A stretch of DNA of 64,000 nucleotides from Nitrososphaeraceae archaeon (lineage in GTDB: Archaea > Thermoproteota > Nitrososphaeria > Nitrososphaerales > Nitrososphaeraceae): contig WHTU01000001.1 of assembly GCA_009377575.1 (NCBI GenBank), forward strand, positions 62,001 to 126,000, in the 5' to 3' direction. The stretch's first letter is position 1. The number at the start of each line of letters is the position of its first letter. Positions 1 to 64,000 of the stretch are shown here, piece by piece. The notes under the pieces were generated by a model, which was not told the origin of the DNA, searched no databases, and was given only the letters and a program-made list of their open reading frames with translations. Position numbers and translations under genes: made by a program.

Positions 1-488
1 AAAGGTGCACCGATCAGCACAGATGTCGAAGCAATCATGATAGCCGAAACATCGAGATCTGCTTTAATCCCGTCTACAGAAATCAAATCCCTGTTTCTAG
101 TACCGTCTTGCGTTCTTCGCCTGAATATATCTTCAGGATCCGCGGTTATCATTACTAAATGTGTAGGAGACAATATCTCCAACAGATTCTTGGGCAAACC
201 GGGGTACCTCCCCTCCTTTGTATTTATAAAAAGATGAGTATCGATCAATACATTGCGATTTTGGACTGCTTTGATACTATTGGCCGCCAATACTTGAAGA
301 CTTCTTTGCTTCTGTACCGGTAGTCTTCGCATCTCATCCCTATCTTTAACACCTAGCTTGCTGGCCTCATCTAACATCGCCGAACCAAATACTATCACTT
401 GAGTCATTAATCCTCTTTTACTTAGGGATTCGACAGCCTTACTGATAACGGTAGTTTTGCCTACACCAGGAATTCCAACGATGACCAT
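1..488 (-). CDS. adkA: Archaeal adenylate kinase (AdkA type), C-terminus cut by window edge
   Basis: Archaeal adenylate kinases interconvert ATP + AMP and 2 ADP in the cytoplasm. Reading from an ATG at 488 gives an uninterrupted frame to the window edge. It opens with MVIVGIPGVGKTT, a P-loop at the very N-terminus as in the archaeal AdkA family, and later shows LIDTHLFI and FRRRTQDGTRNRD, the arginine-rich lid-type segment. About 162 codons are present of a family length near 190-200. The gene lies 19 nt behind secY on the same strand, which is the usual archaeal order (uL15-secY-adk), so it is probably in the same transcript. The 3' end lies outside the window. Confidence 0.88.
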   Translation of the reverse strand, partial: MVIVGIPGVGKTTVISKAVESLSKRGLMTQVIVFGSAMLDEASKLGVKDRDEMRRLPVQKQRSLQVLAANSIKAVQNRNVLIDTHLFINTKEGRYPGLPKNLLEILSPTHLVMITADPEDIFRRRTQDGTRNRDLISVDGIKADLDVSAIMIASTSVLIGAP

Positions 489-507
489 ACGACAGAAAAA
501 AGAATTG

Positions 508-1947
508 CTATTTTCTTCCAAGTAGGGCCGCCAATTTTGGCATGTGAATTTCGACTTGCTCTTTTACGAGAAGATTATGGTAATTGACCATGATATCTAC
601 CATTAAAAGTACTCCTATCCCAGTACCGAAAACATTCAATACATCAGAAGTAGCCGCAAGTAGACCTATTACTACACCTCCAATTATTGTTACTGAAGGA
701 ATATACCGATTAAGCAAGGTCTCAACAGATCCTTCTGAACGTCTAAATCCTGGTACTTGAACGTCTGCATCAAGTAAATTCTTAGCCGCAGCTTTGGGAG
801 ACAGACCACCAAGTTCAACCCATAGTTTAGCAAATACTGTTACAATTGTAGTGAGAAAGATAATATACACGACCGCCCGTACGGGATCTTGAACTGTAGC
901 CTCAAGGCTTCTAGGGGGGGTCATGTAATACAGTATTCCTCCAATTGGACTTTGGGGATCTTCAGGATTGTACTGCGCTACTAAATTAAATGCAGGATTC
1001 GAATTCTGAGGATTATAATTTGCCCACAACATTTGGCCCATAAAAATCGCATTGGCTGATAACGCGGATGCCAAAATTACGGGAATGACCGAAGTATACA
1101 GCAGCTTGATGGGATAGACAGCCTTAAATCCTCTGTACTTAGTTGAGATGATAGGAATGTCTATGTGAATTCCCTGAACGTATACTATACTTGCTATCAC
1201 TAAAGCAGTGATTATTAAACTAAAGATGCTCGGTAGCTGGCCTGATCTGAATAGCGCGTCCTCTAAATTCCCGTTCATAGCTGATTCCACCATGAAAGGA
1301 ATAACACCAACGCTTCCGCCATCTGGTGCTGGAATCGGACTGATTACCGCCCACCATATGCCTTGAGCAACTCCTGCCATAATGAAAAGGCTTAAGCCCG
1401 ATCCTAAACCCCATCCCTTTTGCACTAGCTCATCTAGCAGCATAACTATCAAGCTAGCACCTATCAGCTGAGCAATAACGATTGCGACAAATTCAGGCTG
1501 TGCAACTAACCCGCCGTACACACTTGCTCCGTAAAGCACCCCTTCCGCTACAATAACAATAATGGTAACAAGTTTTGTAGCCGAGGTGAATAAAGCTCTA
1601 TCATCAGGATTCTTGAAGTTAAGATTAATTATCTGGGATCCCTTAAGAAGCTGCATTAACAGACCTGCTGTGACTATTGGTCCTATGCCTAATTCTAATA
1701 ATGTTCCCTGCTGAGCAGCAAAGATTACTCTAGCGAAAGCAAGGAAATCAAATGCAGGATCATCGGTGACACCGTAAAGTGGGACTTGCCCCATAATCAG
1801 ATATATAAAGAGAGCAATGCCACACCATACAAACTTCTCAGTAAGGGTTAGCTTCTTCTTGGGCTTCTCGACCTGAGGTATGTAAGTAGATACGCTCTTT
1901 ACAACGCGCCGAAAAATACTCTCGCTTTTCTCAACTGATTTCTTCAT
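508..1947 (-). CDS. secY: Preprotein translocase subunit SecY (Sec61 alpha)
   Basis: This is the channel-forming subunit of the Sec translocon in the cytoplasmic membrane. The 479-residue protein has many hydrophobic segments consistent with the ten-helix SecY fold. GIGPIVTAGLLMQLLKGS near residues 106-123 matches the conserved TM2 plug region, and the C-terminal half contains GFRRSEGSVETLLNRYIP, the cytosolic loop that contacts the ribosome. Its start overlaps the end of uL15 by 17 nt, indicating translational coupling. Its partner SecE is encoded far away, at 61121-61303. Confidence 0.95.
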   Translation of the reverse strand: MKKSVEKSESIFRRVVKSVSTYIPQVEKPKKKLTLTEKFVWCGIALFIYLIMGQVPLYGVTDDPAFDFLAFARVIFAAQQGTLLELGIGPIVTAGLLMQLLKGSQIINLNFKNPDDRALFTSATKLVTIIVIVAEGVLYGASVYGGLVAQPEFVAIVIAQLIGASLIVMLLDELVQKGWGLGSGLSLFIMAGVAQGIWWAVISPIPAPDGGSVGVIPFMVESAMNGNLEDALFRSGQLPSIFSLIITALVIASIVYVQGIHIDIPIISTKYRGFKAVYPIKLLYTSVIPVILASALSANAIFMGQMLWANYNPQNSNPAFNLVAQYNPEDPQSPIGGILYYMTPPRSLEATVQDPVRAVVYIIFLTTIVTVFAKLWVELGGLSPKAAAKNLLDADVQVPGFRRSEGSVETLLNRYIPSVTIIGGVVIGLLAATSDVLNVFGTGIGVLLMVDIMVNYHNLLVKEQVEIHMPKLAALLGRK

Positions 1948-2365
1948 TCAGTACTATATCGCCTCCAGCTAATTCGATCTTTTGCTTTGCAGTCGCAGAG
2001 ACTTTAGCTACACGTACTACGATAGGTTTCAGGAGCGTTCCTCCTCCCAAGAGCTTGTCATAGCCAATCGATCTCAGATCTAAGACTAACTTTCCATGCT
2101 CGTTCGTAGTGCCGAACCGCGACGCCAAATCGTTTACGTCTCTCAAATTAACCCACCGATTTAATCTATTTTGCCTTGTTGACTTTGTAGAATCGTGTCC
2201 AAAATGATCAGGTTCTTCAATGACGGTTCTAATCCAAAAGTGTTTGTGTTTCCCCGCGCCGCCAATTCCACCTCGGCTACCAGATTGCCTATGTTGTCCT
2301 ATCTGTCCCCAGCCACAAAACCTACTCCCCCTTTGTCTTCGACTCTTTCTGAATCTAGTAGCCAT
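1931..2365 (-). CDS. rpl15: Ribosomal protein uL15
   Basis: This is a large-subunit ribosomal protein. The N-terminal 45 residues are rich in Arg and Gly (RKSRRQRGSRFCGWGQIGQHR, then SRGGIGGAGKHKH), the extended rRNA-binding tail of archaeal uL15. The C-terminal part (LDLRSIGYDKLLGGG, then IVLNEEIS) is the globular domain. The length of 144 aa is normal. It sits between uL30 and secY as in other archaeal spc operons, and its 3' end overlaps the secY start. Confidence 0.93.
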   Translation of the reverse strand: MATRFRKSRRQRGSRFCGWGQIGQHRQSGSRGGIGGAGKHKHFWIRTVIEEPDHFGHDSTKSTRQNRLNRWVNLRDVNDLASRFGTTNEHGKLVLDLRSIGYDKLLGGGTLLKPIVVRVAKVSATAKQKIELAGGDIVLNEEIS

Positions 2366-2453
2366 AATCAGTTACTTCTCTCCCACGCTCAAACTCAACG
2401 ACTTGGTGTTGGAAATGGGTCTAACCTTAAATAAGTCTTGCTCCACAACTCTC

Positions 2454-2912
2454 TCACATCATTTTCTTAACAAGATCGATCAACAATATGTTCTCTCCAA
2501 GTATTCCATTTTGAGTTGTTTGCTTCTTGACAGACTTCTTGAACCCACCTCGAGGTGGATTCAATGCGAACCATGGTTTTATACCATTGAGTTTGGAGAG
2601 GACTACTGCATCGTTTGCTATATCAATCGCAAGTTTGTCCAAATTGCCATATTCTTTGGGTAAATCAGATTCTCTCAATGGCTGAGATGCAGTCTTCCTA
2701 CCTTTCTTATCTAGGAGATCTTTCACTGTCTCATTATCAACGCGACACCACGTCACAAGTTGCCTTATTCTATTTAACATACCTGAATATTCTGTACTTT
2801 CTGGCACAATTGTCGCTCTGAATTTCTTTGAAAGATTAAGACTTTCTAATGTAGTATTGGCCCAATATGGCACATTAACCGTACCGCGCATCCTAACAAC
2901 CAAGTAAGCCAT
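2454..2912 (-). CDS. rpl30: Ribosomal protein uL30 (archaeal L30/L7-type)
   Basis: This is a large-subunit ribosomal protein. It opens with AYLVVRMRGTVNVPYW, the conserved uL30 ferredoxin-like strand, followed by TLESLNLSKKFRATIVPES. Archaeal and eukaryotic uL30 carry a C-terminal extension, here ending in GGFKKSVKKQ and a hydrophobic tail. The 152-aa length matches archaeal relatives. It sits 17 nt downstream of uS5. The 88-nt gap to uL15 shows no further gene. Confidence 0.93.
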   Translation of the reverse strand: MAYLVVRMRGTVNVPYWANTTLESLNLSKKFRATIVPESTEYSGMLNRIRQLVTWCRVDNETVKDLLDKKGRKTASQPLRESDLPKEYGNLDKLAIDIANDAVVLSKLNGIKPWFALNPPRGGFKKSVKKQTTQNGILGENILLIDLVKKMM

Positions 2913-2929
2913 TATTCTTACAGCACTCC

Positions 2930-3541
2930 CTATCCTTTACTATATGTGCTCCGCAGAGCGTCAAATATAGCCTTTGTAGTCGAAGACATTGTACTAGTTG
3001 ATCCAAATGATTTCGTCCATGCATCAGTTAAGCCGGCGAGTTTTAATAAACTCCGTATATGCTCCCCAGCTACAAGCCCAAGGCCTCTTGGCCCCGGAAT
3101 AATTTCTATAGTTACACTCCCACCTCTACCTCTTACCTTGAAGGGAATAGAATGGCTTTGATCACACCGACACTCCCAACTTCCACAACCACGCTTCACT
3201 GGGATGACGTTCAAGAAGGCCGTATTAGTCGCTTTATCTATTGCAATCCGCATCTGAGATGCCTTACCCTTTCCAATCCCAAACCATCCTGCTTCGTTCC
3301 CAACTGCTACAACAGCATTAAATCTTGTCATTTCTCCAGCATCCGTCTGTTTCTGCACAATCCCAACGTGTACAACCTGACTTCGAATGTCTGGAAGAAG
3401 GCGCTTTATAATCTCTGATTCTTGTATCCTGAGTCCATTTTCGTAGACTTCGTCCATCGAGTTTATCTTCCCACTGGCCACCAACAAGCCCAAGGATGTC
3501 CTAGGTATCCACTCAGAATTTTGCTGATTCTGTCGGCTCAT
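2930..3541 (-). CDS. rps5: Ribosomal protein uS5
   Basis: This is a small-subunit ribosomal protein that helps decoding fidelity and mRNA entry. Residues about 70-105 carry the double-stranded-RNA-binding-like S5 domain (FNAVVAVGNEAGWFGIGKGK). The C-terminal domain has VTIEIIPGPRGLGLVAGEH and GSTSTMSSTTKAIFDALR, typical of archaeal S5. The 203-aa length is usual. It lies 16 nt downstream of uL18 in the minus-strand operon. Confidence 0.95.
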   Translation of the reverse strand: MSRQNQQNSEWIPRTSLGLLVASGKINSMDEVYENGLRIQESEIIKRLLPDIRSQVVHVGIVQKQTDAGEMTRFNAVVAVGNEAGWFGIGKGKASQMRIAIDKATNTAFLNVIPVKRGCGSWECRCDQSHSIPFKVRGRGGSVTIEIIPGPRGLGLVAGEHIRSLLKLAGLTDAWTKSFGSTSTMSSTTKAIFDALRSTYSKG

Positions 3542-3557
3542 TTCAACCTACTCCAAC

Positions 3558-4157
3558 TCACTTCTCTTTGCCTGCTACTGAATCTATTCCGTCTGTTGAA
3601 GCAATAGCATCCTTAACTTTGTGTACATAGCTACTATACTGAGTAGGATCAAAGTTATTAGCGATTAATTTTGAAAAACGGCTATTGTAAGCGTCTTTAT
3701 TCTCATCTTGTAGATTTCGGGCATATTCTGCAATGTGATTTCCCACCAGGCGTTCTTCTGGTGGAAATGAAGAATCGGATGCAGGAACTTTCATCCCAGA
3801 ATCAATTATACCTTTAAGACAGGCAGCGACCCGAGACGTAAATGGATTCTTTCCGGTATAGAGGATAGCCTCGTCTACCTTCTTTCGCAGCGACTTCTTG
3901 CCCAATAACAGGCCTGTCAAATAACATGCGGGGAGAGAATTTAGAGAACCGTTCCAACCGAATCTTGTAAGTTCTCTGCTATGAGACGATGTGATAGTAA
4001 CATCCCCCTTCGACATCGGGTATGCGATCTGAGCTTGAACGTTCTCGTCGCTGACGGTTATGGTAACAAATTTTCTTCTCGAGAGAAGGAGTGCGGCCCT
4101 CTTCCTGTAATTGGTTCGACCATTTCTAATCCTCTTGAGTGTTGCAATATAACCCAT
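3558..4157 (-). CDS. rpl18: Ribosomal protein uL18
   Basis: This 5S rRNA-binding large-subunit protein starts MGYIATLKRIRNGRTNYRKR, matching archaeal uL18, where an early RR-x-G-x-T-x-YRKR stretch contacts 5S rRNA. AACLKGIIDSGMKVP and a lysine-rich end follow. It is the first gene of the minus-strand spc block here. In many archaea this operon continues upstream with uL6, eL32 and eL19; here the next gene upstream is larB, so the block is broken at this point. TATA-like sequences lie directly upstream. Confidence 0.92.
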   Translation of the reverse strand: MGYIATLKRIRNGRTNYRKRAALLLSRRKFVTITVSDENVQAQIAYPMSKGDVTITSSHSRELTRFGWNGSLNSLPACYLTGLLLGKKSLRKKVDEAILYTGKNPFTSRVAACLKGIIDSGMKVPASDSSFPPEERLVGNHIAEYARNLQDENKDAYNSRFSKLIANNFDPTQYSSYVHKVKDAIASTDGIDSVAGKEK

Positions 4158-4183
4158 TATATTATCATCTTACACCTTTCAAG

Positions 4184-4193
4184 TAATTATAAC
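4184..4193 (-). promoter_or_regulatory. TATA-like element ahead of the uL18-adkA block
   Basis: On the minus strand the sequence reads GTTATAATTA, centred about 26 nt before a start point near 4163, a few bases ahead of the uL18 ATG. A second A/T-rich candidate, TTTATAAAGG at about 4208-4217, lies further upstream. No experimental start is known, so either may be used. Confidence 0.4.
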
Positions 4194-4233
4194 CAACGAC
4201 TGAAAAGCCTTTATAAACGTTTGAGAAAGCCTC

Positions 4234-5064
4234 CTAGCTTACAACTCCATGAGAACAAGTACGAAGCGAATCATCTTTTCTGGGATGAATCATGGACATC
4301 CTTTTGCAGATTAGAGCTGCAAACGCTCCTGCACCGATGCCATTATCGATATTCATGACGGCCAATCCAAATGTGCAGGTCTGTAGCATTGATGTCAAAG
4401 CTCCGATGCCTCCAGACCCCATCCCGTAGCCGATTGATGTAGGCACTCCTATGACCGGGACATCCACCAACGCTGAAATGACTGATGGAAGCGCCCCTTC
4501 CATTCCAGCTACTACTACGACAGCCTCTACGTTTTTTTCTATTATGCTTCTTAAGGCCGGAAGCAGCCGATGGAGTCCCGCTATTCCAACGTCATAGGAC
4601 AGATCAGCAACGCAGCCCATAGCTTTGGCCATCATTCTCGCCTCCTCTGCGATAGGGATGTCCGAGGTCCCCGCGCAAATAATCCCAATTTGAGGACTAT
4701 TTTCAGCGAGTGTGAGTTCTTTCGCCGAAACCAGAATGGTGGTCCCACGCCTCGCTGTCTCAGTCATATACCCTTCCTGCTTCAACTGAGTGGAGAGTTT
4801 GGTAAAGACTTCCTGGGATGCCTTTGTAATGAGGGCCAGGCCAGTTTTCTGCAACGTCATTAGTGTAATTTCATACAGATCATTGTATTGCTTATTTAAT
4901 GCAAGGATAACCTCTGGACAACCCCTTCGTGTCTCCCTTTGTACGTCAAGACGTGCTATGTTCTCCCCTATGTATCCAATGTTTTCAATAGAAATTTCTC
5001 TTTGAATTTCGTTAATTCCGATTTCGCCATTGGAATATTTTTTCATCAACCGGCTCAGATCCAT
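4234..5064 (-). CDS. larB: LarB, pyridinium-3,5-biscarboxylate mononucleotide synthase (nickel-pincer cofactor)
   Basis: LarB carboxylates and hydrolyses nicotinate adenine dinucleotide, the first step of nickel-pincer nucleotide (NPN) synthesis. The 276-aa protein ends in a PurE-like domain. AGTSDIPIAEEARMMAKAMG (about 130-150) and GMEGALPSVISALVDVPVIG match the carboxylase fold. The CTFGLAVMNIDNG segment supplies the family cysteine, here Cys230, which attacks the substrate in studied LarB proteins. The N-terminal 100 residues are the usual LarB-specific part. It follows mdh by 33 nt on the same strand and diverges from larC/larE. PurE itself is a less likely reading because of the N-terminal domain and the NIDNG motif. 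Confidence 0.85.
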   Translation of the reverse strand: MDLSRLMKKYSNGEIGINEIQREISIENIGYIGENIARLDVQRETRRGCPEVILALNKQYNDLYEITLMTLQKTGLALITKASQEVFTKLSTQLKQEGYMTETARRGTTILVSAKELTLAENSPQIGIICAGTSDIPIAEEARMMAKAMGCVADLSYDVGIAGLHRLLPALRSIIEKNVEAVVVVAGMEGALPSVISALVDVPVIGVPTSIGYGMGSGGIGALTSMLQTCTFGLAVMNIDNGIGAGAFAALICKRMSMIHPRKDDSLRTCSHGVVS

Positions 5065-5097
5065 TCGTAACCACTGGGCCTCTCGATGATAAAAGCA

Positions 5098-6012
5098 TTA
5101 CACATGCAACTCGTTAATTGCAGTTTTGACGCTTCTTACTCCTCTATCAAACATGTCTTTTTCCAAACTGTCAAGTTCTAGCTCGACTATCTTCTCGATA
5201 CCATTTGCACCGAGTATAACTGGAACCCCAAGACAAACATCTGAAGCACCATATTCTCCGTCCAAAAGGGCCGAGACAGGTATGAGACTTTTTCTATCTC
5301 TTACAATAGATTCAATCATTGCTGCAATGGCATTACCAGGGGCGTGAATTGTTGCACCTTTTAGCGAGATAACTTCAGCAGCAATCTTCCTGGTAGATTC
5401 CAAGGTGGTCAAGATTTGTTCGGGTGACAAGAATGTGGTTAGCGGAATTCCTGCTGCTGAAGAAAACCTAGGAAGAGGAAGCATGTTCTCGCCATGTTCT
5501 CCGATCACCATCGCGCTAATGGAACCCCTCGAAAATCCAGTGATCTCGTGAATGAAACTCTTGAATCTCGAAAGATCAAGCATGTTACCCATTCCCATTA
5601 CCCTACTCCTGCCTGTTCCAAGAAGTTTTAAGGTCAAATACGTCATTGGGTCAACAGGATTTGTGACAACGATCACAATTGCTCGACTAACCAACGATCG
5701 TATCTTGGTAGCTATCTCTTTAATGATATTTGCATTCGTTGTCAGGAGGTCCATTCTAGTCATTCCGGGTTTTCTGCCTACCCCTGCGACCAATACGATG
5801 ATGTCCGAGCCTTTCATGTCCGCGTACTCGTTTGAACCTCTCACACTGCAATCGATCCCTAATTCAGACAACTGATGATTTATGTCCAGAGCCTCGCCCT
5901 GGGGAAGTCCCTTGACGATATCCAATAAAAGAACATCTCCTAACTTTCGCAGACAAGAGTTCAATGCTGCAGACGCCCCGACTTTACCCGACCCGACAAC
6001 AGTTATATTCAT
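5098..6012 (-). CDS. mdh: Malate dehydrogenase (LDH/MDH superfamily)
   Basis: This enzyme oxidises malate to oxaloacetate with NAD(P)+. The protein (304 aa) has the Rossmann motif GSGKVG (7-12) and Asp31 at the end of strand beta-2, which favours NAD. The substrate loop GRKPGMTR places Arg80 at the specificity position; Arg there marks malate rather than lactate dehydrogenase. TNPVDPMTY (117-125), Asp146/Arg149 in LDLSRF and the catalytic His173 in GEHGENM are all present. It lies in an operon-like pair with larB and is transcribed away from larC. The enzyme could serve the TCA or dicarboxylate part of the 3HP/4HB cycle. Confidence 0.92.
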   Translation of the reverse strand: MNITVVGSGKVGASAALNSCLRKLGDVLLLDIVKGLPQGEALDINHQLSELGIDCSVRGSNEYADMKGSDIIVLVAGVGRKPGMTRMDLLTTNANIIKEIATKIRSLVSRAIVIVVTNPVDPMTYLTLKLLGTGRSRVMGMGNMLDLSRFKSFIHEITGFSRGSISAMVIGEHGENMLPLPRFSSAAGIPLTTFLSPEQILTTLESTRKIAAEVISLKGATIHAPGNAIAAMIESIVRDRKSLIPVSALLDGEYGASDVCLGVPVILGANGIEKIVELELDSLEKDMFDRGVRSVKTAINELHV

Positions 6013-6087
6013 CTATTGTTCAAAAATACGCCCCATGTCGCTAATAAAAGTCTTTTAATCCTTTCCTACAAGCACTGACACGAATAC

Positions 6088-6100
6088 AAAATAAATATAC
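6088..6100 (+). promoter_or_regulatory. TATA box for larC-larE
   Basis: The A/T block AAAATAAATATAC is centred about 26-28 nt before a predicted start near 6121-6125, which leaves only a few bases before the TTG start of larC. This is the leaderless arrangement common in archaea. The mdh-larB pair reads away from the same 115-bp intergenic region. Confidence 0.55.
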
Positions 6101-6127
6101 ATTTGTCCTTATTATTAGAATTAGTCC

Positions 6128-7390
6128 TTGCCAAAAATTGCAGTGTTTGATTCACAAATTTCAGGTATATCGGGTGATATGTTTCTTTCATCCCTCATTG
6201 ATGCAGGGTCGGAGAGAAAAGGAGTTCTTGACTCAATCTATGCATGTGAGGGGTTCTTGGAAGGTGTCAGGATCTTGGAAGCAAGATTTGAAAAGGTAAA
6301 ATCGAGGGGGATCAAAGCAACCCGATTTTTTCTCAAAACTACAGATAGTAAAACCAGTAGAAAAGGGAGTGAACTTATTACTGCTGCCTCTCGCTGTTGC
6401 GCGCACTTGGATTTAGATCGACAAACTAGTTCATATATTCAGAATTCTATGAAAACTCTGGTTCTTGCCGAATCTAAAATTCACGGTCAGAGTGTTGAGG
6501 CGGTTAACCTCCACGAAACATCAAATATCGACACATTGGTCGACTTAGTAGGATCAGGCATTGCTGCTAGAAGTCTTGATCTCTTCTCTTCGAATGTCTA
6601 CTCAACGGCGATCGCAACAGGTAGCGGTTTGACACATTTCTCGCACGGAATTGTCCAAAATCCAACCAACGCGGTATTACAAATCTTTTTGGGCAGACCA
6701 TTTATTCTTACAGCTGGGTACTCGGATACCGAAACAACGACTCCTACTGGTGCTACTCTACTCGCAAATCTTTGTAAAGGGAGTGTAAGTAGATACCCAG
6801 ATTTGCAGCCTGAAAGAATCGGATTCGGTGCAGGTTCTAAAGATCTTGGACAGATTGCAAATGTGACAAGATTTGTGATGGGAACCTCCCATTCATCATT
6901 CAAGTATGGGAATGATACTGTGATTGTAGTGGAAACGAATGTAGATGATATCACAGGAGAGAACCTAGGAGCTTTAATCGAACGTTTGAGCATGACTGAG
7001 ACAAAGGATGTAACTGTCATACCTGGCCTTTCTAAGAAGAACAGACCGAATTATACGATTAGAATCATTACTGATTACACCCACTTGGATACTATATTAG
7101 ATATTCTCTTTATGGAAACTGGGACTTTGGGCGTACGGATTCAAGAAACGAATAGGATAGTATTAAGCAGAGATACAGTAAGCATGAAATGCAAGATATT
7201 GAATGTTGAATTTAGTATACACGTGAAGGTTTCTAAAGACTCTGACGGAAATATGGTGAATGCCAAACCAGAGTTTGAGGACGTTAGGAAAATCTCCAGA
7301 GTATTAAGAATACCTTTAAGAGTGGCAAATCAGTTAGCTTTATCTGAGATTCAAATTAGGTTTGGAGATAAATTCCATACGCGAGCTTGA
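6128..7390 (+). CDS. larC: LarC, nickel insertion enzyme for the nickel-pincer nucleotide
   Basis: LarC is a CTP-dependent cyclometallase that inserts Ni(II) into the dithiolated pincer nucleotide. The 420-aa frame begins with a TTG codon (PKIAVFDSQISGISGDMFL), matching the LarC N-terminus D-x-x-x-G-x-SGDM. Further family segments are NLHETSNIDTLVDLVGSG (about 127-144) and TTTPTGATLLANL (about 199-211). The C-terminal half, including VIVVETNVDDITGE and FMETGTLGVRIQET, is the ferredoxin-like LarC2 part. Full length in one frame means no frameshift is needed, unlike the split larC1/larC2 of lactobacilli. Its 3' end overlaps larE by 29 nt. Confidence 0.88.
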   Translation: MPKIAVFDSQISGISGDMFLSSLIDAGSERKGVLDSIYACEGFLEGVRILEARFEKVKSRGIKATRFFLKTTDSKTSRKGSELITAASRCCAHLDLDRQTSSYIQNSMKTLVLAESKIHGQSVEAVNLHETSNIDTLVDLVGSGIAARSLDLFSSNVYSTAIATGSGLTHFSHGIVQNPTNAVLQIFLGRPFILTAGYSDTETTTPTGATLLANLCKGSVSRYPDLQPERIGFGAGSKDLGQIANVTRFVMGTSHSSFKYGNDTVIVVETNVDDITGENLGALIERLSMTETKDVTVIPGLSKKNRPNYTIRIITDYTHLDTILDILFMETGTLGVRIQETNRIVLSRDTVSMKCKILNVEFSIHVKVSKDSDGNMVNAKPEFEDVRKISRVLRIPLRVANQLALSEIQIRFGDKFHTRA

Positions 7391-8198
7391 AGGGTCAGGT
7401 CAGAAATACGATCTGTTGCTCAGATGGTTCGACGCGATCAATGACAAAGTAGTTGTTGCCCTTTCTGGCGGAGTAGATAGCGCCGTTGTTGCATTAGCTG
7501 CTCAGATGAAATTGGGCCAGAAAGCTATGGCGGTAACAGCAAATTGTACTACTACCTCGGAAGAGGAATTGAAGAGTGCTATTCTAGTAGCTAAGGAATT
7601 AGGGATTAGGCATGAAATAGTTGAGTACAATGTGCTCTCGAATCAAAATTTCACAAGAAACGACAATGCTCGATGTTATCACTGTCGAAAAGACTTGGCG
7701 CTCCATTTGGTTGCCAAAGGAAAGGAAAATGGGGCCAAAAGTATTGTCGACGGGACACATGTGGATGATCTAGGGGATCATAGACCCGGAATCATAGCTT
7801 TGCAGGAGGCAGGTGTACGACATCCTCTGCTGGAAGTCGGCCTAGATAAATCGGATATTCGAAAAATCGCTGAATACTTCAACCTATCCGTCTCTGGTAA
7901 ACCCGCAAATTCTTGCTTAGCTTCCAGAATCCCGCACGGAAGGGAAATAACGCATTCATTGATTTCTAGGATTGAGAAGGCCGAATCCATAGTAAAGACG
8001 ATCTTCGGCGTAGCACAAGTCAGAGTTAGAGATCATGGTGAGCTTGCCCGGATTGAAGTAGGAATTGATGAACTTCATAGGTTGTTTGACGTTAGAAAGT
8101 TGGGAGAAGCTGACCAGATGATCAAAGAACTTGGTTTCAGATACGTTTCGGTCGACATGAAAGGATATAGACAGGGAAGTCTAGTTGTTGTGAAATAG
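7362..8198 (+). CDS. larE: LarE, ATP-dependent sulfur transferase for the nickel-pincer nucleotide
   Basis: LarE adenylates the pyridinium dicarboxylate and installs the sulfur atoms that bind nickel. The PP-loop SGGVDS is at residues 35-40. RCYHCRKDL (Cys105, Cys108) and PANSCLASRIPHG (Cys185) match the family; Cys185 corresponds to the sacrificial cysteine of lactobacillar LarE. The start ATG overlaps larC, giving a coupled pair. A cysteine desulfurase follows 10 nt later, which may provide sulfur or restore the enzyme; that link is an inference from position only. Confidence 0.88.
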   Translation: MEINSIRELEGSGQKYDLLLRWFDAINDKVVVALSGGVDSAVVALAAQMKLGQKAMAVTANCTTTSEEELKSAILVAKELGIRHEIVEYNVLSNQNFTRNDNARCYHCRKDLALHLVAKGKENGAKSIVDGTHVDDLGDHRPGIIALQEAGVRHPLLEVGLDKSDIRKIAEYFNLSVSGKPANSCLASRIPHGREITHSLISRIEKAESIVKTIFGVAQVRVRDHGELARIEVGIDELHRLFDVRKLGEADQMIKELGFRYVSVDMKGYRQGSLVVVK

Positions 8199-8208
8199 GG
8201 AAATAGTA

Positions 8209-9411
8209 ATGATGAATGCAGATATTGGTCAACGTGACTTGATCTACTTTGACAACGCTGCGACTACTCCTGTTCTTTCTGAGGTGATCCAAGAAATGGT
8301 TCCTTATCTTGGAAATTATTATGGTAACCCATCCTCACAGCATGCGTTTGGCTTTAAAAGTTTAAGAGCAATAGAGGAAGCCAGGAGACATGTAGCTTGC
8401 CTTATAGGAAGCAGTCCTAATGAAATAACGTTTACCTCTGGTGGAACAGAAGCAAATAACCTAGCCATTAAGGGCAGTGTATCCAGATTAAGTATCAACG
8501 GTGATAGCAAGAGTGTTGTTCTTATTTCAAGTAGCATAGAACATGACTCAGTACTTCAACCATTCAATTCTTTAAAGGCTCTGGGATTCAATGTTAAATT
8601 TGTCGAAGTAAACAAGGAAGGAATCGTTAAGCTGGAATCCTTACTTGAAATCCTAAGAAAAGAAAAGGTAATCCTCGTAAGCATCATGTTAGCAAATAAT
8701 GAAGTGGGAACCATTCAGCCAATAAAAGACCTAGCAAAAATTACGCATGAAAATTCCGACGCCCTTTTCCATTGTGATGTTGTCCAAGCTCTGGGGAAAA
8801 TTCCAATCGATGTAAGGCACCTTGATATAGATTTGCTATCTCTATCCTCCCACAAGATATACGGGCCAAAAGGAATTGGGGCCATATATTCTCGCGACAG
8901 GGACCAACTAAGACCTCTGATCGACGGGGGAGGTCAAGAAAAGTCCTTAAGATCAGGTACTGAAAACGTACATGGTATCGTAGGCTTTGGCGAGGCCTGC
9001 AGGATCGCTGCAGTGAACTTAACAGAAAATTACAGAAATGTCAAGAATCTCAGGGACCATCTCATTGATCAGGTATTATCGACGATACCTCGATCCTATG
9101 TCAATGGTTCATTGAATCAAAGACTTCCCAACAACGCCCACTTTAGCTTTCCAGGGGTTAAGGGCGAAGACATAATAGTCAAATTGAACGAGTATGGGGT
9201 TGCGGCGTCTACTGGTGCTGCATGCTCATCCAACAAGGCTAAAGCTTCCCATGTACTCCAAGCAATGGGGCTATCTCTATTGGAAATTGAAGGTTCTCTT
9301 CGTCTAACACTTGGTCATCAAAACACAAAATTTGAGGTCGAAAAGGTAGTTTTAGCGCTAGAAGAGATAATTAGGGAGTTACGCAGACATTCCGGCTTTT
9401 CAAATGACTAA
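8209..9411 (+). CDS. Cysteine desulfurase (NifS/IscS family)
   Basis: This PLP enzyme takes sulfur from L-cysteine as an enzyme persulfide. The N-terminal IYFDNAATTPV, His112 in SIEHDSV, the PLP lysine Lys216 in SSHKIYGPKG, GGGQEKSLRSGTEN (240-253) and the mobile-loop Cys339 in STGAACSS are all visible. The 400-aa length and the loop length are those of IscS/NifS (group I) enzymes. It is ten bases behind larE, so it is probably co-transcribed with the cofactor genes. It may also serve Fe-S and thio-tRNA synthesis. Confidence 0.93.
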   Translation: MMNADIGQRDLIYFDNAATTPVLSEVIQEMVPYLGNYYGNPSSQHAFGFKSLRAIEEARRHVACLIGSSPNEITFTSGGTEANNLAIKGSVSRLSINGDSKSVVLISSSIEHDSVLQPFNSLKALGFNVKFVEVNKEGIVKLESLLEILRKEKVILVSIMLANNEVGTIQPIKDLAKITHENSDALFHCDVVQALGKIPIDVRHLDIDLLSLSSHKIYGPKGIGAIYSRDRDQLRPLIDGGGQEKSLRSGTENVHGIVGFGEACRIAAVNLTENYRNVKNLRDHLIDQVLSTIPRSYVNGSLNQRLPNNAHFSFPGVKGEDIIVKLNEYGVAASTGAACSSNKAKASHVLQAMGLSLLEIEGSLRLTLGHQNTKFEVEKVVLALEEIIRELRRHSGFSND

Positions 9412-9429
9412 TTTTCCGAAATTAATTTA

Positions 9430-9945
9430 TTGTCCCAAAGTGTAGCTTTGTCCATGCCTTCAACGTCAACAATTTCAGTTCCTAATATAGGACAAGAAGC
9501 ACCGAGTTTTCAGCTGCCGGATATTGAGATGAAGAGTCGAAGCCTTGAGGAATTTAGGGGTAAGAAGCTTGTTATTGCTTTTTTTCCTGCTGCAGAATCA
9601 CCTGTATGTACTACTGAGATGTGTGCGCTGAGAGACTCGCTAGCTGCGTTAAAATCCTTGGGAGCCCAGGTTGTTGGCATCTCAGTTGATGGACCATTTG
9701 CTAACAAGATTTTTACGGAGAACCGACACCTTAATTTTCCCATTCTTAGCGATTACAAGCGCGAGGTCATAAACAAGTATGGCATAGTAATGGCCAACTT
9801 GGGTTCGCTAGAAGGCTATAATGCAGCTAAGCGTTCAGTGTTCGTGCTTGACGAAAACGGTATAGTCAGGTATAGATGGGTATCCGACAATCCATTGGTA
9901 GAGCCGAATTACGACGAGATAAGATCTTCATTGGAAAATAGTTAG
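9430..9945 (+). CDS. Peroxiredoxin, Bcp/PrxQ type
   Basis: The enzyme reduces hydroperoxides using a cysteine thiol. The frame from the TTG at 9430 is 171 aa; an ATG at 9454 would remove eight residues. The thioredoxin fold carries IGQEAPSFQLPDIEM and AESPVCTTEMCALRD. The peroxidatic Cys60 is followed four residues on by Cys65, the C-x4-C spacing of PrxQ/Bcp proteins with an intramolecular disulfide. It lies 18 nt after the desulfurase on the same strand, so co-transcription is possible. Confidence 0.9.
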   Translation: MSQSVALSMPSTSTISVPNIGQEAPSFQLPDIEMKSRSLEEFRGKKLVIAFFPAAESPVCTTEMCALRDSLAALKSLGAQVVGISVDGPFANKIFTENRHLNFPILSDYKREVINKYGIVMANLGSLEGYNAAKRSVFVLDENGIVRYRWVSDNPLVEPNYDEIRSSLENS

Positions 9946-10051
9946 GCAATTCCACTCCATAAGGTATAATTTGTTAAATGTGTGGGTTTGCGCCCTGGTG
10001 ATGAATGCGAAAATGAAAATAAATAAATGAAAGTTGCCTTCTTATGTTTTA

Positions 10052-10564
10052 CTACTCTATAATAGCAATTACGTCATTCCTGGACACAGCATTCCCCTGC
10101 TTGACTTTTATTTCCTTTATCTTACCATCTTTATGTGACTTTACTGCAACCTGCATTTTCATGGATTCTAGGACCACTATGGAGTCTCCTTTGTTTACAG
10201 TGTCACCTTGCTTCCCTAATACGCTAACAACTCTTCCAGGAATTTGACTTGTCAAATTGTTTATTGCAGTCCCCAATGAGATCTTTGACAATGACTTTTC
10301 CAAAATTTCTGACAGCTTGGAATGCTTGGTTATTTTCATTTCAGTCCCATCGATTAGCAGCTTCACCTCAAAGGTACTAGAGCTCAGGATCTTCGCGTAG
10401 TGGTATGAATTATTTATCATAAATTCAAGAATATTTGTAGAAAACCTCAGGACCTTGAGGCGATAATCTGTCTGATTTATCTTGACCATGGCCTCAGAGT
10501 CTCCCAGCGTGCTAAGTAGCTCCGCGTTCACGGGCTGTTCCAGATGCGCTATCTTAAATTCCAT
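10052..10564 (-). CDS. Biotin carboxyl carrier protein of acyl-CoA carboxylase
   Basis: This subunit carries biotin between the carboxylase and the carboxyltransferase. The C-terminal 75 residues form a biotinyl domain (QIPGRVVSVLGKQGDTVNKG, then VLESMKMQV). The lysine of ESMKM is the biotinylation site, residue 136 from this start. I prefer the ATG at 10564 (MEFKIAH) because it overlaps the accC stop as TGATG; a start at 10591 is also open. The N-terminal ~95 residues are not a known catalytic domain. It is the third gene of the minus-strand carboxylase operon. Confidence 0.92.
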   Translation of the reverse strand: MEFKIAHLEQPVNAELLSTLGDSEAMVKINQTDYRLKVLRFSTNILEFMINNSYHYAKILSSSTFEVKLLIDGTEMKITKHSKLSEILEKSLSKISLGTAINNLTSQIPGRVVSVLGKQGDTVNKGDSIVVLESMKMQVAVKSHKDGKIKEIKVKQGNAVSRNDVIAIIE

Positions 10565-12084
10565 CAAAAGTTTCCTCCCTGTCTGATCCATGCCGGCATG
10601 TGTTCGGACTTCTGGACATTGCCACGCCTGACCGAAGGTGTCCGCATAAACTCTGAATAAAGTAAAAGTGCAGCTACAGCAGGAACCTGAGTCTGCGCTG
10701 ACACCCCCTTGGCATCTTTGAGCAGCTTGTTCATTAGGTCATATCGCTCTAGATAGTCAGTTGACAATTCCCCTCTAATAAAGTGCTCCTCCTTCATTAT
10801 CGTCTTGTAGAGAGGTATAGTTGTATTTACTCCCTCCACTTCAAATTCATTTAACGCATTAATCATCCTGCTTCTAGCTTCTTCGAAATGGTTGCCCCAA
10901 GTAATGAGCTTTGCCACAAGGGAATCATAATATCCTGACACCTTACAACCAGGGTATAGGTATGAATCCACGCGCACGCCAGGCCCGTAAGGCAAATTGC
11001 AGGAAGGAACTAGTCCGACTGAGGGCGAAAACTCATTAAATGGATCTTCAGCGTTTATACGGCATTCGATCGCCGCTCCTCTTAATTCCAACTCTTCCTG
11101 CTTAAATGGAATTTTTTCTCCTTGTGCTATAGAAATTTGCAATTTCACAAGATCTAGCCCCGTTACAAATTCTGTGACTGGGTGTTCCACCTGCAATCTG
11201 GAATTAACTTCTATAAAGTAAAAATTTCCCTTGTTGTCCCTCAAAAATTCTGCGGTCCCGGCGTTGACGTAATCTACGGCGTCAACAGCTCTAACTGCGA
11301 TTTCTCCTATTTTACTGCGAGTTTTAGCATCTAGAACGGGAGAAGGAGACATTTCGATGAGCTTCTGATGCCTTCTTTGAATAGAACATTCACGTTCGAA
11401 TAGGTGTCTACTATTACCGTGGGTATCCCTAAGGAGTTGGTATTCAATATGACGTATGCCCTCAAGGCATTTTTCAACATATAGCGCAGCCTTCCCAAAT
11501 GCTGCCTTTGATTCGGCGGAGGCCATTTCATATTCTTGCCGTAGTTCTTTTTCATCTTTTGCCAAGCGAATTCCTCGTCCACCTCCACCAAATGCAGATT
11601 TGAGCAGAACAGGAAATCCAGACTCTTTTGCTATCGCAACTGCTTCATCTAGATCCTCCACTACGCCGTCACCTCCCGGCACCAATGGAACTCCTGCCTC
11701 TTTCATCACTTCTTTGCACTTCATCTTGTCACCGGTGACTTCCATGGCTTCACTTCCAGGCCCTATGAATATTATCCCGTTCTTCTTGCAAGTCTTTGCA
11801 AATGCTTCGTTCTCAGACAAAAACCCATATCCTGGATGTATAGCATCTGACCCTGATTGCTTTGCAATCTCAATTATTCGCTTCATGTTCAGGTAACTTT
11901 CTGTGGCCGCTGCTGGTCCTATGTTGTATGCTTCGTCAGCTCTTTTTACATGTACGGATCGGGTATCTTCGTCAGAAAATACTGCTACAGACTTTATTCC
12001 CAGTTCTTTACATGCACGTACGACCCGGAGAGCGATCTCGCCTCTATTTGCAATCAGAATTTTGCTTATTGCCTTGGTCGTAAT
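10564..12084 (-). CDS. accC: Biotin carboxylase subunit of acetyl-CoA/propionyl-CoA carboxylase, apparent ATT start
   Basis: This ATP-grasp enzyme carboxylates biotin. Family motifs include KILIANRGEIALRVVRAC at the N-terminus, HPGYGFLSENEAFA, GGGGRGIRLA (the glycine-rich ATP loop) and FIEVNSRLQVEHPVTE. The first ATG (11886) would delete the essential N-terminal domain. The frame runs back to a stop just before 12091 with no ATG, GTG or TTG. A GAGGTGA ribosome-binding sequence lies just ahead of an ATT at 12084-12082, so ATT is the most likely start and gives 506 aa, the normal family length. A base error turning ATG into ATT is the alternative. Its 3' end overlaps the biotin carrier gene. 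Confidence 0.88.
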   Translation of the reverse strand: MTTKAISKILIANRGEIALRVVRACKELGIKSVAVFSDEDTRSVHVKRADEAYNIGPAAATESYLNMKRIIEIAKQSGSDAIHPGYGFLSENEAFAKTCKKNGIIFIGPGSEAMEVTGDKMKCKEVMKEAGVPLVPGGDGVVEDLDEAVAIAKESGFPVLLKSAFGGGGRGIRLAKDEKELRQEYEMASAESKAAFGKAALYVEKCLEGIRHIEYQLLRDTHGNSRHLFERECSIQRRHQKLIEMSPSPVLDAKTRSKIGEIAVRAVDAVDYVNAGTAEFLRDNKGNFYFIEVNSRLQVEHPVTEFVTGLDLVKLQISIAQGEKIPFKQEELELRGAAIECRINAEDPFNEFSPSVGLVPSCNLPYGPGVRVDSYLYPGCKVSGYYDSLVAKLITWGNHFEEARSRMINALNEFEVEGVNTTIPLYKTIMKEEHFIRGELSTDYLERYDLMNKLLKDAKGVSAQTQVPAVAALLLYSEFMRTPSVRRGNVQKSEHMPAWIRQGGNF

Positions 12085-12094
12085 ATATTCACCT

Positions 12095-13636
12095 CTATAA
12101 ATTTATGTTTCCATGTTTTTTCCATGGATGTGTTTCCCTCTTAGTGGATAAAGCATCAAGTGCCCTAATAATCATAGGTCTTGTTTCCATTGGATCTATA
12201 ACCAAATCAATAATTCCTTTCTCTGCTGCAATATAGGGATTGGCAAACTTTTCTCTAAATTCTTTTGCAAGAGCCTTCTTTGTTTTTGCCAAGTCCTCAG
12301 ATTTCTTGAGATCTCTGCGATGGGTTATCGTAATTGCTGCCTCGGGCCCAAGTACGGCTATTTCAGCAGTTGGCCATGCAAAATTCATGTCAGCTCGAAG
12401 GTTTTTGCTACCCATGGCGATGTAAGCGCCGCCATACGCTTTCCCTATTATACATGTGATCTTAGGTACAGAAGCCTCGCAATAAGCGTACAGCAACTTA
12501 CTTCCATGCCGAATTATCCCGTTGTGTTCCTGATCCGCACCTGGCAAGTACCCAGGAGTATCTACCAAGGTAATTATGGGAATGTTATAGCAATCGCAAA
12601 ACCTAATAAACCTCGCAGCTTTGTTGGAAGAATTTATATCCAATGCTCCAGCAAGATACAGAGGCTGGTTGGCAACAATGCCCACAGATCTCCCCCCCAT
12701 TCTTGCAAAGCCTACGAGAACGTTTTCTGCAAAGAGTTCATGTATCTCAAAAAAATCTTCATCATCAACAATCGATTTAACGATTTGCTTCATATCATAT
12801 TGTTCATACGGATTTTCGGGGAGAACAGATGCAAGGGCAGAATCAATCCTATTTGGGTCATCTCCGGATTGTACTATTGGAGGAAATTCACTATTGTTTT
12901 GCGGAATATAAGAAAGGAGTTTTTTTATTTTGTCGATACATGCGTATTCGTCTTTTGCTACAAAATGAGCCACGCCAGATTTGCTGGCATGCGTTATTGC
13001 GCCTCCCAGCTCCTCAAACGAAACTTCCTGGCCTAGTACCTCATGGACTACTTCCGGTCCTGTAACAAACATTTGCCCTATACGTTCCACCATGACGATA
13101 AAGTCAGTCATGGCAGGGGAGTAAACAGCACCTCCAGCACAAGGACCAATACTTGCAGTTATCTGCGGAATCACTCCCGATGCTAGAGTGTTTCTATAGA
13201 AAATGTCCCCGTACCCATCTAGGCTCATTACCCCTTCCTGAATTCTCGCGCCACCTGAATCCAGAATTCCTATGATAGGAACGCCGACCTTAAGCGCATG
13301 ATCCATAACCTTTACGATCTTTTTTCCTGCCATTTCACCTAACGAGCCTCCGAGCACAGTAAAGTCGTAAACGTAAACAAACACCTTTCGTCCATCAATG
13401 GTGCCAAATCCTGTTAATACCCCGTCTCCAAAATACGTCTTGGTCGAAGGATCATCATTTCTGTGGATCACGTACTTGTCAATTTCGACGAAGGAATCCG
13501 CATCTAACAGTAGGCTAATTCTTTCTCTCGCTGTTAGCTTACCCTTGGCATGTTGGGCGGAGATCCTCTCCGGCCCGCCGCCTTCCTCGGATAGCTTTTT
13601 GATTTGATATAATCTCTTTATTTTATCCTCGTGCAT
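12095..13636 (-). CDS. pccB: Carboxyltransferase subunit of acetyl-CoA/propionyl-CoA carboxylase
   Basis: This subunit transfers the carboxyl group from biotin to acetyl-CoA or propionyl-CoA. It is 513 aa, with the paired crotonase-like carboxyltransferase domains. ISAQHAKGKLTARERI lies near the N-terminus, GGARIQEGVMSLDGYGDIF is in the acyl-CoA half, and DTPGYLPGADQEHNGIIRHG and GKAYGGAYIAMGSK are in the biotin half. It leads the operon pccB-accC-biotin carrier. In Nitrososphaeria this complex fixes bicarbonate in the 3HP/4HB cycle; that role is taken from the lineage. A TATA box lies just upstream and gives a very short leader. Confidence 0.94.
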   Translation of the reverse strand: MHEDKIKRLYQIKKLSEEGGGPERISAQHAKGKLTARERISLLLDADSFVEIDKYVIHRNDDPSTKTYFGDGVLTGFGTIDGRKVFVYVYDFTVLGGSLGEMAGKKIVKVMDHALKVGVPIIGILDSGGARIQEGVMSLDGYGDIFYRNTLASGVIPQITASIGPCAGGAVYSPAMTDFIVMVERIGQMFVTGPEVVHEVLGQEVSFEELGGAITHASKSGVAHFVAKDEYACIDKIKKLLSYIPQNNSEFPPIVQSGDDPNRIDSALASVLPENPYEQYDMKQIVKSIVDDEDFFEIHELFAENVLVGFARMGGRSVGIVANQPLYLAGALDINSSNKAARFIRFCDCYNIPIITLVDTPGYLPGADQEHNGIIRHGSKLLYAYCEASVPKITCIIGKAYGGAYIAMGSKNLRADMNFAWPTAEIAVLGPEAAITITHRRDLKKSEDLAKTKKALAKEFREKFANPYIAAEKGIIDLVIDPMETRPMIIRALDALSTKRETHPWKKHGNINL

Positions 13637-13662
13637 GACCTGAGTGATATGCCAAGAATTAG

Positions 13663-13673
13663 GTATATAAATA
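13663..13673 (-). promoter_or_regulatory. TATA box of the acyl-CoA carboxylase operon
   Basis: On the minus strand the block TATTTATATAC is centred near 13667, about 26 nt before a start point near 13640, four bases ahead of the pccB ATG. This supports a nearly leaderless transcript for the whole three-gene operon. Confidence 0.5.
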
Positions 13674-13820
13674 ATTACGAAGTGCTTTTTGCGTATTTAT
13701 AGACATTTTGGTTAGTTAACCCTTCGTAAAACGGCGACCTAGAAGAAGCATGACCATTAAGTTGAATACTCAAAATTCAACCTACTAAAAATACCTTGTG
13801 GGTTTATCAAAGTGAAATTC

Positions 13821-14033
13821 TCATTCTCTTAGTCCTGATCTTCCCCCTCTCGCCCTCCGAAAATAATTCATTCCTAAGTTATAATTTTCAAATAAGCTCT
13901 CTAGAGTTTCTATTTCGTTTACCAATCTCTGTACCTGAGACTTATCCCAATTCTCTGCCTTTTTCAAATATTCTAACTTGTCAAGTTTTTCTTGGATTAG
14001 CCTTACCACGTTCTTCTCGTACTCGCTAGACAT
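13821..14033 (-). CDS. Small coiled-coil protein, uncharacterised
   Basis: This 70-residue protein starts from an ATG (MSSEYEKNVVRLIQEK). Residues 5-50 show a regular pattern of charged and leucine or isoleucine residues that would form a long helix or coiled coil. The C-terminus is basic and glycine-rich (RRARGGRSGLRE), as in nucleic-acid-binding tails. I do not recognise the family. It lies alone between the carboxylase promoter and an uncharacterised gene on the same strand. The composition and clean start make a real gene more likely than a chance frame. Confidence 0.55.
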   Translation of the reverse strand: MSSEYEKNVVRLIQEKLDKLEYLKKAENWDKSQVQRLVNEIETLESLFENYNLGMNYFRRARGGRSGLRE

Positions 14034-14108
14034 TTCTGTTTGAAGATAGATTGATGGTTAGAATAATAAATCTTCTTAATAATAGAGGAAGGACAAGGCA
14101 CGCCACAT

Positions 14109-15245
14109 TCATCTTCTATGTAGTTCGCTCAATGTTAGGTTCTTCTGTAACAGTGCATAGAGGTCTCTCTTATTCAATTCATTGAACCAATATTGATTGT
14201 AATGACTGACATACTGAAAAAGGAATTCTAAGAACGGTCTGAAGCCATATTCATGAGGCAGCATATCTAATGCGATTCTCGCCTCATCTAAGTACGTCGA
14301 GCTTTTTCTCATCGTTAGTTCGAATGCTTTCTGCACGTCGCCAGTGATAATGCTATAGTACAACGGCCAAGATGGAATTTTTATAGATCCGTTTCTAATT
14401 GCGTCCTGGATCTCGTTTCCACAACCCACACCTTCACTGGCCTTTGCCATACCCAGGTGATAGATTTCACCAAGTGGTTTCCTATCAAGTGCCATATTTC
14501 TTGCTGCCGTGCCCATAATAGCACGATACTTCTTATAGCAACCCATCATATTCTCATCTGTAATAGACTCAGGCTTAGCCTTCAGCCGCTGATCAATATA
14601 CTGTCCTACTCTAGCGTCCTTAAAACCTTCTTCAAATGACCTAAGTACTGTGTCTCCTCCGACGGAAATCTTTTGTCTTGCAGCCTCAAGTATATACGGA
14701 TTCATTAATTTATAATCATCTAGATAATCTAAATCCTCATCTTTGTCAATGATTCTGTCCATGGGTTCGCTGAGATCGATCGCAATAATGTGTCCATCTA
14801 TGATCGTTGTTCTAACCTCAGAACTAATACTTTCTTGAAAGTATGCAGCCGCCCCATCAAACAATGCGTTCAGAACAGGGAAAGTCATCAAGACGAAATT
14901 AGAATTTAAGATACGCTCTACTCTGTCTGCAAGAATTTCTGGTCTAGAAATTCTGGCCATGACATCTTGTATTTTAGAGTCATCAAGAACCATCTCTGAA
15001 GACCCAATCTCTTCTGCGAATTTCCTAAGAGAAGCAGATGGATTTTGATCAGAGATGATCAACTTGTGTAGTGAGAGCAAGTATCGTTTGGTAAAGTCCT
15101 GAAATTGTTCTTCTGTTTCACGACTGTATTTACTAAACTGCTTGTATCCCTTTTCTCTCAATAGAGCCTGCTTGATTATATCCCGTCCGGCTCTCGTACT
15201 CATTAAGGTGCTTTTCTTGAATAGGAATTCATCTTTACCATTCAT
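14109..15245 (-). CDS. Uncharacterised protein, 378 aa
   Basis: A long frame opens with an ATG (MNGKDEFLFKKSTLMSTRAGR). It is predicted soluble and largely helical, with many charged residues and no signal peptide or membrane segment. Features that stand out are TTIIDGHIIAIDLSEPMDRI near the middle and EGVGCGNEIQDAIRNGSIK in the C-terminal third. No nucleotide-binding loop or cysteine cluster is visible, and I do not recognise the family. It lies downstream of the rpoH-uS7 block on the same strand, about 107 bases from uS7, so it may be read from its own promoter. Confidence 0.7.
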   Translation of the reverse strand: MNGKDEFLFKKSTLMSTRAGRDIIKQALLREKGYKQFSKYSRETEEQFQDFTKRYLLSLHKLIISDQNPSASLRKFAEEIGSSEMVLDDSKIQDVMARISRPEILADRVERILNSNFVLMTFPVLNALFDGAAAYFQESISSEVRTTIIDGHIIAIDLSEPMDRIIDKDEDLDYLDDYKLMNPYILEAARQKISVGGDTVLRSFEEGFKDARVGQYIDQRLKAKPESITDENMMGCYKKYRAIMGTAARNMALDRKPLGEIYHLGMAKASEGVGCGNEIQDAIRNGSIKIPSWPLYYSIITGDVQKAFELTMRKSSTYLDEARIALDMLPHEYGFRPFLEFLFQYVSHYNQYWFNELNKRDLYALLQKNLTLSELHRR

Positions 15246-15352
15246 TTATATTAATTTTCACTAGAACCTTGTTATTTAAGTTTCAGCCTAAACAATAAGT
15301 TGCACATGCAGTCTTGATAGTTGTTACTTTCCTGGACTAGCGTTACAATTGA

Positions 15353-15958
15353 CTATCGTGATGCCATTGCTACTCTTTCTTGCTCATTTTTCTTTTTTAT
15401 AGCATGGCTAGCCATTTCGTTATTGGAAGCTAAAACAAGTTCCCTTGCAAGAGCTTCCTCTATGGCTTGTGGGTTAGAATACGTTGATTCTCTAACTCCT
15501 TCAGCTATAAAACGGAGAGCAAGATCAACTCGTCTTAGAGGAGCTACGTCAACAGAGACGTGGTAGACTACACCTCCGTAAACGATTCGGGTGGTATCTT
15601 CGTTTGGAGATGCATTCTCGACAGCTTTCACAAATACTTCTAAGGGATTCTTGCTAGTTTCTAGGTGTATTATTTCAAAGGCCGTCTTCAACACATTCAG
15701 AGATTTTGCTTTCTTGCCGCCCATCCGACCAGTATTTTTCGCATATCTTTTTCCAAAATGCATTAACTTGTTGGCAAGCCTTTCGACAATGTTAACCTCC
15801 GACTTCTTTAATCGCTGATGTTCATGCCGTCCAAAGGTAATTGGAATAACAGAGGGCTTCAGCGAGATGACTTTCTGAAGGCCAATATCTCCGATTTCTA
15901 TCTTTCTTGTGTCCCACTTGTTGAATAGAAGCAAATTTGCCTGTTCCTTTCCACTCAT
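15353..15958 (-). CDS. rps7: Ribosomal protein uS7
   Basis: This protein nucleates assembly of the 30S head and contacts the E site. The archaeal form of 201 aa contains PSVIPITFGRHEHQRLKK, ERLANKLMHFGKRYAKNTGRMGGKK (split across residues about 55-80), VKAVENASPNEDTTRIVYGG and VDVAPLRRVDLALRFIAEG, all typical of uS7. It lies six nt after uS12, in the usual archaeal order. The elongation factor 1-alpha and uS10 genes that often follow are not present here. Confidence 0.95.
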   Translation of the reverse strand: MSGKEQANLLLFNKWDTRKIEIGDIGLQKVISLKPSVIPITFGRHEHQRLKKSEVNIVERLANKLMHFGKRYAKNTGRMGGKKAKSLNVLKTAFEIIHLETSKNPLEVFVKAVENASPNEDTTRIVYGGVVYHVSVDVAPLRRVDLALRFIAEGVRESTYSNPQAIEEALARELVLASNNEMASHAIKKKNEQERVAMASR

Positions 15959-15963
15959 ATCAA

Positions 15964-16401
15964 TTACCTCCTTGGTTTTTCCTTCCGGCCTAAGACTAAC
16001 TCATTTAGGGAGACGCCATTTACCTTGAAGACTTTCCATCTCACTCCAGGGATATCGCCCATTGCTCCCCCCATTGCACCTCCAATACCTTCGAGCATTA
16101 CCTCGTCGTGTTCATCTACGAAATTCAATGCCCCATCCTTTGGTAAGAAAGCAGTTATGGTTTTTCCATTCTTTATCAGTTGTACACGCACACATTTCCT
16201 CACGGCTGAATTCGGTTGTTTCGATTCTATTCCGACTTTTTCAAGAACAATTCCTTTTGCCTGAGGAGATCCTTCAAGGGGATTAGCTTTCTTGTCCAGC
16301 ATCAACATTCGCCTCTTGTAATACTTGTTTGACCAGCGAGAGCGCTTTCTCTTTGTCTTAAGCACACGCCCTGCGAACAAACCTAACGGTGATTTAGCCA
16401 A
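15964..16401 (-). CDS. rps12: Ribosomal protein uS12
   Basis: This decoding-centre protein of the small subunit shows [14 protein letters not shown] at the N-terminus and [20 protein letters not shown] in the centre, the conserved loop near the A site, followed by [17 protein letters not shown]. The 145-aa length is that of archaeal/eukaryotic uS12 (S23e). The start ATG abuts the nusA stop, so the two are translationally coupled. A short internal repeat, [13 protein letters not shown], is normal for the family's glycine-rich loop. Confidence 0.95.
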
Positions 16402-16878
16402 CTAATCCATAACCTCATTTCCAATCATTCTTTCAGATGCACTTGTTATCAGAACATTGGATATTCGAAAGTACCTCTTAGCCAGCAATCTAGCCTTCTC
16501 AGCATTCCTCCCCTCCTTCCCTACTACTACTCCTTTCCGCTTTGCGTCCACCAGAACTACCGCTTGCTTGGAGCCGTCTGTTCTCTGGGTGATTTTTACA
16601 TCATTTACCATCTGGGGGTTCAGTATATTGCGGACGAAATCGATTGCATCATCAGAATATTCGACCAATTCTACTTTTTTAGCCACAACATTTTGTAATT
16701 GTCTGATAGTCATACCTCCCTTCCCTATAGCCAGGCCCATCTGGCCCTTATTGACAATGAAAATAACACGATCCATCTTATCATCGACCACGCAATCCCT
16801 AGCCGTTACGCTCGTAATGCTCTGAAATAGAGACATAAGTCGCAATTCATCGGAAGTCAACTTGATTTTTTCCGTCAA
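16402..16878 (-). CDS. nusA: NusA-like KH-domain transcription factor
   Basis: Archaeal NusA consists of two KH RNA-binding domains without the bacterial S1 and N-terminal domains. Here the first GxxG loop is AIGKGGMTIRQLQ (about 51-63) and the second is VVGKEGRNAEKARLLAKRYF. The start is a TTG (TEKIKLTSDELRLMS) and the 158-aa length is normal. It precedes uS12 without a gap, the conserved archaeal order eL30-nusA-uS12-uS7. Upstream, a 240-base gap separates it from eL30, so it may have an additional promoter. Confidence 0.9.
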   Translation of the reverse strand: MTEKIKLTSDELRLMSLFQSITSVTARDCVVDDKMDRVIFIVNKGQMGLAIGKGGMTIRQLQNVVAKKVELVEYSDDAIDFVRNILNPQMVNDVKITQRTDGSKQAVVLVDAKRKGVVVGKEGRNAEKARLLAKRYFRISNVLITSASERMIGNEVMD

Positions 16879-17118
16879 ATCTTAAATCCTCTTATTACCA
16901 TAACTGCAAAAAGACCATGCACGCAATTCGTGAATCATCCATCTGATTCATTATCGCCAATTTAAGTCTTCCATGTCATGTATAATATGACTATTACTGC
17001 ACAAATCTAGAACAGTAGGGTAATTGCTTGAAAAGAGAGCGTATAATGAAATCGCCAAATTACAATGTGTAACAAGCCACAGCATCATATCGCATGTAAT
17101 TGAAAGCGTATAAACAGT

Positions 17119-17424
17119 TCACTTTTGAGATAGAATGTTTTGAATCTCTTCTTCAGAGCCAGTCCGTATGGAAAGCATGGATATCCTATGTGATCGATTG
17201 CAAGCCCTCCCTAACATGACGGATGTTCCACGAAATTTAAGCACTGGAATACCACTAGCTTTTGCTTGATCTTCAATACTGACTCTATTCTTATCACTAA
17301 CTGAATCGGATACAAGTATCAGTTTTGATCCTTTAGCGAATCTCATTACCTCCTTAGTTCCTTTCTTGTACTTGCCACTCGCTACTGCTTCCTTAATCAG
17401 TTTCTCTAGCGCTTTCATCAGCAC
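17119..17424 (-). CDS. rpl30e: Ribosomal protein eL30
   Basis: This large-subunit protein shared by archaea and eukaryotes has the L7Ae/L30e fold: LIKEAVASGKYKKGTKEVMRFAKGSK, then LILVSDSVSDKNRVSIEDQAKASG and VMLGRACNRSHRISMLSI. It has 101 aa, or slightly less if the second methionine is used. It overlaps the rpoA 3' end by 32 nt, as part of the RNA polymerase operon. The family also includes kink-turn binders, but position and sequence favour eL30. Confidence 0.92.
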   Translation of the reverse strand: MLMKALEKLIKEAVASGKYKKGTKEVMRFAKGSKLILVSDSVSDKNRVSIEDQAKASGIPVLKFRGTSVMLGRACNRSHRISMLSIRTGSEEEIQNILSQK

Positions 17425-20400
17425 TCTCCTCCTTTACTTTCATATAAAGATCAACCATGCCAGTACCTACGGGTACAGTAGCTCCTACTATAACGTTTTC
17501 TGTGACTCCCCTCAGGGTCTCTACCTGCCCTTCGAGGGAAGCTCTCGCAATGGTGGGAACTGTAATTTCAAATGCTGCCCTTGCCAGTACAGAGGTTTTT
17601 GTTCCGGCTATTCCATGCCTTCCTATCTGTTGCAGGTACCCTTTAGAGGACATCAAATCAGCCACCAACATGATATGGCGGAGATCGACCTCCAGTCCTT
17701 GTTCCTCCAAAGTGTTTGTGATCTCTTTCACCAATGCGGTCCTCGCAGCCTCTATTCCTAATGTCTGCCAGATCTCGTAGACATTATTAGTCGAAACCCT
17801 TCGAGTGTCTACACCAGGAATTAGAACCACCTTGGATAGGTTCGATCCTGACGTTTGTATAACCCATTCTTCATCTTGCTTTACAATGGTAACTCTTTCG
17901 ATATCAGGCACACCTTTAACCCTAGCATTCAAAAGTTTGTTCTTCAAGGTCAAGATCGTTTGGGCGTCTGGGTCGTCTGGAATTGAGACGCGTATTTGGT
18001 ACGGCTTGTCTTTCATACTAATGTCGTATTTCTTCTTTGAACCTTTTAGTACATCAAATACCTGTTCAAGTTCACATCCGCGTTCAGCAAGTTGTGATTC
18101 AGAGAAGTAAAAGTTTAGAATTCCACTATAGTCGATATCAGTTTTTTCTATTAGATCAGAAACTCGAGTGAAAATGATCTCTTTAGCTACTTGTAAGGCC
18201 TTTTCCCTACTAACTTTGTGTTCTTCATCCAAGTAGATATCCATGGTGGGCGTAACTGGTTTCTTCCGTGCGTCTACAAGTTCAATCAAGCGGGGTAATC
18301 CTAACGTGACATTTCTTTCTTTGACGCCGGCAAAGTGGAAGGTTCGGAGAGTCATTTGTGTACCGGGTTCACCTATGGATTGTGCTGTGACCACGCCAAC
18401 AGCCTCACCTGGTTCTGCCATGGCTTTCTCTGTGAAATCTACAATTTTTCTAACTACCTTTTCTACTCCTGCCTTGCTAAGTCGGTTATTCAATAATGTC
18501 GTCTCTAAATTAGACATTACTTTTACGTTGAGATTAGCGCCGTATGAATCGAGTATGTTTGCAATTTCAAGGTCGGTCGCTTTCTCACCTTCATCTACAA
18601 TTGATTCACCTTCTATCAATCTAAGTATATTAACAGCCTCCCCATGGTCGCTCTTCGCAGGATCGATACCGTCTTCCCCGTACAAATACTGGATGATATT
18701 TCCATGAGGATCCCTCACAGTCAGGTCATATTCGATCTTCAGATGCTCTAGTGCATTTATCAATCTCCTTTGCATGTATCCTGACTGTTGGGTCCTTACG
18801 GCGGTATCTACCAAGCCTTCACGACCGCCCATCGCGTGGAAGAAGAACTCCAATGGACTCAACCCGTCCCTATAATTGGATTTGACAAATCCCTTCGCGT
18901 CAGGATTGGTGTCATTTATCCTAAAATGGGGTAGAGATCTGTTATGATAACCCTTGTTGATGCGCTTCCCTCTAATAGATTGCTGTCCCAAAGCCGCAGT
19001 CATCTGACCTATGTTCAAGGTCGAACCTCTTGCGCCAGTGGACGCCATAATCACACCAGAATTATCATCAGGAAAAGCTCGATCGGCTGTTTTTCCCGCC
19101 CTATCCCTGGCCCTAGATAATTCATTAACTACATAAAGCTCTAAAGCTTCCTCCGGAGACAAGCCTCGGGTAAGTGGGAGAGTCCCGTCTTTATATTGCT
19201 TTATTAACTCATCCACCTTGTCATAAGCCCGTTGTATAATAGTGCTAATTTCTTTCCTTGTTTCATCATTCAGCCATAAATCCGAATACCCATAGGAGAA
19301 CCCACGTTGAGTCAAATAGGTCTTAAGTATAATGAGGATCGAGTCCAAGAATTTTCTTGCTGTATCGTTTCCGTAGTCCTTTGCTATGCGGTGAAGAACA
19401 CTATCTGGCTCTTCAGCACCAATCGATGCTTTGTCTATAACTCCCCCTAGGAGTTGACCGTTTCTGATTATGACATCTTTGCCCTCGCCTTTGGATGCTT
19501 TGTTCCACTTGGAAGTGATAACAAAATTAAAATCATCAGGGAAGAATAGTGAAAAGAGCTGTTTGCCAGTATAGGGCTGATAATCTCCATCTTTTGAATC
19601 TGCCTGTGGAAGCACACCACTATAACCGCCACTTAAAGCCATGTTAGCGAATTCTTCTCTATTCAGAAATGTTTCCTTTGAGGTGAGAATGTAAGCCCCG
19701 GTGATGAAATCTCTGATGCCACCAATAATTGGCCCTCCGTATCTGGGAGATATCAATTGATCTTGAACTCTCATCAGCAACGCGGCCTCAGCTCGAGCTT
19801 CTTCACTTTGAGGTACATGCAAATTCATTTCATCTCCATCAAAATCTGCATTATAAGGAGGACACACAGCTGGGTGCAATCTAAATGTGCGATAAGGAAG
19901 AACTCTAACGTAATGTGCCATAATGGACATTCTATGAAGTGATGGTTGACGATTAAAAATCACGATATCGCCGTCTGAAAGATGCCTCTCTACAACATAG
20001 TTTGACGCAAGAGATTCGGCAACCATCTCCCTATCGCTCACATAATCGAGCCTTATTTTGACACCATCTGGCCTAATAATGTAATTTGCTCCTGGATATA
20101 TGTTGGGTCCATTAACAACAAGTGTTTTCAGACGGTCAAGATTCCATTGGGAGACTGTCTCTGGAATGGTAAGCTTCTTTGCTACGTCAACAGGCACACC
20201 CACACTTGAAATTGTCAAATTGGGATCTGGTGAAATTACGGTTCTACTGGAGAAATCTACCCTCTTCCCAGACAGAGATCCTCTAAATCTACCTTCCTTT
20301 CCTTTCAATCTTTGGGTAAGTGTCTTCAAAGGCCTTCCAGAACGGTGATGTGCTTGTGGAATACCCGAGACCTCATTATCGAAGTACGTAGTAACATGAT

Positions 20401-21220
20401 ACTGTAATAGATCTACCAAATCCTGAACTATCAACGGGGGTGTACCGGCCTCTTTACTCTCCTTCAACCTTTGATTAACGCGTATGATATCTACTAACTT
20501 GTGGGTTAAATCGTCTTCTGATCTTATACCTGTTTCCAGTATTATGGAAGGTCTCACAGTGACCGGGGGCACAGGAAGAACCTGTAGCACAAACCATTCT
20601 GGTCTAGCTGTTTTAGGATCGTATCCAAGCAAGAGAAGATCGTCATCAGGGATATTCATCATCCTTTCCCTAATGGTAATTGGAAGCAACCGGTTCTCTC
20701 CGGCTTCAGTCTTTTCTACAAAAATTGTTGGTTTCGTGAACACCAATTCGTACTGTTCCTTCTCGCAATGTGGACAGACTTTAACTTTCTTTGCCTTCTC
20801 TATTATTTCATCCTTAATGTTCTCCAAGGTTATTACGGAATATGCAGCTTTTGCGTTCCGCAAGGTACGATATTTTTCAATATCACCGTGGCCTAGTTTC
20901 ACTCTGCTACATGATCTGCAGCAGGTGATAAGCAATTTGTGGATATCATCTACGAATGCGATATGCAGCACTGGCTCCGCGAGCTCAATATGCCCGAAGT
21001 GGCCAGGGCATCTTGCTGATGTGTTCCCACAGGTTCCGCATTTTTGGCCAGGTTCCAGTGTTCCAAGCCTATTATCCATCAAACCTCCCTGAACAGGCAT
21101 ACCGTCTTCGTCGTAGGTTTCTGGAGCAGTAATTTCAGCAACGCTAAATTTGCGCACTTCTATTGGTGACCAGACGCTAAATTTTATTCCCCCTAATACT
21201 TTCATAGATTCTTCTATCAA
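17393..21220 (-). CDS. rpoA: DNA-directed RNA polymerase subunit A (unsplit A'+A'')
   Basis: This is the largest RNA polymerase subunit, contributing half of the active site. At 1275 aa it joins in one protein the A' and A'' parts that most archaea encode separately. The N-terminal clamp zinc site CGTCGNTSARCPGHFGH is near residue 61. NADFDGDEMNLHVP is the catalytic magnesium loop. TRDPHGNIIQYLYGEDG-type sequence, and the A'' half with PGEAVGVVTAQSIGEPGTQMT, follow without a break. Unsplit rpoA is reported for Thaumarchaeota. The gene sits in rpoH-rpoB-rpoA-eL30. Confidence 0.96.
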   Translation of the reverse strand: MIEESMKVLGGIKFSVWSPIEVRKFSVAEITAPETYDEDGMPVQGGLMDNRLGTLEPGQKCGTCGNTSARCPGHFGHIELAEPVLHIAFVDDIHKLLITCCRSCSRVKLGHGDIEKYRTLRNAKAAYSVITLENIKDEIIEKAKKVKVCPHCEKEQYELVFTKPTIFVEKTEAGENRLLPITIRERMMNIPDDDLLLLGYDPKTARPEWFVLQVLPVPPVTVRPSIILETGIRSEDDLTHKLVDIIRVNQRLKESKEAGTPPLIVQDLVDLLQYHVTTYFDNEVSGIPQAHHRSGRPLKTLTQRLKGKEGRFRGSLSGKRVDFSSRTVISPDPNLTISSVGVPVDVAKKLTIPETVSQWNLDRLKTLVVNGPNIYPGANYIIRPDGVKIRLDYVSDREMVAESLASNYVVERHLSDGDIVIFNRQPSLHRMSIMAHYVRVLPYRTFRLHPAVCPPYNADFDGDEMNLHVPQSEEARAEAALLMRVQDQLISPRYGGPIIGGIRDFITGAYILTSKETFLNREEFANMALSGGYSGVLPQADSKDGDYQPYTGKQLFSLFFPDDFNFVITSKWNKASKGEGKDVIIRNGQLLGGVIDKASIGAEEPDSVLHRIAKDYGNDTARKFLDSILIILKTYLTQRGFSYGYSDLWLNDETRKEISTIIQRAYDKVDELIKQYKDGTLPLTRGLSPEEALELYVVNELSRARDRAGKTADRAFPDDNSGVIMASTGARGSTLNIGQMTAALGQQSIRGKRINKGYHNRSLPHFRINDTNPDAKGFVKSNYRDGLSPLEFFFHAMGGREGLVDTAVRTQQSGYMQRRLINALEHLKIEYDLTVRDPHGNIIQYLYGEDGIDPAKSDHGEAVNILRLIEGESIVDEGEKATDLEIANILDSYGANLNVKVMSNLETTLLNNRLSKAGVEKVVRKIVDFTEKAMAEPGEAVGVVTAQSIGEPGTQMTLRTFHFAGVKERNVTLGLPRLIELVDARKKPVTPTMDIYLDEEHKVSREKALQVAKEIIFTRVSDLIEKTDIDYSGILNFYFSESQLAERGCELEQVFDVLKGSKKKYDISMKDKPYQIRVSIPDDPDAQTILTLKNKLLNARVKGVPDIERVTIVKQDEEWVIQTSGSNLSKVVLIPGVDTRRVSTNNVYEIWQTLGIEAARTALVKEITNTLEEQGLEVDLRHIMLVADLMSSKGYLQQIGRHGIAGTKTSVLARAAFEITVPTIARASLEGQVETLRGVTENVIVGATVPVGTGMVDLYMKVKEESADESARETD

Positions 21221-21234
21221 ATCGTAATCTCCTC

Positions 21235-24200
21235 CTAAACCTTGTCCTTAGCCAGTAGGCGTGGCGCAACATTCAAACTCATCATCTCCTGCAACAATAA
21301 TTTAAAGGCGTACGCAATAATGACAGATGAGATTTTTGCTTTATCACCACACACTCTACAAATGTATCTGCGCTGTTTAATGTCATAATAAGCCAAAAGG
21401 CCGCATCGCTCGCATACGTTTATTTCAGCTTTGTCTGACTCTTCTAGGAGCCGGTCCTTGAGCATCATTGAAGCACCGTAAGCAATGAGGCAATCTCGTT
21501 CCATTTCACCGAATCTTAAACCACCTCCTCTTGCTCGACCCTCTGTTGGCTGCTTGGTAAGCATTTGTACTTGCCCTCTGGCCCTGCTGTGGATTTTATC
21601 TGCTACCATATGATGGAGTTTCTGATAATAGACTACACCCACATAAACATCGGCTGGGAATTTTTTTCCAGTTCTGCCATCATACATTACTTCTTTCCCG
21701 GTAAATTTGAAACCATAATCTTGGAGCACGTCCTTAAGTTGATCTAGTTTTTCTCCTAGGAATGCTGATCCATCTACAATTCTTCCTCTAAGTGCAGCTG
21801 CTTTACCCCCCAGTGATTCCAGAAACTGGCCTACTGTCATACGAGATGGGAATGCGTGGGGATTGATCATGACATCAGGAACTATCCCGTTCTCCGAGTA
21901 GGGTAAATCCTCTTGGCTAACTAGCATTCCAACAACACCCTTCTGCCCGTGTCTTGATGCGAATTTGTCGCCAATTTCAGGAATTCGCATATCGCGAACG
22001 CGTATCTTAAACATTTTGCCACCCTCCACAGACTGGGTCATTATAACGGTGTCAACAACCCCATTCTCAGAAGGTCTAACCCCTATAGAAGTATCCCTCC
22101 TATATGGTCCTTTGACCTCAAATTCTCTATACTCCTCCATGAATCTAGGAGGTGAGGTACGACCAATCAGAATATCCCCACCTACGACCACCGCTTCATG
22201 CATTATAGCACCGTCCTGTTCCAAAAGTCGATATGCCTTTTCCCCTCTGTAACCGCGTATATTCTCGTCGGATGAAGGTAATTCGAAGTTATCTTTCATG
22301 CCACCTGGATACTGCTTTGCCTCCGCTTCGTACACTCTATAAAAAAAGGTCCTTCCAAACCCTCTATCAACTGCAGATTTGTTAAATACTACAGCATCTT
22401 CTATGTTATACCCTTCATATGGAAGGACTGCCACAATTGCATTCTGCCCGGTTGGTCTCTCGTCAAGGCCTAGCAAGTTTATCGCCTTGGTGCTAACCAT
22501 TGGAGTTTGAGGATAAAGCATTAAATGTTGTCTTACGTATGTGCTCGCATTCATCAACGGCGTAGAGAAGCCGAGACTTTGTTTTGCCATTGCGCTCTCA
22601 TAGGTGTTTCGGGGAGATTGATTGTGTTCTGGGTACGGGATGATGGATGCTCCAACTCCCAAAATGGAGGAAGGGAAAACCTCCAAATGGGTGTGTGAAG
22701 GGTCTATAATATCAGCCGCTATGTCAACGTAACAATTCTCCTCTTCGTTCGCGTCGACTAATTCCAAAATGCCTGTGTGCAAAAGATCAGTCCATGAAAG
22801 GAATTTCTTTTGAATCTTTTCAATTATTTCATCGGTGATCAAGGATCGTCCATCTCTTACAATAATCAAAGGTCTCAGCACACGACCAGAATTGCAGCTA
22901 ATGTAAAGACGTCTTGTTGCATTATCGTTTAATGAACTGTAGAGATATACACCTACGTGGGGATGAATCTTACCAGATCTCCTCATTGTCCTTAACGTGT
23001 TAGCCAGATGGCCACCATCCTCTACATATCCAACAAGCTGCCCATCAACAAATACTCTAGCTCCTATCCTCCTTAGGTTCTCATTCGCTTCGTCCACATG
23101 TTCAACCCCTAATTCAAAGAGTTTTTCGACAATCTCTGCCGAAGATACGCTCACCGATATTATGGCGGATAGAGCCAGGTTTTTGACCAATCCGCAGTTA
23201 GAGCCTTCTGGTGTTTCGGCAGGGCAAATGCGACCAAAATGAGTTGCGTGGAGATCCCTTGCTTCAAAATTAGGCTGACTCCTACTCAGAGGAGATTGAA
23301 TACGACGCAAATGGCTTACGGTAGACATATAGTTCGTCCTGTCTAGGAGCTGGGTTACTCCGACCCGACCTCTTCCCCAGTTTCCCGTTGCTATCGCATT
23401 ATTCAGTTTATCTGATATTATCCCAGGCCGGACAGCAGCAGCAACAGCGTTAATTCCTCGCTTCTGACCTGACCGTTCGAGTTGGTACTTCATATCGCGA
23501 ATTAAGTTCCGGAATGCTGTACGGAATAAATCTGCGAGCATTTGCCCGGCGAATTTTATTACTTTATTACCATAATGATCTTTGTCGTCTGCATCAATCC
23601 AACCAAGTTTAAGTTCGATCAACTTACTCGCTGCTTCACCTAGGAATAGTGCTTTTTCGTGCCTGTTATCAGGGTTTTTTCCTAAGTGAGGTAAAAGTCC
23701 CCAATCAAGAAGGGTTTCAGCTCTCTTGATCTGAAATTCTTCAAGCATACCCGGAGCAATACGCTTACTGATATAGATTATTGCATCCCGACTTGTGATA
23801 ACATCACTTGATTTTTCAAAAGAAGGTTCGAGCTCGTCTTGGATGAGGATATTCAAAGATACCCCATTTGCTATGTCCTTATCGGTTTCTAGTCCAAGAG
23901 CTCGCACCAATGTGATTAAGGGCACATCCACCGGAGATCCAGGTATCTTCGCTACTACAGATCCATCTGGTCTCATTATTAGTTCCAACTTTGCTCTATA
24001 GCCAACAATAGAAGAGTATACTTTTGCCTTGTACAAGAGAGTACCAGTGGCTTCTTCCATATCGACTATAATCTTGTTATATGAAAGATCTTCCAAACCT
24101 ACAATGACTCTCTCTGAACCATTGATGACAAAATATCCACCCGGATCTCGTGGATCTTCAGCCAACTCAATTAGCTTATGCTCTGGCATATTATGCAATA

Positions 24201-24573
24201 TGCAAGCATTAGATTTTACCATCACAGGCATATCTCCTATATGAATAAACCTCGATTCCAATATCTTACCATCTTCTACGATACTGCATTCTAACATGAT
24301 CGGTGATGCGTATGTCAAGTTTCTCAAACGTGCCTCCATAGGCGCTACATGGGTAATTGAGCCGTCGAGCTCCATAATTCTCGGCTGCTGCAGTTTTATC
24401 TTTCCAAGCTTTATTTTATAAGGATACTCTGAGGTCTCTATCTCTATTTCCGAAACTTCATCGATAATGCTTTGAATCCCTTTCTCCATGAATTCATTAT
24501 AGGAATTCAAATGTTGCCTTGCTACTCCTTCCTTTCTCAAAATGTCATTTATAATAGGCCACATAACGAACAA
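21235..24573 (-). CDS. rpoB: DNA-directed RNA polymerase subunit B (unsplit)
   Basis: This is the second-largest polymerase subunit, 1112 aa in one frame, so not split into B' and B''. Recognisable segments are GYFVINGSERVIVGLEDLS near residue 150, HFGRICPAETPEGSNCGLVKN in the fork region, and EIGDKFASRHGQKGVVGML and GGLRFGEMERDCLIAYGA near the active centre. A C-terminal zinc site is formed by CERCGLLAYYD and YICRVCGD. It follows rpoH by 18 nt and precedes rpoA by 14 nt. The ATG at 24573 and one three codons later are both possible starts. Confidence 0.96.
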   Translation of the reverse strand: MFVMWPIINDILRKEGVARQHLNSYNEFMEKGIQSIIDEVSEIEIETSEYPYKIKLGKIKLQQPRIMELDGSITHVAPMEARLRNLTYASPIMLECSIVEDGKILESRFIHIGDMPVMVKSNACILHNMPEHKLIELAEDPRDPGGYFVINGSERVIVGLEDLSYNKIIVDMEEATGTLLYKAKVYSSIVGYRAKLELIMRPDGSVVAKIPGSPVDVPLITLVRALGLETDKDIANGVSLNILIQDELEPSFEKSSDVITSRDAIIYISKRIAPGMLEEFQIKRAETLLDWGLLPHLGKNPDNRHEKALFLGEAASKLIELKLGWIDADDKDHYGNKVIKFAGQMLADLFRTAFRNLIRDMKYQLERSGQKRGINAVAAAVRPGIISDKLNNAIATGNWGRGRVGVTQLLDRTNYMSTVSHLRRIQSPLSRSQPNFEARDLHATHFGRICPAETPEGSNCGLVKNLALSAIISVSVSSAEIVEKLFELGVEHVDEANENLRRIGARVFVDGQLVGYVEDGGHLANTLRTMRRSGKIHPHVGVYLYSSLNDNATRRLYISCNSGRVLRPLIIVRDGRSLITDEIIEKIQKKFLSWTDLLHTGILELVDANEEENCYVDIAADIIDPSHTHLEVFPSSILGVGASIIPYPEHNQSPRNTYESAMAKQSLGFSTPLMNASTYVRQHLMLYPQTPMVSTKAINLLGLDERPTGQNAIVAVLPYEGYNIEDAVVFNKSAVDRGFGRTFFYRVYEAEAKQYPGGMKDNFELPSSDENIRGYRGEKAYRLLEQDGAIMHEAVVVGGDILIGRTSPPRFMEEYREFEVKGPYRRDTSIGVRPSENGVVDTVIMTQSVEGGKMFKIRVRDMRIPEIGDKFASRHGQKGVVGMLVSQEDLPYSENGIVPDVMINPHAFPSRMTVGQFLESLGGKAAALRGRIVDGSAFLGEKLDQLKDVLQDYGFKFTGKEVMYDGRTGKKFPADVYVGVVYYQKLHHMVADKIHSRARGQVQMLTKQPTEGRARGGGLRFGEMERDCLIAYGASMMLKDRLLEESDKAEINVCERCGLLAYYDIKQRRYICRVCGDKAKISSVIIAYAFKLLLQEMMSLNVAPRLLAKDKV

Positions 24574-24591
24574 CCACCACCTAAATTATTC

Positions 24592-24918
24592 CTATCCCTC
24601 TACCACATACCGGTAATATACACTTTCACCTGCAGTAGCACTTTTACGAGTGATCTTTATGATATCGCCAGGCCTAACGTCAAGGTCCTGTAAACCTTTA
24701 TCGCTTAACATTATATACGGGAGCTGGCTTGGTTTAGCGTTGTATCGCTTCAGGACTTCGCCGGCTTCGGGTCTAGGCAGAATTTCATGCTTGGGTTGAT
24801 AAATATGATCAGTTATTTTGACAATCCTCTTCTCAGTTGACAAATACTTGACTATCTCCTGTACTGAGTAATTGTATAAATGGATGCAATATGCAATACA
24901 AATTCTGATACACCTCAC
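24592..24918 (-). CDS. rpoH: DNA-directed RNA polymerase subunit H (Rpb5 C-terminal type)
   Basis: Subunit H corresponds to the C-terminal domain of eukaryotic Rpb5 and sits at the lower jaw. PKHEILPRPEAGEVLKRYN, QLPYIMLSDKGLQDLDVRPGD and KITRKSATAGESVYYRYVVEG are diagnostic. The GTG start at 24918 follows a purine-rich GAGGAG and gives 108 aa, roughly 25-30 residues longer than many archaeal RpoH. The extra N-terminal part (RICIAYCIHLYNY) is poorly conserved in appearance, so a downstream start is possible. It is the first gene of the polymerase operon. Confidence 0.9.
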   Translation of the reverse strand: MRCIRICIAYCIHLYNYSVQEIVKYLSTEKRIVKITDHIYQPKHEILPRPEAGEVLKRYNAKPSQLPYIMLSDKGLQDLDVRPGDIIKITRKSATAGESVYYRYVVEG

Positions 24919-24936
24919 TCCTCCTCGATATATAGG

Positions 24937-24949
24937 TATATCTTTATCT
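24937..24949 (-). promoter_or_regulatory. TATA-like element ahead of the RNA polymerase operon
   Basis: On the minus strand GATAAAGATATA is centred about 26 nt before the GTG of rpoH, which would give a leaderless message. A second A/T run, CTATATAT at about 24928-24935, would start transcription inside the first codons and would suit a shorter RpoH. Confidence 0.4.
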
Positions 24950-25102
24950 GGTCTGAAAATTTCTGCACCAGAATTTGACTAAATTTCTCATTTTTCAGGC
25001 ATACGTTCAGTTTCTAAATCATTCGTTCAGTAGAGTGCTCTTTAGACTTTTCAATGATTCCTGAAGGCGACGATATCTACCGCTGATCCCAAAATATTGG
25101 GA

Positions 25103-26218
25103 CTAATCGGCTAGAGAGAGGATATCTGCACCTGTGATCACGAGTATTTTTTGTAATCTTCCAAACTTCGACAAAGCTTTATGGTAACATTCCTTGATGG
25201 ATTTGAAGGGAACGAGTCCTAATTTTAGTAGATAATATTCAGGTAAAGTTGATATTATTCCTAAATCATAATTTTTTGTTAACTCCTGCAGGAATAGAAC
25301 ATGCTCTAACCCTTCCAAGTATTGAAGCTTCTCTTGCAGGTGTTTCTGTAGATCCAGTCTCTCTTGGACGTACATTTCTAATGCTTTGCAACCGAGGCCC
25401 ATTTCATTTTCCGAAAGCAGCACTACCAATCCACCTTCCTTGATAGACTCCATTACGTTCCAGAGTGAGTTGAGTGAAGAAGACAAAGTAAGGTGTGATT
25501 CGAGGTCGTCACCGGGACTTATCAATGTAGTTTGGCACTTCTCCTTGGTAGTTTTTTTACCCAGATCTAGTGAGCGAATGGCACTTTCAAATGACTGAGA
25601 AATGGTTCCATGGTGCAAGCTCAAGATCCTTGGACTGCCTACTATTTCGATCGAATTAGCGTTCAAGTTGTCGACCGTGCGCAAGGCAACTTCTAATGGT
25701 GAAAATTTATTGTGGGGGTTAGGCAAGTTATTTGATCGTACGTAGAATGCTTCGTTCATTTCCACTGGGTAAAATTGTCGCAGTAGCAAAGTGGGGCTTC
25801 CACCATAACCGAACAAAGGATCATATCTAGCTTGGGAGATGCATAGCATATTCTTGTATTTGCTTAACAATGGGAATAGTGACGTATTTGTCGAATCATA
25901 TACAGGAAAGGGTTGTTTCCGCAATGAATTCTTCAGCATCTTCAAAAGATCCGTACTAGAGGTAAAAGCAATACGATCATAGCGTTTAAGGACAGCTCTC
26001 TGAGAGATTTGATCTACCAAATCTAAAACTGCCTTTGAAACCGATAAGACAACTATGATCGTATTATCAGTGATGTCGATATTTGACAGTTCATCCTCTA
26101 TTCGTGGTTCAGCCAAGTAATCTACAGATGGAGCTGGATAAATGTGAGCCTGTAGATTTTCATACTTGATGTCCAATACCACAGAAGTTTGGCCGTATTT
26201 TAGCCACAGCTCAGGCAT
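25103..26218 (-). CDS. Divergent LarA-fold protein (DUF2088-like), catalytic residues apparently lost
   Basis: The 371-aa protein is not an obvious enzyme, but segment order follows lactate racemase LarA. An N-terminal LKYGQTSVVLDIKYEN is followed by a central FGYGGSPTLLLRQFYP (136-151) in place of the LarA loop F-x-G-F-S-G-G-x-K. The later parts are ISPGDDLESHLTLSSSL, KEGGLVVLLSENEMGLG and, at the end, KSIKECYHKALSKFGRLQKIL. The lysine that bonds the nickel-pincer cofactor in LarA is replaced (GGSPT), and the histidine of LarA's E-S-H motif is not seen (QARYDP). It lies upstream of rpoH on the same strand. A structural or regulatory role is possible; the assignment is an inference. Confidence 0.5.
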   Translation of the reverse strand: MPELWLKYGQTSVVLDIKYENLQAHIYPAPSVDYLAEPRIEDELSNIDITDNTIIVVLSVSKAVLDLVDQISQRAVLKRYDRIAFTSSTDLLKMLKNSLRKQPFPVYDSTNTSLFPLLSKYKNMLCISQARYDPLFGYGGSPTLLLRQFYPVEMNEAFYVRSNNLPNPHNKFSPLEVALRTVDNLNANSIEIVGSPRILSLHHGTISQSFESAIRSLDLGKKTTKEKCQTTLISPGDDLESHLTLSSSLNSLWNVMESIKEGGLVVLLSENEMGLGCKALEMYVQERLDLQKHLQEKLQYLEGLEHVLFLQELTKNYDLGIISTLPEYYLLKLGLVPFKSIKECYHKALSKFGRLQKILVITGADILSLAD

Positions 26219-26721
26219 ACTGTATCAGCATCACCCTGGATAGCTCGATCCCGAGATTAGATAAGTCAAAAACTGATTATTCCTAGGAAAGGCAGTTCTA
26301 TCTGATGAAACAATTTCTTGAAATGCCAAATAATCCACACACAACACTATGTGATGCATCATAAATATTGATCTACGTAATATCCATGCATTCTCTATGA
26401 ATCTCCTCAATTCTAAATTGAGGCGCTACTACTAAAAAATGTCGAAGTTACGCAAAGACGGATATCATCCGTTACTATAGGCAATGGGTAGGTTCAATTC
26501 AGCCAAGAATCTTGCAGAAGAGATAGCCAAATGGTAACAGATTAATTCAGAGGAAACTGATGGTTGCTCCAACGTGCACAGAATCAGCTAAAGAAGAATG
26601 CCTTGGCCGATATATTGTCTGGTCTTTAATTAATGTCAAAGAACTTTGGAATCTCCTATGCTTTCTAGACGTAAAATAGAGTTTGTTTTCGATTGACATA
26701 AATCAGATTAGTATAGAGAAA
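26219..26721. other. 500-base gap with promoter-like palindrome and two small hairpins
   Basis: No convincing protein gene is seen. It holds a perfect palindrome TGATGCATCA (26352-26361) next to an A/T block ATAAATAT. Downstream are a 7-bp hairpin (26406-26422, loop of 3) and a 6-bp hairpin (26458-26472, loop of 3). The short frames in between are interrupted by stops. This may be a small RNA; see findings. Confidence 0.3.
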
Positions 26722-27285
26722 TCAACCTTCGTATATCATCAGATTCTTTTCTTCCAAGAGATTGTGGAGATTATGCACAGCTCTGTATACTTCAGTCTCT
26801 TTCTTTGCCCCTGTGCAAACTAATTTCCCGGAAGCGAATAATAAGATCACCGTCTTCGGATCCAGCATTCGGTGGATCAGACCTGGAAATTGTTCTGGCT
26901 CATACATGCTCCTGGGAAGTACCCTAGCTGCGAGCTCGAGATGAATTTTCCCGCCCAAACTTGCTGATGCAACTATATTCTGTATTTCAATGAATGGGTC
27001 GTGCTCGATAGCAATGCCTCCTTTTTTCAATTTTTGGACTACATTCTTTACCGCTTTAATTGCCTGGTCCTCAGATTTAGCTCCGGTACATACCATCTTG
27101 CCTGAACTAAAGATTAGGGTGGCAGTCTTGGGCGATTTCAATCTAAAAACTAATCCGGGGAATTGATCTGGATGATATTCCACATCTGGAAAAATCTGAG
27201 TAATCAAATTAAGATTTACTGTTTGGCTAACCGTGGCTGACGCTACTACATTCTCTATGCTAACGATAGGTTTAGTCTGAGGCAT
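26722..27285 (-). CDS. tbp: TATA-box-binding protein (TBP)
   Basis: TBP binds promoter TATA boxes and, with TFB, recruits RNA polymerase. Two direct repeats of about 90 residues are visible: IENVVASATVSQTVNL with FPGLVFRLKSPKTATLIFSSG, then IQNIVASASLGGKIHL with FPGLIHRMLDPKTVILLFASG. Each is followed by K(M/L)VCTGAK. At 187 aa it is the normal length, without the acidic tail of some archaeal TBPs. Two TATA-like blocks lie just upstream, so the gene may be subject to its own product. Confidence 0.96.
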   Translation of the reverse strand: MPQTKPIVSIENVVASATVSQTVNLNLITQIFPDVEYHPDQFPGLVFRLKSPKTATLIFSSGKMVCTGAKSEDQAIKAVKNVVQKLKKGGIAIEHDPFIEIQNIVASASLGGKIHLELAARVLPRSMYEPEQFPGLIHRMLDPKTVILLFASGKLVCTGAKKETEVYRAVHNLHNLLEEKNLMIYEG

Positions 27286-27594
27286 ACCCTATTCAGCCTT
27301 TATAAAGGAGAACTATATATACTGTTTACATTCGCGTTCCATCAAGTTTTAGTGAATGATGACTGAATCATCTGCCGAAATAGCGATGAAGACTACGAAG
27401 ATAATTATGAACTAGTGTTTATGGAAAATAAGGAAAACAATCTTCTGGTTATTAGAGCTTGAAAACAAATCTCAATCCAACATTTAATAATTAAGGTGGT
27501 TCTTCATTAAATCAACTATGTATTTTGTTCATATACACGACTCGGCTCGAACAGGATTAGTCATAATAACAATGATCCTACATCAGACTTGTCG
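27286..27594. other. 309-base gap between TBP and SIS-domain gene
   Basis: The right edge carries the TBP promoter region. The remainder is A/T-rich with no frame that looks coding. It contains one short inverted repeat, ATGAT/ATCAT, near 27356-27371. I see no RNA gene. Confidence 0.3.
27313..27321 (-). promoter_or_regulatory. TATA box of the TBP gene
   Basis: The block TATATATAG on the minus strand is centred near 27317 and places the start near 27291, six bases before the ATG. A second block, TTTATAAAG (27299-27308), lies between it and the gene, where bound TBP could block initiation. Autoregulation is an inference from this layout only. Confidence 0.45.
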
Positions 27595-28542
27595 TCAATA
27601 GATAAGACTCGAGCTCAAATTAAGCATCCTTTTGTTTGACAGATAATGGGGTTTGTCTATTCTCAAATTTTCTGCCATACTAAGGACAAGGACCTGAATA
27701 ATAAAAATAGAAAATATTACCTGTTCAAAACTAGATCGACCTACCTTAGGCTGAAAATAATAGGATCGAGGATGTATTTTTTGCAATCTGCAATGAAATT
27801 CCGCAGATATCGGATCTTTGGCATTTTCGTGGCCAAGAATGAAGACATGATCAGACTTTTTCAAGCTGAAAATAGGCGAGTGATAGTAGTCATCAAGAAG
27901 ATATCCAAATGACTTGGCTCCAAAAAACTCATGCATTTTGAATGCCCCATAACTCGCGATTGGATATGACGTTCCGTTTCCAAGAAATAAGATCGACTGG
28001 AATTTTCTTGGCAAGTCGATACCGTACTGATGGATCTGTTCGCGAGCATCACTCATTATTCTGCTTAAGATATTCATGTTGATTTTAATGCCTATCAACG
28101 CCATACAGGTTATTACCGTCGCCGTGAAATCCAAAATTCCAGTATTTGACGATTGAACGTTATGCAAGTAATCTAGATTGAGTGTCTTTCTACATACCTC
28201 TTCAAGGATACTCTTGGGGCGGGCAGTTATAGCAGTAGTTTTAAGCCCAAATCTTTGAGCTATCTTGGCAGCCTCAATGTTCGACTGCGTTCTACCAGAT
28301 GCTGAAACGAAGAAAATCTCATGATCCAATAGCATTTCTGGGCTACGGAGTATTTCTGAAGGATGATAGGCAAGTACTGAATGCCTGGATAGATATTCAA
28401 TTAGAAGAGCGCAAATATACGAGTCACCTGCGCCCACAAATAACCCGCTTCTAATTTTCATGGGTTTAGGAAGCCGAAGTCCCCGGAGATATTTTACTTG
28501 AGAATATACATCTTCTCTAAAATGGCTAATCCAGCCGGACAT
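27595..28542 (-). CDS. SIS-domain protein, probable sugar-phosphate isomerase or binding protein
   Basis: This 315-aa protein has two SIS (sugar isomerase) half-domains. The first contains GLFVGAGDSYICALLIEYL and EIFFVSASGRTQSNIEAAKIA (about 33-100). The second contains SILFLGNGTSYPIASYGAFKMHEFFGA (about 180-206) and SDHVFILGHEN. The order resembles the isomerase half of glucosamine-6-phosphate synthase and archaeal phosphoglucose/phosphomannose isomerases, but the glutaminase domain is absent and the substrate cannot be fixed. The start ATG lies 81 bases from the zinc-ribbon gene upstream. Confidence 0.75.
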   Translation of the reverse strand: MSGWISHFREDVYSQVKYLRGLRLPKPMKIRSGLFVGAGDSYICALLIEYLSRHSVLAYHPSEILRSPEMLLDHEIFFVSASGRTQSNIEAAKIAQRFGLKTTAITARPKSILEEVCRKTLNLDYLHNVQSSNTGILDFTATVITCMALIGIKINMNILSRIMSDAREQIHQYGIDLPRKFQSILFLGNGTSYPIASYGAFKMHEFFGAKSFGYLLDDYYHSPIFSLKKSDHVFILGHENAKDPISAEFHCRLQKIHPRSYYFQPKVGRSSFEQVIFSIFIIQVLVLSMAENLRIDKPHYLSNKRMLNLSSSLIY

Positions 28543-28623
28543 TGTAAGATCTATTCACTAGGTTTGAAATACTGTTAGCATGCGTTGTGTTTAAGAACTC
28601 GAGTAGATGAATGCCTTTCCACT

Positions 28624-28893
28624 CTAATATTCCTCTTCAAAGGCTTCCTCTCCTTCTTCTTCAATGTCCTCAATGTCTTCGTCGAGCTCTTCTCTCTCTT
28701 CTGCGCTTTTATATGGCAGATCAGTTTCACCAACTGTACCACAGACAGGACACTTGAATTCGATTGTCTGACCTTCCAAGTCTAATAAAAAATCCTTTGA
28801 GAAAACTTGGTCACATTTAGAACAAACCAAGGTAGTTTGAATATTATCTTGGCTGAACTTGTGAGACTGGACTCGAAAAATCGTGCCTGCCAT
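28624..28893 (-). CDS. Small zinc-ribbon protein with acidic tail
   Basis: The 89-aa protein has two C-x2-C pairs, CSKCDQVF (24-27) and CPVCG (48-51), which would form a single zinc ribbon. The last 25 residues are almost all Glu and Asp (ELDEDIEDIEEEGEEAFEEE). Zinc ribbons of this size occur in archaeal transcription and translation factors, and the acidic tail suggests a protein partner rather than nucleic acid binding. I do not recognise the exact family. It is the gene between FolE and the SIS protein on the same strand. Confidence 0.75.
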   Translation of the reverse strand: MAGTIFRVQSHKFSQDNIQTTLVCSKCDQVFSKDFLLDLEGQTIEFKCPVCGTVGETDLPYKSAEEREELDEDIEDIEEEGEEAFEEEY

Positions 28894-28967
28894 TCTTCTT
28901 ACCTATAGAAAATACTCTTTTTTATAAGCCTTTGTGATTATTACACAAATTCACCGTCCTGACATGT

Positions 28968-29579
28968 TTAGAAAGATCTTAAGCCCGGTTTCGAGTTAGA
29001 AATGAGTGTAAGAATATTTTCTCGGAGCTCTTTTTGCTCCATTAAACCTCGGTGTGCCATTGTGACAACAAGGCTATGGTTTCTGACTCCTCGCATTTTC
29101 ATGCACAAGTGCTCGCCCTCAGCTATGACGACTACCCCTCGAACTCCCATTTTAGTTATCTCGTCCGCGATCTGCCTTGTCAATCTCTCCTGTATTTGCA
29201 TCCTACGCGAATACTTTTCTACGAGACGAGTTAGTTTTGATATGCCAAATACCTTTCCTTCAGGCAAATATGCAATGTGAACTTTGCCATAGAAGGGCAG
29301 CATGTGATGTTCGCACATACTATAAAACTGAATATCTTTGGCAATTATAGCATCAGTTTCCTCAGAGAAGCTCACATCGAGTCCGGAACTCATAGTATAA
29401 CCGGCAAATATCTCTTCAAACGCTTCTGCCATCCTTCTTGGCGTTCCGATCAAGCCTTCTCTGTCTGGGTTTTCACCTAATTCTATCAATAGTTTTCTTA
29501 AAATCTTTTCAACTCTCTTTTTGTTTATGGTTCTACCCTTCTCCCTTTCCTGTAACAATATCTTACTATAGGACTCCAT
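28968..29579 (-). CDS. folE: GTP cyclohydrolase I (type IA, FolE)
   Basis: The enzyme converts GTP to 7,8-dihydroneopterin triphosphate, the entry to pterin cofactors and to 7-deazaguanine (queuosine/archaeosine) synthesis. GTPRRMAEAFEEIFAGY (45-61) and FYSMCEHHMLPFYGK supply the zinc cysteine and histidines; the second zinc cysteine is in EGEHLCMKMRGV. The 203-aa length is usual. QueC follows upstream on the same strand, about 95 bases away, so the two genes for preQ0 synthesis may be related functionally. Confidence 0.95.
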   Translation of the reverse strand: MESYSKILLQEREKGRTINKKRVEKILRKLLIELGENPDREGLIGTPRRMAEAFEEIFAGYTMSSGLDVSFSEETDAIIAKDIQFYSMCEHHMLPFYGKVHIAYLPEGKVFGISKLTRLVEKYSRRMQIQERLTRQIADEITKMGVRGVVVIAEGEHLCMKMRGVRNHSLVVTMAHRGLMEQKELRENILTLISNSKPGLRSF

Positions 29580-29673
29580 AACCAGTACACATTTGTTCAG
29601 ATATTATTCTTACTCTCCTGACAGAAATATTTGGTCTCCAAAACAATGGAATATGACAAGTCGTGAGACGGGT

Positions 29674-30381
29674 TCATGTAGCATATATTGTTTTATCTTG
29701 GATATTCGCAATGTTAAAGCTAGCTCTTCGATTGATACACGACTCGCACGCACCGCAGTGTACTGGATTATTTAGACTATTTAATGCTTCATCGGAATAG
29801 CAGCTCCAGGTATCGAATATCTTATCCCCAAGAAGATCGTACCCTATTCTGATCAGCTCATCCTTGTGGATGTCCTCTTTCGCCGGACACCAGATCTCGA
29901 TCCGCTTTCGTAAACCAAGGTCTATGGCGTCAAGGTCAGATTCGTACAACATGTCCGCAAGAGAGCTAACGAACTTTGGTCGACAATCAGGATAATTCTG
30001 ATCGTCAGCATGTGCTCCGTATACTATGACACCAATCTTGAGGCTAGCGGCCCACGCCGCGCTTATTGTCAAAAAAATTGAGTTTCTGTGTGGAACAACA
30101 ATCGAGTGATGAAATTTTTCTGGAATAATGGTATTTTCTCCAGTCAGTGCATTATCATTGCCGTAAAGATCTTTCATGAAACCCATATCGATCTCCTTAT
30201 GATCTTCAGACCCTAACAACCTAGAAAATAACCGTGCCCTTCTCATTTCCTCTGTCGATCTTTGGCCATAGTGAAACGTAATCGTATATGGTGAAAGATT
30301 CTTAACTTGCTTCACATAAAATGCCGAAACCACAGAGTCTAACCCACCACTAAGTATGCAAACTGCCTTCCTTGAGCTCAT
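29674..30381 (-). CDS. queC: QueC, 7-cyano-7-deazaguanine synthase
   Basis: QueC converts 7-carboxy-7-deazaguanine to preQ0, used in archaea for the archaeosine in tRNA. The PP-loop SGGLDS is at residues 11-16. HRNSIFLTISAAWAA and GAHADDQNYPDCRP are family motifs, and a C-terminal zinc site appears as HCGACESCINRR. At 235 aa it is complete. QueD and QueE are not in the window. Confidence 0.94.
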   Translation of the reverse strand: MSSRKAVCILSGGLDSVVSAFYVKQVKNLSPYTITFHYGQRSTEEMRRARLFSRLLGSEDHKEIDMGFMKDLYGNDNALTGENTIIPEKFHHSIVVPHRNSIFLTISAAWAASLKIGVIVYGAHADDQNYPDCRPKFVSSLADMLYESDLDAIDLGLRKRIEIWCPAKEDIHKDELIRIGYDLLGDKIFDTWSCYSDEALNSLNNPVHCGACESCINRRASFNIANIQDKTIYAT

Positions 30382-30800
30382 ATTCTAGATGTCAAGGCAG
30401 ATATTATGGACTTTTCGTCTTCACTACCTCACCTCACAAAATAACATTCAGACATTCAACCAAATTCAAGAAATGTTTTTGGTGAAAAAGACCGCTTCAT
30501 ATGGACAAACACCATTTATTACTAATTCGGACATTTCCAGAGTTTATAAGAAAGTGGCATGTACAACCGACGCATAAATGTGCAGTATGATCCACACTGT
30601 CAAAGCGATCGCTGCTTTGAAGTATACAGATTGTCACTGTATAAATCAAATGAGGTATTTCGGTGAGGCCGTGAAATGACTTTTTCCAATGACTACCGAT
30701 ATCGTCAGGATGTAATTCAACCAATTGCAATACATTTTTTTCTATTAGTAGGCATCCCCACGAGTTAGCAAAGTGGTAACGTAGTTCAGAGGACGAGATC
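30382..30800. other. Gap between queC and trmI without a clear gene
   Basis: The two divergent genes flank about 420 bases of non-coding-looking sequence. One minus-strand frame of about 100 codons (30497-30802) crosses the trmI promoter and shows no motif or ribosome-binding site, so it is not called. No tRNA or strong hairpin was found. Confidence 0.3.
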
Positions 30801-30810
30801 AATTTTTATC
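30801..30810 (+). promoter_or_regulatory. TATA box of trmI
   Basis: AATTTTTATC is centred about 26 nt before the ATG at 30833, indicating a leaderless message. Confidence 0.45.
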
Positions 30811-30832
30811 ATCCATTCTAGAAGGTTAACTC

Positions 30833-31672
30833 ATGACTATTGAAGAAGGATCTTACGTACTTCTTTACCACTCTCCTCAAAAAACTTGGTTGATCGAGGT
30901 AAATTCTGGAAAGAAGTTCCATACACATTTAGGCGTGCTCGAAATAGGAGAAGCAGTAGGTTTGGAATATGGTTCACATCTCGTATCTTCTAAAGGAAAG
31001 AAGATCGTTTTACTAGAACCACTGATATATGATTTCGTGATGAAATCAGAAAGGCTAACTCAGATTGTATACCCCAAGGATTTAGCGTATATAGGGATAC
31101 GCAGTGGGCTCACAAGTGGTTCACGGGTTCTAGAAGTGGGTACAGGCAGTGGAGGATTAACAACATACATAGCAAGTATCGTTAGGCCTTCAGGACATGT
31201 ATATACGTTTGACGTGAATCCTAAATTTAGTGCTATTGCCAAGAAAAATATCAGAAAGGCTAACCTTTCTAATTTTGTAACGTTTCATGATCATACGCGG
31301 TTCGATGAGGCAAACTGTGGTGCGGTAGATATAGTTGTTGTTGATATTGGAGACCCTTGGACGATGATCGAAAAGACGTATGAATCACTGAGACCAAGTG
31401 GGACCCTCTTGGCGATATGTCCTACTATGAATCAATTAGAAAAAATGTCCTCAACTCTCACCGAGTTCGGTTTTGTCTTCGTCGACTCTATGGAGTTGAT
31501 GATGAGGACCATCGAGGCTAGGTCAGGAAAAACACGTCCGGCGATGAGGATGATAGGTCATACTACCTATCTTATTTTTGGAAGGAAAGCTCAACATGGT
31601 GCGAGTGACGAGGCATTACATAGTCCTGAGCACAAGTCTAATATTCCGACTATACACCAAGAATCTGTTTGA
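30833..31672 (+). CDS. trmI: TrmI, tRNA (adenine-57/58-N1)-methyltransferase
   Basis: This enzyme uses S-adenosylmethionine to methylate adenine 58 (and 57 in many archaea) of tRNA. Residues about 75-130 contain IVYPKDLAYIGIRSGL and VLEVGTGSGGLTTYIA, the SAM-binding loop. VDIVVVDIGDPWTMIEKTY is motif IV with the D-x-P-W typical of TrmI, and RPAMRMIGHTTYLIFGRK is near the C-terminus. The 279-aa length is usual. The 3' end overlaps the convergent gene for ATPase subunit F by 23 nt. Confidence 0.92.
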   Translation: MTIEEGSYVLLYHSPQKTWLIEVNSGKKFHTHLGVLEIGEAVGLEYGSHLVSSKGKKIVLLEPLIYDFVMKSERLTQIVYPKDLAYIGIRSGLTSGSRVLEVGTGSGGLTTYIASIVRPSGHVYTFDVNPKFSAIAKKNIRKANLSNFVTFHDHTRFDEANCGAVDIVVVDIGDPWTMIEKTYESLRPSGTLLAICPTMNQLEKMSSTLTEFGFVFVDSMELMMRTIEARSGKTRPAMRMIGHTTYLIFGRKAQHGASDEALHSPEHKSNIPTIHQESV

Positions 31673-31946
31673 GTAAAGCGCGATAATCTACAGTTTCTTT
31701 GGTGCTTCCGGGTGATGGAAGCTCAAAGACCAGTGGAATTGGCTTTTTAGATCGCAATTCAGTTAACTGGTAACGTATCTGCTTCCCATAATCATCACTA
31801 ACGAGAATGAGTCCAACATCATCACTATTGCTAATACGGCCGATCTCGTTCAAAACATCTTCTGCAGAGTTTGCTTTTACACCTTCTACACCTGCCAATT
31901 GAAAGCTGGTAACGAAGACCCTACTACCCACAGCAACTACTCGCAA
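31650..31946 (-). CDS. atpF: V/A-type ATP synthase subunit F
   Basis: Subunit F is part of the central rotor stalk of the archaeal ATP synthase. The 98-aa protein begins MRVVAVGSRVFVTSFQLAGVEG and contains VGLILVSDDYGKQIR and PIPLVFELPSPGST, the compact Rossmann-like fold of this subunit. It stands alone, with no other ATPase subunit gene nearby. The gene converges on trmI and overlaps its last codons. Confidence 0.88.
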   Translation of the reverse strand: MRVVAVGSRVFVTSFQLAGVEGVKANSAEDVLNEIGRISNSDDVGLILVSDDYGKQIRYQLTELRSKKPIPLVFELPSPGSTKETVDYRALLKQILGV

Positions 31947-32100
31947 CTTTGATCAAAAAGACTGCTACAGTTCCCCTTTTATTCCTTCTGCGGTAGAGTT
32001 AGTTAAGGCATCATCAAAAGAGAATACAATCCCAAGCTTTAGGAAATATGATTTCCAAAACTATAGTGAGTCGCTACTTTGCACAGCATGTTGACAAATC

Positions 32101-32547
32101 TTACCTAGTCCACAATATGAATGCAACCAAACCTAATAGACACACAAATAAAAACAATGTAGCCTTCCACAAACTCCCGCTAGCTCTGTCGCTAATATCC
32201 CACATACCCCCCGCTAAATGAGATCGGTCGTATTCTTTCTTCAAATGTTCATAGCTGTAGACTTGTTGCCAATCAGCAGGGGGTGCCCATTCTCGATTCA
32301 CACGGAACTCCTTATACTTGTAAGTCCGATCGTATTCTTTCCTTGATTGATCATCCGATAGAATTTCATAGGCTTCCACTACCTCCATAAACTTTTTTCT
32401 GGAATCTTCTGAATTTCTGTTCTTGTCTGGATGATGCCTTAACGCGAGCTGCCTAAAGGATCGTTTAATATCTTCGTGGGATGCCGATCGATGCAGGTTC
32501 AGTATGTCATAGTAATCGGACACGACTTGATAATCAGACAGACCCAT
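32101..32547 (-). CDS. Tail-anchored J-domain protein
   Basis: J-domain proteins stimulate Hsp70 (DnaK). Residues about 12-75 form the J-domain with YYDILNLHRSASHEDIKRSF and the HPD motif in RHHPDKNR. Unlike full DnaJ it lacks the Gly/Phe and zinc-finger regions; the end is a single hydrophobic segment ATLFLFVCLLGLVAFIL followed by WTR, so it should be anchored at the membrane with the J-domain in the cytoplasm. It may recruit Hsp70 to the membrane or translocon; the partner is unknown. Confidence 0.85.
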   Translation of the reverse strand: MGLSDYQVVSDYYDILNLHRSASHEDIKRSFRQLALRHHPDKNRNSEDSRKKFMEVVEAYEILSDDQSRKEYDRTYKYKEFRVNREWAPPADWQQVYSYEHLKKEYDRSHLAGGMWDISDRASGSLWKATLFLFVCLLGLVAFILWTR

Positions 32548-32670
32548 AAATAATCATTCTTGTGTGGCCACTTCTTCAAAATATCCTCTGGAGAGCTCCA
32601 CCTTAGCGCTGCTCTTGCCACTCTTATTTCATTTGTGGCAGATTCTTCCCTCACATTTCGAGGAAATCAA

Positions 32671-32692
32671 ATAAATATGCAAAAACTTGCAT
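32671..32692 (+). promoter_or_regulatory. pckA promoter with TATA box and inverted-repeat operator
   Basis: The TATA-like ATAAATATG (32671-32679) is about 26 nt before a start near the ATG at 32704. It overlaps a perfect inverted repeat ATGCAA-AAAC-TTGCAT (32677-32692). An inverted repeat between the TATA box and the start is a usual place for an archaeal repressor. The regulator is not known. Confidence 0.45.
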
Positions 32693-32703
32693 AGAACGAA
32701 TCG

Positions 32704-34305
32704 ATGAATGACAGCTTATCAGGATCAGACCTTAGTTGTATCGTTCAGTTGCAAGAGGCGGGTTTCAGAATTTCCAAGCTGCACAGAAACCTGCCCCCTC
32801 CATCATTGATTGAAGCTGCCATTCGTAGGCGCGAAGGGGAATTATCTACAACAGGGGCACTTTCCGTTAGAACCGGCAAGTTTACGGGCAGATCACCCGA
32901 TGACCGTTATATAGTGGACGATGTCTTAACACATGATTCAGTTGATTGGGGAAAAATAAATCATCCGCTGTCTCCTGAGAAATTTGATCGAATTCTCAAT
33001 AGGATGAAAAGATCCCTCGAGGGAAAGGATGTATTTGTCTTCGATGGATACATCGGAGCAGAGAAAGAGAGCAGGCTCTCAATTAGGACAATAACAGACA
33101 ACGCGTGGCAGAATCTCTTTGCGATGCAGATATTCATCCGTCCAACTCTGCCAGAACTTCTAAGTCATAATCCATCGTTCACTGTACTATCTATAATTGA
33201 TTTCCAAGCCCGTCCAGAAGAAGACGGAACAAAAAGTGAGACCTTCATTATCCTCAATCTTACTAAACGTCTTGTGTTAATTGGCTCTACTTCCTATGCG
33301 GGGGAAATAAAAAAATCAATGTTTTCTGTAATGAATTATCTCCTTCCTTTCAAAGGTATTTTTCCTATGCATTGCTCTGCGAACATAGGTAGAGATGGAA
33401 TGACCGCTCTTTTATTTGGCTTGTCAGGTACTGGAAAAACGACACTCTCGGCTGATCCTGAGAGACGGTTAATTGGGGATGATGAACACGGATGGTCAAA
33501 CAATGGCATCTTCAACTTTGAAGGTGGTTGTTACGCAAAATGTATAAACCTCCAAAGATCCATGGAACCACAGATCTGGAATGCAATAAAATTTGGTTCG
33601 GTTATGGAGAACGTCATCCTCGACCAAAATCGTGAACCCGATTTTGGTGACGAGTCGCTAACAGAAAACACCCGGGTTGCTTACCCGATTGAATTCATAC
33701 CAAACACTGTTTTACCAAGTGTAGGGAATCATCCGGATGTTATAATTTTCCTAGCAGCTGATGCATTCGGGGTACTCCCTCCGATTGGAAGATTGTCAAG
33801 AGAACAAGCTATGTATCACTTCATGTCCGGTTACACTAGCAAATTGGCTGGCACAGAGAGGGGCATCACTGAACCACAGGAGACATTTTCTCATTGTTTT
33901 GGTGCACCTTTCATGATGCTGAAACCAGGAGTATACGCCGATATGCTTGGAAAAAGAATTGGCGAACATGAGTCAAGGGTTTATTTGATAAACACGGGAT
34001 GGGTGGGGGGACCATATGGAGTTGGACGCAGGATGAATCTTCAACAGACTAGGTCCATGGTGAAAGCAGCAGTCAATGGCGATTTAGAGAAAGTTTCCTA
34101 TACAAGGCACGAAATTTTCAATGTAGAGATTCCAATCTCATGTCCAGGTGTTCCAGACCATATCCTTGATCCGATTAACACATGGTCTGATAAACAGAAA
34201 TATATGGAATCGGCTAAAAGACTCGCTTCTTTGTTTGTAAAAAACTTCGAGAAATTTGGAAGTATGCCGATGGAAATCATAAATGCAGGTCCTAGAGTAC
34301 AGTAA
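32704..34305 (+). CDS. pckA: Phosphoenolpyruvate carboxykinase (ATP)
   Basis: The enzyme converts oxaloacetate + ATP to phosphoenolpyruvate + CO2 + ADP, the first committed step of gluconeogenesis. The kinase loop GLSGTGKTTLSA is at residues 239-250 and the metal site at LIGDDEHGW. GRSPDDRYIV (62-71) and FPMHCSANIG (220-229) are in the substrate region. This is the ATP-dependent family, not the GTP form. At 533 aa it is complete. A short palindrome lies in its promoter. Confidence 0.95.
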   Translation: MNDSLSGSDLSCIVQLQEAGFRISKLHRNLPPPSLIEAAIRRREGELSTTGALSVRTGKFTGRSPDDRYIVDDVLTHDSVDWGKINHPLSPEKFDRILNRMKRSLEGKDVFVFDGYIGAEKESRLSIRTITDNAWQNLFAMQIFIRPTLPELLSHNPSFTVLSIIDFQARPEEDGTKSETFIILNLTKRLVLIGSTSYAGEIKKSMFSVMNYLLPFKGIFPMHCSANIGRDGMTALLFGLSGTGKTTLSADPERRLIGDDEHGWSNNGIFNFEGGCYAKCINLQRSMEPQIWNAIKFGSVMENVILDQNREPDFGDESLTENTRVAYPIEFIPNTVLPSVGNHPDVIIFLAADAFGVLPPIGRLSREQAMYHFMSGYTSKLAGTERGITEPQETFSHCFGAPFMMLKPGVYADMLGKRIGEHESRVYLINTGWVGGPYGVGRRMNLQQTRSMVKAAVNGDLEKVSYTRHEIFNVEIPISCPGVPDHILDPINTWSDKQKYMESAKRLASLFVKNFEKFGSMPMEIINAGPRVQ

Positions 34306-34313
34306 ATTTAAAG

Positions 34314-34443
34314 TAGCCCGGAGCAGATTCGAACTGCTGTCCTCAGGTTTCTTTTCATTTAGATCCAGAGCCTGAAATCCCTAGCCCTCAAGTAAGTTTG
34401 GCCACTAGATTCGGCGCACGTTTCTGACGTGCTCGACCGGGCT
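34314..34443 (-). tRNA. tRNA-Gln (CTG) with three apparent introns
   Basis: On the minus strand an acceptor stem AGCCCGG (34443-34437) pairs with CCGGGCT (34321-34315), with discriminator A at 34314 and no encoded CCA. The T arm AGCAG-TTCGAAT-CTGCT is at 34338-34322. The anticodon stem TCAGG/CCTGA (34375-34371 with 34347-34343) frames the loop CTCTGG+A with anticodon CTG. Seventeen bases lie between G37 and the 3' stem, so a 16-base intron sits at the usual 37/38 position. Two further insertions are implied. About 23 bases containing a GCACGT/ACGTGC hairpin lie between the acceptor and D stem. About 16 lie within the D loop (D stem AATC/GATT). Removing all three leaves about 73 nt. A1-U72 and A73 suit archaeal tRNA-Gln. 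Exact splice points are uncertain. Confidence 0.65.
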
Positions 34444-34472
34444 TCCGAGCTGTGTGGATCAGTAAGCCAGGA

Positions 34473-34482
34473 CTAATATTTG
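34473..34482 (-). promoter_or_regulatory. TATA box of tRNA-Gln
   Basis: Minus-strand CAAATATTAG is centred about 26 nt before a start near 34451, eight bases ahead of the tRNA 5' end. Confidence 0.4.
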
Positions 34483-34592
34483 ACTGTAACGCTCGAATTC
34501 ATTGAATCTGTGGTTGTAATTGGGTGTTCATGATTACTGCGTAAAACAAATCTACAAGGCTTGCTATGCTAGCTGGCTCTGAATTTACTCTT

Positions 34593-35327
34593 CTAAACTT
34601 TTTTTTCAACTAGGTAGCTTCTCCTCTGATATAACCAGTAGGTAATTAGAACAAGCAACGTAGCTAGAAAGATGCTACTCAGTAGTGCACTCGGATTTTC
34701 ATAGGACATGCATTCATATTCGCCAGCGTAGCAGCCTGCGAGAAAGAAGAAGCAATTCCAAACGGAATGAGATACCACTGCAAGCCAACCTTTTCCAGTA
34801 ATCCACACGCGAAAACTGAAAAAAAATGATGGAATTACAAAAAGCCAATTGGTATACGCTAGGCTCGAAACGGATAAATTTTCAGTATTAATGAGATGAA
34901 GGAAGGTCCAAACTAATCCGCCAACCAGAGCTGCGTTTCCATTCGCTAAACCGTACAAAGGTATCCCAAAAAATAATGACTCCTCTATGGGACCAGCTAA
35001 CACTACAGAATCCAGATATCGAGGAATATTAGGTTCGACGTAACCGGGAATAGTTGTTTGAATCAACATCGTACCAGCAAGGGCACCAATAAGACCTAAA
35101 GAATGATAAAAACCGAACATTAACAACAAATATGGGATCGATGTGCGCCGAAATTTGGAAAGCCACCGCAGTGGATTCAAGTCATATATAAATTGGTCTA
35201 GCATTCTGATCTTGCTTCCAATTTTTATATCAGCCGTTATAAAGCTGCATGTTTGCCGATTGATTAAGAGCTTGCAGAGAATGTCCTCAAATCGCGTAGG
35301 ATTATCAACACGACAGATGTGTTTCAA
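34593..35327 (-). CDS. CPBP (CAAX-type) intramembrane protease family protein
   Basis: This membrane protein of 244 aa has about six hydrophobic segments after a 60-residue cytoplasmic start. The three family motifs are visible: LAGPIEESLFFG (the EE pair), WTFLHLINTEN (F-x-x-H) and VSHSVWNCFFF (H with N). These residues bind the metal or activate water in CPBP proteases. In the first motif the arginine of E-E-x-x-x-R is absent (EESLFFG), so activity is uncertain. Archaeal members have been linked to processing of membrane proteins or to immunity against peptides. Neighbours give no clue. Confidence 0.75.
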   Translation of the reverse strand: MKHICRVDNPTRFEDILCKLLINRQTCSFITADIKIGSKIRMLDQFIYDLNPLRWLSKFRRTSIPYLLLMFGFYHSLGLIGALAGTMLIQTTIPGYVEPNIPRYLDSVVLAGPIEESLFFGIPLYGLANGNAALVGGLVWTFLHLINTENLSVSSLAYTNWLFVIPSFFFSFRVWITGKGWLAVVSHSVWNCFFFLAGCYAGEYECMSYENPSALLSSIFLATLLVLITYWLYQRRSYLVEKKV

Positions 35328-35601
35328 GAACTACCATCGGAGTGATTCCTCTGTCGAACACTTTATTGTTCCAACGGCATAATTTGTCGCAAGTGTAGAA
35401 TTTTTTTGGCTCCATACATTAGACCAATTCCGCCTAAAAGATCTACGAACTGTACTTAGACATTCCCTCATGTTCCCACAAGCTACAAGTTATTGGACAA
35501 AACCTTGACATCAATGAGAGGATGTCGTTATAACACGTCTGTATACATCCTGGTTCCTGAAAGGCAAGAGTGCAATGTTTTGTATATCTGAATTATTTTC
35601 A

Positions 35602-37023
35602 TCACCTTCCATGAAACCTAGGTCTTTGTGAATGTATAGCGCTGATTGCGCTATTCACGTTGTTCCCGGAATCTTCTACAACTATTAATATTCTCGACGT
35701 TTCCTCTTGTGCATCTAGATTGAGAATGTTAATACCATGCTCACCTACAGTGCTACTTACCAAAGATGCAATTCGAGGACTCTTCCACATATTGTCTCCT
35801 ATCATTGTAACCACACCTCTTTGATAAATTATTTCCATTCTTGAATTATAAGCTCTGAAGTACCGCTCATTTCTTCTTATAAAATCCGCATCCAAAAAGA
35901 GGATTCTTGAGATCTCTAGGTCGTCGACTCGGTAAGGAGACAGTTTCACGAATTCATGATACTCTCTTACTTTCTCAAGCATTGCTAACAAATGTGAAGC
36001 AGAGATTGAATCCATTCTCACGATAGCACAGTTTTTTTTACCGGTAACGATCTTGATGAGATTCTCGTCCCCACCATCTGGCAATGTCCTTTTTATGATC
36101 GTGAATCGAGAAGGAAATGACATATCGGTTACCGTGATTGGGATATCGAGTCCGGTGTCGTCGATCTCCTTTATCGCCACTGGATCTAGAATCTTCATAC
36201 CAAACATCCCTGCTAACCTAGCTTCGTTATAAGATAAATGAGTGACGTAATGCAAGTCGTTTTTGACAACCCGGGGGTCAGCGCTTTGCACTGCACTGTC
36301 TTTCTCGAAATCTAATCGGATGTCATATTTGTCATTAAGAAGGATAGCAATATCTGCAGCTGTTCTATCAGAGCCGCCGCGTTCGTATGTAGTTTCAAGC
36401 CCATCGATTGTCTTTCCTATAAAACCTCCCATGGTCACAACTTCATTATGTTCTACTAGATCTAGCAAGTAAGAGATGTTTCTTCTAGAATCTTCCAAGC
36501 TGAAGTTTGCCCCTTCGAAATTATCATCCGTAATAATAGGCCATTGTGTGATATTGACGTGTCCAGATTTAAAGCCTCTACTCCTTAAGACATAATCCAT
36601 TAAGTAAGACATGGGAATTTCACCACTGTATGCCAATGTCCTTGATCTAACAACATCCACAAAGCGCTTATTTTCTGTAGCTTGTTTAAGCGATATAGTC
36701 ACCTCATGAAAAAAAGAGTTTAATAGATCCATGAATTCATGTTTGTAGAGAGAGTTAAGATATTTTGATGATAAATCATCGTAGATTTTTCTAAGCACTT
36801 GTAGATCAACAAGTCGCGAAGCCGCATAGCTCTTGCCTTTGCTCAAAGCTACGTCGGTCATTGAAACTTTCTTTGAATCGTATTCAATGATGGGTGCAGA
36901 AAAAACAGCAAGTACTTTTGCGTTTGCCTTAAGTTGACCTATCCGGTCTACAACTGATGGAAGTAAAGATCCATGTAAGCCAAGAGCGCTTCCACCGAAT
37001 TTCGCTACAACAACTCCAACCAA
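35602..37023 (-). CDS. Aspartate kinase
   Basis: Aspartate kinase phosphorylates aspartate, leading to lysine, threonine and methionine. The N-terminal VAKFGGSALG carries the K-F-G-G-S motif. Further on are MGGFIGKTIDGLETTYERGGSDRTAADIA, interrupted here for quoting only, and the C-terminal ACT repeats (ALLVEKV-like HLLAMLEKVREY; GVVTMIGDNMW), which sense the end product. The 473-aa length is that of a single-function archaeal enzyme. No homoserine dehydrogenase gene adjoins it. Confidence 0.92.
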   Translation of the reverse strand: MVGVVVAKFGGSALGLHGSLLPSVVDRIGQLKANAKVLAVFSAPIIEYDSKKVSMTDVALSKGKSYAASRLVDLQVLRKIYDDLSSKYLNSLYKHEFMDLLNSFFHEVTISLKQATENKRFVDVVRSRTLAYSGEIPMSYLMDYVLRSRGFKSGHVNITQWPIITDDNFEGANFSLEDSRRNISYLLDLVEHNEVVTMGGFIGKTIDGLETTYERGGSDRTAADIAILLNDKYDIRLDFEKDSAVQSADPRVVKNDLHYVTHLSYNEARLAGMFGMKILDPVAIKEIDDTGLDIPITVTDMSFPSRFTIIKRTLPDGGDENLIKIVTGKKNCAIVRMDSISASHLLAMLEKVREYHEFVKLSPYRVDDLEISRILFLDADFIRRNERYFRAYNSRMEIIYQRGVVTMIGDNMWKSPRIASLVSSTVGEHGINILNLDAQEETSRILIVVEDSGNNVNSAISAIHSQRPRFHGR

Positions 37024-37162
37024 ATCAGCTATTCGTAAAAATTGCTACATGTCAAACCATATATTTGCTATCCTTATTCGATTGGGTCGGATTGTCTCTG
37101 TCTACATATTTTTTCGTGCACGAGAAAAGGCCTTGAATAATTCTAACCAATCAATCACGGAG

Positions 37163-37393
37163 CTAGATGCAATACATTATACCACCCGAAACAATAGGAA
37201 TCTTAGTCAGATCAGATAACTCTTTGATTCTAGCCACGATTGCATTAAACCAAAGGCTATCAATTCCTTGGCTCCAAATGGTCACCTTCTTGAATCGCCT
37301 CTCTGCTCCCCCTGCAAAATATCCGGTGCAATCTTCGGCGGTCATGTTATTGTATTTCTGACCAATCTCCGCCACGATAGTCTCAGCTTCCAT
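37163..37393 (-). CDS. Possible small protein, coupled to an upstream small ORF
   Basis: From an ATG at 37393 (MEAETIVAEIGQKYNN) the frame gives 76 aa ending GGIMYCI. It is soluble, with EDCTGYFAGGAERRFKKVTIW in the middle. The start overlaps the end of a second small frame (37383-37592) by 11 nt, as in translationally coupled genes. I do not recognise either product. A single frameshifted gene is the other reading. Confidence 0.35.
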   Translation of the reverse strand: MEAETIVAEIGQKYNNMTAEDCTGYFAGGAERRFKKVTIWSQGIDSLWFNAIVARIKELSDLTKIPIVSGGIMYCI

Positions 37394-37592
37394 TGGCAAG
37401 TATAGTATGGTCAATGTCGGGAAAGGAACAGTATTCTGCGTCGAAGAGGTTCCATCTTCCATATGACAGATATTTCAAAGTCACAGTTATATCTGGATTT
37501 CGAGAAGATACAAGAAGTTTGTCTCTGAAGACTAGATCACTTTTTAAAGTGGCAATAAGCGCAGGTAGCGATTGGCATCGCTCAATATTCAA
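37383..37592 (-). CDS. Possible small protein upstream of the coupled ORF
   Basis: A TTG start gives 69 aa (NIERCQSLPALIATLKSD...), with alternating polar and non-polar residues (LLVSSRNPDITVTLKYLSYG) that look like beta strands. Its end overlaps the next small frame by 11 nt. There is no recognised family or membrane segment. This may be the first half of a broken gene. Confidence 0.3.
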   Translation of the reverse strand: MNIERCQSLPALIATLKSDLVFRDKLLVSSRNPDITVTLKYLSYGRWNLFDAEYCSFPDIDHTILANGS

Positions 37593-37991
37593 TAATTAGG
37601 AAGGGGTATGGGATAGGCAGAAAATGAACACCAATCATTAGAAGCTTAATGGTGGATATGACGACCCGCTTAGAAACATTTAGTAATTGTGATCTAGCTA
37701 ATCGAAAGAAATCAGCTTGTTTTTTGCGTTCTTAAGAATTGAGATAGTGTAGTAGTGGTTGTGATCCTCATACCAAAGTCATGAAAGTATGATGGTGATT
37801 TAGAATTTAGCAATGAATACAGGGATTTAGATATTAGCTAAAAAAATAGTTAGTCACATCGTGGTAATGACGCTCTATTTCCATATCTCAGATCCTTCAG
37901 CGTTAGAATGTTAAAAAGCTAATATCAAAGTCCATATTCACTATTCGAATAAATGATATCTTTTATTGTGCTTATTAAGGCTTGATTAAGC
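37593..37991. other. 400-base A/T-rich gap
   Basis: No coding frame, tRNA or strong hairpin was seen. It marks the left side of the accessory stretch with small and uncharacterised genes. Confidence 0.3.
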
Positions 37992-38147
37992 TTGTATCAT
38001 GATAAATTTCATTTTGCAAATGTATCCATTAAGCTAACTACCATCTTTAAATCTTGTAACTTTACGCATCCAACGTTGAGGGTCAACCTGACGAAATTAA
38101 AGTATAGGATTAATTATAATCCAATAAATTACGATGTGCAATTAGGC

Positions 38148-38285
38148 ATGTATAATACCGAATCAGAAAACCATATTCGATATAAAGATGCTAGAGCAAA
38201 TCAGTGGAGATGCGACAAATGTTTTGATACATTTTCCACATTCAGAAAGCTGAAAACACACAAATCTCAATTTCATGCATACTAG
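38148..38285 (+). CDS. C2H2 zinc-finger miniprotein
   Basis: A classical C2H2 finger of the eukaryotic type is visible: WRCDKCFDTFSTFRKLKTHK followed by SQFHAY, that is C-x2-C-x12-H-x4-H with Phe and Leu at the core positions. The ATG at 38148 gives a 45-aa protein; an upstream ATG at 37992 in the same frame would add 52 lysine- and asparagine-rich residues with little structure. Single-finger proteins occur in several archaea and are presumed to bind DNA, RNA or protein. The 258-aa gene follows 42 bases later. Confidence 0.7.
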   Translation: MYNTESENHIRYKDARANQWRCDKCFDTFSTFRKLKTHKSQFHAY

Positions 38286-38327
38286 ACTACTCTACATAGT
38301 GGTTATAAGATCGCTATATATAGCAAG

Positions 38328-39104
38328 TTGAGTTTTATACTATCCAATAACATGAGTTATGCTGAGTACATATCCCAATTGATCATTTGTACTCCGGCTG
38401 AGCTGAATGGCCCAGAAAGATCGTCACTGCTAAAGCACATCGAATTATATAATAGGAACGAAGGCATTCATTCGTATTTATGGTTCAAAAAGCAGCCACC
38501 ACTAGACTCTGAGGATGAAAAGCACCTTGCTACTCTTCTCGACCGTAACCTTATAGAGGTGATTCACGGGAACAGGTTTAGGAGAGGTGGCCTAAACTAC
38601 GCATTAACCACTTGTGGATTATTCTACATTTTGAGTGAGAAACAGATTTTTACTGGCTATCTACTCTCGAAATACTGTGAAAATATTATCCTAAGGCTAT
38701 TATTATTCCAATATGTTAATGAAAATACTGTGAAAAATTGGAGTCCAACAGTTCTAACTATAATATCCGAGTACTTGCATAAATGCTGCGTTACCACAAA
38801 ACGTACTATCGAAATAATTAGATCTTCAAAGATGTCTGAAGAAAAAGAGAGGTATTCGAAATTACTTGAACTAGATATTAAAGCATTCGCATTCTATCTT
38901 GGAATCAGATTAACACGATTATATTCCCACTACTTGAGCATATTTAAAAAAAAAGGTTTAATTCATACGGGCGAATTGAACCACGAAGAAGCTAGAATGT
39001 TCAATGTGCTGTCAGAAGATGATAAATTTTCCCGATTTCGAATTAATATGCTGAAAGAATTAGATGAGGCGTTCGATGAACTCGCTAGATTAAAGGCAGA
39101 ATAG
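38328..39104 (+). CDS. Uncharacterised helical protein, 258 aa
   Basis: The frame starts at a TTG (38328), or at ATG 38352 (MSYAEYISQLI). The product is soluble and alpha-helical. Residues about 45-110 (LWFKKQPPLDSEDEKHLATLLDRNLIEVI...YALTTCGLFYILSEK) resemble a winged-helix layout, and the C-terminal part is charged helices. No catalytic motif is seen. It could be a DNA-binding regulator of the accessory region, but this is an inference from predicted structure only. Confidence 0.6.
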   Translation: MSFILSNNMSYAEYISQLIICTPAELNGPERSSLLKHIELYNRNEGIHSYLWFKKQPPLDSEDEKHLATLLDRNLIEVIHGNRFRRGGLNYALTTCGLFYILSEKQIFTGYLLSKYCENIILRLLLFQYVNENTVKNWSPTVLTIISEYLHKCCVTTKRTIEIIRSSKMSEEKERYSKLLELDIKAFAFYLGIRLTRLYSHYLSIFKKKGLIHTGELNHEEARMFNVLSEDDKFSRFRINMLKELDEAFDELARLKAE

Positions 39105-39167
39105 ATTGCTGTTTTTGTGTGGCCGTACAACTTGATACACTAATTTAACAGTTGATGGCCAATTGAA

Positions 39168-39851
39168 TTGATGGAACCTGTACCGTTAGTTGACTGGTCC
39201 GCAACAATGATAATATCATATGGGATTGACATTTGTGTAGATCAGATAATTATGGATAATTACTTGAATGAATTCACGAAAGTAGGCTTGTCTAAACTAA
39301 TGAGGCCATTTGAAAATTCTCCTGATGACATATACAAGTTAACAAGAGCGTTCAGTGTTGCATTCAATCTACACGCCGGTCTTTCTAGAAACAACAATAA
39401 AAATGATCCATACATTAATCATTGCCTAAGAGTGTCGCTTATCTTAAGTGAAGAGATTTGTTGTCGAGATATCAATGCATTATGTGCAGCTCTTTTGCAC
39501 GATGTCTTCGAGAAGACGAGAGATCCAAGCTACGATTCGGTGAAGCTGTTAACAGACTTTGGTAAGGGTGTCGGTGATATCATAATTACACTATCACGTA
39601 ATAGCCCGGAAGATAGAAGGGTTGAAAATCTACAGCCCTATTTTGAGAAAATTGCGTCTAGTTCTAAGACTACTAGATATGTAATGCTAGCAGATAGGCT
39701 AGACAACGCTAGGTATATGAGAACTGTTAGTCAGCGTGAAAAGGCATTTAGGTATAGGGAAGAAACCGAAAAATATGTGATTCCAATCGCTCAAAATACC
39801 GACGAAAGATTTGCCGTAAAATTGTCAATAGCCTTGTACGAGATTAAGTGA
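39168..39851 (+). CDS. HD-domain hydrolase related to RelA/SpoT (small alarmone hydrolase-like)
   Basis: The 227-aa protein has the metal-binding HD set of the (p)ppGpp hydrolase domain: His85 in YINHCLRVS, His111-Asp112 in ALLHDVFEKT, and Asp176 and Asn180 in LADRLDNAR, with FGKGVGDIIITLS between. The synthetase domain is absent, as in Mesh1-type small hydrolases. The acidic residue after Glu115 is Lys116 instead of the usual Asp, so activity on (p)ppGpp is not certain. The start is an ATG pair at 39168. It lies 63 bases after the 258-aa gene on the same strand. Confidence 0.75.
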   Translation: MMEPVPLVDWSATMIISYGIDICVDQIIMDNYLNEFTKVGLSKLMRPFENSPDDIYKLTRAFSVAFNLHAGLSRNNNKNDPYINHCLRVSLILSEEICCRDINALCAALLHDVFEKTRDPSYDSVKLLTDFGKGVGDIIITLSRNSPEDRRVENLQPYFEKIASSSKTTRYVMLADRLDNARYMRTVSQREKAFRYREETEKYVIPIAQNTDERFAVKLSIALYEIK

Positions 39852-40399
39852 CTATCTTCGCTTCTCATTAGTCCCTTTGAACACAAAAACCATCTCTTCC
39901 TCTCGTATGCTTCATCCAATGCATTATACATCCTATCCATCTATGCTTACTGCATCCACATATCCTACATGCTCGATAATCATTCAATTGGAGGAGAATA
40001 CTCACTTATGCATATATGCCTTCTAACAAATTATCCGATTAACAACTCCACGTGCAGAAACTAATTAATTTAGATAATTTCAAACTGCCCTTCAATTTGC
40101 ATCAATTCTAGAACACGAATACGAATTTTTGAGTTCCCTTAAACACGAATTATTCATGCTTTAAGCTCAATATATCTTCTAAGAAGAATGGTAGTGGGCG
40201 TGTAACTAATGTCGTATCCGCGAAGACCATACTTGAAATGAGAATAGGAACTCTTGCTTTCAGGCCTCCATCTATAGCCCTACTTCTAGGTATCCTAATG
40301 TGCCCATATACATTAGAGCACTAGTCTCATGCTGATGGGTCGGAGCTCAAAACCGCACCCATGCGAAATACGATCATGTAATTATCAAAAAAAAATGAC
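39852..40399. other. 548-base gap with one imperfect hairpin
   Basis: No protein gene is seen. At 40335-40362 ATGGGT-CGG and CCG-c-ACCCAT form a 9-bp stem with one bulge and a nine-base loop, about 37 bases before the next gene. It could be a leader structure or terminator-like element. Confidence 0.3.
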
Positions 40400-41131
40400 A
40401 TGGCGTCTTTTTTAGAAAGTTTTATGTTTTTAGCACATATGAATATTCTGGGATCTTGCTTTCAGTATGCCATTGCACTCCTTGCCTTTAGTGCCTTAAT
40501 TTTCTCGCTTGTTCCCTTAATAGAGACTGATATCGATGTGCCTTCCGATGGGATAGCGCAACTAGATGACGGAACTAATCTTAGGTCACCTGATATGGCA
40601 AATGACCCAGAGGGACTGTTAGAATCCATCGGATCCCCAGACAATTTGATGGATTCAGTCCTAGACAAGGTAAGAAACACCAATACTTCTGACACAAGTT
40701 TCGATGATAATGAGGCAGACTTATACTCGAGGGGAGAGAACATAATACTTTCACATCAAATAATACCCGCAAAGGATTTCATTCATCTTTACGACACCTA
40801 TCCTTTCGTCATAGCTGAGGGATCCGTATCGGCTAAACTTCCTTGTGATTCTGATAACAGTACCCATCTAAGGTTGCTAGTAGGTCAAATACCAAAATTA
40901 CAGCCTGCCAACTTGAGTATCGAGAAAGATCTTTCTAGGCCAGGCTACATGTGTCTTTACAACTTTGATATCCAACAAAACTCTACAAAAAATAGCTATA
41001 CGCCAGCAATTACAGATATAGTACTTTTTAATACTAGTGATGAAAGAACGGTTCTACCTAATACCAGCACTCTTGTCATAGGGGTTATTAAAATGCATCC
41101 GCTCCAAAATGTAACTATCTCAAGGTCATAA
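40400..41131 (+). CDS. Membrane-anchored or secreted protein, uncharacterised
   Basis: The 243-aa protein has one N-terminal hydrophobic stretch, residues about 17-40 (LGSCFQYAIALLAFSALIFS), followed by an acidic linker rich in Asp and Ser (45-110). The C-terminal part (115-243) looks like beta-rich domain sequence. Several N-x-S/T sequons (DNSTHL, ANLSIE, QNSTKN, PNTSTL, QNVTIS) fit an extracytoplasmic glycoprotein. There is no signal-peptidase site I can be sure of. The family is not recognised. Confidence 0.6.
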   Translation: MASFLESFMFLAHMNILGSCFQYAIALLAFSALIFSLVPLIETDIDVPSDGIAQLDDGTNLRSPDMANDPEGLLESIGSPDNLMDSVLDKVRNTNTSDTSFDDNEADLYSRGENIILSHQIIPAKDFIHLYDTYPFVIAEGSVSAKLPCDSDNSTHLRLLVGQIPKLQPANLSIEKDLSRPGYMCLYNFDIQQNSTKNSYTPAITDIVLFNTSDERTVLPNTSTLVIGVIKMHPLQNVTISRS

Positions 41132-41217
41132 TGAAGAGATAATTAATCCAGATAAATCCTCACTAAAATGTGGACCTATCTCAAACTTAATAAGAGTTCC
41201 TATTTATAGACTTTTGA

Positions 41218-42279
41218 ATGCGTCGTAAAGGATTAACATATGCAAAGTCTGGAGTAGATATCAAACAGGTCAACTTTGCACACCATCTAATTGGCCGCCT
41301 CATTCAACGAACCCACAAAAATCCAAATAAGGGGCAAGTCTTGTCCGGTTTCGGTCACTATGCTGGATTGGTCGATATCGGATCCTGTATATTGGCTCTT
41401 CATTGCGACGGGGTAGGCACGAAGTTATTAATTGCTCAGGCGATGAACGATTTCAGCACAGTTGGTAAAGATTGTATAGCTATGAACGTAAATGACCTTA
41501 TCTGCGTGGGGAGTACTCCCTTTGCCTTCGTGGACTATATAGCTACTGCGAATCCAGATCCATATATACTCCGTAGAATAGCTGAAGGCCTCGTAAAGGG
41601 AGGAGAAGAAGCAGGGGTTGCAATTATAGGCGGTGAAACAGCTATAGTACCTGGCTTGCTATCAAATGGTAACAACCAGAATTCTATTGAACTTTCAGGA
41701 ACGGCGTTAGGGTTTGTCAAAAAAAGATCCGAACTTGTTTTAGGAAATAGGATCGTGAAAGGAGATATCATACTGGGAGTGGAAAGCAGTGGCCTGCATT
41801 CAAATGGCTTCACTCTAGCAAGGGAAGCTTTGTCAAAACACAATTTTCAAAAAAAAGTAGGAAATTTAGAAAGATCATTGGGCGATGAGCTACTCACGCC
41901 AACGAGGATTTACGTACGGCCAATGATCGATTTGTTGAGTTCGGGTGTAGAGGTCCATGGCGTTGCACATATAACAGGTGGTTCTTTTACGAAATTGCGT
42001 AGAATCAACGATAAGGTTAACTATCGATTAAGTAGTATGCCTGATCCGCCAGAGATTTTCAAATTGATACAGCTTCAAGGGAAGATTGGATTCGCTGAAA
42101 TGTATAGAACATTTAATATGGGAATCGGAATGTGTATAGTGGCGCCTCGCGCCTCCATTGAATCTATAACATCGGCGTTCGAAAAGTACAGGATGAAGGC
42201 GTTGAAAGTCGGTATCATAGAGAAGCCCGGTTCCGGGGAAGTTTCATGTGAAGTTCAGAACAAACATACAATGCTATGA
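41218..42279 (+). CDS. purM: PurM, phosphoribosylformylglycinamidine cyclo-ligase
   Basis: PurM closes the imidazole ring, making AIR from FGAM with ATP. The 353-aa protein shows TYAKSGVDI at the N-terminus, ALHCDGVGTKLLIAQAMND (about 62-80), CIAMNVNDLICVGSTPFAFVD and IIGGETAIVPG, the family nucleotide- and substrate-binding motifs. GVAHITGGSFTKLRRI is the C-terminal domain signature. An A/T-rich block, CTTAATAAG at about 41186-41194, could be its TATA box. PurP, two steps later in the pathway, is at 59915. Confidence 0.95.
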   Translation: MRRKGLTYAKSGVDIKQVNFAHHLIGRLIQRTHKNPNKGQVLSGFGHYAGLVDIGSCILALHCDGVGTKLLIAQAMNDFSTVGKDCIAMNVNDLICVGSTPFAFVDYIATANPDPYILRRIAEGLVKGGEEAGVAIIGGETAIVPGLLSNGNNQNSIELSGTALGFVKKRSELVLGNRIVKGDIILGVESSGLHSNGFTLAREALSKHNFQKKVGNLERSLGDELLTPTRIYVRPMIDLLSSGVEVHGVAHITGGSFTKLRRINDKVNYRLSSMPDPPEIFKLIQLQGKIGFAEMYRTFNMGIGMCIVAPRASIESITSAFEKYRMKALKVGIIEKPGSGEVSCEVQNKHTML

Positions 42280-42388
42280 TGAATTTGAGAGATTCAATCG
42301 CTTTACGTTCAGAATGGCAAAATTAGACAAAATCTCAAATGAGACAACAATTAATATTCCCATAGTCGACTAGGTTGTTACACCACCA

Positions 42389-44044
42389 TTGATCAGGTCG
42401 AAACTAATCGAAATCCCAGAAGCAGAATATTCACTTCAGTACGATCTAGCTTGCAAGGAAATAGCAAAGAGAATAAGCGAAGGGGACGAATCCAAATTAA
42501 CCATCATTCCAAATATTTTAAGGCAAGTTTCGTCAGAATTTCATTTGAAACATCTCCCTCGACGCCATGATTTCCTGAAATATTTGCCAGAGAACTGTAC
42601 TTGGCGAAATACATTAAAGTTAAGGCCCATAAAAACGGCGTCAGGAGTTACTGTCGTAACCGTGATGGCTATGCCTCATCCATGTCCCCAAGGAAGATGC
42701 ATATATTGTCCAGGCGGGGTTGAGTTCAACACTCCTTTGAGTTATGTAGGATCTGAACCTGCCACTAAAATAGCTCAAGCTCATTCATACGATCCCTTTG
42801 AGCAGATAACAACTAAGTTGAATACTTTCGAGATAAATGGTCATGATACTGGCAAGATAGAACTAATCATAATAGGCGGGACTTTTCCATTTATGAAAGA
42901 AAAGTATCAACAGGATTTTGTAAAGGCTTGTTACGATGGACTAAATTCTGATTTGAAGCCAAAAAGATCTTCCACTCTGCAAGAAGCTATGAGTGCCAAT
43001 GAAACATCGAAACACAAATGTGTCGGATTAACAATCGAAACAAAACCTGATTACTGCAAACGAAGCCATATTGAAACGATGCTACACCTAGGAGTAACAA
43101 GAGTAGAAATTGGAGTGCAGTCGCTACGAAATGAAGTTTTTAGATTAACTAACCGAGGGCATAGCATAGATGATGTAATAGAATCATTCAAAACTGCAAG
43201 GAATGCAGGATTAAAAATAGTTGCACATATGATGCCTGGCCTACCCGGTTCATCTCCTAAAAAAGACTTAGAAGACCTACACCAACTTCTGTACGATCCT
43301 CGTTACAAACCTGACATGCTAAAAATATACCCTACGTTGGTATTAAGAAATACTGGATTACATAAGCTACACTGTAATGGGCAGTTTACTCCATATACTG
43401 ATGAAGAGATGTTAAAAATACTTGTTAATCTGAAAAAAAGAATTCCTCCATGGATTAGGATAATGAGGATCCAGAGGGAGATAGAAGCAAAGGATATAGT
43501 AGCTGGTCCTAAGGAGGGTAACCTTAGACAAATAGCCTTAGAAAGATTGTCCACAGAAGGTTATACATGCAAATGCATCAGATGCAGAGAAATAGGCTTA
43601 AGGCGCAAAGGCAGCATTGATAAAAATTCCGCTAAGTTAACCAGACTGGATTATACGGCAGCAGGTGGTCAAGAAATTTTCTTGTCTTATGAAACAGACG
43701 ATGGTTCGGCGTTAATGGGTTTTCTGAGATTAAGAAAGGTTGTTGGATCCGTTGACTCGGAACTCCATTCATATGTATGTGATGATAACCACACTCAAGT
43801 TGTAGCCGTTGTAAGAGAGCTCCACGTTTATGGGCAGATGCTCAATGTTGGAAGGAAAGCAAACAATCATTCATGGCAACATAGAGGTCTAGGTAGATTG
43901 CTAATGGCCGAAGCAGAGCAAATAGCTAAATCCGAATTTGGTGTGGACGCCTTATCAGTGATTAGTGCGGTAGGAACAAGGAAATACTATGAAAAGCTGG
44001 GTTATAAGCAGGACGGACATTATGTTACTAAATTACTGAAGTGA
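42389..44044 (+). CDS. elp3: Elp3, tRNA uridine(34) acetyltransferase (radical SAM + GNAT)
   Basis: Archaeal Elp3 alone modifies uridine 34 at C5 using acetyl-CoA and a radical-SAM cluster. Cys99, Cys104 and Cys107 (HPCPQGRCIYCPGGV) bind the 4Fe-4S cluster. ECAxxTKPDYC-like GLTIETKPDYCKRSHIE and VEIGVQS follow, then the C-terminal GNAT domain, residues about 390-551, with VVAVVRELHVYG and the acetyl-CoA loop WQHRGLGRLLM. The start is a TTG at 42389. The TGA stop overlaps the GTG start of lysS by four bases (GTGA), so they are coupled. Confidence 0.95.
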   Translation: MIRSKLIEIPEAEYSLQYDLACKEIAKRISEGDESKLTIIPNILRQVSSEFHLKHLPRRHDFLKYLPENCTWRNTLKLRPIKTASGVTVVTVMAMPHPCPQGRCIYCPGGVEFNTPLSYVGSEPATKIAQAHSYDPFEQITTKLNTFEINGHDTGKIELIIIGGTFPFMKEKYQQDFVKACYDGLNSDLKPKRSSTLQEAMSANETSKHKCVGLTIETKPDYCKRSHIETMLHLGVTRVEIGVQSLRNEVFRLTNRGHSIDDVIESFKTARNAGLKIVAHMMPGLPGSSPKKDLEDLHQLLYDPRYKPDMLKIYPTLVLRNTGLHKLHCNGQFTPYTDEEMLKILVNLKKRIPPWIRIMRIQREIEAKDIVAGPKEGNLRQIALERLSTEGYTCKCIRCREIGLRRKGSIDKNSAKLTRLDYTAAGGQEIFLSYETDDGSALMGFLRLRKVVGSVDSELHSYVCDDNHTQVVAVVRELHVYGQMLNVGRKANNHSWQHRGLGRLLMAEAEQIAKSEFGVDALSVISAVGTRKYYEKLGYKQDGHYVTKLLK

Positions 44045-45684
44045 AATTTTTGGATTCAGAAGTATTCATAGGAAAAGGAACGTGGCTTGACAAGGTTGCA
44101 CACGGGTTGATTGAGAGGGAGAAAAGACTGAACAGAAGCCTTGTCACAGTCAAAGTTGAGAGTGGCCTCGGGGCATCAGGAATACCCCACTTGGGAAGTT
44201 TAGGGGATGCTGTTAGGGCGTACGGCATCGCAATCGCGTTAAAAAGTATGGGTTATGACTCTCAGCTCCTAGCATATTCGGATGATATGGATGGGCTTCG
44301 TAAAGTCCCTTCTGGTCTATCGAAGGATTTGGCCTCATACATAGCGAAACCGGTATCAATCATCCCTGATCCGTTCGGATCTTGTCATGCTTCATATGGT
44401 GCCCATATGACCGGACTCCTGCTTGACGCTTTAGATAGGTTGGGAATAAAATATACCCATGTTAGCGGCCAGACGACTTACAAAAGCGGGCTTCTTGTAA
44501 ATCAGGTCGACACGATTCTCAAGAATCATGATAGAATTGGAAAGAAGATAGCCAAAATTGTTGGACAGGAAAAGTATGCGCGATCCCTTCCGTACTTTCC
44601 CATCTGTGATAAATGTGGAAGAGTATATGTTGCATCATCGAGAGAGTATTTTTCTGATAAACGTATGATAGATTACCACTGTGTGGGGACCAGGATAGGA
44701 GATGCTCACATAGAAGGTTGTGGTTACCATGGCGAAACATTCCTCGAAGAGGGAAATGGCAAATTGCCTTGGAAGATGGAATTTGCCGCTCGTTGGCAGG
44801 CGTTTGACATCAGATTTGAGGCATATGGAAAGGATATTTTGGATTCAGTAAGAATAAATGATTGGATATCTGATGAGATTTTGCAGTTTCCGCACCCCAT
44901 GCATATTAAATATGAAATGTTCCTGGATAAAGGGGGAAAGAAAATTAGCAAGTCGTCGGGAAACGTTTTGACTCCTCAGACATGGTTAAAATACGGAACT
45001 CCAGAATCTCTCCTCTTGTTATTATACAAACGCATCTCGGGCACTCGACATATAGGTGTAGATGATGTTCCAAATCTGATGGACGAATACGATTTCTATG
45101 AAGATGTTTTCTTTGGTGTCGTTAAAGAGGATAATACTGCCAAGCGTACAAAACTAAGAGGGATTTATGAATACATTCACCAACTGAAGCCTCCCACAAG
45201 CCCTTCCCTGCACGTACCGTACAGAATATTAGCGCAACAGGCTCTTTTGTTCAGAGAAGATGAAAACCAATTAAACAAAGTGTATGATCGATTGGTAAAG
45301 TATGGGTTAGTGAAGGAAAGGACCAATTCGCTGATTATGAAGATTCAAATGGCATCGAACTGGTCAAATGACTACCTATCATCAAGGCTTGTGAGTATAA
45401 ACCTCGATGTTTCCAGGACAGAACAAGAAGCATTGCTTGAACTGATTAAATATCTAAAAAATATAGACACTACAGTTGATAAGGATGAACTTGCTATGAC
45501 TATCCAATCTGAGATATTCTCGATCGCGCAAAGAAGAGGACTGCAACCAAAGGGATATTTCAAAATGCTCTATAAAATATTGATTAATGTGGAGAAAGGA
45601 CCACGTTTAGGAAATTACATGGTAGACATGGGTATCAAATGGGCCTACGAACAGCTCGATATCTTTTGCGCAAGGACGCATTAA
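44041..45684 (+). CDS. lysS: Lysyl-tRNA synthetase, class I
   Basis: The archaeal class I LysRS charges tRNA-Lys. ASGIPHLGSLGDAVRAYG near residue 45 holds the H-I-G-H equivalent, FPICDKCGRVYVAS a zinc-binding pair, and KISKSSGNVLTP the K-M-S-K-S equivalent (about 300-312). The 547-aa length agrees. The start is a GTG overlapping elp3. The pairing of a wobble-uridine modification enzyme with LysRS is notable because tRNA-Lys carries U34. Confidence 0.95.
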   Translation: MKFLDSEVFIGKGTWLDKVAHGLIEREKRLNRSLVTVKVESGLGASGIPHLGSLGDAVRAYGIAIALKSMGYDSQLLAYSDDMDGLRKVPSGLSKDLASYIAKPVSIIPDPFGSCHASYGAHMTGLLLDALDRLGIKYTHVSGQTTYKSGLLVNQVDTILKNHDRIGKKIAKIVGQEKYARSLPYFPICDKCGRVYVASSREYFSDKRMIDYHCVGTRIGDAHIEGCGYHGETFLEEGNGKLPWKMEFAARWQAFDIRFEAYGKDILDSVRINDWISDEILQFPHPMHIKYEMFLDKGGKKISKSSGNVLTPQTWLKYGTPESLLLLLYKRISGTRHIGVDDVPNLMDEYDFYEDVFFGVVKEDNTAKRTKLRGIYEYIHQLKPPTSPSLHVPYRILAQQALLFREDENQLNKVYDRLVKYGLVKERTNSLIMKIQMASNWSNDYLSSRLVSINLDVSRTEQEALLELIKYLKNIDTTVDKDELAMTIQSEIFSIAQRRGLQPKGYFKMLYKILINVEKGPRLGNYMVDMGIKWAYEQLDIFCARTH

Positions 45685-45757
45685 GAAGCCCCTTATAGCC
45701 TCCAACAGCATCCTTTGAAGCATGATGCAACAAGGTAAGCAGGAATTCGACAAGGCA

Positions 45758-45773
45758 GATGTATTTATACATC
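45758..45773 (+). promoter_or_regulatory. Palindromic TATA-like promoter candidate
   Basis: GATGTAT-TT-ATACATC is a perfect 7-bp inverted repeat with a TATA-like centre. A start would fall near 45792, before the structured stretch at 45849-46037. Its symmetry also allows reading on the other strand. Confidence 0.3.
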
Positions 45774-45791
45774 CGCTGGCAACTGCAAGTA

Positions 45792-46037
45792 GAATAAATT
45801 ATGATATTCTGACTATCGCCAAGTCATCGACCATGTAATATTGTCTCGTGAAACCTATAATATCTCCAAGTCGTACCGGTTTCATACTTGGAGAACAGGC
45901 CAGTTAGGTGCCATGATATTGTCATAGTGATAAGAATTGAGTGAATGGATTGGTATGGATTAAGGTATCTGTTCCTAAGTTACTAGGGGATAATAGGAAC
46001 ATCTGAAACTCGCATTATCAGCGGCTCCCAGATAATG
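45792..46037 (+). ncRNA. Candidate structured RNA with interleaved stems
   Basis: TGAAACC (45849-45855) can pair with GGTTTCA (45878-45884), and CTCCAAGT (45864-45871) with ACTTGGAG (45886-45893). The strands alternate, so the stems exclude each other or form a pseudoknot; one nucleotide between the two 3' strands makes alternation more likely. Two more hairpins follow at 45970-46001 and 46013-46037. The ends and the strand are guesses. It is not recognisable as RNase P or SRP RNA. Confidence 0.25.
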
Positions 46038-46391
46038 AAACCTGTGTATTCTACTATTATTGAGACCAGTCAGATACTCGCCCAATCTGTCCATTCTGTC
46101 GTGAGGCTCACAATTTTAATACCTATTCATGCATTGGAAAATGTTCTAGTTGTTATATGCTCTGTTCTCCTACAGTGAGGTAAAAGTTTCACTGGCACTG
46201 TCTGAATGCGCATAGAAGAATTTCTCTCGAAATCTCGTCAAGTAGATAGAATTGTAGGGATGAAGGTATCAGTAATTTTTGAATCAACTTAAACATTCAT
46301 CTCTTGGATTTCCAAAGAATGTCCAATTCATTTCAAACAAACAAACATTTTGAACTACACAGGAGCAAATTGATTATTTGCGTAAGGGCTA

Positions 46392-47498
46392 TTACAAGAT
46401 CCCTGACTCCCGTAGTTTTTGAGGAAGGTATGTTTCAGCTAAATATCTGAAACCATGCTTAAAGAATGCATCAAGTTCACATTTTTCCTTATTCTTCAGA
46501 AACAGACTCAATTCTTTTTGCCATTTCTTGTCCTTCAGCCATTGCTTCTTTTTCATGTCGATGGCCCTGTTCAGATCCTCTTCAGATGCCGCAAGTCGAG
46601 CGACTTCAGGGATATTATAGTCGTATATATCAGAAAACATCATGCCCAGTACCTTGGCATCTGGAGTGACTAGTCTATCGCTATCGTAGCTCAAAGATTC
46701 ACTGCCAATTTTGTACCTCAATGCTATCCCTAATCCCCAAGGGTCTGCATCTGCAAATACCACCACTGGTTTTTTCCACACTTCATTTAAGGTCTTCACC
46801 ATCATCCTGGTAGCCCTATCAGGCTCCCCAGACCCAGTCATCAAAATGGCATTGTATTTTTGGATGAATCCAGATTTTCTAATATTATTCAGAACAGTGT
46901 CTTTCTCCACAACCATAACAAAGTCAGCCTTTACATCGACTATCTCAACGTCCATGATATTTGTAGGAATCAACTGTGATGTTGCGCGACTTCCTAGATT
47001 GCAATCGATTATATCACCTCCGACGCGGAGAAGGATGGGGCCAGAAATCATTCCCTTCGGCTTCGAGGTAACAGAAAACTCTTCCCGTGGAACTCCAGTC
47101 AATAATTCAACGGCTTTGATAGCATCGTCAGATGCATCTTGGCTTGTCCAGAATTTTTGCTTATTCCCTTCATCTCCTACCGTGCTAAGGGTAGCGTAGT
47201 ACATCCCTCTAATAGTACTTTCCATTTCTTCATCCAACAATTTCCTAACAGCATTAGACATCACAATGTATTGTGAGAAGGTTGGGATTTTTTTGGTGGT
47301 ATCAGGACTAATGTGGACCGTCTTCGTTCCTATCGTAAGCATTCTTTTCTCTTCAGACCAAACTGTGTTATCATAGCCAATCTTTGTTATGTCTAGGGAA
47401 GGCATTTTTTTTTCAGAAAGAACATCCTTGCAAATGTCCTTCATGATTAGCTTTATCTTTCCTATCGTCTCTTTATGGCGTTTGGCTATAGCTGCCAT
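46392..47498 (-). CDS. top6A: DNA topoisomerase VI subunit A (Spo11 family)
   Basis: Subunit A cuts both DNA strands through a tyrosine and, with subunit B, passes a duplex to relax supercoils. Residues 95-108 (TIRGMYYATLSTVG) hold the catalytic tyrosine, probably Tyr100 or 101, and VVVFADADPWGLGIALRYK (about 245-265) is the toprim metal site. At 368 aa it is a normal length. The start ATG lies two bases behind the subunit B stop, so they are co-transcribed. Confidence 0.95.
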   Translation of the reverse strand: MAAIAKRHKETIGKIKLIMKDICKDVLSEKKMPSLDITKIGYDNTVWSEEKRMLTIGTKTVHISPDTTKKIPTFSQYIVMSNAVRKLLDEEMESTIRGMYYATLSTVGDEGNKQKFWTSQDASDDAIKAVELLTGVPREEFSVTSKPKGMISGPILLRVGGDIIDCNLGSRATSQLIPTNIMDVEIVDVKADFVMVVEKDTVLNNIRKSGFIQKYNAILMTGSGEPDRATRMMVKTLNEVWKKPVVVFADADPWGLGIALRYKIGSESLSYDSDRLVTPDAKVLGMMFSDIYDYNIPEVARLAASEEDLNRAIDMKKKQWLKDKKWQKELSLFLKNKEKCELDAFFKHGFRYLAETYLPQKLRESGIL

Positions 47499-47500
47499 GA

Positions 47501-49429
47501 TTAATCCAATTCCTCCGAAGATGTCATGAAATTCTCGATTTTCTCCTGTGTACTGCGTACATGTTTCAATTTTAATGATTTATTTGACTTGGCAACAAGA
47601 GATGTTTCTTTGGTCCTCGAATCTTTATGTGGTCCTTGAACATGATGGTTCTGTTCGGGCGCCTTGGGAACCTCAACTTTGGTGTTAGGTGTCCGCGGGT
47701 TAGAAGCTTCCCTTTTGACATGTTTATCAACCAAAGTCAAAAAACTATTGGTCAGATCCTCCGTGCTAATGTCAATAGATTCAGAAATTGCATTTACTAT
47801 CAAAGGTATATAATACTTATACAATTTGAGCCTGTTCTCTGCATCCTTTAAATGCATTTCGCGTCGTATCTGCTTACTTACCTTCCTGTAAAGGTCGCTC
47901 AGACAGGCTTTCATGTATTTTTTCAGTTCACCTTCTGATGCGATACTTTCTTTTCCTGCAGTCTTGTATGGAATCTTTGTAGAGCATATATGAAAAAATA
48001 TGTGAATAGGCAAGAGATCTATCGCACGATCTGAGCGAGAATCGAGACCGCTAAATTGTTCTTTAACCTGTTTTTTGGATACACCCATCTTGTTAAGTTC
48101 TACTTCTGAAATTACTTCTCTGGCGACATCAGATCCTTCATCATAAAGTAGTGGTATCTTGTTCGCAAATCGATAGAGTTTAAAATAGGAAAGATTACCC
48201 CCATAAGCAAGTCCGCATTCTACTATCGTTGGCCTGTTATTAATTATACATGCACGGGACGAATACCCCGTTAGTGTTGGTTTCATCTCTTTTGTTGATA
48301 TTCTTGGTTGTGAGTGGTCGTCTGAAATCAAGCTATCTTTCCTAGTAAAGATAGCTCTCTCAGTATTCATTCCAACTGTAAAGATTCGTTCTCCAATTGG
48401 GCTCAAATGGTCTACATTAGGGGATTGAAATTTAGTCTGCCTGCAAATATTTACAATCTTGATAAGCTCATGTTCACTATATTTATCAGCCTGTTTTACT
48501 TCAATGCCGGCATTTCTAATGATTTCTTTGGCCTTATCAGAAGATAACTTTTGAAAAGAATTGCATAATATCCCCTGTATCGTCGTCTTTTGAAGAGCAT
48601 GATTTCCGATTGCCTTCTTGAGTGTCTTTAAATCCATGTCTGAGGGATGTGGAAGAACCTCCTTGGCAGGTTCAGGCATAATAGTGGTCCGCCTATCAAA
48701 TGTGATCTTTCCGTCATCCGTTGAAAAGGATATCACAGCATAAGGATTTACAATGCTAGTCTGACTTATATAATCATATATCTTATTCTTGGTTATGGGG
48801 GAAAGTCGTCCTCTTAAAACTGCCTCTATTCGAAAACCGGAGTTTCCTCTGAAAAGAGATTCCTTAGGTTTAGCATCACGTCTTGTCAGTACTATTGGTT
48901 TATTGGTACCGATGTCTGTGCGTAACTCAAAATAATATTCAGTGGCCTCTTCAGCTGATTTTGACCATACTCGAAGAGGATGATCCGTATCTTTTGTAGA
49001 AAACGCTGCTATCATTTTTAGACCGACACCAAACAACCCTCGCTGTTGTAGTTCAACATATTTACCTGAGGTAAGGAATGAACAGACAGCAATCGATACC
49101 TTGTCCGAACGGATCCCAATCCCATTATCCTCACATGAAATCGACCACAGATCATTTAGAGGGTCTATCAGTTTGAGCGAAACTGCAATTTTTGGCAAGA
49201 TCCGATCGGTCTCGCATGAATCGAGTGAATTCTCGATGAGTTCTCTTATAGCCATATACAAAATTCGCTCTCCTGTAAATCCTGCTAAAGCAGAATTATC
49301 CACGAAGAACTCGGACTCAGCTTTTCTACTAAAGTTGATTTTAGCTTTGCTTTTGGTTTGAACTACCGATGATGATCCCGCCTGTGCAATCCTGGACGAA
49401 GCGATTTCAATAACGTTCTTAGATTTCAA
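47501..49429 (-). CDS. top6B: DNA topoisomerase VI subunit B
   Basis: The ATP-driven gate of topoisomerase VI has a GHKL ATPase domain: ELIENSLDSCETD (about 62-74, motif I), CEDNGIGI, and GLFGVGLKMIAAFS with the G-x-G-x-G-type loop. The H2TH and transducer domains follow, with the lysine switch region around residue 400-440. A C-terminal extension of about 80 residues after 560 is polar and rich in Lys, Pro and Thr and looks disordered. It precedes subunit A. Confidence 0.95.
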   Translation of the reverse strand: MKSKNVIEIASSRIAQAGSSSVVQTKSKAKINFSRKAESEFFVDNSALAGFTGERILYMAIRELIENSLDSCETDRILPKIAVSLKLIDPLNDLWSISCEDNGIGIRSDKVSIAVCSFLTSGKYVELQQRGLFGVGLKMIAAFSTKDTDHPLRVWSKSAEEATEYYFELRTDIGTNKPIVLTRRDAKPKESLFRGNSGFRIEAVLRGRLSPITKNKIYDYISQTSIVNPYAVISFSTDDGKITFDRRTTIMPEPAKEVLPHPSDMDLKTLKKAIGNHALQKTTIQGILCNSFQKLSSDKAKEIIRNAGIEVKQADKYSEHELIKIVNICRQTKFQSPNVDHLSPIGERIFTVGMNTERAIFTRKDSLISDDHSQPRISTKEMKPTLTGYSSRACIINNRPTIVECGLAYGGNLSYFKLYRFANKIPLLYDEGSDVAREVISEVELNKMGVSKKQVKEQFSGLDSRSDRAIDLLPIHIFFHICSTKIPYKTAGKESIASEGELKKYMKACLSDLYRKVSKQIRREMHLKDAENRLKLYKYYIPLIVNAISESIDISTEDLTNSFLTLVDKHVKREASNPRTPNTKVEVPKAPEQNHHVQGPHKDSRTKETSLVAKSNKSLKLKHVRSTQEKIENFMTSSEELD

Positions 49430-50327
49430 ACAGTCTCAATAATCAACGAACTAGATTTAACCTTTACCGAGAAGCGATGTATCCCATAACAGATGTAATA
49501 CATTAATATCGTTTATCACTGGAATTTCGATCAGAGTGTTGTTCGTGACATTATTCTTTAACGGCAGGAAAACCTGCGAATGCAACAAAAGACATAGTAT
49601 AAATTCGGAAACGGTCATTGAACGATGGTTGGGGCATGAAAAGTAAAATTTGATTCCGCCTTGTGTCGTATTTATACTTCGCATCTGAATGTCCGAATTA
49701 TGAAAATGAAGGAAGGAACTTATTTTTAACTCTCAAATTAATGATACTAGATCAAGCCTAATATACCTACAAAGGTAACAGAAGAGGGTGCACTGAACTA
49801 AGAAATCTTATATTACTGATAAGAGAACCCACAGGTGTATTTCAAAGGATACCAAGCAGATATTGGTTTGTCCGATTTACAGTTAAGTTCCTGGTCTCCA
49901 AAATACCAAAAGTAAGCCAATATATCTGTGGGAATTCTACCAAAAAAGCTGCCCCGACATTTACCACAGGAGATGACGACATCTTCAGACGAGGTAATCC
50001 CTATAGGAGACTCAGGCACATTGAACGACTCCAACTAATGGAATGAATATGTTTTTGCTGGGCGTAGGGTAATATTAGGGGATATGCCCCCTTCACTCAT
50101 AAAAAAACGTCATCACTAAATTTCGACTAGAGGTAAAGTTCGATGTGACGCTGCTGAAAGTAGGCTTCTATAGATCAAATTAAAGTCATGAGGGCGTATG
50201 GGTATAATTTCATTGTTCATTGGATCATTGCTCACTGAGGTCAAAGAATTGATAAAAATTAGAATATTTCGCTTATTGTAACCATCACGAGGAGTAGAAA
50301 AATTAACTGAGTGTGCTAAGAGATGAG
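49430..50327. other. 900-base gap with two doubtful small frames
   Basis: A minus-strand frame at 49457-49684 (75 aa, SCPNHRSMTVSEFILCLLLH) and one at 49813-50034 are the only candidates. No strong hairpin or tRNA was recognised except the tRNA-Thr at its right edge. The region upstream of topoisomerase VI B may hold its promoter. Confidence 0.3.
49813..50034 (-). CDS. Possible small cysteine-containing protein
   Basis: From a TTG start the frame encodes 73 aa. The sequence ISCGKCRGSFFGRIP has a C-x2-C pair, and further cysteines occur at QELNCKSD and KYTCGFS, so a small zinc or Fe-S site is possible. Aromatic residues (AYFWYFGDQ) sit in the middle. I do not recognise the family, and the unusual start makes the call uncertain. 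Confidence 0.35.
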   Translation of the reverse strand: MESFNVPESPIGITSSEDVVISCGKCRGSFFGRIPTDILAYFWYFGDQELNCKSDKPISAWYPLKYTCGFSYQ

Positions 50328-50400
50328 AGCCCTAGATGGGATTTGAACCCATGGCCTAGGGTTTACGAAACCCTCGCTCTGCCAGCTGAGCTACTAGGGC
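50328..50400 (-). tRNA. tRNA-Thr (CGT)
   Basis: On the minus strand GCCCTAG (50400-50394) pairs with CTAGGGC (50335-50329), discriminator T at 50328. The D arm starts TAGCTCAGCTGGCAGAGC. The anticodon stem AGGGT/ACCCT encloses TTCGTAA with anticodon CGT, and the T arm is ATGGG-TTCAAAT-CCCAT. It is 73 nt without intron or encoded CCA. U73 fits archaeal tRNA-Thr. Confidence 0.95.
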
Positions 50401-50420
50401 TCTAAATTTATGACAAGGAC

Positions 50421-50432
50421 ATTTTTATTTAA
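50421..50432 (-). promoter_or_regulatory. TATA box of tRNA-Thr
   Basis: Minus-strand TTAAATAAAAAT is centred about 26 nt before position 50401, giving a start at the tRNA 5' end. Confidence 0.5.
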
Positions 50433-50504
50433 TCCTTCACCTCTATAAACTGTGACGACTGATCACTGGAACACGAATAAATAGTTGATAGATAAAGCTC
50501 TATC

Positions 50505-51833
50505 ATGAAAGTATCCATTTCAGGAATCAGAGGCCAATATGGAAGGGATCTGCTATCTTCCGATGTTAGTAGATTCACGAGATCTTTTGCAGCGACATTA
50601 ATAAAGAGCAAAAATTCCTGTATTGTCTCGAGGGATACACGGCCATCAGGTCAAATCTTAGCATTTGTAACGTTAGCCGCGTTGTTGGAACAAGGAGTCG
50701 AAGTATTTTATCTTGATATTGCCCCTACTCCTATCGCATTCAGGGAAGCAAGGAGAAATAAAGGGGGAATAATGATAACAGCTTCACATAATCCTATAGA
50801 ATGGAATGGTCTGAAATTCATCTTGAATGGAAAAGGAATATCTGAGCAAGACCTAGAAGGTATACTTGCAGTTAAAGAGCATCTGCCATGCAAACCAGGA
50901 TCAGTATTTGAAATTACTTCCACATACGTGGATGACGCTTTGAACTTTATATCTAACAGAGATCATTCCCATAAAAAAAGGATAGGACTAGATCCAGGTG
51001 GTGGCGCCGCTTCTGGATACATAAACACGTTATTTCATGAATTAGGCCATGGATATTTAGGTATTAATGATGCGTACGGGATATCCTCAAGAGGAACCGA
51101 TCCAACAGTTGAAGACTTAAACGAGCTAGGGTCGTTGGTAACGAAGAATGGATTGTCGCTCGGATTTGCTTTTGACTTGGATGGGGACAGGGTAGTTGTA
51201 GTAGATAGATACGGTAGAAAAATGGAGCCAGACGCGACGCTGTTACTGTGTGTTGGTGCAGCAATCGAACAAGGTGCCCGGAAATTTGTAGTGAGTTTGG
51301 ACACTAGTCTCGCTCTAGAGAAGCTTATTGAATATTCTGGGGGCGAGATCGTGTACTCTAAAGTAGGAGAGGCAAATGTTGTTAGTAAAATGATAGAGAC
51401 AGGGGCTGATGCAGGGGGCGAAGGTAGCAGCGCTGGCTATATATCTCCCAATTTTAATATGTGTAGAGACGGATTGTTAGCAAGTGCCTTGATCTCGAGC
51501 TTAGAGGAAGAAAAACAAGAAGAATATCTTCGCTTCATACGAACTTACAAGCAGCAAAGATCTAAGGTTTATGTCACCAATTCAGCGAAATTCAAGATTG
51601 TCGACGAATTAGTTGAGCCTCTGAGAAAGATTGCTACTGAAACCATTCTCGACGATGGTGTAAAGGCACTCTTAGATGAGAATTCATGGATTCTAGTAAG
51701 ACCATCAAATACAGAGGATATTCTAAGGATTTCAGTGGAGTCGACCAGAAACAAAACCCATGATTTGTTCGAGTTCGTAAAGGCCAGGGTACTCGCCATC
51801 AATGAGAGAATCAAGGGAACAGCAGATTATTAA
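50505..51833 (+). CDS. Phosphohexomutase (phosphoglucosamine/phosphomannose mutase family)
   Basis: The enzyme moves phosphate between C1 and C6 of a hexose phosphate through a phosphoserine. Ser94 lies in GIMITASHNPIEWNG, the magnesium loop is DLDGDRVVVVD (about 222-232), and the sugar-phosphate site is RPSNTEDILRIS near the C-terminus. The 442-aa length matches archaeal GlmM/ManB proteins; the exact sugar cannot be told. The 3' end overlaps thiL by 32 nt. Confidence 0.88.
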   Translation: MKVSISGIRGQYGRDLLSSDVSRFTRSFAATLIKSKNSCIVSRDTRPSGQILAFVTLAALLEQGVEVFYLDIAPTPIAFREARRNKGGIMITASHNPIEWNGLKFILNGKGISEQDLEGILAVKEHLPCKPGSVFEITSTYVDDALNFISNRDHSHKKRIGLDPGGGAASGYINTLFHELGHGYLGINDAYGISSRGTDPTVEDLNELGSLVTKNGLSLGFAFDLDGDRVVVVDRYGRKMEPDATLLLCVGAAIEQGARKFVVSLDTSLALEKLIEYSGGEIVYSKVGEANVVSKMIETGADAGGEGSSAGYISPNFNMCRDGLLASALISSLEEEKQEEYLRFIRTYKQQRSKVYVTNSAKFKIVDELVEPLRKIATETILDDGVKALLDENSWILVRPSNTEDILRISVESTRNKTHDLFEFVKARVLAINERIKGTADY

Positions 51834-52785
51834 TATTCTATCCGCCCAGCTTCGTCTTCACAGGCAGCCCTTTCCCCTTGACGACGTGGCGCTCATCGAT
51901 TTGGGTAAGGCGAACCGACCTCGACTACTGGCCCTAAAGTGCGATATGCTTGTTGGAAGTACTGACATTCCTCCATCTATGAGCCCATGGCAAGTCGCAA
52001 GAAAAAGTATAGTATCGTGTGTAAGCGATTTCGCAGCAAAAGGCCTAGTACCGTCAGCGTGCATGCTTTCGTTAGGACTTCCCAGATCAATCTCGTTACA
52101 CACTATCAAAGAGTTGGCTCATGGATTTAGAAGGGCCTCCAAAGAGTTTAGAATTAATTTCATAGGTGGCGATACTAATCATAGCAACGAATTTACCATA
52201 GACTGTTCGATGTTTGGTCATTCTAACCTTCCAATTTCTGCAATACCAGCTCAGAGCGGAGCAAAACCCGGAGACATAATTGTTACTTCAGGAGTCTTTG
52301 GACAAACTGCAGCTGGTCTTATGATAGTATTGAACAATGCAATGGCAAAAAGGCAGATCAAAGCCAAATTTACTTCCTCCGTGATGGTTCCTAAACCAAG
52401 ACTAAAATTTGGGATACATCTTAGGAAATATCTTTCGTCATCTATTGATTCTAGTGATGGGCTTGCCAGTTCTTTGTATCGACTAGCGATCAGGAGCAAT
52501 GTAAATTTTCAGGTTGAAAGGATTCCCATAGCTCCTGGGATAGCTGAGTTCGCCACTGATAATGGGATCGGCAGTGAGGAACTGGTAATGTATGGAGGTG
52601 AGGAATTTGAAATTGTTGGAACAATTCCATTAGGACGGTTGAGGAGGGCACGGCAGATAGCAGCATCCGAAAGGCTGAAATTAATTGAAATTGGGAAGGT
52701 ATCGAAGGGATCTGGAAAGGTCTTCTTGACTAGGAATGGCGATATTCCGGAGGAATTGGAGAACAGAGGCTATTCGGATTTGTGA
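51802..52785 (+). CDS. thiL: Thiamine-monophosphate kinase (ThiL)
   Basis: ThiL phosphorylates thiamine monophosphate to the active diphosphate. The PurM-like fold carries FPLDDVALIDLG at the N-terminus, LALKCDMLVGSTDIPPSM, KSIVSCVSDFAAKGLVPSA and FIGGDTNHSNEF, all metal- and ATP-binding segments. IDSSDGLASSLYRLA and MYGGEEFEIVG are in the C-terminal domain. At 327 aa it is complete. It overlaps the mutase gene and may be in the same message. Confidence 0.9.
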   Translation: MRESREQQIINILSAQLRLHRQPFPLDDVALIDLGKANRPRLLALKCDMLVGSTDIPPSMSPWQVARKSIVSCVSDFAAKGLVPSACMLSLGLPRSISLHTIKELAHGFRRASKEFRINFIGGDTNHSNEFTIDCSMFGHSNLPISAIPAQSGAKPGDIIVTSGVFGQTAAGLMIVLNNAMAKRQIKAKFTSSVMVPKPRLKFGIHLRKYLSSSIDSSDGLASSLYRLAIRSNVNFQVERIPIAPGIAEFATDNGIGSEELVMYGGEEFEIVGTIPLGRLRRARQIAASERLKLIEIGKVSKGSGKVFLTRNGDIPEELENRGYSDL

Positions 52786-53031
52786 GATCAGTTCAATCAA
52801 GATATAATAAATTAAGGTGATGTATCCACTTATAAAACTAAGGTAGAAGGTCGGCTCCGTTACCTAAACATAAAGTGTCGAATTTGGAAGTTGATTCGTC
52901 TTTAGCGAATTTTATTATTGTTTAATGCTAAGAGCGAAGAAAAACTGAAGCAGGTGTAGCCAAAACCAATTCATATACAAGATCCGACACACTACATTCA
53001 TATAGAACTGCAAAACGATATCTTCCGAACG

Positions 53032-53442
53032 ATGAGCGATCAAACTAATGAAATAGTCCAACATAAATGGGGCGTTGCACATATTTTCAGTAGTTATAAT
53101 AATACTTTAGTGCATATTACGGATCTTAGTGGGGCTGAAACGATCTCGTTCAGTTCGGGCGGTAGACATGTTACTGCTGATCGATATGAATCATCACCCT
53201 ATGCCGCGATGAAGTCTGCGGTGGCCGCGGCCGATATGGCCAAAACAAAAGGGATTAACGCTCTCCATATTAGGGTAAGGGCCGTGGGTGGAGTGGGACC
53301 GAGGATTCCGGGTCCGGGGGCGCAGGCGGCAATTAGAGCTTTAGCAAGAGCAGGTTTCCGAATCGGAAGAATAGATGACGTGACACCTATTCCCCATGAT
53401 ACTACCAGAAAGCCTGGTGGTAGAAGAGGACGACGGGTGTAG
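53032..53442 (+). CDS. rps11: Ribosomal protein uS11
   Basis: This small-subunit platform protein shows [42 protein letters not shown] and [28 protein letters not shown], ending with the basic tail [14 protein letters not shown]. At 136 aa it is a normal archaeal length. In many archaea uS11 lies with uS13, uS4 and RNA polymerase subunit D; here it stands alone, 246 bases after thiL. An imperfect hairpin at 52895-52938 lies in its upstream region. Confidence 0.95.
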
Positions 53443-53492
53443 TAGAGGAGCATCACTTTTTCCTTTTTATATATGCAAAATGAAGTCAAATG

Positions 53493-56174
53493 CTAATGGC
53501 TCATATCAATTGAGTAAGTATTGCTCGTAATTTCTGGACGAAAAACCTGTTCATTTGGTAAATTCCTAAATAGCACTTTCACTGTCTCACGATATGGATC
53601 AAGGATAATCTCGGAATCTTGTGGCGACCCCCCGATGTAGAATTTGTGTTGAAAGCGTATAGGTACTGAATTGCTTCTTATAGAATCTGGGACCTGAGGA
53701 TCAAAGATTATTTGGTTATCAACTAAATTGATATGCATCCCCAGAAATAGCTCGCGGACAGCGTATACGTACATTGCCAACGACCATGCTTGTAAAATAC
53801 ACGAATTGAATGGTTCTGGCCTATCCCCTCTATAGGTCTCTGCGAACATCCCATTTTCAGACAGTATCCGCTCCGCCATAGATTCGATATAGTACAGCGC
53901 TTGTTCCTTACGTCCGTATTTGGTCTCAACGGTGGCCGCCCAGCCGGTGACAAGAGGCCAGACTGCCCCGTCATGATAGAGACTTGGGTGATATTTTGGA
54001 TCAAGAGAGCTGAGCGTTCTTACCCCCCATGGTGTAGTAATGTCACTTTTTTCAATCCTTCTAAGCACAGATTCCGCTTGACTCCTTACGTCCGTAACTC
54101 CAGTCAATAACATGACAAGTGCGTTCGGTCTTATACTAGCATCTTTAGTACCGTTTTTTCGTATGGTATCAAAATAAAACCCCTCTTTGTTTTCCCAATA
54201 TTCTGACTGTATCTTTTGCCTTAGGTTAAGTGCACCCTTTTCCCACCTCTTGAGATGGAATTTGTCATCCATGATTTTTGCCAGATCGATACCTATGTGC
54301 AAACTTTCGTAGAAGAGAGCCTGCACATCATTGGCACTTTTCCTTCTATCTATGTGATCCATCCAAGTAGAATCCTGAATTGGTAGTTTTTCTGCCACAC
54401 CGGTAAAACCATGTTCAATCAAGCCATCACCGTCAACGTCTTTACTGAACCCGCAGTTAATCAGATCAACTATATTTTTCCACCTTTTCTTAAGGTAACT
54501 AATGTTTCCAGTTGAATATACATATTCTCGGATACTCCAAGGAAAAAGAAAAGTAGAGTCAGCCGATCCATACGTCGTATTATGGAGAAATGCTTTTCCG
54601 CTAATAATCATAGGTAGCTCACCTTTAATTGTAGTTTTTGTTGTTCTCCTAGCCTGATGTTTTAAAAAATTCTCCAAAACAGACAATACAAATTCATAAT
54701 CGCCTAGTGACAGGTAGCCCTTTAATGACCAACCTGTATCCCTAGCCCAATAGTTTGGAAATCTAGGCAACCCCGCACAGATTCCCGGACCAAGCTCGTC
54801 GTATTCTGCTTTGAGATACTCCATACCTGTTTTTGCTTTCTCAAAAGCTTTAACAATTTTTACAATCGTCGGGTTTTGCTTAGAATTTGGTTGTATATCT
54901 AGAGTATTTGATGAAACAGAGTCGAAATGGTGCTGGGTGTCTAGCAAAAGTAACTTATAGTTATCTCTAATAGTCAGAAATTCATCAAGGCATTCTCTAG
55001 AACTGTTAAAACTTCCTGAAGCGACTAAAGCGATTTCACTTGTTCCTCCGGTAGGAATTTCTATATCATATGATAGTTCTAAATCGTTATCAAAGGTATC
55101 GACCAAGATTCTAGATGGTTTCAATTCTTTAGGAGCAATACCAATAATTCCAAAGTAATGGGCGATTCCTTTCCTTGCCGCAGTCTGAACCTGCAGACAA
55201 TTTTCGCTCTCGATGAATCTAGAAGAATTGCTCTGGGAGATAGCTGCTAGCCCATAGCTGGTAATATTTCCATCTATAATAAAATGAATGCGTACCTTAC
55301 GCTTTGCCTTAAGAGATCTCTTTCTAGGACTCAATCTTGGGAGATCTATACTTCTGTCAATCAATTCAAGAATTGTCACGAATCCTTTTCGTTCAGTTGG
55401 GACAAACAATTTCCTTTTCACTTGAAGCCCGGCCAACTCGTGTCTTGTTGATAGGATGCCTTTTTCATGTCTTGAGGAGGCAACAAAATTAGGAAGCCTT
55501 TTTCTTACTTGATCTTCAATCGAAAGCTCTACAATAATTCTACCAAATGCTCGTACGGGAGGCACGTACAAGCCTCCATTGTCATACCTGACTCCCATCC
55601 AAGTCCAATTTGCAGAAACTGACCCATTGGAAGAACAAACAATATATGCCTTCTTTCCAGAAAGAATAAGAGGGGATGTGAAATTTTTGAAGATGGTATC
55701 TTCATTATTGGTATCGTATATGAGATCTTCCAATATATTTGAGGGAATAAGTATTTTATCTCTTTGTTCACCAACATAGTCAATGAGTGTAAAGGGGATA
55801 ATTATTTGCTCGAAACCTTCTAGTTTACTCAAGATGACGATCTTATGTTTTTTCCCTTCCGACAAACCCTCTTTACTCATAACAAGAAATCTGGCACTCT
55901 GGAAGGGTCTAAATGGAAGTGGTCGATTCTCTGAAATTGACGCTGCATTCACCATGTCTTCTGTAGTTGCTACAAAAATAGATTTCTTTGGATAAGGCAC
56001 CTCATCGACGTATATGTCAAGGGATACAACATTTCCTCCCAAAGGGACTGGAGGATTTAGTAGGGAAAAGATAAACCCATTGAATTTGTCTTCGCCCGTG
56101 ACTATAGTCACATTCTTTAAACTTCCTTCAATATAAGAGAGCAAAGTATGTGTTTTGTCCAATGTTCTAGCCAT
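53493..56174 (-). CDS. Glycogen debranching enzyme-type glycosidase (amylo-1,6-glucosidase domain)
   Basis: The 893-aa protein has an N-terminal beta-rich region (about 1-400) and a C-terminal (alpha/alpha)6 glycosidase barrel of the glycogen-debranching/GH63-like kind. Signature segments are GLPRFPNYWARDTGW (about 475), STFLFPWSIREYVY, DGDGLIEHG, DSTWMDHIDR and YHDGAVWPLVTGW; the Asp and Glu residues here are candidate catalytic acids. It has no signal peptide, so it probably acts on cytoplasmic polyglucan. The exact linkage is not known. It converges with uS11. Confidence 0.82.
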   Translation of the reverse strand: MARTLDKTHTLLSYIEGSLKNVTIVTGEDKFNGFIFSLLNPPVPLGGNVVSLDIYVDEVPYPKKSIFVATTEDMVNAASISENRPLPFRPFQSARFLVMSKEGLSEGKKHKIVILSKLEGFEQIIIPFTLIDYVGEQRDKILIPSNILEDLIYDTNNEDTIFKNFTSPLILSGKKAYIVCSSNGSVSANWTWMGVRYDNGGLYVPPVRAFGRIIVELSIEDQVRKRLPNFVASSRHEKGILSTRHELAGLQVKRKLFVPTERKGFVTILELIDRSIDLPRLSPRKRSLKAKRKVRIHFIIDGNITSYGLAAISQSNSSRFIESENCLQVQTAARKGIAHYFGIIGIAPKELKPSRILVDTFDNDLELSYDIEIPTGGTSEIALVASGSFNSSRECLDEFLTIRDNYKLLLLDTQHHFDSVSSNTLDIQPNSKQNPTIVKIVKAFEKAKTGMEYLKAEYDELGPGICAGLPRFPNYWARDTGWSLKGYLSLGDYEFVLSVLENFLKHQARRTTKTTIKGELPMIISGKAFLHNTTYGSADSTFLFPWSIREYVYSTGNISYLKKRWKNIVDLINCGFSKDVDGDGLIEHGFTGVAEKLPIQDSTWMDHIDRRKSANDVQALFYESLHIGIDLAKIMDDKFHLKRWEKGALNLRQKIQSEYWENKEGFYFDTIRKNGTKDASIRPNALVMLLTGVTDVRSQAESVLRRIEKSDITTPWGVRTLSSLDPKYHPSLYHDGAVWPLVTGWAATVETKYGRKEQALYYIESMAERILSENGMFAETYRGDRPEPFNSCILQAWSLAMYVYAVRELFLGMHINLVDNQIIFDPQVPDSIRSNSVPIRFQHKFYIGGSPQDSEIILDPYRETVKVLFRNLPNEQVFRPEITSNTYSIDMSH

Positions 56175-56392
56175 GCTCGATTATCCCCGAATAGAACTAG
56201 TTCGAAGTGTTAGAGCATATAAAAGTATTCAAAGACAAAATTAGTTACAGATACTCCTGTGCATTGTTCATTGGATCTTGATAGCCAGGACCTAGTCTTC
56301 AGACATGTGGGATGGAAATAGGTGAAATTCTTTTTGTCTATTACTAAAGAGAGAAATTTGGGTTAATTGAATGATTCTACGGGAATGATACT

Positions 56393-57268
56393 TTGGTTGT
56401 CATCGATACACTGCATATTGATAAAAGATCATCTACTAGGATAATGGGCGTACTCAATGTAAGCCCTGAATCCTTTTACAAAAGATCAGTACAAACGTCC
56501 AGATATGATATTGAAAAGACTGTGAAGGGTATGGAGGCCAACGGTGCAAGCCTTATTGATATCGGTGGCATGTCCACAGCTCCATACCTAAGGACATACA
56601 TTTCAGCTATGGAGGAAACAAAGCGAGTATCGGAAGCAGTTACTCTAGTTAAAAGATGCTGTACTTTGCCTATATCTGTTGATACACCAAGAGCAGAAGT
56701 CGCTAGAGAGGCAATAAAAAGAGGTGCTTCACTCGTTAACGACGTAACAGGGTTAAAGTATGATAAGAATATGGCTGGTATTATCTCCGGTTATGGAATT
56801 CCGGTTATAGTTGGAGCATATAGCAAAGTTCGAATTTCTGGAACTCTATCTTCCACTCTTAGGGCTTTACGTGAAAGTCTGGAATTAGCCAAAAGAGCAG
56901 GAATTGCTGATAGCAAAATCATAGTGGACCCATCTATTGGCTTCTTTAGAAGGGAAGTTACAAATGACTTCAGTACCAGGATGACAAATTTGTCTTGGTA
57001 CAATCGTGACCAAGAGATAATAAAGAATTTAGATAAACTTCAATGTCTCGCTAAGCCTATCTCAATTGGTGTTTCTGGTAAATCCTTTTTAGGAGAACTC
57101 TTCAAATTGAAGCTTAATGATAGGTTAATTCCTGCTCTCGTCTCGGAACTAAAATGCTCACTCGGTGGTGCGAACATATTGAGGACTCACCATGTCAGAG
57201 AAACTTCACTTGCACTTAAAGCATGCAAGATGTTTGGAATCAGCAAGCAAAACTTTCGCAAAAAATAG
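56393..57268 (+). CDS. folP: Dihydropteroate synthase
   Basis: The enzyme condenses a pterin pyrophosphate with an aminobenzoate-type substrate. Residues about 18-26 (RIMGVLNVSPESFYK) form the pterin loop, GASLIDIGGMSTAP the G-x-x-S/T motif, LPISVDTPRAEVAREAI and GASLVNDVTGL the TIM-barrel pterin pocket, and KIIVDPSIGFFRR the metal/diphosphate loop. SIGVSGKSFLGEL is at the C-terminus. The start is a TTG at 56393. At 291 aa it is complete. FolE, which feeds the pathway, is at 28968. Confidence 0.9.
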   Translation: MVVIDTLHIDKRSSTRIMGVLNVSPESFYKRSVQTSRYDIEKTVKGMEANGASLIDIGGMSTAPYLRTYISAMEETKRVSEAVTLVKRCCTLPISVDTPRAEVAREAIKRGASLVNDVTGLKYDKNMAGIISGYGIPVIVGAYSKVRISGTLSSTLRALRESLELAKRAGIADSKIIVDPSIGFFRREVTNDFSTRMTNLSWYNRDQEIIKNLDKLQCLAKPISIGVSGKSFLGELFKLKLNDRLIPALVSELKCSLGGANILRTHHVRETSLALKACKMFGISKQNFRKK

Positions 57269-57779
57269 AGAAAGTGCTAAGATTCAAGGTTGTTTGTCAA
57301 AGGTCAGGACCATGAACTCTCGCCGTTTGTTACCTATTTGAGAAACATCACATTGAACAGTAATTTAGGGTGACAAATTTGTATCACTTTAGGCCGATTT
57401 TTCATCCTTGCCCTAAAATAGGATCTCTAGAATTAGGAACGTTTTCCAATAAAATCGTAATTTTCATGAATATTTCGAACAGCAACCGACTCAGAACTCG
57501 TCATCACTAATCAATTAATTGGGCAATACACAGGGTTATTATTCCTTGGTCAAGGCATTACTGGCAAACACCTCTCACCCACAATAGTAGAAATAGATAA
57601 CGGTATGCCAGTCCCGTATCAACTTGGAATTGGAAGAATATGCAACTTAATAGTTAGATCAAGGAAGGAAATTCATGCGGTTAAAAGTCTTGTCCGCGTA
57701 AGTGAGAAACCTGCAGTATAATAACACACATGAATAAACTAGATTCGGACTCAAGAAGACTACAACTTCATTATAAGAT
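57269..57779. other. 500-base gap with palindrome and startless reading frame
   Basis: It holds a palindrome GTG-ACAAATTTGT-ATCAC (57370-57387), an inverted repeat TTTAGGG/CCCTAAA (57364-57370 and 57411-57417) and an 83-codon open frame with no usual start (see next entry). Confidence 0.35.
57470..57721 (+). pseudogene. Possible gene remnant: 83-codon frame without start codon
   Basis: From a TGA at 57467 to a TAA at 57719 the frame is open. The translation looks protein-like (LVITNQLIGQYTGLLFLGQG, then HLSPTIVEIDNGMPVPYQLG and CNLIVRSRKEIHAVKSL). The only ATG is more than halfway in, and there is no GTG or TTG earlier. It may be the 3' part of a decayed gene or use an unusual start. The family is not recognised. 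Confidence 0.35.
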
Positions 57780-58364
57780 CTACACTGCCATATTTTTTAA
57801 ATTGTTATCCATTTTGGCATATTTTAGAAATGCAGTAGACATGTCGACACCTGTGAAGTTGGCTTGTGACAGATTCGATTCCACAAGTATCGTTTTTGCA
57901 ATAATGCAATAAGAGAGATCAGAATGACTCAAATTTGACCACATCAAATTTGTCCCTGTTAAATCTGCTCGAGACAAGTTACACCTGCTTAAGTCAGAAT
58001 ACATCACCAAGGCGGAATTTAGATTTGACTTCTCGAAGTTGGCCATTGATAAATCTGATTGCACAAGATTAGCTCGACTTAAGTTGGTCTTACAGAAATT
58101 ACTGCCAACGCATGATGCTCCATTCAAAAAAACACCTGATAAATCAAGACCTGATAAATCGATTCCATCTAGTTTGAGTTTTAGTGTCAAATTTTTCAAT
58201 CGCCATTCATTGAATTCACTAATTCTCTTATTCCTCAGGAAAGTCGTAACAATCCCTTGAATGTCAGAGGACATATGCAACAGATAGTCTCTCCAATAAG
58301 CGTCCCAGACTAGTTTTACAGTTGTTATCAAAGAATGAGATTTCACATTGGAGTAAGACAGCAA
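57780..58364 (-). CDS. Pentapeptide-repeat protein
   Basis: After about 75 residues of ordinary sequence come at least 20 tandem units of A(D/N)Lxx type, for example NLSRANLVQSDLSMANFEKS and DLSRCNLSRADLTGTNL. These form a right-handed four-sided beta helix. Some such proteins mimic DNA and protect gyrase; others have unknown roles. The 194-aa length is typical. The first 70 residues (LVWDAYWRDYLLHMSSDI) are helical. The neighbour upstream is a 153-aa conserved-looking protein. Confidence 0.88.
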   Translation of the reverse strand: MLSYSNVKSHSLITTVKLVWDAYWRDYLLHMSSDIQGIVTTFLRNKRISEFNEWRLKNLTLKLKLDGIDLSGLDLSGVFLNGASCVGSNFCKTNLSRANLVQSDLSMANFEKSNLNSALVMYSDLSRCNLSRADLTGTNLMWSNLSHSDLSYCIIAKTILVESNLSQANFTGVDMSTAFLKYAKMDNNLKNMAV

Positions 58365-58393
58365 GGTATAGACATAATGAGTTGTGCATTTCG

Positions 58394-58855
58394 TTAATTG
58401 ATTCCTGGGATCTCCAATAACTTAGATGGAGGGAGGTTGATGAGATTCTCTTGCCTATCGTCCTCAGATATTTCTTCGAATTCTAAGGTGATTTCAACTG
58501 GGCCTTTGAATCGAACACTAATATCGCTAGCTAACTTTGCTATTACACGAGGATCCGCGAATTCCTTTGAACCATTCAGGAACACTCTGGCCTGCCGCCG
58601 CAAGATTTCTCCTCCGAAGCTGCTGTGCAACATTCCAGTCAATTCATCTACTTTGTTCTGTGCAATGTCATTATAATAAATAGCCAAACCATGAACTGGC
58701 TCCTTGTCATAAGGTGTCCCATATCTAAACCAGTAGACTCCGAAATGCTCGTACTCTCCTTGTAAGCATTTAATTTCCCAATGGTTTACCCTTTCTGAAG
58801 GGTAAGTTGCCAAAGATAAGTCTTCTACTGTAAGTCGCCAATACCTAATCCGCAT
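58394..58855 (-). CDS. Uncharacterised protein, 153 aa
   Basis: Beginning MRIRYWRLTVEDLSLATYPS, this protein looks like an alpha/beta domain with WEIKCLQGEYEHFGVYWFRYG and a hydrophilic second half (ELTGMLHSSFGGEILRRQARVF). The C-terminus is acidic then ends LLEIPGIN. No catalytic motif or membrane segment is visible. It is on the same strand as the pentapeptide-repeat gene, 29 bases upstream, and probably shares its transcript. Confidence 0.6.
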   Translation of the reverse strand: MRIRYWRLTVEDLSLATYPSERVNHWEIKCLQGEYEHFGVYWFRYGTPYDKEPVHGLAIYYNDIAQNKVDELTGMLHSSFGGEILRRQARVFLNGSKEFADPRVIAKLASDISVRFKGPVEITLEFEEISEDDRQENLINLPPSKLLEIPGIN

Positions 58856-59367
58856 GTTGGAATTTGCTATTAGTTCGTTATAATAATGTGATGACGTTGA
58901 CCAAGCCGCATGGTAGAGTCAAATAACAGATAGCTACCGCACGTTTCTTCTTTTTTTTGACAACTAATAGAAAAAATTGAGATTCCTTTGATCGAATGAA
59001 TCAATGGCTTAAAGTACGTCTTGGGAACTAATCAAGATTAACACCTCTAAAATCGCAGCCCAAGTCTTTAATATTTGTGGGGCAATGAGAGACAAAGATC
59101 AGAAGCCGGGTGTTTTTAGAGCTATTTTATGCATTAGAGCCTATTTTGACATTATTCCAGCCATTCATTGAGGTTCATAGCTCAATAGAAATAAGTGATC
59201 GGACCCAACAATTCATCTTGCAAATAATTTGAATTTTTGAATATTAATTCAAAATCGGAAAAGGACTGTCAAGAAGACCGCTACTATTTCATGCAATTTA
59301 ACTTCATTCAACTTAATTCCTCTGTGACAATATATATGGATACCCCCTGATTAATCCTTCACAGTAG
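58856..59367. other. 500-base gap upstream of the HEAT-repeat gene
   Basis: No coding frame was recognised. The right end holds the TATA box of the following gene. A T-rich tract CTTCTTTTTTTTG at about 58949-58960 and several A/T runs occur, without a clear hairpin. Confidence 0.3.
59327..59340 (+). promoter_or_regulatory. TATA box of the HEAT-repeat gene
   Basis: ACAATATATATGGA is centred about 26 nt before a start near 59360, eight bases ahead of the TTG start. Confidence 0.5.
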
Positions 59368-59874
59368 TTGAACGACAATCAAAATACTGAATTTGACGCG
59401 CAGTTACGTGTTGGGTTACTCCATAAAATGGAGAAGCATTTCGATAAGAACGATGTGGAATACTTCAAACAGTTGCTTAATCATGAAGACAATGTGATCA
59501 GAACAAGGACAGTTTGCATACTAGCAGAGATAGGTGGCAAAAAAGTCGTAGATGCCATAGGCGACACATTGGAGAATGATAAAGACTCTTTGGTCAGACA
59601 CGAAGCAGCATTCGCGCTGGGACAGCTTGGATTCACTGACGCATTGAACGCGTTATCCCATGCAATCAACTCTGATCCTAGCTTGTTCGTGAGGCACGAA
59701 GCGGCCATTGCAATGGGTGTGATCGGCTCGGAGCAAGGAAGAGACCCTCTCGAGCACGCACTATCAGATGAAAGCCAGGAGGTTCGTGAATCAGTGAAAA
59801 TCGCTCTTGCCAATCTAGACTATATCTCCAGTATGAAAAGGAAAGGAAAATTCTCTAGGCTGACAGGTGGATGA
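59368..59874 (+). CDS. HEAT-repeat protein resembling half of deoxyhypusine hydroxylase
   Basis: The 168-aa product is four HEAT repeats. Repeats 2 and 3 carry His-Glu dyads at LVRHEAAFALGQLG (His78-Glu79) and FVRHEAAIAMGVIG (His110-Glu111), 32 residues apart. Eukaryotic deoxyhypusine hydroxylase (DOHH) has two such four-repeat halves, each with two HE dyads about 33 residues apart, and binds two irons between the halves. A dimer of this protein could do the same. The start is a TTG with a TATA box at the right distance. A plain PBS-lyase-type HEAT protein is the alternative. Confidence 0.65.
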   Translation: MNDNQNTEFDAQLRVGLLHKMEKHFDKNDVEYFKQLLNHEDNVIRTRTVCILAEIGGKKVVDAIGDTLENDKDSLVRHEAAFALGQLGFTDALNALSHAINSDPSLFVRHEAAIAMGVIGSEQGRDPLEHALSDESQEVRESVKIALANLDYISSMKRKGKFSRLTGG

Positions 59875-59914
59875 GCTCCTTGATTTTTTATTGATGAAAG
59901 ATATCCAAGTTAGG

Positions 59915-60955
59915 CTAAGTTAGAATATTTTTCATATCTGCATTATTCTGAGCATTTTTTATTTCCAAAGCAATCCTTCTGCCCATGCTCATAGGATCAT
60001 CATAGATGAGGCTAGAATAGGGCGACCCCATTATGTACAGATTGGTACCCGCAACAATCCGCGCTGAGAATTCAAAAGTAACGAAATTCCCTAGCGCATC
60101 GCAGACTCCTTCAAGGCAAAATGGACCAATCATCCCTGGAGGTACTAACTGCTTGGCTGCTCGCACAAAATCCTCACCCATTGAAAACACTTTTCCCAGG
60201 AGAGACTCTCTTAGAACGAGAGGGAAATTTCCGATTACATTATACGACGATGTCTGGATTCCTATCCCCAATTGGTGGCTCGCAGGGATCCTTCCAAGTC
60301 CATCTATATCAGTTTCGTATCTCCTGTCCGCACCAAGGAACTCTATCTCATTGTTGATTGCAGAATAGAAATAATGAAGATAGACCGGAACTCCCCTTAC
60401 ATATTCCTGGATGTAAAGATCATCCTCACTCTTGATCACATCCTGCTTAAGTAAATCAAGCGCCCCTTTTTCAAAAGTTTCCCTGTTCCAAGCTAAGAAA
60501 TATCCTCTTCCTCCAGCGGCTCCGTGCAACTTCACAATACACAGCCGATCGATGTCATGCTTCGATTTTACGGGTTGAGGGGTAGTCAATCCAGCACTTG
60601 ACATCAATTCTTGTTTTAAATTTCTGTCTGCTTCCCACCTCAATATCCATTTGTTACCAAAAATAGGTATAGAAAGCTGTTCAATGTAGTCAATATCTGA
60701 GTATGCTATGAGTGATCCGTGCGGGATCAATATACAACTTTTTTCTTTAAGGTATTCCTGACATTCGCTGGATATTGTCTCAGAATTTTGTTCAATTTCG
60801 AAAATTTCATCTACAAACTTGAATCGCCTATACAGAGATTTTCTTTCCTTTTTACAAATTAGAACTGTTTTGAATCCTTCATCTTTTGCTCCCTTCATCA
60901 ATTGCAATGCACAATGAGAACCGATAGTTGCAATCCTCAAATCTCGACTCAGCAA
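59915..60955 (-). CDS. purP: PurP, FAICAR synthetase (formate-dependent)
   Basis: PurP joins formate to AICAR using ATP, the archaeal replacement for the PurH transformylase. RIATIGSHCALQLMKGAKDEGF at the N-terminus, VKLHGAAGGRGYFLAWN (ATP-grasp phosphate loop) and PVYLHYFYSAINNEIEFLG are PurP-specific. FEFSARIVAGTNLYIMGSPYS is the C-terminal metal and substrate part. The 346-aa length is usual. With purM at 41218 it places two purine steps in this window. Confidence 0.93.
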   Translation of the reverse strand: MLSRDLRIATIGSHCALQLMKGAKDEGFKTVLICKKERKSLYRRFKFVDEIFEIEQNSETISSECQEYLKEKSCILIPHGSLIAYSDIDYIEQLSIPIFGNKWILRWEADRNLKQELMSSAGLTTPQPVKSKHDIDRLCIVKLHGAAGGRGYFLAWNRETFEKGALDLLKQDVIKSEDDLYIQEYVRGVPVYLHYFYSAINNEIEFLGADRRYETDIDGLGRIPASHQLGIGIQTSSYNVIGNFPLVLRESLLGKVFSMGEDFVRAAKQLVPPGMIGPFCLEGVCDALGNFVTFEFSARIVAGTNLYIMGSPYSSLIYDDPMSMGRRIALEIKNAQNNADMKNILT

Positions 60956-61120
60956 TAATACCCAACTAATAGGGCAGAGGGTGATTAAAACACTTCGAGA
61001 AGAAGTACTACTAAATCAGAACTGACTCTATCGCAATGGTCTTTACTTTCTTTTTACGGAGCGACGCCGAATATTCCCTGGTCATAATTCATTTTCGAAA
61101 GCAACAGGTGATAGATCGGG

Positions 61121-61303
61121 TTACTGGTTGCCGCCAAACGTAATAAATTCAGCAATCAACTTGATGACAAAAGCGATTCCGCCTACGAAGCCTAAGCCAA
61201 GCAAGACCAAACGCATATGGGTTACATAGTCATCCTTACTCGTCTTCTTCGCCAACCTTAAAGTCTGTATTATCTCTGTAAACTTTCGTTGCACCACGGC
61301 CAT
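61121..61303 (-). CDS. secE: Preprotein translocase subunit SecE (Sec61 gamma)
   Basis: This 60-aa protein has an amphipathic N-terminal helix (KFTEIIQTLRLAKKTSKDDYV) and one membrane segment (LLGLGFVGGIAFVIKLIAEFI), the archaeal SecE/Sec61 gamma layout. It clamps SecY in the membrane. In many archaea it is followed by NusG and uL11; those are not here, although uL10 and uL1 lie 2 kb downstream. Confidence 0.82.
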   Translation of the reverse strand: MAVVQRKFTEIIQTLRLAKKTSKDDYVTHMRLVLLGLGFVGGIAFVIKLIAEFITFGGNQ

Positions 61304-61380
61304 TTATTTTCAATAATACACATTGGATTCGGCTATTTGAAGATAGCGCAGAAGAAAGCTAAACCTACCAATGCTAACTA

Positions 61381-61851
61381 TTACCTTACTATTTGTTGTT
61401 GCAATCCGTATGCGGGGTCTTTGTCAGTCCTCTGCATCTCTACAAAGGTTTCAGTATTCTGAATTCCCTCAATTTTCCCAACCAGCTCTATTACGACATT
61501 ATGCAATTCCTCTAGGGTCCTGGCATTTACACTGACGACCATATCAAACCTTCCTGTAACCTCCGAAATTGAACGAATTTCAGGAATTTTTAGAAGCTCT
61601 GCGTGAATCCTCTCCTTTTGCTTCGGGTCTCTATTTATCCCGACTATGGCTCTAACACTAATACCCAGCATACCTTCGTTTATAATGACAGTAAATTTCT
61701 GAATAAGATCGCGTTTGGACAACCGCTTGATCCTACTATACAAAACGGACGCATTTACATTCAATTTTTTACTAAGTCGAGGAACCGAAATGCTAGCGTC
61801 ACGTGTGAGCTCTGTCAAGATCTTCATATCTAAGTCGTCGAATCTTTGCAC
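61381..61851 (-). CDS. Lrp/AsnC-family transcriptional regulator
   Basis: The 156-aa protein has the Lrp N-terminal helix-turn-helix (LDMKILTELTRDASISVPRL with SVLYSRIKRLSKRDLI) and a C-terminal RAM domain (VRAIVGINRDPKQKERIHAEL, then RSISEVTGRFDMVVSVNA). Family members bind DNA as dimers or octamers and often sense amino acids. Its target is unknown. A promoter-like AT stretch lies upstream. Confidence 0.92.
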   Translation of the reverse strand: MQRFDDLDMKILTELTRDASISVPRLSKKLNVNASVLYSRIKRLSKRDLIQKFTVIINEGMLGISVRAIVGINRDPKQKERIHAELLKIPEIRSISEVTGRFDMVVSVNARTLEELHNVVIELVGKIEGIQNTETFVEMQRTDKDPAYGLQQQIVR

Positions 61852-62030
61852 GTTTTATAATTATACTGCAGGCGATCTGATTAATAAATGTAGTTTTTTC
61901 GAATATTTCATACTAAAGATTGGGAGATAACGGAAACCTAAGCTAGTAAATTAACAGGCTAGATTTCAGATCTCAGAGCAAGATTATCACGAACAAAAAC
62001 TATAATTTCACCGGTGTTTTTGTATAAATA

Positions 62031-62534
62031 TTGTTTGGACGTGGGCGCATAAAACGTGGAGATTATGTATTTGCTGTACAGAACGAAAATGATTATCACA
62101 TTCTAGTCATAGGTAGAGTCCATGAAATTAACGGGAAAAAGCTATCGGTCCTTGGCTCATTTATCCGTCCGGTTGGCTTGATGGAGAGAGTTAAATCGGG
62201 GGTGCTGCAAGGTAGGCCTGCACAAGTACTTCAGGATCCAGACCCAGATAACTGTATTTTTATGCTCATAGATCGGGTAGAAAGTGGGGCGTTCAGCGAT
62301 GAAATTGATTTAGACAATACAAAGACTACTTGGATAAACGAAAAAAGGTACTACGTACTCGACGGCTGGATACGCGAGAATCTTCCAGATCTATTCTCGC
62401 ATATATTTAGAGCATCAACAGAAGAGGAAAGACAATATGCTAGGACTGTCCTCCTGGAGAAAATGAATTCTCTTTATGAAAGAGATTTAAAGGAACATGT
62501 TTATGCAGTCGCGAGGAGTTCGCGGATCCTCTAA
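62031..62534 (+). CDS. Uncharacterised protein, 167 aa
   Basis: The start is a TTG (FGRGRIKRGDYVFAVQNEND), with TATA-like CTATAATTT centred 26 nt before it. The N-terminal half looks like a small beta-rich fold (RVHEINGKKLSVLGSFIRPVG) and the C-terminal half is helical with many charges. No known motif is seen. It lies 21 bases ahead of the ribosomal P1 gene and may be co-transcribed with it. Confidence 0.65.
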   Translation: MFGRGRIKRGDYVFAVQNENDYHILVIGRVHEINGKKLSVLGSFIRPVGLMERVKSGVLQGRPAQVLQDPDPDNCIFMLIDRVESGAFSDEIDLDNTKTTWINEKRYYVLDGWIRENLPDLFSHIFRASTEEERQYARTVLLEKMNSLYERDLKEHVYAVARSSRIL

Positions 62535-62555
62535 AGCTATTGAAAGTTTTATATT

Positions 62556-62888
62556 ATGGTCAAGCATAGACCAAATTCTACAATGGAATATATGTATGCG
62601 GCTTTATTGTTACACAAACTGAAACAGGATATAAACGAGGATAATGTAAGGAATGTCATAAAGGCTACTGGGGTTGCTCCAGATGATGTGCGAATCAAAT
62701 CTCTCGTTACCGCCTTGAGCGAGGTAAATATTGACGAAGCCCTAAAGAGCAGTCCAGTTTCCGTACAAGGACCTGTAACATCGCCAGCTGCAACCTCTCC
62801 TCAGCCTGCTGAATCAAAAGAGGAGGAAAAGAAGGAGGAAAAGAAGGAGGAAGAAGCATTGGAAGGATTGTCGGCGCTCTTTGGATAA
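62556..62888 (+). CDS. rpl12: Ribosomal stalk protein P1 (L12)
   Basis: The archaeal stalk protein P1 binds uL10 as dimers and recruits elongation factors. [20 protein letters not shown] and [21 protein letters not shown] form the N-terminal dimer domain; a hinge of Pro, Ala and Ser follows, then a highly charged run of Glu and Lys ending with the factor-binding tail LEGLSALFG. The ATG at 62556 gives 110 aa; the ATG at 62583 fits the usual archaeal start better. Unlike the common uL11-uL1-uL10-P1 operon, it faces uL10 head-on. Confidence 0.93.
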
Positions 62889-62944
62889 TTGGACACAATC
62901 TTGAATTTCTAATATGCGTCGGAGTACTTTGAAATATTTTTTGA

Positions 62945-62968
62945 GGCTATCTTATAGCCCTTTTCTTT
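62945..62968 (+). terminator. Hairpin with T-tract after P1, first copy
   Basis: GGCTAT-CTT-ATAGCC forms a 6-bp stem with three-base loop followed by CTTTTCTTT, a possible terminator for the P1 transcript. It is part of a duplicated block shared with the uL10 end. Confidence 0.45.
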
Positions 62969-63012
62969 GATGATGTTGGGAATACTTTAAGGGATTCGTT
63001 AAAAATATTTAT

Positions 63013-63906
63013 TCAGGCTATCTTATAGCCCTTTTCTTTGATGATGTTGGAAATACTTAAGGATTGAGCGTGAGCGTTCAATAGAATAGGTTTGATAGTG
63101 TCTTTGTTTATGTAACCTGTCGAAACTGACAAATTCAATGCTTCTTGTCCTGCTTGTAGTATCAACGGCCTAACTGTTTCGGGGGCAAGGTAACCGCATA
63201 AAATGGCCAAATTCTGGCCTTCGAATGCGCCCCTCGCCAGTTCCTTAGAATAGACGTCCAAATCAATTCTTAGATCATCTTCCGTAAAGAGTAGACCATC
63301 TGCAAGAGCACAAGTTACTGATATACCTGCTTCAATAGGCTTTACGTCTAATTTGCTTAAAAGGGAAGCTAATTTCTGAGATATTTCGTCGCCGGGCTTG
63401 GTGACAAGAGTGTCCTTTACCACCCAAATACTTCCCTGGTCAATTTTAGTTGGAACATTGGCTTCTTTGAACTCTGAAAGGACTGGCCCTGGAGTAATCC
63501 CGGTGTTTCCAGCGTGAACAATGATATCGGTAGGTGCAATATCTCCGCCCTTTGCAGGTAGAAATATCTTGCTTTTATCGAAAATTATATTAAGTCGAAA
63601 AGGATTGGCGTTGGTAAACAGAAGCAAACATTGTCCTTCCAGCATCTTGCTGAATTCGGGTAGCCGAGGAATATCGTCGATCTTTTCAAACGCTCTCTGT
63701 ACCACTTTGTTCTTCACGACCCTCAATTTCATATCAGTGCGAAATTTTTTTCTGAGCTGCATTAATTGATTTGCTCTAACTTTATTCAGATTAGAAATTG
63801 CTACGGCACTGTATTCCTTAGGAAATTTCATCATCTCCTGATACATAAGCCTCTTTTTCTTGGGGTAGTTCTTTCTGCTACCATCCATAATTTCAGATCC
63901 GACCAA
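63013..63906 (-). CDS. rpl10: Ribosomal protein uL10 (P0)
   Basis: The stalk base uL10 binds 23S rRNA and anchors P1 dimers. The N-terminal RNA-binding part is visible as VAISNLNKVRANQLMQLRKKFR and KLRVVKNKVVQRAF; PAKGGDIAPTDIIVHAGNTGITPGPVLSE is the conserved middle. The C-terminal 90 residues are helical P1-binding spine and end GYKIA without the acidic tail of some archaeal homologues. A TTG start at 63906 lies 5 bases after the uL1 stop; an ATG at 63888 is the alternative. Its 3' end lies in a direct repeat. Confidence 0.93.
   Translation of the reverse strand: MVGSEIMDGSRKNYPKKKRLMYQEMMKFPKEYSAVAISNLNKVRANQLMQLRKKFRTDMKLRVVKNKVVQRAFEKIDDIPRLPEFSKMLEGQCLLLFTNANPFRLNIIFDKSKIFLPAKGGDIAPTDIIVHAGNTGITPGPVLSEFKEANVPTKIDQGSIWVVKDTLVTKPGDEISQKLASLLSKLDVKPIEAGISVTCALADGLLFTEDDLRIDLDVYSKELARGAFEGQNLAILCGYLAPETVRPLILQAGQEALNLSVSTGYINKDTIKPILLNAHAQSLSISNIIKEKGYKIA
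63016..63039. terminator. Hairpin with T-tract, second copy overlapping the uL10 end
   Basis: The same GGCTAT-CTT-ATAGCC stem and T-rich tail as the first copy lies over the last codons of uL10. On the plus strand it may act as a back-up terminator for P1. Confidence 0.4.
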
Positions 63907-63911
63907 AGTTA

Positions 63912-64000
63912 TTATCCCACCGATTCCCCTTTCAACGCACCTGACTTTGCTGGCCTACTCATTGAGAATTTGAAGACAGCGCTACGAATATTCTTCTCTC
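63912..64000 (-). CDS. rpl1: Ribosomal protein uL1, C-terminal end only
   Basis: The minus-strand frame from the window edge to a TAA at 63912-63914 reads EKNIRSAVFKFSMSRPAK..., matching the last strands of uL1, where K-x-x-x-x-M/T-G-P/R-P-x-K is usual. The stop lies five bases before the uL10 start, the normal uL1-uL10 order. Only about 29 codons are inside the window. Confidence 0.7.
   Translation of the reverse strand, partial: EKNIRSAVFKFSMSRPAKSGALKGESVG

Follow-up and report, generated by a model that had tools for sequence, protein, structure and literature searches.

Archaeal introns are cut at bulge-helix-bulge (BHB) motifs and the exons are joined by the ligase RtcB. Members of the Thermoproteales carry up to three introns in one tRNA, exemplified by pre-tRNA-Glu(UUC) of P. 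calidifontis and pre-tRNA-Pro(UGG) of P. islandicum (PMC4390854). Three papers give three introns per tRNA as the maximum (PMC4390854; PMC4033280; PMC8450103). The tRNAscan-SE 2.0 paper also reports 107 non-canonical tRNA introns from Thaumarchaeota, from which a clade-specific BHB model was built (PMC8450103). According to a review, Thaumarchaeota possess alpha2beta2 splicing endonucleases (PMC4090602).

We analysed a window of 64,000 nt from contig WHTU01000001.1 of a Nitrososphaeraceae archaeon, in which a tRNA-Gln gene with three introns, two of them at unusual sites, had been predicted from the sequence. The original prediction noted that multiple introns at non-canonical sites are known in some Crenarchaeota and certain Thaumarchaeota, in agreement with the literature on the Thermoproteales (PMC4390854) and on the Thaumarchaeota (PMC8450103). 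The three-intron arrangement is real, conserved in the family and of an already known kind. Four introns in one tRNA, apparent in relatives, may be the new part.

Structure of the tRNA-Gln(CUG) gene

The precursor extends from 34443 to 34314 on the minus strand and comprises 130 nt, of which 57 nt are intronic and distributed over three introns (Table 1). Its ends pair as a perfect 7-bp acceptor stem (AGCCCGG/CCGGGCU), adjoined by a perfect T arm, and removal of the introns results in a standard cloverleaf tRNA. On paper the spliced product is AGCCCGGUCGUCUAGUGGCCAAGGAUUUCAGGCUCUGGACCUGAGGACAGCAGUUCGAAUCUGCUCCGGGCUA, 73 nt long with anticodon CUG. The original prediction had the coordinates, the 57 extra bases and the mature length right, as well as the 16-nt intron at 37/38. 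The other two introns were also correctly recognised, but with inexact sites and lengths: the one of about 23 nt placed between acceptor and D stem has 24 nt and lies inside the D stem, at 10/11, and the one of about 16 nt placed in the D loop has 17 nt and lies at 21/22. The perfect 6-bp hairpin that had been pointed out forms the inner helix of the BHB at 10/11. A split or permuted tRNA was ruled out, the exons all being contiguous and in normal order.

Table 1. Features of the tRNA-Gln(CUG) locus; positions are those of the window
Feature	Position	Strand	Description	Basis
Exon 1	34434..34443	-	tRNA positions 1-10, AGCCCGGUCG	BHB enumeration; junction exact in natural intron-less relatives
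Intron 1	34410..34433	-	24 nt, site 10/11, within D stem; BHB CGGU/GCCG, bulges CG|A and AA|U, inner helix 6 bp GCACGU/ACGUGC
Exon 2	34398..34409	-	tRNA positions 11-21, UCUAGUGGCCAA	BHB enumeration, family alignment
Intron 2	34381..34397	-	17 nt, site 21/22, D-loop/D-stem junction; BHB GGCC/GGCU, bulges AA|A and AG|G
Exon 3	34365..34380	-	tRNA positions 22-37, GGAUUUCAGGCUCUGG; anticodon CUG at 34368-34366
Intron 3	34349..34364	-	16 nt, canonical site 37/38; BHB CUCU/AAAG, conserved C34-A mismatch, bulges GG|A and AA|A
Exon 4	34314..34348	-	tRNA positions 38-73, T arm and 3' strand of acceptor
TATA-like element	34473..34483	-	TCAAATATTAG, starts 40 nt upstream of the tRNA
Neighbouring ORF	32704..34305	+	533 aa, presumably a PEP-carboxykinase-like protein (named by recognition); tail to tail with the tRNA, ends 8 bp away

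Every possible BHB motif in the precursor, defined as a 4-bp helix between two 3-nt bulges at the exon-intron junctions, was enumerated with no prior on position. The two perfect motifs ranked at the top are those at 10/11 and 21/22 (4/4 central pairs each), and the motif at 37/38 (3/4) comes first among those with one mismatch. BHB motifs can be drawn at all three sites; had none been possible at the two unusual ones, this would have counted against the original prediction. A blind scanner that pairs the search for BHB candidates with a cloverleaf test recovered the same three introns, with no others, and a good tRNA-Gln. With three introns in one gene, two of them non-canonical, this is a multi-intron tRNA. 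Two other placements of intron 1 were rejected. No fitting BHB was found at 8/9 or 9/10, and relatives with an empty site join at 10/11; a hand-drawn BHB (GUCG/GCGC) would leave four surplus bases.

The locus was not called by ARAGORN, nor by the Rfam tRNA model at its gathering threshold, and a permissive search with the latter matched only the 3' part (25.1 bits, cut-off 29).

Shuffling each intron in place gave a BHB at the exact site as good as the observed one in 0 of 200,000 shuffles for 10/11, 92 of 200,000 for 21/22 and 2,882 of 200,000 for 37/38. In a separate test of 3,000 shuffles none satisfied all three sites jointly; the single-site rates were 1.5%, 3.0% and 1.2%, with a product of about 5e-6.

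Conservation in the family and order

We compared 50 precursors from the family, one from the window and 49 from other genomes. All 50 give a mature tRNA of 73 nt and their exons are near-identical. The 21/22 and 37/38 introns are present in every precursor and the 10/11 intron in 43. Their lengths range from 22 to 37 nt at 10/11, from 15 to 31 nt at 21/22 and from 14 to 26 nt at 37/38. The central helix is fully paired (4/4) in all 40 distinct 10/11 introns and all 31 distinct 21/22 introns. Furthermore, compensatory changes are frequent in the inner helices of the 10/11 introns, where a single position can show as many as six pair types. At 37/38, all 38 distinct introns have 3/4 central pairs, and the mismatch at C34 is C-A in 37 and C-U in one. 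Unlike the family, some outgroups can pair opposite C34 in this helix.

In the seven relatives without the 10/11 intron, AGCCCGGTCG is followed directly by TCTAGTGG, which is an exact empty site. These natural empty sites fix the 10/11 boundary to the base. All seven belong to one genus, including a record named Nitrososphaera, and other members of that genus retain the intron. The closest named relatives of the organism studied here are the Nitrososphaerales archaea TH5895, TH5896 and TH526, the nearest being 95% identical around the locus. Beyond the family, introns at 21/22 and 37/38 occur widely within the order, while genomes from other orders of the class showed either the 37/38 intron alone or no intron.

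Copy number and the isoacceptor tRNA-Gln(UUG)

The tRNA-Gln(CUG) gene is present as a single copy in a genome that is 99% complete. A second intact copy, which by the original prediction would have spoken against it, was searched for in the genome and is absent; the other match is the isoacceptor tRNA-Gln(UUG). The latter gene (contig 111 of the assembly, 153018-153112), of which the Rfam tRNA model matches only a part, has a 22-nt intron at 10/11 with the same CGGU/GCCG central helix. The tRNA-Gln(UUG) counterparts throughout the family, and those in several further families, likewise have an intron with this helix at 10/11, and because of this distribution the 10/11 intron may be older in tRNA-Gln(UUG) than in tRNA-Gln(CUG).

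The other tRNAs of the genome that the blind scanner could read have no intron or one, except for a leucine tRNA in which two introns were read with uncertainty. Single non-canonical introns were read by the scanner after base 15 in tRNA-Asp and tRNA-Arg(CCU) and after base 28 in tRNA-Asn(GUU).

Splicing endonuclease, ligase and the proposed splicing route

The genome encodes one PF01974 protein of 185 aa, the alpha subunit of the splicing endonuclease. Its best solved relatives are 3p1z_B, 3ajv_B, 2cv8_A and 2zyz_B, all of which we take to be alpha subunits. The alignment to 3p1z_B is ungapped through the N-terminal region with the Crenarchaea-specific loop, whose position we likewise presume, and through the catalytic context. 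The His/Lys context is conserved in the 185-aa protein, and the aligned histidine is precisely the point at which 3ajv_B departs from 3p1z_B. These comparisons support an alpha subunit closest to the alpha chains of crenarchaeal (alpha-beta)2 enzymes of the Aeropyrum and Sulfolobus type.

Most genomes of the order encode two PF01974 proteins, and the second kind, which lacks the catalytic histidine context, is likely the beta subunit. This candidate is present in four out of four other members of the genus, with 55-58% identity to a sequence from another genome (G109). In the present assembly of 380 contigs no beta subunit was found using PF01974 at E up to 10, TIGR00324 or comparison with the G109 sequence, which is most simply explained by a gap in the assembly. 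The broad-specificity endonuclease named in the original prediction finds support in a crenarchaeal-like alpha subunit in the genome and a candidate beta partner in the genus. An RtcB ligase is also encoded.

We are highly confident that the locus is a functional gene, and the only one for tRNA-Gln(CUG), of a Nitrososphaeraceae-type archaeon. Its transcript would carry three introns, each cut at its BHB by an (alpha-beta)2 endonuclease, and RtcB would join the exons to the standard 73-nt tRNA. We infer transcription, cleavage, ligation and their order from the sequences.

The BHB at 10/11 pairs bases 5-8 and thereby competes with acceptor pairs 5-7. For this reason excision of the 10/11 intron probably precedes closure of the acceptor stem, perhaps taking place during transcription; remodelling by the endonuclease would be another solution to this competition. 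For each of the 43 intron-bearing sequences, the minimum-energy fold of the full precursor has the complete acceptor stem in place of the 10/11 BHB, and forcing this BHB in the window precursor costs 4.8 kcal/mol. When the 5' segment is folded alone, the BHB forms in only 6 of 43, and simple energy models are not decisive here. The alternative UCG/CGA helix in the minimum-energy fold of the full precursor is disrupted wherever relatives or isoacceptors carry UGG or UAG at positions 8-10, which favours the BHB.

Alternative explanations

The disagreement with the minimum-energy fold is the one observation in favour of a reading where only the 37/38 and 21/22 introns are real and the 10/11 segment is either kept or removed in some other way. 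The exact empty sites in seven relatives, the BHB with compensatory changes in all 40 distinct introns and the intron with the same central helix at the same site in tRNA-Gln(UUG) all speak against it, and we regard it as very improbable. Even less credence is given to a decayed tRNA pseudogene that has acquired insertions while another tRNA does the decoding. Such a gene might well be missed by the standard finders, as this one is by ARAGORN and at the Rfam threshold. However, the genome holds no other tRNA-Gln(CUG), the exons are conserved throughout the family and the introns are constrained by base pairing. Furthermore, the upstream TATA-like element is conserved within the genus and recognisable in other genera.

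An artefact of assembly or binning could be suspected in a genome of 380 contigs with 2.4% contamination. The same three introns are, however, found in independent assemblies from the genus (JAATVS010000042.1, JAATVP010000195.1 and JAATVR010000109.1) and in genomes of the family that consist of a single contig. Since independent assemblies agree, an artefact is refuted for practical purposes. A functional gene with three BHB introns remains the preferred reading.

Four apparent introns in a sister family

Two genomes from a sister family within the order, each representing a different genus, have a further insertion in tRNA-Gln(CUG), located at 25/26. The apparent introns at 10/11, 21/22, 25/26 and 37/38 measure 38, 19, 45 and 44 nt in CADDZS010000077.1 (259-fold coverage according to the record title) and 40, 17, 37 and 41 nt in DAIDAB010000033.1. 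The inserts differ in sequence and length at all four sites, yet on paper both genes give the identical 73-nt mature tRNA. The motif at 25/26 has 3/4 central pairs in both genomes, in the register that gives a proper tRNA. The best strict motif at this site in CADDZS010000077.1 (GGGA/UCCC) would leave two surplus bases and was rejected. In the same gene the 25/26 motif is formed in part with bases of the 21/22 intron and would lose one more pair if the latter were removed first, which suggests an order of splicing. From these comparisons it appears likely that tRNA-Gln(CUG) has reached four introns in this sister family, one above the maximum stated in the papers cited. A literature search for archaeal or thaumarchaeal tRNA genes with four introns returned no papers.

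Three other genomes of the sister family carry tRNA-Gln(CUG) with no intron at all and with another acceptor sequence (AGCCCCG), in contrast to the apparent four-intron copies of their relatives; replacement or contamination may account for this. In isolate B6, a 94%-complete genome with an apparent four-intron tRNA, no PF01974 endonuclease was found, though it is present in other family members; this is probably an assembly gap.

Comparison with known systems

Stable, family-wide multi-intron tRNAs are shown here in the Nitrososphaerales. A single tRNA provides a natural series from none to four introns, the fourth being apparent, with exact empty sites, and this series is useful for questions of intron gain and loss and of endonuclease tolerance. 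The locus also shows that an essential tRNA can escape common tRNA finders.

The 37/38 intron is of the canonical archaeal BHB type, from which the other two differ in position, one lying within the D stem and the other where D loop and D stem meet. The arrangement shares its BHB principle and its phylum with the thaumarchaeal introns of tRNAscan-SE 2.0, which the text of that paper catalogues collectively, naming no individual thaumarchaeal tRNA (PMC8450103). It resembles the Thermoproteales, where a tRNA can hold as many as three BHB introns at both canonical and non-canonical sites and the enzyme is of the (alpha-beta)2 type, as it probably is here. Unlike in the Thermoproteales, the host belongs to the Nitrososphaerales, the introns are concentrated in tRNA-Gln rather than spread genome-wide, and their sites are stable across the family.
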